Counted from the first letter of the stretch, positions 1-33,819 are shown. The stretch: 33,819 nt of DNA from Alphaproteobacteria bacterium (GCA_022827685.1 JAJEIH010000003.1:1-33819); one strand, 5' to 3'. Made by a program: numbers and translations. The notes: a model not told the origin generated them from the sequence alone.

Positions 1-123
1 CTGCGACAAGCGGCCGAACGCACATCCGATGCAACATGGAAACGCATCGGAACCCTCATCGAACGCTTCTCTCCTCAAGAATGCGCCAACTACTTCACAA
101 ACGCTGGATACGCTTCAATATAA
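1..123 (+). CDS. IS630-family transposase, C-terminal end (partial)
   Basis: Frame 1 is open from the window edge to a TAA at 121-123 and gives 40 residues. The end contains FSPQECANYF followed by TNAGYASI. A Phe-Ser/Thr-Pro-x-Glu-Cys-x-Asn-Tyr-Phe segment plus a Gly-Tyr close to the C terminus is typical of the last residues of IS630/Tc1-type DDE transposases. The catalytic part lies outside the window, so activity cannot be judged. I did not identify the terminal inverted repeat, which should lie between about 124 and 170. The assignment rests on this short tail only. Confidence 0.6.
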   Translation: MRQAAERTSDATWKRIGTLIERFSPQECANYFTNAGYASI

Positions 124-174
124 AATCATCACGCTCTAGCCGGGACGCGGCGCTGAAGAAGAGGAGGCAGGCCC

Positions 175-1278
175 ATGCGGCAGCTTGAATTCGGCTGGTA
201 TCTGCCGACGAACGGCGACACCACGGCTTTCAACGACCCGGAGTCCCAGATCGCGCCGTCGCCGGAAATGATGGAGCGGATCATTCTGGCCGCAGAAGAC
301 GCGGGGTTCGAATACATCCTGATCCCGGTCGTCAACATCTGCTGGGAAGCCTATGTCATCGCCGCCTTCCTCGCCGGCAAGACCAAGACGATCAAACCGC
401 TGATCGCGGCCAAGCCCGGCTATGTCAATCCGGTCCTGCAGGCCAAGATGCTGGCGACCTTCGACCGGATGACCGGCGGACGCCTCGCGATAAACCTGAT
501 AGCGGGGCAGGCGGAAGCGGACTTCGAGGCCGACGGCATCCGCTACGGCAAGGAAGAGCGCTACGCCCTGATGGGCGAAGAAGTCGCCATCATGAAGCGG
601 CTCTGGGCGGCATCGGGGCCCATCGACTTCGACGGCAGGTTCTACACCCTCAGGAAATGCTCGATCATTCCGGAGATTTACCAGAAACCATACCCCCGCT
701 TCTATCTCGGCGGCGGGTCGCCGCAGGCCGCCGACATGTCCGCCCGGCACTCGGATGTCCACCTGTTCTGGGGCGACACGCCGGAGCGGATCGCCGAAAA
801 CATCGTCGATATCCGCCGGCGCGCCGCAGAGTTCGGGCGCGGGGACGAGATCGGCTTCGGAATGCGCCTGCAGATCATGTGCCGCGAGTCGGAAGACGAG
901 GCCTGGGCGGCGGCCCGCAGGCTGGTCGCGCACGGCACCGATGCGAACCGCCGGGAAATTATCGACAACACCTTCAACTCGGCGGCGAACCGGCGCGTGC
1001 AGGAACTGGCGCGCGAGCATGGCGAGATGATCGGGCCGAATCTCTGGACCGGCATCACCAGGGTCCGGGCCGGGGCCGGCATCGCCGTCGTCGGCAATCC
1101 CCGGCAGTGCGCCGACCAGCTTCAGGCCTTCATCGACGCGGGGTGCCACTCCTTCTGCCTGTCCGGCTTTCCGCACGCCGCCGCCGCGACCGGCTTTGCG
1201 GAACTGGTCCGGCCCCTCCTCGCAGAGATGAACAGGGGCCGGATGCCGGAAGACAGCCTTTCCCGCCGGCGCGCGTGA
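175..1278 (+). CDS. LLM-class flavin-dependent monooxygenase (SsuD-like)
   Basis: This 367-residue protein has the bacterial-luciferase (TIM barrel, FMNH2-dependent) pattern seen in alkanesulfonate monooxygenases. The N terminus begins on a beta strand (EFGWYLPTNGD). AEDAGFEYILIPV, MLATFDRMTGGRLAINLIAG and FYLGGGSPQAADMSARH are the usual cofactor and substrate-cleft segments. The length matches SsuD-type enzymes (about 360-390). A GAGGAGG ribosome site lies 7-8 bases before the ATG. Such enzymes use reduced flavin supplied by a separate reductase to oxygenate sulfonates or other small organics. No sulfonate transporter or flavin reductase lies nearby, so the substrate is unknown. It converges on the cupin gene. 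Confidence 0.85.
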   Translation: MRQLEFGWYLPTNGDTTAFNDPESQIAPSPEMMERIILAAEDAGFEYILIPVVNICWEAYVIAAFLAGKTKTIKPLIAAKPGYVNPVLQAKMLATFDRMTGGRLAINLIAGQAEADFEADGIRYGKEERYALMGEEVAIMKRLWAASGPIDFDGRFYTLRKCSIIPEIYQKPYPRFYLGGGSPQAADMSARHSDVHLFWGDTPERIAENIVDIRRRAAEFGRGDEIGFGMRLQIMCRESEDEAWAAARRLVAHGTDANRREIIDNTFNSAANRRVQELAREHGEMIGPNLWTGITRVRAGAGIAVVGNPRQCADQLQAFIDAGCHSFCLSGFPHAAAATGFAELVRPLLAEMNRGRMPEDSLSRRRA

Positions 1279-1299
1279 GCCGGCCCGCGGCGCGCCGGG

Positions 1300-1701
1300 T
1301 CAGGCCGGCGGGTCGCAGGGGACGGTGCCCATCTCCGCCGGGATGGACAGTTCCAGGATTTCGAGGTCGTCCGAGGTCGCGATTTCGTTGTGCTTCAGCC
1401 CGCCCGGGATGAAGAGCGATTCGCCGGCCTGGATGCGCAGCGTCTCGCCGGTCTCGAATTCGAGGTCCACCCAGCCCTTGAGCGCATAGACGAACTGGCC
1501 TTCGCACTCGTGATAGTGCCAGCCGGTCGGCTCGGTCATGCCGCGGATTGCGGTCATGGTCTGGGCGCGCATGCTGCCGAGGCTCGCCTCGGTGACGCCG
1601 AGGTCGCGATATTTGAAGAAATCGCGCCGCCCGGCGACCAGCGGCGCCGACTCCGCGGTGGCGTGGGCGAGCTTGCGAAGCTGGGAATTGCTGTCGGGCA
1701 T
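1300..1701 (-). CDS. Small cupin-domain protein
   Basis: The 133-residue protein carries one cupin barrel. Motif 1 appears as GWHYHECEGQFVYALKGW and motif 2 as GESLFIPGGLKHNE. The His-x-His-x-Glu and the later His are the usual metal ligands. I chose the ATG at 1701 because AGGAGA lies just upstream and the protein then starts with a normal cupin N terminus. A longer frame extends upstream but has no better ribosome site. Single-domain cupins range from small dioxygenases and isomerases to ligand-binding proteins, so no reaction is assigned. It is convergent with the monooxygenase gene, with only 21 bases between the stops. Confidence 0.8.
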   Translation of the reverse strand: MPDSNSQLRKLAHATAESAPLVAGRRDFFKYRDLGVTEASLGSMRAQTMTAIRGMTEPTGWHYHECEGQFVYALKGWVDLEFETGETLRIQAGESLFIPGGLKHNEIATSDDLEILELSIPAEMGTVPCDPPA

Positions 1702-1986
1702 CGGGTCGGTCTCCTCCGTTGGACTTCGCCGCCGAGAATAACGGATTGCGGGCGGCGCGGCAGCAGGTAACCTCTTCCCCGTGAAATACAGCCTCGAAAA
1801 GGCGAGCCGTCGCCGGGAACCAGGAAACCGTAGCCCTTCCCCGGGTCGTATCATTTGACTGTCAGGGCAGCCGGCCAGCGCGATAGTTGATACGGGACGA
1901 GACCATCCTTGAGGCCGCTATACTGTGCCGTTCGTGCCGTTATTCTGATGGTGCAACACGAAAGACAGGGAAGGGAGTTCTTCTGA

Positions 1987-2244
1987 ATGTTCGACGAATC
2001 CTCCCTGATGAAAGGCCAGCTCCGGAAACTCAATGCGTTGCGCAGGTCCTTGGGCCGCACATCGCCGACGAGGTGTTCGCCAGGTGGTTCTAGCAGGCAG
2101 CCGAGAAACCGGAGGCCGACGTGAATGCCGGGATCATCGCCGATACGTTGCGGGGCCCGCTTCGGGAAGGAAAGCTCTCGATCCAGCGCGGCGGCTATGT
2201 CGTTCGCCGGGGGCCGCGGGCGCGCAATCGTCGAGCCCGCCTGA
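1987..2244 (+). pseudogene. Decayed small conserved hypothetical gene (frameshifts plus stop)
   Basis: An ATG at 1987 follows a good ribosome site (GGAAGGGAG) and reads MFDESSLMKGQLRKLNALRRSLG in two adjoining stretches. The sensible reading then moves to the next frame (PHIADEVFARWF), hits a TAG at 2091-2093, and continues after it as NAGIIADTLRGPLREGKL and SIQRGGYVVRRG. It moves frame again for GRGRAIVEPA and ends at TGA 2242-2244. The concatenated product, about 85 residues, resembles small basic proteins in alphaproteobacteria that start MFDxSxLxKGxLRKLNALRKSxG, as I remember them; their function is unknown to me. At least two frameshifts and one stop indicate a dead gene. The flanks (1702-1986 and 2245-2400) show no other coding signal. 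Confidence 0.6.
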
Positions 2245-2400
2245 GAGTGACCGGTTGCCGGCTCCCGGTCGGATGGTTCTGCAAGGGGAGCGGCCGGACC
2301 ATGAGAGCGGTACCGGTCGCTCGGGCTTCCGGTCCTGACCGGGCCGGTCTCGCGTTCGAACGCCCGTGCGAAGCGGCATGAACTTGGGGAGCCGTACTCC

Positions 2401-3675
2401 GTGGAAATGAGCCTGACACTCATTCTGGCTGCGGCAATTGTCGCGGGTCTTTACATGGCCTGGGCGATCGGCGCCAACGACGTGGCCAATTCGATGGGGA
2501 CGTCGGTGGGCTCCGGGGCGATCACGGTCGGCGGCGCCATCGTGATCGCCGGGACGTTCGAATTCCTCGGGGCGTTTCTTGCCGGCGGCGAGGTCACGTC
2601 GACGATCCGCAAGGGCATCATCGACGCCGAGGCTCTGGATGACGACCCCGACCTGCTGGTCGTCGGCATGCTGTCGGCATTGCTTGCGGCCGCCGCCTGG
2701 CTGACAGTCGCTTCCAGGTTCGGTTGGCCCGTATCGACCACGCACTCGATCGTCGGAGCCATTATCGGGTTCGCCGTGGTCGCGATAGGCGTCGAGGCTG
2801 TCCACTGGTGGGACGTGGCGACGATCGCGGCAAGCTGGGTGGTCACACCGGTTCTCGCCGGGGCAATTGCGTTCCTGCTGGTGCTGAGCGTGCAGTGGCT
2901 GATCTTCGACAAGGAGGATCCGGCTCTCCAGGCGCGCCGATACGTGCCCGTCTACATCTTCGCCGCGGTGCTCGTGACCGCAACCGTGACCTTCGTCAAG
3001 GGCCTGAAGCATGTCGGCCTGGATCTGAGCATGCCGATGGCGATCCTTTATTCGGCGCTCGCGGCCGGCATCGTCGCCGCGGTGTGCCGCATGGCGATCA
3101 ACAGGTTGAACTTCCGGAGCCTCGAGGCGCCCGGCGGGGGACAATCGCGGTTCAACGACGTCGAGAAGGTGTTCGGCATCCTCATGATCGTGACTGCGTC
3201 GGGTATGGCCTTCGCACACGGCTCCAACGACGTTGCCAACGCGATCGGACCGGTAGCCGCAATTGTCGGCGTGGTTTCGACCGGAGGCGTCGCCGCCAAG
3301 TCGGCGGTTCCCGTCTGGATCCTGCTGATTGGCGCAGCGGGAATCGTGGTCGGCCTGGCGACGTTCGGGTACCGGGTCATGGCAACCATCGGGCGGAGGA
3401 TCACCGAGCTCACGCCGAGCCGCGGGTTCGCCGCCGAATTCGCCGCCGCGTCGACGGTCATCGTTGCGAGCGGCACAGGATTGCCGGTTTCGACCACCCA
3501 GACGCTGGTGGGCGCGGTCATGGGGGTGGGCCTCGCCCGCGGCGTGACCGCCCTCGATTTTGGCGTGATCCGCACCATCCTCATATCGTGGGTGGTGACG
3601 CTTCCCGTCGGAGCGGCGCTCGCGGTTGCGTTCTACTACCTCCTGCGGGCGCTGTTCGGTCAAGGTGCTGGATGA
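2401..3675 (+). CDS. PiT-family inorganic phosphate transporter
   Basis: This 424-residue polytopic inner-membrane protein has the two inverted PHO4 repeats of PiT phosphate permeases. Signature GANDVANSMGTSVGSGAIT lies near residues 24-42, and GSNDVANAIGPVAAI near 274-288. PVSTTHSIVGAIIG and PVSTTQTLVGAVMG occur after each half. These Asn-Asp motifs line the phosphate/cation path. The start is GTG at 2401, eight bases after GGGGAG; an in-frame ATG at 2407 is the alternative. The family imports phosphate, or metal-phosphate complexes, with H+ or Na+. The stop overlaps the next start (ATGA). Many bacterial PiT genes sit beside a PhoU-like DUF47 gene; here the partner is a GPP34 protein instead. 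Confidence 0.9.
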   Translation: MEMSLTLILAAAIVAGLYMAWAIGANDVANSMGTSVGSGAITVGGAIVIAGTFEFLGAFLAGGEVTSTIRKGIIDAEALDDDPDLLVVGMLSALLAAAAWLTVASRFGWPVSTTHSIVGAIIGFAVVAIGVEAVHWWDVATIAASWVVTPVLAGAIAFLLVLSVQWLIFDKEDPALQARRYVPVYIFAAVLVTATVTFVKGLKHVGLDLSMPMAILYSALAAGIVAAVCRMAINRLNFRSLEAPGGGQSRFNDVEKVFGILMIVTASGMAFAHGSNDVANAIGPVAAIVGVVSTGGVAAKSAVPVWILLIGAAGIVVGLATFGYRVMATIGRRITELTPSRGFAAEFAAASTVIVASGTGLPVSTTQTLVGAVMGVGLARGVTALDFGVIRTILISWVVTLPVGAALAVAFYYLLRALFGQGAG

Positions 3676-4310
3676 TGAGACTCGCCGAAGAGTTCCTGCT
3701 CCTGACCCGCGACGAAGACGGAGCGCTGTCGCGGGCCCCCGAGTGGCTGGTCCGCTACGCGCTCGGCGGTGCGGTGCTGATGGATCTCGCGTTGGAGAAT
3801 CGTATCGACACCGATGCCGAGCGGCTGTTCCTGATCGACCCCGCGCCGGTCGGGGATCCGCTGCTCGATCCGATGCTCGTCGAGATCGCGGAAGCCGGAC
3901 GGACCCACGACGCGCTCTACTGGGTGGAACACGCAACCCGGCACGCCGACGAGATTCGGGAAACCGCGCTGGCTCGGCTGGTCAACAACGGCGTCCTGAA
4001 GGTCAGCGACGACCGCTTCCTCAGGATATTCGGGACCCGGCACTACATGCTCGCCGATAACGCAGTCGAGCGTGAGCTGTTCGGGCGGATCCGGGAGGTG
4101 CTCCTGACCGACACAATTCCCGACCCGAGGGATATCGTGATCGTCACCTTGGCGGACGGCTGCGGGCTGATCGGCCATGTCCTGTCCGCGGACGAGCTGG
4201 CGGCGGCTTCGGAACGCATCGAGCTGGTGCGAAAGCTGGAGTTGATCGGCCGGGCATTCCTGAATGCCCTGGATGTGGCCGTCCAGCCGGCCGCGGGCAG
4301 GCTCGATTAG
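3672..4310 (+). CDS. GPP34 (Golgi phosphoprotein 3-like) family protein
   Basis: The 212-residue protein fits the GPP34 fold over its full length. The N-terminal FLLLTRDEDGAL is followed by GGAVLMDLALENRID, then LIDPAPVGDPLLD, a helical middle with RLVNNGVLKVSD, a basic DRFLRIFGTRHY segment, and IREVLLTDTIPDP. In eukaryotes this fold binds phosphatidylinositol-4-phosphate. Bacterial members are mostly uncharacterised, and ligand and location here are unknown. There is no signal peptide or membrane helix. The ATG overlaps the stop of the phosphate permease by four bases, so the two are probably translationally coupled. A link to phosphate transport or membrane lipid is inferred from context only. 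Confidence 0.75.
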   Translation: MMRLAEEFLLLTRDEDGALSRAPEWLVRYALGGAVLMDLALENRIDTDAERLFLIDPAPVGDPLLDPMLVEIAEAGRTHDALYWVEHATRHADEIRETALARLVNNGVLKVSDDRFLRIFGTRHYMLADNAVERELFGRIREVLLTDTIPDPRDIVIVTLADGCGLIGHVLSADELAAASERIELVRKLELIGRAFLNALDVAVQPAAGRLD

Positions 4311-4428
4311 GAACCGTCCCCCGCCTTTCCACCGACGGTCTCCCGCAACGGATAACAGGCCGCGACTCCGTCCTCCGTCAGACCGACCCCAACTTTGCGC
4401 CAGGTGCGGCCCCGGAGAAGAGGATCAT

Positions 4429-4560
4429 ATGAACCGAAACCTTTCATTCCGGCCTGGCGGTTTGGATCCACGGCCTGCATTGGCGTTGTCCGTCAGCGGG
4501 ATCCGCGGACAACGCCGCGAACTACGTGCGCATTTGGATGAGTCGTCCCGAACCGTTTAA
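4429..4560 (+). CDS. Possible small peptide gene (43 aa)
   Basis: An ATG at 4429, preceded by AGAGGA at about eight bases, opens a 43-codon frame ending at TAA 4558-4560. The product is basic and Arg-rich with no recognised domain. A perfect inverted repeat (4482-4516) lies inside it, so the interval may instead be regulatory. Coding status is a guess based on the ribosome site. Confidence 0.25.
   Translation: MNRNLSFRPGGLDPRPALALSVSGIRGQRRELRAHLDESSRTV
4482..4516. repeat. Perfect 11-bp inverted repeat
   Basis: GGCGTTGTCCG at 4482-4492 is mirrored exactly by CGGACAACGCC at 4506-4516 around a 13-base loop. No T-run follows on either strand, so it is not an obvious intrinsic terminator. It could be a transcript hairpin or an operator. 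It lies about 460 bases before the permease-SPFH operon. Confidence 0.5.
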
Positions 4561-4974
4561 CCCGTTGCGACGAAATCCGATGTGCCTGAAACAAACTCCC
4601 GCGATTGCTGATCACAATTACTCCTCAAGAGTTATGAAATAACATATTTTAGGAATCACAATTGCAATGCACTTATCCTCGGCACAATTGTAATATTCCA
4701 TGGAGAATTCGGTTATTTTCCAGTAATCTTCCGGTTCGTGCTCGCCGCATCTCGCGAGTGCAGTAATGTACACGGTAGAGAAAACATAGGCATGCGCTTG
4801 GGACCTACAGGACGCACAAGTGCCCTTTGATCCAACGTCCTTGAGGTGGCCGCGATCCACTTCGCGGGTCTTGTCGGGATGATCGCACAGGCGGATATCC
4901 CGTTGTCCGATACCTGTCCAGGCATTGGGGGCCCATTGCGGATAAGGGCGATAACCTCCTAAGGAAGAACGGTT
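4561..4974. other. AT-rich leader region before the permease-SPFH operon
   Basis: Bases from about 4600 to 4800 are clearly richer in A/T than either flank. The palindrome GTTATGAAATAAC lies at 4631-4643 and might bind a dyad-recognising repressor. On the minus strand a frame is open from about 4990 to TAA at 4618. Its only usual start is GTG at 4860, giving 80 residues with a CASC pair, further cysteines and many aromatic residues. I do not recognise it and there is no convincing ribosome site. The operon promoter must lie here, but no clear -35/-10 pair was found. The ribosome site AAGGAAG (4961-4970 region) lies in a small palindrome, TCCTAAGGA. Confidence 0.4.
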
Positions 4975-7308
4975 ATGGAAACACTCATTCTATTTCTGGA
5001 CTTCCTTTGGTCTTCCTTCCTCCTGTTGGGGCCGATGCTTCTCCTCGGCCTGTTCCTGGCGGGGTTGATCCACGTCTTCATCTCGCGTGAGGCCGTCCTG
5101 CGATGGCTGCATCGGGACAGCCTGGGGTCCGTCGCCTCCAGCGCAGCGATAGGCGTGCCGATGCCGCTTTGCAGCTGCTCGGTGGTTCCCGTGGTGGCGG
5201 AAATGCGGCGCAAGGGCGCCTCGCGATCCGCCTGCATGTCGTTTCTCATCACCGCACCCGAGACCGGCGCCGATTCGATCCTCGTCACCAACGCCTTTTT
5301 CGGTCCGGTGGCCGCCGTCGTACGGCCGGTCATCAGCTTCATAACGGGCGTGGTGGCCGGGGTCTTCTGCATCGGGATGATCCGGGACGACAGGACCGCC
5401 GAACCCGATCCCGCCCGAGACGGGCATCATGAGCACGGCCACGATCATCACGGTCACGACCACGGCCACGATCATCACGGTCATGAGCACGGCCACGATC
5501 ATCACGGTCACGACCACAGCCACAAGACCCTCATCCCGGGCGACGACGACTGCTACATAAGCCCGGGTACGCTCCGGGCGTTCTTCGTCACATGGCTGGG
5601 TCGCCTGAACGACGGCATCGGCCGGGCGCGCTCCATGACCTGGATCAAGCCGGACTTTTACCGCGAATCCCTTTCGCTTCCCGACGCCCCTCCGCCCCCG
5701 AAGGACGACACGGGGCGGGACTTGAGCGGCCTCACCTTCACCACGGTCTGCAAGCATATTCTGCGCTACGGTTTCGTCGAGGTAGCCGACGACATCCTCT
5801 TCGCCCTTCTGGTGGGCGTGCTCCTGGGCGGGGTGCTCTATCTCGCCATACCCGACAACCTGATGGCCAACGAATACGCCCGCTGGCTGTCCTATCCGGT
5901 CATGGTGCTGGTGGGGGTCCCGCTCTACATCTGCGCGTCCGCCAGCACCCCGATCGCCGCCGCACTGGTCGCCAAGGGGTTCAGCCCGGGCGCGGCCCTT
6001 GTCTTCCTGATGACCGGGCCGGCCACCAATACCGGCACCATCGCCATCGTCGCCAGCCAGTTCGGCGCCAGGTTCGCGTCGGTCTATGTCGGCTCGGTGA
6101 TCGCCGTCACGGTGGTGCTGGGGATCGCTGTCGATCTGATCATGATCGCCTCCGGCCTGTCGCTCGCGGTGAACCTGGACGCTTCCGATTCGCCTGCCCT
6201 GGCTGCACTCCAGTGGGCCGGCGCTTTGGGGCTCTTCGCGCTGATGTTCTGGCGCTTCCGGGCGGGAGCGCTGAAGAGCGGGTACGAAGACCTGCTGCTC
6301 AATCTCCGGCCGCTGTCAGGACCGATGAAGGAATGGTGGGCGCGGATGACCCGGAACGCGCCGGTCATGGGCATCTTTCACCCGCGCAGCCGCGCCGGCG
6401 TCGCAGTCTGGCTGTCCGTCGTCGCCGCCTTTCTGATCAGCGGCTTCACGGTGGTGCGCCCGGGAGAGGTCGGATACGGGCGTCTGTTCGGCGCCGTCGC
6501 GTGGCGCGATCTGCCACCCGGGCTCCACTACCTCGCGCCCTGGCCCTTAGCCCGGGCCGACAAATGGCCGGTCCTGGAGGTCAAGTCGGTGACCACCGGC
6601 CAGGCGGGAGAATACCTGACCGGCGACGTCAACCTGATGTCCATGTCGCTGAACGTGCAATATCGGGTGAGGGACCCCTTCGTCTACCACTATCGGATGG
6701 CGAACCCGGAGCAGGTGATCTCGGACAATATCCGCAAGGAGCTGCGCAGGTTCGTGGCCGGACGGACACTGGACAACCTGCTGAACGTCGAGCGCCCGTT
6801 ACTCCAGGCCCACATAGAGAGTGTATTTGAGAAGCGGCTTCCGGGCGGCGACGCCGCGCTGCTCGACGCCATCGATCTTGTGAAGGTGAATCTGCTCTCG
6901 GTGAACCCCGTCGATGGAGCAATGAACTCGTTTCGCGAGGTCTCGAGTTCGCAGGACGACAGGGAGCGCATCATCGTCAACGCCCAGCGCCTGACCGTGA
7001 CGCTGATTCCCCGGGCGCACGGCAACGCGGTTTACGAGGTCGAGCAGGCCAAGGGCGAAGCGACCCGGCGAACCGTTACCTCCGCGGCCGAGAGCGACGC
7101 CATCCGCCGGGTCGCCGGCGCTGTGCGGGGAGCGCCCGAGGTACTCCACAACATGCTCTGGCGGGAAAAGCTGGAAACATCGCTTGCCGGCAGGAGCAAG
7201 ATCATCGTCCCGAGCCAAGAGACGCTCAACAAGGTTGCGCTGTGGAAGTCGGCGAACGGCGGCAGGACCGCGCCAGCCACCGGAAAAGTCGGAGGCCATC
7301 ATGAGTAG
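4975..7308 (+). CDS. Metal permease (ArsP/SO_0444-type) fused to an HflK-like SPFH domain
   Basis: The 777-residue protein joins two families. Residues 1 to about 440 form a permease of the DUF318 type. The first half has hydrophobic helices and the PLCSCSVVP motif (Cys66, Cys68). A linker at 151-183 contains 19 histidines. The second half has the paired VPLYICASASTPIAAALVAKG and TGPATNTGTIAIV segments. Relatives export methylarsenite (ArsP) or Cu/Zn (SO_0444). Residues from about 465 carry a membrane helix (474-488), then an SPFH/band-7 domain like HflK (PGEVGYGRLFG, LNVQYRVRDPFVYHY, VERPLLQAHIESVFE). HflK forms cages with HflC around FtsH. The two modules share one frame with no stop between them. 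I infer a metal exporter tethered to an SPFH scaffold. The stop overlaps the next start by eight bases. Confidence 0.8.
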   Translation: METLILFLDFLWSSFLLLGPMLLLGLFLAGLIHVFISREAVLRWLHRDSLGSVASSAAIGVPMPLCSCSVVPVVAEMRRKGASRSACMSFLITAPETGADSILVTNAFFGPVAAVVRPVISFITGVVAGVFCIGMIRDDRTAEPDPARDGHHEHGHDHHGHDHGHDHHGHEHGHDHHGHDHSHKTLIPGDDDCYISPGTLRAFFVTWLGRLNDGIGRARSMTWIKPDFYRESLSLPDAPPPPKDDTGRDLSGLTFTTVCKHILRYGFVEVADDILFALLVGVLLGGVLYLAIPDNLMANEYARWLSYPVMVLVGVPLYICASASTPIAAALVAKGFSPGAALVFLMTGPATNTGTIAIVASQFGARFASVYVGSVIAVTVVLGIAVDLIMIASGLSLAVNLDASDSPALAALQWAGALGLFALMFWRFRAGALKSGYEDLLLNLRPLSGPMKEWWARMTRNAPVMGIFHPRSRAGVAVWLSVVAAFLISGFTVVRPGEVGYGRLFGAVAWRDLPPGLHYLAPWPLARADKWPVLEVKSVTTGQAGEYLTGDVNLMSMSLNVQYRVRDPFVYHYRMANPEQVISDNIRKELRRFVAGRTLDNLLNVERPLLQAHIESVFEKRLPGGDAALLDAIDLVKVNLLSVNPVDGAMNSFREVSSSQDDRERIIVNAQRLTVTLIPRAHGNAVYEVEQAKGEATRRTVTSAAESDAIRRVAGAVRGAPEVLHNMLWREKLETSLAGRSKIIVPSQETLNKVALWKSANGGRTAPATGKVGGHHE
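5434..5523 (+). repeat. 27-bp tandem repeat encoding the His-rich linker
   Basis: Three near-identical 27-base units start at 5434, 5461 and 5488, followed by a partial unit to 5523. Each encodes HGHDHHGHD or the variant ending HE. The units differ by only a few bases, so the number of copies may change by slippage in steps of nine residues without breaking the frame. The repeat lies between the two halves of the permease module. Confidence 0.9.
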
Positions 7309-8221
7309 AAGAAAGAAGTTCGGAACGGCGGCCGCGATCCTCGTCGCGCTCGTCCTCGCCTGGGACGTCCATTACATTATCGACGAGTCCGAGCAAGGTG
7401 TGCTGACGAATTTCGGCAAGATCGTCCCGCCGGTGAAGGATCCCGGCCTGCACTTCAAACTGCCGACCCCGATCTCCGTCGTGTACAAGCTGGACCGGCG
7501 GGTGCGGCCGCTGATGAACCTCAAGCAGGAACTGATAACCGAAGACCAGAAGAATGTCCTGGTGGACGGCTATCTGTTGTGGCGCATCTCGGATCCCATA
7601 CGCTACGTGGAGGCGATCCGGACCGAGGCCAACGCGGTCAAGCGGCTGAGCGACCTTTACAGGTCGAGCGTCGGTATCGTGGTCAGCAACAAGTCGCGGG
7701 ATGCCTTCGTCAGCCTCGGCCTGCAGCACCAGGACATCACAAAGGCGTCCCAGGAAATCCTCGATCAGGTCAAGCAGGTGGCGGCGGCGGATTACGGCAT
7801 CGAGGTCGTCAGGGCCGGGCTGGTCGAATACACCCTGCCCGCGGCCAACCGACCCAGCGTCATCCAGCGGATGATATCCGAACGTGCCCGTATCGCCGCC
7901 CGCTACCGCAGCGAAGGCGAGGAGCGGGCGATCGGCATCGAAGCGTTCGCCATCAACGAGCACGAAAAGATCATGGCGGCCGCGCATGCCGAGGCCACGA
8001 CCATCCTGGGGCGCGCGGAAGCGGATGCGCTCGAGACGTTGGCCACGGCTTACCGCGAAGATCCGGACTTCTACAAGTTCATCCGGGCACTCGACAGCTA
8101 CGACTCGATCATCGACAAAAACACGACATTGATGCTTCCGGCCGACAACGAACTGTTCAAGTATCTGGACGGCAAGGAAATACCCCTGAAGCCGGCTTCG
8201 TCTGCGCCGGGGCAGCAATAG
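7301..8221 (+). CDS. HflC-like SPFH/band-7 membrane protein
   Basis: The 306-residue protein starts with a basic tip and one membrane helix (about 8-25). The HflC-like SPFH domain follows: ESEQGVLTNFGKI, DPGLHFKLPTPIS, QKNVLVDGYLLWRISDPIRY, then a helical stretch with SERARIAARYRSEGEERA and AEATTILGRAEADALE. The end (YREDPDFYKFIRALDSYDSI) is the usual HflC C-terminal pattern. Length fits HflC (about 290-330). HflC partners HflK in a membrane cage that controls FtsH access. The likely partner here is the SPFH part of the upstream fusion or the next protein. The ATG lies inside the end of the fusion gene after GGAGG. It is probably not the housekeeping hflC, which normally sits directly behind a plain hflK. 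Confidence 0.85.
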   Translation: MSRRKKFGTAAAILVALVLAWDVHYIIDESEQGVLTNFGKIVPPVKDPGLHFKLPTPISVVYKLDRRVRPLMNLKQELITEDQKNVLVDGYLLWRISDPIRYVEAIRTEANAVKRLSDLYRSSVGIVVSNKSRDAFVSLGLQHQDITKASQEILDQVKQVAAADYGIEVVRAGLVEYTLPAANRPSVIQRMISERARIAARYRSEGEERAIGIEAFAINEHEKIMAAAHAEATTILGRAEADALETLATAYREDPDFYKFIRALDSYDSIIDKNTTLMLPADNELFKYLDGKEIPLKPASSAPGQQ

Positions 8222-8233
8222 GGGGCGCCTGCC

Positions 8234-9655
8234 ATGCCGGAAACTCCCGAAGCGTCCCCGACCAGCACACGCATCATATACGCGGTCTTCGACTTCTTTC
8301 GCGACCGCAGAGCAGTGGTGCTGGGATTGCTGGGGGGAATCGTCGTCGCTGCCGTGTTGCTGGACGGCGTCTATATCGTCAAGAAGGAAGAGCAGGCCGT
8401 CCTCACCCGCTTCGGCAAGGTGATCGACCCACGGATCCTGCCCGGGATCCACTACGCGCTGCCGTTCGTCGAACGGGCGCATGTGCGCAAGGTCATGCGG
8501 ATTACCCGGCGCGACGTCGCGACCCGCGACGACACCGGCAAGGTCTCGTTTTCGATTTTGTCGGGTGACGCGAACCTGTTCGAAGCGAATGTGGCGCTGC
8601 AATACAGGATCGAAAACCTGAAGAACTACCTGTACGTCACCGCCGATCCGGAGGCCGTTCTGACGCTCGTGGTGCGTGAGCGCCTGATCGAGATCATGGG
8701 GCAGCACTTCATCGATCTGATATTCACCACCAATCGAGACATTATCCAGACTCGTCTGTTCGAGGATACATCCGAATATCTGAAGGACAACGATATCGGT
8801 ATCGAGCTGCTTGCGCTCAATATCGTGGACCTGCGCCCCATTGAGGAAACCGTGGCCGCGTTCCGGGACGTCAGCGATGCTATCGCCGAGAGCATCCAGG
8901 CGGTCAGCGACGCCAACCGGCGGATGGAGAAGCTGCTTGCGCGCAGCCGCGGCCAGGCGGAAGCGGTGGTCACGAACTCCAAGGCAAGGGCGAGGGAACG
9001 CCGGCTGCAGGCCGAGAGCAGCGCCGAAGTATTTTCCGACCTGCTGGAAGCCTATCGGGGGCAGCCATCCTCGGTCACGGTCACGCGGTACTGGCAGCGC
9101 ATGCGCAACATCTTCCGCGAGGCCACGTTGCAGGCCGTAAATCCCGGCGACGCTTCGACGATCGACATCAACATGGTCGAAGGCTTCATGCCGGGCGTGG
9201 GACGCATGAGCACCGCCCCTGTTGCGGCCGCGCCCACCGGGAAGGCCAGCTTGGCCGGGACCAGACGCACACTGTCCACCGCTAGCGAGACGGCGGGGCA
9301 CGGTTTCGAAAACGTCGACACCGAACGCTTTCTGCTGGACGGGCGATTCCACGCCGCCCGCGGCGAAAGGCACCATCTCAGCACCGCCAAGCTGCGCTCT
9401 TTGATATTCGATGACCTGTCGATCTTCAGTCACCGCCATGTCGCGCCGACCAGCGTCGGCGCGGCCGTGGAGCGGAACGAGAAACCGTTGGTCGACCAGA
9501 CGACCGTCATCCCTGACGACGAGGACGAGAGCCGGCCGGCGAAACCGGGGCAGGCCAAGCCCGTCAAGGAGAAATCGGGAAAGAAAACGGACGGGGCGAA
9601 ACGGGAGACAGGCTCGGCTGCGAACGGGAAGAAGTCCGATGGCCCAGCCGAATAG
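8234..9655 (+). CDS. Second HflK-like SPFH protein with long charged C-terminal tail
   Basis: In this 473-residue protein a membrane helix at about 28-48 is followed by an SPFH domain (KEEQAVLTRFGKVIDPR, LPGIHYALPFVE, ANVALQYRIENLKNYLY, TSEYLKDNDIGIELLALNIVDLRP). The helical zone is rich in Ala, Glu and Arg (SRGQAEAVVTNSKARAR). This matches HflK up to about residue 310. The remaining ~150 residues are unlike HflK: a segment with HHLSTAKLRSLIFDDLSIF, then a Lys/Glu/Pro-rich, probably disordered tail. It starts 12 bases after the previous stop, and the next gene begins inside its end. With the upstream genes it gives three different SPFH subunits in one operon, which suggests a hetero-oligomeric assembly. 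Confidence 0.85.
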   Translation: MPETPEASPTSTRIIYAVFDFFRDRRAVVLGLLGGIVVAAVLLDGVYIVKKEEQAVLTRFGKVIDPRILPGIHYALPFVERAHVRKVMRITRRDVATRDDTGKVSFSILSGDANLFEANVALQYRIENLKNYLYVTADPEAVLTLVVRERLIEIMGQHFIDLIFTTNRDIIQTRLFEDTSEYLKDNDIGIELLALNIVDLRPIEETVAAFRDVSDAIAESIQAVSDANRRMEKLLARSRGQAEAVVTNSKARARERRLQAESSAEVFSDLLEAYRGQPSSVTVTRYWQRMRNIFREATLQAVNPGDASTIDINMVEGFMPGVGRMSTAPVAAAPTGKASLAGTRRTLSTASETAGHGFENVDTERFLLDGRFHAARGERHHLSTAKLRSLIFDDLSIFSHRHVAPTSVGAAVERNEKPLVDQTTVIPDDEDESRPAKPGQAKPVKEKSGKKTDGAKRETGSAANGKKSDGPAE

Positions 9656-10835
9656 GCTTGGCGGGACGGTCCTGATTTTGCTGCTGCTGTGCGCCAAAGC
9701 TGCGCCAGCTGCGGAGACGAACCAGCCCGGCGTGACCGGAGACATTATCGCTTTCGCTCAAAGCAGCTGTTTTTCTGGCGTTTGCGGTGCCACGGGCCTT
9801 CGGTACCGTGCCGGCATTCGCGCCGCTTTCCACGAACGCAATGTCCGCGGCGGCGTCAAGGGAAGAAAGCTCAGGCTGACGGCGCGGGACGACGCTTACG
9901 ACCCGGAAACAGCCGCTGCCAACGCGGCGCTTTTCGCATCTGACGAGAAAGTCTTCGCTGTCATCGGCGGCTTGGGCACGCCAACAGCGTTGCGCATGGC
10001 GCCGGTCCTCCGCAATGCCAAGGTGCCCTTCGTCGGTATCCTCTCGGGTGCCAGCTTTCTCCGGGACCGCGTGCGCTTCCCCAATATAGTCAATCTGCGC
10101 ACCGGTTATGCGGAGGAGGCCCGAAAGCTTGTGGCCTACATGCATGGCCGGCTGGGCGCGCGTCGTTTCGGTGTAATTTTCCAGGATGACGCGTTCGGCT
10201 ACTCGGTGCTGGCGAGCTACCGAGAAGCGCTAAAGGCCCTCGGTTTGCCGATCCTGGCCAAGGCGTCCTATTCCTGGCACAGCCATTCGATTCACAGCAC
10301 GCTGTTCGTCATGGAGAAGGCGGATCTCGATGTCGTGCTCATGGCGGCGACCACGTCTAACGTCACCAGCGCAGTCGACGCGGCGCGGTCGTTCGGTCAC
10401 GACTACGTTTTCGGGATGCTGTCGATCGTCGACCTCGACCGGATCGCCGGCCAGCTCGAGCGCCGCTTCGGTCCGGCCGTGGGCACCCGGGTCCTGCCGG
10501 ACGTACGGGATGGCGGCGATGCGCTGGTGAAGCGCTTCCAGTCCGCGCTGTCCGTCTGGCAGACCGCAGCGCCGGAGGAGGACGCGACCGCGGATGCATC
10601 GAGCCTTGAGGGCTACATACTGGGCCGCTTCGTCATCGCCGTTCTCGAGAGGATGCCGGACCTGCCGAACCGGGAAGGGTTCTTGGAAACGGCGTTGATG
10701 AGCGGGCCTTTCCTGATCGAAGGTTGGGAGATTGCGTTCGCCGATGGCGGGAATGTCGGATCGGAGTATGTGCGGCTAGTCGAGTTCTCCTCGACAAAGA
10801 CCCGGGATGTGACGGAAAAGGCGGTCGACCAGTGA
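9639..10835 (+). CDS. Type I periplasmic binding protein (branched-chain amino-acid/amide family)
   Basis: The 398-residue protein has a hydrophobic signal peptide (LILLLLCAKAAPAAE, cut near residue 25). It is followed by a two-lobed Leu/Ile/Val-type binding fold: GDIIAFAQSSCFSG, RDDAYDPETAAANAALF, VIGGLGTPTALRMAPVL, VPFVGILSGASFLRD, GVIFQDDAFGYSVLASY. Such proteins deliver amino acids, amides or other small solutes to ABC importers or act as sensors. No ABC permease or ATPase is present in this operon, so an accessory or sensing role with the SPFH proteins is plausible. Two cysteines close to the mature N terminus (SSCFSGVCG) could form a disulfide or bind metal; this is a guess. It overlaps the previous gene by 17 bases. 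Confidence 0.85.
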   Translation: MAQPNRLGGTVLILLLLCAKAAPAAETNQPGVTGDIIAFAQSSCFSGVCGATGLRYRAGIRAAFHERNVRGGVKGRKLRLTARDDAYDPETAAANAALFASDEKVFAVIGGLGTPTALRMAPVLRNAKVPFVGILSGASFLRDRVRFPNIVNLRTGYAEEARKLVAYMHGRLGARRFGVIFQDDAFGYSVLASYREALKALGLPILAKASYSWHSHSIHSTLFVMEKADLDVVLMAATTSNVTSAVDAARSFGHDYVFGMLSIVDLDRIAGQLERRFGPAVGTRVLPDVRDGGDALVKRFQSALSVWQTAAPEEDATADASSLEGYILGRFVIAVLERMPDLPNREGFLETALMSGPFLIEGWEIAFADGGNVGSEYVRLVEFSSTKTRDVTEKAVDQ

Positions 10836-11323
10836 AAAAAATCGACGAATTCGAACGCGAAGAGACCGGCGAAGAGTGGTTGCGGGAGGGCTACAAAGTC
10901 GTGTCCATGCGCCGGAACATCATGTTCCGGATGCTCCTCGAATCGACCCGCCTGCTTCTGTTCGGCAATGCCGGGGGCACCGCGCTGATCATCGGTTTCA
11001 TGAGCACCGCCACGACCGGCGGGGACGAGGGTGTGTTTCACTGGTTCGCCCTGGCGACGGTGCTGGTCTTCGGAGTGGGCATTCTGACCTCCGCACTGAC
11101 CATGTTCTTGGTCACCATCGTCTCGGTGCGGGAGGCGCATGGAAGCGAAACCGCGCTCAAGCGTTTCGTCGAGGGCGAATGCGGTCGTTCCGAAGTGATG
11201 TTCAACGTCGAAGACCGGACTTGGCGCACCGCGGACTGGTCGACCCTGACGGGCATTGTCAGTGCCGCCTGCTTCATCCTCGGCGGGGTCTCCGGCATCG
11301 CCCTGCTGGTGGTTTTCTTCTGA
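10832..11323 (+). CDS. Small three-helix membrane protein of unknown function
   Basis: The start is GTG at 10832, overlapping the upstream TGA as GTGA; an upstream in-frame ATG would lie deep inside the binding-protein gene. The 163-residue product has a charged N-terminal helix (KKIDEFEREETGEEWLREG) and three hydrophobic segments at about 38-56, 67-95 and 137-162. A soluble stretch between the last two holds Glu, Arg and one Cys. I do not recognise the family. As the last gene of the SPFH operon and translationally coupled to the binding protein, it may anchor or pair with that protein. Eighteen bases separate it from the convergent znuB stop. Confidence 0.65.
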   Translation: MKKIDEFEREETGEEWLREGYKVVSMRRNIMFRMLLESTRLLLFGNAGGTALIIGFMSTATTGGDEGVFHWFALATVLVFGVGILTSALTMFLVTIVSVREAHGSETALKRFVEGECGRSEVMFNVEDRTWRTADWSTLTGIVSAACFILGGVSGIALLVVFF

Positions 11324-11340
11324 GCGCCGCGCGACGCCCA

Positions 11341-12144
11341 TCAGCCATCCCGGCGCGACCGTCCGCGAACGGGAATCAGCAGACTCCCGGCGAAGGCCAG
11401 GCTCGCCGCGAGCACAATACCCGGCCCCGCCGGTATGTCCCATTCCAGCGACACGAACAACCCGACGATTACCGAAACGACCCCGATCGCCGTCGCTGCC
11501 ACCGCCATCTGTTCCGGCGTCGTGACCATGCGGCGCGCGGCGGCAGCGGGAATAATCACCAGTGCCACGACCAGCAGCATGCCGACGATTTTCATCCCGA
11601 CCGCAATCACCGCAGCGAGCAGGAATAGAAGCAGCAGGCGGATTCGCTCGACCGGTACGCCCTCCACGGCCGCAAGGTCCTGGTTGACCGCCATGGCAAG
11701 CAGATTGCGCCACTGCCAGGAGAGCACCGCCGTAACTACCGCGGCGGTGCCGAAGATCAAGGCGAGGTCGAACGCGCCCACTGACAGGATGTCGCCGAAG
11801 AGATAACCGATCAGGTCGACGCGCATCCGTTCCATGAACGCGACGACGACGAGCCCGGCCGCGAACACTGCGTGGGCCAACACACCGAGCAAGGCATCGA
11901 CGGAAGTGTAGCGCTGGCGCTCCAGCAGCACCAGGCACCCTGCGAGCAGGAAACAAATGGCGAAGACGGCGAGAATCGGCTCGATATCGAGCAGAAAGCC
12001 GAGCGCGATGCCAAGCAGTACCGCATGCGCCAGCGCAGTGCCGAAATACGCCATGCGCCGCCATATCACAAAACAGCCGACCGGCCCGGCGGCTAGCGCC
12101 GCCCCGATCCCGCCTCCCAGTGCGCGCAGGAAGAAGTCTTCCAT
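11341..12144 (-). CDS. znuB: Zinc ABC transporter permease ZnuB
   Basis: The 267-residue integral membrane protein belongs to the ABC-3 family. It has about eight hydrophobic segments, and the typical parts are WRRMAYFGTALAHAVLLGIALG, the DALLGVLAHAVFAAGLV segment and VGMLLVVALVIIPAAAARR near residues 185-205. It forms the channel for zinc (or manganese) import with ZnuC and ZnuA. Its ATG overlaps the znuC stop by one base (TGATG). It is the last gene of a minus-strand znuA-znuC-znuB operon. Zinc rather than manganese is inferred from the His-rich ZnuA. Confidence 0.9.
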   Translation of the reverse strand: MEDFFLRALGGGIGAALAAGPVGCFVIWRRMAYFGTALAHAVLLGIALGFLLDIEPILAVFAICFLLAGCLVLLERQRYTSVDALLGVLAHAVFAAGLVVVAFMERMRVDLIGYLFGDILSVGAFDLALIFGTAAVVTAVLSWQWRNLLAMAVNQDLAAVEGVPVERIRLLLLFLLAAVIAVGMKIVGMLLVVALVIIPAAAARRMVTTPEQMAVAATAIGVVSVIVGLFVSLEWDIPAGPGIVLAASLAFAGSLLIPVRGRSRRDG

Positions 12145-12953
12145 CAGCCCTGTCTGTGGAAGTCGCCGTCGGACGCGGCGTCGTGTGTGCGGAGCGGCTC
12201 GCCCAGGGCGTCATGGCGATGATCGTGGGAGTGTTGATACACCGCGAGCGTCTCCGACAGATGCGGGCCGAAGAGAGAGATGAACTCGGGATCGCGCAGG
12301 ACAGTTTGCGGCCGGCCTGTGCAGCACACATGCCGATTGAGGCACACCACGGTGTCGGTCGCGGCCATGACGAGATGCAGGTCGTGCGACACGAGAAGCA
12401 CGCCGCAGCCATGCCGGTCGCGGATGTCGGAGATAAGTTGGTAGAGTTCGCTCTGGCTTGTGACGTCCACGCCCGCCAGGGGCTCGTCGAGGACCAGGAG
12501 GTTGGGCTCGCGCAACAGTGCCCTGGCGAGCAGTACGCGCTGCATCTCGCCGCCGGAGATCTCCGCCAGCGGATAGCCAAGAATCGGATCGGCCCCCACC
12601 TCGTCGAGAACCTCTTCAAGCTTCTTGCGCGGAGACGGCGCGCCGAGGGTCAGGAACCGCCTTACCGTCATCGGCAGGATGGGGTCGCGATGCACGTGCT
12701 GGGGCGAATATCCGATGCGCAGCCCGGGAGCCTGGATCACGGCGCCGTCGTCCGGTTTCATGATGCCGAGAATGACGCGTATCAGCGTCGACTTGCCCGC
12801 GCCGTTGAGCCCAACCAGGGTCACAATCTCCCCGGCGCGAACCGCAAGGTCCACGTCATCCAGAACCCTCCGACGCCCGAATTGAACGCTGACGCTCCGC
12901 GCCTCGACCAAGGGCGGGGCCTCGGAGAGTTCCGTAGATGGTGCAGGGTTCAT
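12144..12953 (-). CDS. znuC: Zinc ABC transporter ATP-binding protein ZnuC
   Basis: This 269-residue ABC ATPase has Walker A GLNGAGKS (48-55), Q-loop YSPQHV, signature ISGGEMQR, Walker B LLVLDEP and switch histidine SHDLH. The C terminus is His-rich (HSHDHRHD), as in many ZnuC proteins, and may bind zinc. It powers zinc uptake through ZnuB. It sits 46 bases after znuA and overlaps znuB by one base, so the three genes are one transcript. Confidence 0.9.
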   Translation of the reverse strand: MNPAPSTELSEAPPLVEARSVSVQFGRRRVLDDVDLAVRAGEIVTLVGLNGAGKSTLIRVILGIMKPDDGAVIQAPGLRIGYSPQHVHRDPILPMTVRRFLTLGAPSPRKKLEEVLDEVGADPILGYPLAEISGGEMQRVLLARALLREPNLLVLDEPLAGVDVTSQSELYQLISDIRDRHGCGVLLVSHDLHLVMAATDTVVCLNRHVCCTGRPQTVLRDPEFISLFGPHLSETLAVYQHSHDHRHDALGEPLRTHDAASDGDFHRQG

Positions 12954-12999
12954 TCAGAATCCTTGCGCATTGCGTCTCGTGACGGCAAGCGCCCGGTGG

Positions 13000-13950
13000 T
13001 CAGCCGTCGCCGAGGCAGCCGGAAATCGAATCTCCCAGGCCGCGCATGACCTCGAACCATGCGTCCGGGCCCGGCCGGATATCGGCGCCGATCGGATCCA
13101 GCACGGCAGTCTTCACTTCGGTCCCTTCCACAAGGGTGCGGACCAGGTCGGGCTCGAATTGGGGCTCGGTAAAGACGCAGCGGATCCCATGCTCGGAGAG
13201 GGCGGCGCGCAGCTCGACGAGACGCTTGGCGCTAGGTGCGCGCGCCGGGTCGACGGCAACGGCGCCCTTGCCGTCGAGCCCGTAAGCTCTCTCGAAATAC
13301 TGGTAGGCATCGTGGAAGACGACAAAGGCGCGCCCGCGCACCGGCGACAGGCGTTCCCGCAGGGATGAATCCATGGCGGTGATCCGCTTCCTCATCGCCT
13401 CAGCGTTGGCGCGGTAGGCCGGGGCGCGGCCCGGATCGACGCGAATTAACACATCGGCCACGACATCGACGATCCGGCGGGCATTCTCGGGCTCAAGCCA
13501 GAGATGCATGTTGTACTCGCTATGCTCGTGACCATGGTCCTCGTCTTTGTCGACATGGGGCTCGTCATGGTCGTCCTCTTCCCATATCCCGCCTTCGCGG
13601 TTTTTGAGCAAGCGCATCCGGGGCGTCTCGTGAACGGTCACGACGGTGGCTCCGGATCCGAGATTCTCGATGGCGCGGTGGAGGAAGGTCTCCATGTTCT
13701 CGCCTATCCACACGATCAGCTTCGCCTGGTTCAGGCTCCGGGCCTCCGACGGGCGCATCTGGTAGGTGTGGGGCGAAGCCGCGCCCTTGAGCAGCAATAC
13801 CGGCTTGCCGGTGTCGCCCATCACCCCGGCGACGAGGGAATGAATCGGCTTGACACTCACCACAACGGTCAGATCCTGCGCGCGCAGCCCGTGGGGGGCC
13901 AGGAGCGCGCAGAGAGAAAAAAGAACCATCGTCTTTCGGATGAAATTCAC
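13000..13950 (-). CDS. znuA: Zinc-binding periplasmic protein ZnuA
   Basis: The 316-residue cluster A-I solute-binding protein starts at GTG 13950, placed six bases after GGGGAGG; the longer frame from TTG would swallow that ribosome site. A signal peptide ends near Ala24. Metal-ligand histidines fall at the family positions: His37 (KPIHSL), His61 (SPHTYQ) and His149 (MHLWLEP). An acidic, His-rich loop (about 123-145, DDHDEPHVDKDEDHGHEH) precedes the third histidine and is typical of zinc-specific members. The protein captures periplasmic zinc for ZnuBC. A probable Zur site lies upstream, so expression should rise when zinc is scarce. Confidence 0.9.
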   Translation of the reverse strand: MNFIRKTMVLFSLCALLAPHGLRAQDLTVVVSVKPIHSLVAGVMGDTGKPVLLLKGAASPHTYQMRPSEARSLNQAKLIVWIGENMETFLHRAIENLGSGATVVTVHETPRMRLLKNREGGIWEEDDHDEPHVDKDEDHGHEHSEYNMHLWLEPENARRIVDVVADVLIRVDPGRAPAYRANAEAMRKRITAMDSSLRERLSPVRGRAFVVFHDAYQYFERAYGLDGKGAVAVDPARAPSAKRLVELRAALSEHGIRCVFTEPQFEPDLVRTLVEGTEVKTAVLDPIGADIRPGPDAWFEVMRGLGDSISGCLGDG

Positions 13951-14101
13951 GGAAAGCCTCCCCAATGGATGCTGAAAGCTGTTGCGTTCCCAGCAATGGA
14001 GTTTCGGTCACCTTGCCCGCTTTTGCTCAAGTCTCCGATATGCCAGCCATGGCGACAGCAACGGGCTTACGGTACCGAAGACGCCGAAGCCTGTTTCGTT
14101 C

Positions 14102-14118
14102 GTAACATTATAGCATAG
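14102..14118 (-). promoter_or_regulatory. Probable Zur operator and -10 element of znuACB
   Basis: Read on the minus strand the site contains GCTATAATGTTAC, close to the GTTATAATATAAC-type core of alphaproteobacterial Zur sites as I remember it. It includes a perfect TATAAT (plus-strand 14107-14112). It lies about 155 bases before the znuA start. The -35 is weak. Zinc-loaded Zur bound here would block the polymerase. The assignment rests on motif resemblance and the zinc genes. Confidence 0.45.
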
Positions 14119-14233
14119 TTCTCTGTCCCGATTGCATCTCGTTCGAAGGTCCGCCCGGCTGCTACCCCGTGAAGCGAGGGGCGACCCGGAGGCGGCAGGC
14201 AGCCGATGACCGAGACCGGCCCGGCGCTTCCCC

Positions 14234-14455
14234 ATGCGGAACGAGTCGCGCTTCTGCTTGAAGCAGATGGGCGGCCCGCACGGGGAGGAAGAGGAGAGCG
14301 CCTTTGCCGCGCGCGCCGGCCTGGTGGCGCTCCGGGGCAGCCTCACCGTGGCGTCGTCCCACAAGCTCGCCGACGCCATCGGCCCGGAAACCCGCTAAGA
14401 CGCCCGCCGCCTCGCCGAGCGCATGCTGCGGGAGAAGGACGGGGGCGCTGCGTAG
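14234..14455 (+). pseudogene. Unidentified ORF remnant with internal stop
   Basis: A frame opens at ATG 14234 (MRNESRFCLKQMGG), runs to TAA at 14396-14398, and continues in the same frame as DARRLAERMLREKDGG to TAG at 14453-14455. The amphipathic, Arg/Glu-rich ending looks protein-like, but I cannot name a family and there is no good ribosome site. It may be a gene remnant or chance openness in GC-rich DNA. The rest of 13951-14532 holds only the znuA promoter region. Confidence 0.2.
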
Positions 14456-14532
14456 GCGGCATCGGGACGGGTGCTTTACCGCCTGCCGGCGCGGGCCTAA
14501 ACAGGAACGGCGATGACGGGACGGAACGCGGC

Positions 14533-16866
14533 GTGACAGGCGGCGAGCGGGTGGAGGACCGGGCGTTGCTCGGCGGCAGGGGGCGGTTCATCGACGACCT
14601 GCCCGTGCCGCCGCGCACGCTCCATGCCGCGATCCTGCGCTCGCCCCATGCCCATGCGCGGCTGGGCCCCATAACCGCGCCGGCGGGCGTGCGCCTGTTC
14701 GCCGGACCGGACATCGCCGCCGGCCTCAGGCCCTTCATCGCGGCGCTGCGCACGCCCATGCGCCACTTCCCCGTCGCGACCGACAAGGTGCGCTATGTGG
14801 GCGAGCCGGTCGCGGTCGTGCTGGCGGAGGACCGCTACCGGGCCGAGGACGCGCTGGAACTGGTGGAGGTCGAGTACGATCCCTTGCCGGCCGTCGTCTC
14901 GCCCTCGGCGGCGATAGCCGAAGGCGCGCCGCTGCTGCACGAGGCCGCCGGCACCAATCTCGCGAACCGGCGGCGCTTCTCCTATGGCGACCCGGAAGGC
15001 GCCTTCGCCGCCGCCGACCGCCGCTTCGCCATCGAGGTGCGCTATCCGCGCAGCGCCGTCACGCCCATCGAGTGTTTCGGCCTGATCGCCGCCTGGGACC
15101 CCGACGCCGGCGCCTTCGAGGTGACGGCGCCCTTCCAGGGGCCGTTGGCGTTGCATCCGGTGATGGCGGCGGCGCTTGGCGTGCCGGCCAACCGGCTGCG
15201 CCTGCGCACCCCGCCCGATTCCGGCGGCAGCTTCGGCATCAAGCAGGGGCTCGCGCCCTATATCGTGCTGATGGCCGCCGTCGCCCGGCTTGCCGGCCGG
15301 CCGGTGAAATGGATCGAGGACCGGCTGGAGCACCTGACCGCCGCAGGCTCCGCCACCAACCGCGAAACGCGGCTGGAGGCCGCCGTCATGGCCGATGGCC
15401 GGGTGACGGCGCTGCGCTACCGGCAGTTGGAAGACTGCGGCGCCTACATCAAGGCGCCGGAGCCCGCGACGCTCTACCGGATGCACGGCGCGATGACCGG
15501 GGCCTACGACATCCCCAACCTCGAAGTCGAGAACAGCATCGTCGTCACCAACAAGACGCCGAGCGGCCTCAATCGCGGCTTCGGCGGCCCGCAGGTCTAT
15601 TTCCCGCTGGAGCGGCTGATGCACCGCATCGCCGACGGGCTGGGCCTCGACCGGCTGGAGGTGCTGCGGCGCAACCTCGTGAAGACGGTGCCTTACCGGA
15701 CGGCATCCGGCGCGCTCTACGATTCCGGCGATTTCGGCGCGGTCATCGACCTCGCCAAGCCTGCACTGGAAGACCTCCGGACCCGCCGCGCGGCAGCCCG
15801 CGCCGAGCGGCGGCTCTACGGCGTCGGGATGGCCGCGGCGGTGGAGCCGACCGTCTCCAACATGGGCTACATCACCACGGTGCTGGAGCATGAGGATCGC
15901 CTCGCGGGCGGGCTCAAAAACGGCGCGCTCGCCGCGGCCACCGTCGCCATCGACCCGCATGGCGGCGTCACCGTCACCGCCGATTCCATCCCGCAGGGCC
16001 AGGGGCACCGCACCGTGCTGGCGGAGGTGGTGGCCGGCGCGTTCGGCCTTGCGTCCCGCGACATCCGGGTCGTGGCGGAGTTCGACAGCGCAAGGGACGC
16101 CTGGTCCATCGCCGCCGGCAACTATTCCTGCCGTTTCGCGCCGGCCGTCGCCGGCACCGCCTGGCGCGCGGCCGGGACCTTGCGCGACCGGCTGGCCCGG
16201 CTGGCCGCAGCACGGCTCGACCTGCCGCTGGAGGACATCCGCTTCGAGGGCGGCACGGTCGGGGCGGGACCTGACAAGGAGGTGCCGTTCGCGCGCCTCG
16301 CGGGCCTTGCACACTGGTCGCCCGGCACGCTGCCGCAGGGCGTCGAGCCGGCCTTGCGGGCGACCGAGTTCTGGACCCCGCCGGAGCTCGGGCCCCCCGA
16401 CGCGGAGGACCGCATCAACGGCTCCGCCGCCTACGGTTTCATCTTCGACATATGCGGCGTGGAGGTGGATGCCGATACCGGGCGGGTCCGCATAGACCGC
16501 TATGTGACCGCGCACGACGCCGGGCGCCTGCTCCACCGCCCGATGGCCGACGGGCAGGTGCGCGGCGGCCTCTCCAATGCGGTCGGCGCGGCGCTGTTCG
16601 AGGCCTTCGTCTATGACGGGGCGGGCCAGCCGCTCGCGGGCACCTTCGCCGACTATCCGCCGCCGACCGCCTGCGAGACGCCGGACCCGGAGATCCTGCA
16701 TCTCGAAACGCCGTCCCCCTTCACCCCGCTCGGCGCCAAGGGCATCGGCGAGGGCAACGCCATGAGCGCGCCTCCCTGCATCGCCAATGCGGTGGCGGAC
16801 GCGCTCGGCGCGGACGACCTGGAACTGCCGCTGACGCCCGCCCGCGTCGCGGCGCTCATCCCGTGA
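14533..16866 (+). CDS. Molybdenum hydroxylase large subunit (xanthine dehydrogenase/CoxL family)
   Basis: The 777-residue molybdopterin-binding subunit begins at GTG 14533, so that RVEDRALLGGRGRFIDDLP stands near the N terminus as in relatives. The a/b-hammerhead region (KVRYVGEPVAVVLAEDRYRAEDA) is followed by cofactor-contact segments (DSGGSFGIKQG, GQGHRTVLAEV) and the catalytic glutamate in GAKGIGEGNAM (Glu740). The active-site loop reads SGLNRGFGGPQ (344-354). It is neither the AYRCSFR of form I CO dehydrogenase nor AYRGAGR, so CO oxidation is unlikely. The enzyme hydroxylates a carbon next to a heteroatom. With an acyl-CoA ligase downstream, a CoA-thioester substrate such as 2-furoyl-CoA is my best guess. 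A seven-codon reading frame (14513-14536) ends on the start codon. Confidence 0.85.
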   Translation: MTGGERVEDRALLGGRGRFIDDLPVPPRTLHAAILRSPHAHARLGPITAPAGVRLFAGPDIAAGLRPFIAALRTPMRHFPVATDKVRYVGEPVAVVLAEDRYRAEDALELVEVEYDPLPAVVSPSAAIAEGAPLLHEAAGTNLANRRRFSYGDPEGAFAAADRRFAIEVRYPRSAVTPIECFGLIAAWDPDAGAFEVTAPFQGPLALHPVMAAALGVPANRLRLRTPPDSGGSFGIKQGLAPYIVLMAAVARLAGRPVKWIEDRLEHLTAAGSATNRETRLEAAVMADGRVTALRYRQLEDCGAYIKAPEPATLYRMHGAMTGAYDIPNLEVENSIVVTNKTPSGLNRGFGGPQVYFPLERLMHRIADGLGLDRLEVLRRNLVKTVPYRTASGALYDSGDFGAVIDLAKPALEDLRTRRAAARAERRLYGVGMAAAVEPTVSNMGYITTVLEHEDRLAGGLKNGALAAATVAIDPHGGVTVTADSIPQGQGHRTVLAEVVAGAFGLASRDIRVVAEFDSARDAWSIAAGNYSCRFAPAVAGTAWRAAGTLRDRLARLAAARLDLPLEDIRFEGGTVGAGPDKEVPFARLAGLAHWSPGTLPQGVEPALRATEFWTPPELGPPDAEDRINGSAAYGFIFDICGVEVDADTGRVRIDRYVTAHDAGRLLHRPMADGQVRGGLSNAVGAALFEAFVYDGAGQPLAGTFADYPPPTACETPDPEILHLETPSPFTPLGAKGIGEGNAMSAPPCIANAVADALGADDLELPLTPARVAALIP

Positions 16867-28179: not shown

Positions 28180-28190
28180 GGCCGCGCCGG

Positions 28191-29156
28191 TCAGACGTGG
28201 TGCGCGCCCTGCGTGTTGACATAGACCGCGTAGAGCGACCGGCTGGCCGCCATGAACAGCCGGTTGCGCTTGGCGCCGCCGAAACAGACATTGGCGCAGC
28301 GTTCCGGCAGGGCGATCCGGCCGATGGGCGCGCCGTCCGGGGCGAACACCATCACGCCGTCGAGCTCGGCCGAACCCATGCCCCAGCCGCACCAGAGATT
28401 GCCGTCGATATCGGCGCGCATGCCGTCGGGCGTGCCGCCGGGCCCGGCGTCGATGGCCACGCGCCGGCCCGACAGCGCGCCGTCGCCGCCCACATCGTAG
28501 GCGAGGATCTTGCGGGTCGGCTCGCCGCGCGACTCGACGATGTAGAGGATGCTCTCGTCCGGGGAGAAGCAGAGCCCGTTCGGCCCCGCGATGTCATCGG
28601 CGACGATGCGCATGTCCCCGGTTGCGCCGTCGAGGCGATAGACGGCCATAGGCGTCTCGCTCTCGGACTTGTGGCCCTCATAATCGCCGAGGATTCCGAA
28701 AAGCGGGTCGGTGAACCAGATGGAACCGTCCGACTTCACCACGACATCATTGGGCGAGTTGAGGCGCTTCCCCTGCCAGCTGTCGGCCAGCACGGTGACG
28801 CTGCCGTCATATTCCGTGCGCGTGACGCGCCGCCCGCCATGCTCGCAGGTCACCAGCCGGCCCTGCAGGTCGCGGGTGTGGCCATTGGCGAAGTCGGTGG
28901 GGCGGCGCCAGAGGGAGACCCGCCCTGTTTCCTCCTCCCATTTCAGGATGCGGTTGTTCGGAATGTCGGACCAGAGCAGGTAGCGCCCGTCGCCGAACCA
29001 GACCGGCCCCTCGGCCCAGCGGCATCCCGTCCAGAGCCGTTCCACGGCCGCGCTGAAGATGCGGTAGCGCTCGAAGCGCGGGTCCAGGATTTCGATCAGC
29101 GGGTCGGGATAGCGCGGCTCTTCGCGCCATCCGGCGGCAGCGGAATAGGGTCTCAC
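28191..29156 (-). CDS. SMP-30/gluconolactonase family hydrolase
   Basis: The 321-residue six-bladed beta-propeller has the conserved segments of the SMP-30 family: WAEGPVWFGDGRYLLWSDIP (metal-ligand Glu), GRLVTCEHGGRRVTR, LNSPNDVVVKSDGSIWFTDP, IAGPNGLCFSPDESILY, and GTPDGMRADIDGNLW. The Glu, Asn and Asp residues in these motifs bind the catalytic divalent metal. Members open sugar lactones or related esters. The start is GTG 29156 with GGAG upstream. It is the first gene of a likely minus-strand unit with the TauE/SafE permease and perhaps the ArsC-like protein. Confidence 0.85.
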   Translation of the reverse strand: MRPYSAAAGWREEPRYPDPLIEILDPRFERYRIFSAAVERLWTGCRWAEGPVWFGDGRYLLWSDIPNNRILKWEEETGRVSLWRRPTDFANGHTRDLQGRLVTCEHGGRRVTRTEYDGSVTVLADSWQGKRLNSPNDVVVKSDGSIWFTDPLFGILGDYEGHKSESETPMAVYRLDGATGDMRIVADDIAGPNGLCFSPDESILYIVESRGEPTRKILAYDVGGDGALSGRRVAIDAGPGGTPDGMRADIDGNLWCGWGMGSAELDGVMVFAPDGAPIGRIALPERCANVCFGGAKRNRLFMAASRSLYAVYVNTQGAHHV

Positions 29157-29266
29157 GGGCGTCGTCTCCGGGCATCGTGCGCCCGTCCAGCATAGCGCCC
29201 GTCCGGCGGCGCCGCACCCGGCCGGAATACCGGACTTCGGCGCTGGCCTCCCGCCCGGGCTGCCCT

Positions 29267-30130
29267 ATGTTCCGCTTCCCCGGCAGAAGGAAAGGCGGCG
29301 GCCCCGTGAGACTCGACAGCTTCTCTCCGCCCGGCGCGGCGCTCAGCGTGAGACTCGGGCCGAACCGCAACGGCCGCGATCTGGTTGTCGGCGACGTCCA
29401 CGGCCATTTCGCGACGCTGCGCCGGGCGCTGGCCGGGCTGGAATTCGGGGAAGGCGACCGGCTGTTCTCGCTCGGCGACCTGATCGACCGCGGACCGGAC
29501 TCCTTCGAGGCCGGGACATGGATCGCGGGCCGGGACCCGTCGGCCCGTTTCGACCTCGTGGTCCGCGGCAATCACGAGCAGATGATGCTGGAGGCGCTCG
29601 CCTCCTCGCCCCTGCCGCCGCCCGGCGGGCTGCGCAGGGCGGGCGGCGCCTGGGGCCTCTGGCGGATGAACGGCGGCGGCTGGTGGCATGAGCGAGGCCC
29701 CGAAGACAGCGCGCGCGCCTGGATCGACATGCTCAGGGTCCTGCCCTTCTGCGCGCGGGTCGAGACCCGGTTCGGCCCAATCGGCCTCGTCCATGCCTGC
29801 CCCGTATGCCGGTCCTGGCGGGAACTGGAGGACGCGCTCGAAGACGCGGGACCGTCAGGCCATGTCACCCGCGCGCGGGCGCTCTGGAGCCGCATCTATT
29901 ACGGCCGCACGGACCCCTATATCGGCGAGAGCGGCGATGAATGGCAGGGCGCCGTGGACGGCGTGCGCGCCGTGCTCACCGGCCATACCTCGCTCCACGA
30001 GCCCTTTTGGCGGGCAAACGTGCTCGGGATCGACACCGGCATCCACTACGACCGCCCCGAACCCGGACGCCTGACCGTCGCGCGCATCGACACGGAGGAA
30101 ATCGAAACCTTCTCCTTCGACCGCGCGTGA
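29267..30130 (+). CDS. PPP-family metallophosphoesterase (serine/threonine phosphatase-like)
   Basis: The metal-binding motifs of bacterial PPP phosphatases occur in order: VVGDVHGHF, SLGDLIDRGPDSFE, VVRGNHEQMM, then GLVHACP and LTGHTSLHEP as the late histidines, and GIDTGIHYDRPEPG. About 287 residues from ATG 29267. GTG at 29306 has a better ribosome site (AAGGAAAGG) and gives a normal N terminus, so it may be the true start. The protein is cytoplasmic. It could remove phosphate from Ser/Thr/Tyr residues, or hydrolyse dinucleoside polyphosphates like ApaH; the motifs do not separate these. It diverges from the SMP-30 gene and converges on dctM. Confidence 0.85.
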   Translation: MFRFPGRRKGGGPVRLDSFSPPGAALSVRLGPNRNGRDLVVGDVHGHFATLRRALAGLEFGEGDRLFSLGDLIDRGPDSFEAGTWIAGRDPSARFDLVVRGNHEQMMLEALASSPLPPPGGLRRAGGAWGLWRMNGGGWWHERGPEDSARAWIDMLRVLPFCARVETRFGPIGLVHACPVCRSWRELEDALEDAGPSGHVTRARALWSRIYYGRTDPYIGESGDEWQGAVDGVRAVLTGHTSLHEPFWRANVLGIDTGIHYDRPEPGRLTVARIDTEEIETFSFDRA

Positions 30131-30146
30131 CCGGCCCGGGGCGTCC

Positions 30147-31436
30147 CTAACCGAAAGGCGAGGCGCCGCCGAGCACCCTGGGCAGCCAGGTGGAAAGCTC
30201 GGGCACCAGGATGATGATGAGGGTCACGATGAAATCGGACACGAAGAAGATCATCGCCCCGCGCAGCACGGTCTGGATGGGAATCTGGGCGATGCCGCTG
30301 ACCGCGTAGAGGTTGAAGCCCACCGGCGGCGTGATGACGCTCAGTTCCACGCCCATCGTGACCACGATGCCCAGATGGATCGGGTCGATGCCGAGCGCCG
30401 TGGCCACGGGGAAGACGACCGGCACGGTCAGCAGGATCATGGCGATGCCGTCGAGGAAGGTGCCGAGCATCAGCAGCAGCGCCATGTAGCCGAACAGGAA
30501 CGGGAGCGGCTCGAGCTGCATCTCGATGACCAGTTGGGCCAGTTGCTGCGGCCATGCCTGATTGGCGGCGACGAACTGGAAGATCCCGACGCTTCCGACC
30601 AGGAAGAACACCACGGCGCTCAGGTTCATGGCCCGCGCCGCCGTCGGCAGCAGGTTGCGCAGGAACTCGCCGCGGCCCGTGATGAAGCCGTAGATCAGGG
30701 CGTAGCCGCATGCGGCCGCGGCGGCCTCGGTCGGCGTGAACAGCCCGCCATAAAGGCCGCCCAGCACCAGCACCGGCATGGCGAGGCCGGGGAGCGCCCC
30801 CACGGTCGCCCGCCCCAGCGGGCCCCAGGCGAAATGGCCGCGGCTCAGGGTCTTGGTCCGCCAGGCGGCGAGTATGATGAGAATGAACATGCCGCCCGCC
30901 AGCATCAGGCCGGGAATTATGCCGGCCATGAACAGGCGCACGATCGAGGTTTCCGTCGCGATGCCGTAGATGATGAGCGAGAGGCTCGGCGGGATGAGCA
31001 GGCCGATGCCGCCGCCCGAGGCCACGATGCCGGCCGACAGCCAGTCCGGATAGTTGCGCTTGCGCATCTCCGGGATCGTGATGAGGCTCATGGCCGAGGC
31101 GACGGCGACGCTCGAGCCGGAGATGGCGCTGAACAGCACGCAGGTGGTGACCGTGGCCAGCCCGAAGCCGCCGATGACCCAGCTCACCAGGGCCTCGGCG
31201 AACTGGAACAGCTGGCGCACCATGCCGGTGCGTTCCATGAGGAAGCCGGCGAAGATGAACAGCGGAACCGCCATCAGGCTGTAGTGGCCGAGGAACGAGA
31301 AGAAGGCCGAGGACAGCGCCCGCGCGTCCAGCAGCGGATCGAACAGGATGTAGATCGCGCTGGCCGCGCCGAGCGCTATGCCGATGGTGACTCCCGAGCC
31401 CAGGAACGCCAGGATGCCGGCGAGCAGACTACCCAT
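30147..31436 (-). CDS. dctM: TRAP transporter large permease (DctM family)
   Basis: The 429-residue protein has about 12 hydrophobic segments and the DctM features: GHYSLMAVPLFIFAGFLMERTG, SAISGSSVAVASAMSLI with the following IPEM, ASGGGIGLLIPPSLSLIIYG, and TPPVGFNLYAVSGIA close to the C terminus. It forms the Na+-driven import channel of a tripartite ATP-independent periplasmic transporter, with DctQ and DctP. It is the last gene of a minus-strand dctP-dctQ-dctM operon. The transported anion is not evident. Confidence 0.93.
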   Translation of the reverse strand: MGSLLAGILAFLGSGVTIGIALGAASAIYILFDPLLDARALSSAFFSFLGHYSLMAVPLFIFAGFLMERTGMVRQLFQFAEALVSWVIGGFGLATVTTCVLFSAISGSSVAVASAMSLITIPEMRKRNYPDWLSAGIVASGGGIGLLIPPSLSLIIYGIATETSIVRLFMAGIIPGLMLAGGMFILIILAAWRTKTLSRGHFAWGPLGRATVGALPGLAMPVLVLGGLYGGLFTPTEAAAAACGYALIYGFITGRGEFLRNLLPTAARAMNLSAVVFFLVGSVGIFQFVAANQAWPQQLAQLVIEMQLEPLPFLFGYMALLLMLGTFLDGIAMILLTVPVVFPVATALGIDPIHLGIVVTMGVELSVITPPVGFNLYAVSGIAQIPIQTVLRGAMIFFVSDFIVTLIIILVPELSTWLPRVLGGASPFG

Positions 31437-31491
31437 CGTGCAGGGCTCCTTGCGGGCTTCCGGCGCCCGGCGGCTCGTATATGCGGGTCAT

Positions 31492-32055
31492 CTAGAGCAG
31501 CGAGCCTTCATCGGTATGGGACTGGTAGCGCTCCTCCAGCCCGGCCCCGCCCATCATTGTGCATATGTGGTGGTAGAGCTGGAACGCGTAGCTCACGGCG
31601 AGAAACGCCATGCCGAGGAGGAACACGGCGAAGAAATGCCATAGCAGGAAGGCCAGGCTCTCGGTCTTGCGTTCCTGGAGGATCATCAGGTCCGCGACTT
31701 CGAGGCCCCACCAGACCAGCCATGCGCAGAAGGCGAGCCCGACCGCCGCGCCGAAAATCTCGAAGACGCCGGCCAGGACGCGGCCCCACCGCCCGGCCTT
31801 CTCGCGCAGCAGAATCAGCACGATCGTCACCCGCAGGTGGGCCCCGCGGCTCTGCGTGACCGCGAAGAACAGATACACGCCGGCGAGAATGCCGAAGGTG
31901 ACCGCGTCCTGCTGCCATTCGAAGGACACGCCGAAGACATAGCGGCGAATGACCTCCAGGCCGGCCAGCAGCGTCAGCACGAGCAGGAGCGCAGCAGCGA
32001 TATACTGCACGAAACGCTCCTGGAACGTGCGCCAGGCGTAGTAGAGGCGGTTCAC
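31492..32055 (-). CDS. dctQ: TRAP transporter small permease (DctQ family)
   Basis: The 187-residue membrane protein has four helices. The family pattern EVIRRYVFGVSFEWQQDAVTFGIL and the following RGAHLRVTIV segment are present, and the second half carries FAVFLLGMAFLAVSYAF. It pairs with DctM. The start is GTG 32055, with a weak ribosome site and a strong stem-loop ending 12 bases upstream, which may lower its translation relative to DctP. A 55-base gap separates it from dctM. Confidence 0.88.
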   Translation of the reverse strand: MNRLYYAWRTFQERFVQYIAAALLLVLTLLAGLEVIRRYVFGVSFEWQQDAVTFGILAGVYLFFAVTQSRGAHLRVTIVLILLREKAGRWGRVLAGVFEIFGAAVGLAFCAWLVWWGLEVADLMILQERKTESLAFLLWHFFAVFLLGMAFLAVSYAFQLYHHICTMMGGAGLEERYQSHTDEGSLL

Positions 32056-32067
32056 GGGGACAGGGCC

Positions 32068-32090
32068 GGGGAGGCCCGCCGGGCCTCCCC
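32068..32090 (-). promoter_or_regulatory. Strong stem-loop between dctP and dctQ
   Basis: GGGGAGGCCC and GGGCCTCCCC form a perfect 10-bp GC stem with a three-base loop. It lies just after the dctP stop and about 12 bases before the dctQ GTG. No T-run follows, so it is more likely an mRNA-stability or attenuation element than a full terminator. It could leave more DctP than DctQM, as TRAP systems need. Confidence 0.65.
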
Positions 32091-32115
32091 GTTCTCCTTG
32101 GCCGATATGTCCGGA

Positions 32116-33252
32116 CTACCCTTTCTTGAGCACCGGCTCATGCTTGGCGCAATCGACGCTCTCCACCGGATCGGTGCCCGGGCCGAGGCGCGCCGAGGCC
32201 TCGCGGCCTTCCTTGAGGAACCTGTCCACCCACTCATGCGCTTCCGCCGGCAGCCGCTCCTTGAGGTAGTCGGCGACATTGTTGCCGATGGCTTCCTGGA
32301 GGGGCTTCGCCTCTTCGGGAGTCGCGGAGTAGATGCCGACATCCGAGGGGTTCTCCGCCTTGTACTGGTTTATGGCGAACTGGTCGTTGCACCAGTTGAG
32401 CTCGTTCTGGTACTTCACGGCCTGCTCGACCAGATCGCGGATCTTCGCCTGGGTCTCGTCGTTCAGCTTGTTGAACCACGCCTGGCTGGCGCCGACCCAG
32501 TAGTTGTCGAAGGTCACCGTGGAGATGCCGGCGATGGTGTAATAGGGCGTCTGCTCGGTGATGGCGCGCCATCCGCCGATGGAGGTGATGACGCCGTCAA
32601 GCACGCCGGATTCGAGCGCGCTCGGCACGTCGCCGAAGGACATGACCACCGGGGAGGCGCCCCAGGAGGCCACCACCGGGTTCACCGCGGCGGCGAAGGT
32701 CCGGATCTTCTTGCCCTGGAACGAATCCATCGCAAGCAGCCGCTCCTTGCCGGCGATGGCGAGCGCGAAGCTCAGATCGACGAAACCGAACGGCTCGATG
32801 AAGTGCTTCTCGCGCAGCCGGTTCAGCAGCATCTTGCCGGTGGCCTGGTTCTCCAGGTCGTGGATGGCCGCGACCGTGGTGAGAACGCCGGGCTGGCCGA
32901 TAATGCTCATCCAGATGTCCGTCGCGGCCGTCTTGCCGGAGACCAGCCAGCCCATCTCCAGGTTGCCCTGGGTCATGGCGGTCATGGCGTCGGGGTCCTT
33001 GTAGAGGGCGCCGGCGTAGAAGTTCCGCACCTCGCTGCCCTCGGGGAATTGCGCTTCCACCTGTTCCTTGAACCACTCCATGGCGATGGCCGTCGGATGC
33101 GGCGGCGGCGGCAGGTCCACCGAAACCCGGATGATGACTTTCTCCAGCTCGGCCTTGGCCGGCGTCGGCGCCGCGGCGAGCATCACCGTCGCGGCGGCAA
33201 AGGCGACGGCCCCCGCAAATGTGGCGATGCGTGGAAGGTATGAGCGAAGCAT
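32116..33252 (-). CDS. dctP: TRAP transporter substrate-binding protein (DctP family)
   Basis: The 378-residue protein starts at ATG 33252 with GGGAG upstream and a signal peptide ending near AAPTPAKA. The DctP fold follows: VSVDLPPPPHPTAIAMEWF, GNLEMGWLVSG, GKKIRTFAAAVNPVVASWGASPVVM (with the helix-capping region), DVPSALESGVLDGVITS, and YWVGASQAWFNKLND. It binds a carboxylate-type ligand in the periplasm and hands it to DctQM. The usual ligand-pairing Arg lies in KKIRTF. First gene of the operon. The long tail after residue 340 ends in a Cys-containing segment (VESVDCAKHEP). Confidence 0.92.
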   Translation of the reverse strand: MLRSYLPRIATFAGAVAFAAATVMLAAAPTPAKAELEKVIIRVSVDLPPPPHPTAIAMEWFKEQVEAQFPEGSEVRNFYAGALYKDPDAMTAMTQGNLEMGWLVSGKTAATDIWMSIIGQPGVLTTVAAIHDLENQATGKMLLNRLREKHFIEPFGFVDLSFALAIAGKERLLAMDSFQGKKIRTFAAAVNPVVASWGASPVVMSFGDVPSALESGVLDGVITSIGGWRAITEQTPYYTIAGISTVTFDNYWVGASQAWFNKLNDETQAKIRDLVEQAVKYQNELNWCNDQFAINQYKAENPSDVGIYSATPEEAKPLQEAIGNNVADYLKERLPAEAHEWVDRFLKEGREASARLGPGTDPVESVDCAKHEPVLKKG

Positions 33253-33480
33253 GGCGTTCTCCCTTTTGCCCGGTGTTGCCGGGGCGGCCCGGTTGGCGAT
33301 GCCCTCCGCGCGCCCCGGTATCTCGCCTGCATGCGGCCCGCAGGCTGCGCGCAGGACACCCGTCTCCCGAAGACGCGGCGCGGCCGATCCGGGTATCGGT
33401 TGCGCCGCTCCGCAGGCCGGCGCCTCCGAATGAGAGGCGCGCATCCGGAAACGGACGCATCGCGGCCGGGGTGCCCGTCC

Positions 33481-33508
33481 ACATTATGCGATGCGCCTCG
33501 CGAGTCAA
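33481..33508 (-). promoter_or_regulatory. Candidate promoter of the dctPQM operon
   Basis: On the minus strand TTGACT (plus 33503-33508) is followed after 16 bases by TAATGT (plus 33481-33486). Transcription would start near 33475 and give a leader of about 220 bases. The rest of 33253-33606 shows no gene I can support. Confidence 0.4.
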
Positions 33509-33606
33509 AGACCTGCTGTCCCATACCGGCGGCATCGACTCCGGGCTCATGGGAAGATTGCAGCCCATGCCGCCGCTCCGCCCCCCGGGGGCCCACTCCA
33601 CTGGAA

Positions 33607-33697
33607 TGTCATGAAGTGTCATGTTCTGTCATGTTCTGTCATGTTCCTGGCTCCCCCGCCTTCGCGGGGCATGGCGGGGATGTCATGTTTTGTCATG
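33607..33697. repeat. CATGACA heptamer array, cluster B
   Basis: On the plus strand TGTCATG occurs at 33607, 33617, 33627 and 33637, exactly 10 bases apart. A pair follows at 33681 and 33691 with the same spacing. It is the reverse complement of the CATGACA pairs near 24.6-25.1 kb. A GC-rich palindrome (33654-33669) lies between the two parts. The right pair overlaps the end of a minus-strand frame. Confidence 0.85.
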
Positions 33698-33819
33698 TTC
33701 GGCGCTTCGGACGCGGTCGAGGCAGCGTGCGATGGAGGCTTCGGTGCGGCGGTGCTGGCGTTCGCGCCATGCCCTGAATTCGGGGGTCATCAGCCTGCCG
33801 GTGAATTTCCGCTCGCCGA
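33683..33819 (-). CDS. Unidentified protein, C-terminal end (partial)
   Basis: On the minus strand a frame is open from the window edge to TGA at 33683-33685, giving 44 residues (…FTGRLMTPEFRAWRERQHRRT…SAEHDKT). It looks protein-like, with an Arg-rich amphipathic helix. I do not recognise the family. Its last codons are formed by a CATGACA pair, so the repeat provides the stop. Confidence 0.35.
   Translation of the reverse strand, partial: GERKFTGRLMTPEFRAWRERQHRRTEASIARCLDRVRSAEHDKT

Follow-up and report, generated by a model that had tools for sequence, protein, structure and literature searches.

An SO_0444-type permease fused to an HflK-like SPFH module in a five-gene operon beside zinc uptake genes

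The locus and its proteins

The window analysed here is a stretch of 33,819 nucleotides from an Alphaproteobacteria bacterium (GCA_022827685.1, JAJEIH010000003.1:1-33819). It contains a five-gene operon headed by a permease-SPFH fusion, PermK, within a block that also carries zinc uptake genes. The following features can be differentiated:

1798..14271, no strand: island block of ~12.5 kb (Pit, GPP34, five-gene operon, znuBCA), ends approximate
2401..3675, plus: PHO4/Pit-type transporter, kept with the block in many loci
3672..4310, plus: GPP34-family protein, after Pit, start approximate
4631..4643, no strand: predicted Zur-like operator GTTATGAAATAAC, 344 bp upstream of PermK
4975..7308, plus: PermK, fusion of an SO_0444-type permease (about residues 1-430) and an HflK-like SPFH module (about 493-760)
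7301..8221, plus: HflC2, HflC-like SPFH protein, ATG start, 306 aa
8234..9655, plus: HflK2, second HflK-like SPFH protein with a long charged tail, 473 aa
9639..10835, plus: SBP, orphan periplasmic binding protein, type I, LIVBP-like, ATG start, 398 aa
10832..11323, plus: small helical membrane protein, GTG start, 163 aa, no family match in Pfam or NCBIfam
11341..12144, minus: znuB, zinc ABC permease (Pfam/NCBIfam)
12144..12953, minus: znuC, zinc ABC ATPase (Pfam/NCBIfam)
13000..13965, minus: znuA, zinc-binding protein (Pfam/NCBIfam)
14101..14117, no strand: predicted Zur-like site upstream of znuA, CGTAACATTATAGCATA

PermK has 777 amino acids and two recognisable domains: (i) ArsP_1 (PF03773; residues 7-386, E 8.5e-45); and (ii) Band_7 (PF01145; residues 493-662, E 1.2e-8). 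The permease half exceeds the cut-off of the NCBIfam model "SO_0444 family Cu/Zn efflux transporter" (NF033936; 323.2 bits versus 300) and shares with that family the CSCS and CASAST motifs and a His-rich loop, which in PermK has 19 His within residues 140-190; the PLCSCS and YICASAST motifs do not vary among relatives. The unfused relatives retrieved are mostly of ~350-415 aa, whereas PermK has an SPFH module attached, and its operon differs too in being placed with zinc uptake genes. The domain search thus agrees with the first-pass annotation, which had described a CSCS-motif permease, a His-rich linker and an HflK-like SPFH module in a single protein. The order that it had proposed downstream (an HflC-like protein, an HflK-like protein with a charged tail, a type I binding protein and a small membrane protein) was borne out as well. 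Likewise, the refined boundaries confirm that these genes overlap or nearly do so: PermK and HflC2 overlap by 8 nt (spacing -8), HflC2 and HflK2 are separated by a gap of 12 bp (+12), HflK2 and SBP overlap by 17 nt (-17), and the stop codon of SBP overlaps the start of the small membrane protein gene in GTGA.

All three SPFH proteins score above the Band_7 gathering threshold of 23.6 bits (35.7, 83.8 and 52.6 bits). HflC2 is an HflC equivalog (TIGR01932; 159.8 bits, cut-off 134.4), its position among other HflC proteins being weakly resolved in the SPFH tree. The tail of PermK (116.4 bits) and HflK2 (128.9 bits) both fall below the cut-off of the HflK equivalog model (TIGR01933; 159.4) and, by that score, are HflK-like rather than orthologous HflK proteins. 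In PermK, the linker between permease and SPFH module bears a net charge of +6 and is separated from the SPFH module by one extra transmembrane segment (residues 476-494). This layout fits a linker that would be cytoplasmic and an SPFH domain that would be periplasmic, as in HflK; HflK and HflC face the periplasm (PMC2636767). An AlphaFold2 monomer model of the fusion was unusable (pLDDT 33.6).

SBP matches Peripla_BP_6 (Pfam) and begins with a hydrophobic signal. Its residues Cys44, Cys49, His214 and His216 are invariant among relatives, while other residues occupy these positions in solved LIVBP relatives and, hence, SBP may form a disulfide, or may bind either a metal or a complex of one. 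For the small membrane protein, a fold search returned only insignificant matches to helical bundles. Among the 385 sampled genomes of the class, it was found only in the four that have the full-length fusion, and it was not found on plasmids; it is therefore part of the five-gene unit.

Distribution of the fusion and of the block

A scan of GTDB genomes yielded 14 further loci with a full-length fusion, 73-98% identical. The five genes keep their order in all 14 and in two genomes from the class sample which, together with the window, make up the 17 loci considered below. The fusion is consequently not unique to this genome, and its neighbours are conserved with it. It is nonetheless rare, the full-length form being present in 4 of the 385 genomes sampled. 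The named relatives are metagenome-assembled genomes, one of which, holding two full copies (L008 and L020) plus a fragment, is probably mixed. An assembly error or mis-binning can be ruled out, given that the fusion occurs in many assemblies and that the flanks of the window match same-genus genomes at ~90-95%.

A second fusion (L026), from another family, is ~30% identical and scores 373.6 bits against the SO_0444 model; by reading, an HflC start is apparent just upstream of it. The SPFH and permease trees have long branches, and the two fusions may share one origin or have arisen separately. Two other candidates were rejected: (i) a 653-aa frame in genome G423 consists of an HflK preceded by a long open frame and has no transporter domain; and (ii) the long frames of genome G537 are not permease-SPFH fusions either.

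Two same-genus genomes contain the flanking genes (~90-95% identical) with ~1.2 kb of other DNA in place of the block. The ~12.5 kb block was therefore acquired or lost in one piece. The host's native znu genes lie elsewhere, outside the block.

No description of a permease-SPFH fusion was found in the open-access literature searched.

Zinc uptake genes and Zur-like sites

In 17 of 17 loci, znuA and/or znuBC lie within ~10 kb of the fusion. Their arrangements vary, which argues that the association is more than one inherited neighbourhood. For instance, in L014 znuCBA is followed co-directionally by permK, and in L017 and L021 the order is znuA, permK, hflC, hflK, SBP, the small membrane protein gene and znuCB, all in one direction.

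A palindromic matrix was trained on znu promoters only and then applied to the fusion promoters of 11 loci. The best site outside the znu promoters was the one upstream of PermK in 9 of the 11; in the window that site ranked second, and the fusion promoter of L018 had no Zur-like site by this matrix. The window's own site scores below those of most loci, a score reached by 13 of 300 shuffles. Motif finding on the PermK promoters alone returned a similar AT-rich palindrome of the ATGTTATA type. Furthermore, exact GTTATN3ATAAC occurs in only two places in the 4.3 Mb host genome: (i) the site before PermK; and (ii) on another contig (C74), between the native znuA and zur-znuC-znuB. The Fur-family gene of this second locus, after which znuC and znuB follow, is best named Zur, with a score (113.8 bits) below the curated 167. 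Matches with one mismatch are no commoner in the host genome than those of a reversed control pattern and, in consequence, weight is given to the exact palindromes only.

The fusion operon is therefore predicted to be under the control of Zur through a putative operator upstream, and this regulation points to zinc shortage. Such a setting bears on the metal export proposed in the first-pass annotation. The permease and its fit to the SO_0444 model stand, but plain export of metals or metalloids under excess is a poor fit, because the operon always lies beside znu genes, in some loci pointing the same way, and is preceded by a Zur-like operator. Export of metalloids (ArsP) in particular is not favoured: the model that fits is SO_0444 and the context is zinc.

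Related SPFH systems and possible function

SPFH proteins form cages, and those of HflK and HflC are built around FtsH. For most bacterial SPFH cages, we know of no cargo apart from FtsH. For each of the operon's three SPFH proteins, the closest relatives with a solved structure are the cage chains of E. coli HflK/HflC. A cage carrying the permease is therefore a reasonable expectation, with the difference that the E. coli cage has two kinds of subunit and the window operon encodes three, one of them bearing a transporter. By analogy, the stomatin dome encloses AQP1 and UT-B (PMC12407830, preprint); this is also an SPFH cage around a transporter, but it is non-covalent, eukaryotic and on the cytosolic side.

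The closest parallel is found in Pseudomonas aeruginosa, where three SPFH genes, PA2439-PA2438-PA2437 (PaFlo5-7), accompany the P-type ATPase HmtA (PA2435), a reported importer (PMC4542158, PMC11761036, PMC8531726). According to the annotation of these papers, the three encode HflK, HflC and HflC-family proteins. The locus is up in a znuA mutant (PMC4542158), the SPFH genes and hmtA are up on zinc depletion (PMC4542158, PMC11761036), and binding of Zur to the PA2439 promoter depends on zinc (PMC8531726); in one study, hmtA mRNA was not repressed by added zinc (PMC8531726). PMC13086221 reports no strong phenotype for deletion of the SPFH genes in the conditions it covers and, in the passages searched, does not tie PaFlo5-7 to zinc uptake or hmtA. 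Three SPFH genes together with a metal transporter are thus common to both systems, as is a relation to zinc shortage, seen there as induction and here as a predicted Zur-like site. In P. aeruginosa, however, the transporter is a separate P1B-type ATPase, and neither an in-line znuABC nor a type I binding protein is present.

Quartets of the HmtA type occur in Alpha-, Beta- and Gammaproteobacteria. Their first SPFH protein carries a multi-TM domain, and 10 of the 378 genomes sampled from the phylum have it. The order (a 5-6 TM domain joined to HflK, then HflC, HflK and a P-type ATPase) is the same in the 8 chromosomal loci read, five from one family and two from another, which hence do not count as eight independent cases. 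In 6 of the 8, the first gene has the best TGTTATANTATAACA match within 10 kb at 20-90 bp upstream; in a seventh (L100), the second-best match lies 139 bp upstream. The PermK operon shares with these quartets the HflK-HflC-HflK order, a metal transporter and a Zur-like site. It differs in two respects: (i) it has no P1B-type ATPase as last gene; and (ii) the first SPFH protein carries ArsP_1/SO_0444 at its N-terminus instead of the 5-6 TM domain, which has no Pfam match. In the SPFH tree, subunits group by type within each system, with weakly supported joins between systems.

A third arrangement is found on an Aquibium oceanicum plasmid (NZ_CP018172.1), in which a CDF membrane domain is fused to HflK and followed by HflC and HflK. 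The order of transporter-HflK fusion, HflC and HflK is that of the PermK operon, but the transporter is of the CDF type and the trio lies among copper genes, with a peptidylprolyl isomerase as a further neighbour. No further CDF-SPFH fusion was found among the 385 genomes of the class.

We favour, with some confidence, a Zur-controlled inner-membrane module which handles zinc under scarcity, its cage-carried permease working beside ZnuABC. The three HflK/HflC-type subunits would assemble a periplasm-facing cage; one of them would carry the SO_0444-type permease covalently, so that the transporter would be built into the cage; and the permease and the small membrane protein, probably joined by the binding protein, would be gathered by the cage into a single patch beside ZnuABC. 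As regards the direction of transport, we lean modestly towards net delivery of zinc to the cytoplasm, or its retention, rather than its disposal, since the module is deployed with an importer.

A less probable alternative, though one with some claim to attention, is that PermK is an ordinary exporter of copper, zinc or toxic metals in an SPFH microdomain, either activated by Zur at high zinc or expelling, at low zinc, wrong metals (Co, Cd, Cu) that enter via the induced importers. The permease does exceed the SO_0444 efflux cut-off, and the characterised SO_0444 is needed for tolerance of copper and zinc, which implies efflux (PMC3219624); a P. aeruginosa znuA mutant gains cobalt (PMC4542158). 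Moreover, a Zur site leaves the sense of regulation unfixed, because Zur can also activate exporters, as in Streptomyces (PMC5472717) and Xanthomonas, whose czcD is among those activated (PMC6103462). Nevertheless, in three genomes the operon and znu genes run in one direction, and the fusion and znu promoters share one type of palindrome, which argues for co-expression with uptake. This point tells against opposite regulation; the version with wrong metals keeps its weight.

It is improbable that the trio is an FtsH-modulating cage for zinc shortage, tuning this zinc protease with the permease as a passenger or a local supplier of zinc. The resemblance of all three SPFH proteins to the FtsH partners HflK and HflC would suit such a role, and P. 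aeruginosa authors have proposed that PA2437-2439 are linked to FtsH. But the seven SPFH matches of the host genome include a separate hflK-hflC-like pair, on a different contig, such trios repeatedly come with a metal transporter, either fused or encoded by the next gene, and the operons showed no ftsH gene. Finally, it is very improbable that the fusion is a functionally neutral read-through of neighbouring genes without joint assembly, as its rarity might suggest, for conservation across the 17 loci extends to each half and to the junction between them, there is a second, divergent fusion, and in another trio the same place is taken by a CDF-SPFH fusion.

Under the preferred reading, that of a cage-borne zinc module, the fusion would make the transporter part of an SPFH cage, which suggests that holding metal transporters in zinc shortage is one bacterial use of these cages. 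In this case genetics names the cargo: with a transporter fused to a cage subunit, the coupling of cage and transporter becomes testable. A function is also suggested for orphan SPFH trios such as PaFlo5-7 of P. aeruginosa, and the question is raised of why transporters of exporter families are deployed in zinc starvation. As a more tentative and rather doubtful extension, SPFH trios might be a general Zur-controlled chassis: an HflK-HflC-HflK cage to which at least three unrelated transporter classes (SO_0444, CDF, and a P1B ATPase whose SPFH partner is polytopic) would be attached or coupled. The cage would form a chamber in the periplasm, and there exporter-family transporters would release or capture zinc locally, to be passed on to ZnuABC or to periplasmic zinc enzymes. 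HmtA-type quartets are also carried by plasmids, in Klebsiella, Paraburkholderia, Burkholderia and Rhizobium.

Presence of the zinc block and its edges

The zinc block (window 1798-14271, ends approximate), which comprises Pit, GPP34, the five-gene operon and znuBCA, is present in the window's genome and missing between the same flanks in two genomes of the same genus (L072 and L073), where ~1.2 kb of different DNA fills the interval. At locus L008, a 70-bp repeat of window 1728-1797 (84%) is located past the zinc block. The window also contains an Eco57I-type restriction-modification methylase gene (20034-23639; 1201 aa), missing at the corresponding place in L073.

The zur-like gene of the host

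On the host contig with the native znu genes (G000:C74, L079), a zur-like gene sits between znuA and znuC. Its best NCBIfam name is Zur, and it was absent from the PF01475 search results for the same genome.

SPFH fusions and related gene quartets

One named MAG, JAJDVM01 (L008, L020), which is probably a mixed bin, carries two full copies of the permease-SPFH fusion, ~82% alike, and one fragment. A divergent second SO_0444-HflK fusion (L026:742-2835; 697 aa) comes from a genome of a different family; its contig is short, with one end immediately upstream of the fusion gene. The Aquibium oceanicum plasmid NZ_CP018172.1 encodes an HflK joined to a CDF (Cation_efflux) membrane domain (L058:8362-9909). 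After this fusion come genes for HflC and HflK, a 150-aa ORF, and then genes for a PpiC-type isomerase and a P-type ATPase for metals.

Quartets consisting of (i) a polytopic HflK; (ii) HflC; (iii) HflK; and (iv) a P1B-type ATPase were found at L064, L065, L066, L067, L069 and L099-L106. The N-terminal domain of the polytopic HflK, with 5-6 TM segments, matches no Pfam family, and most chromosomal quartets have a Zur-like site upstream.
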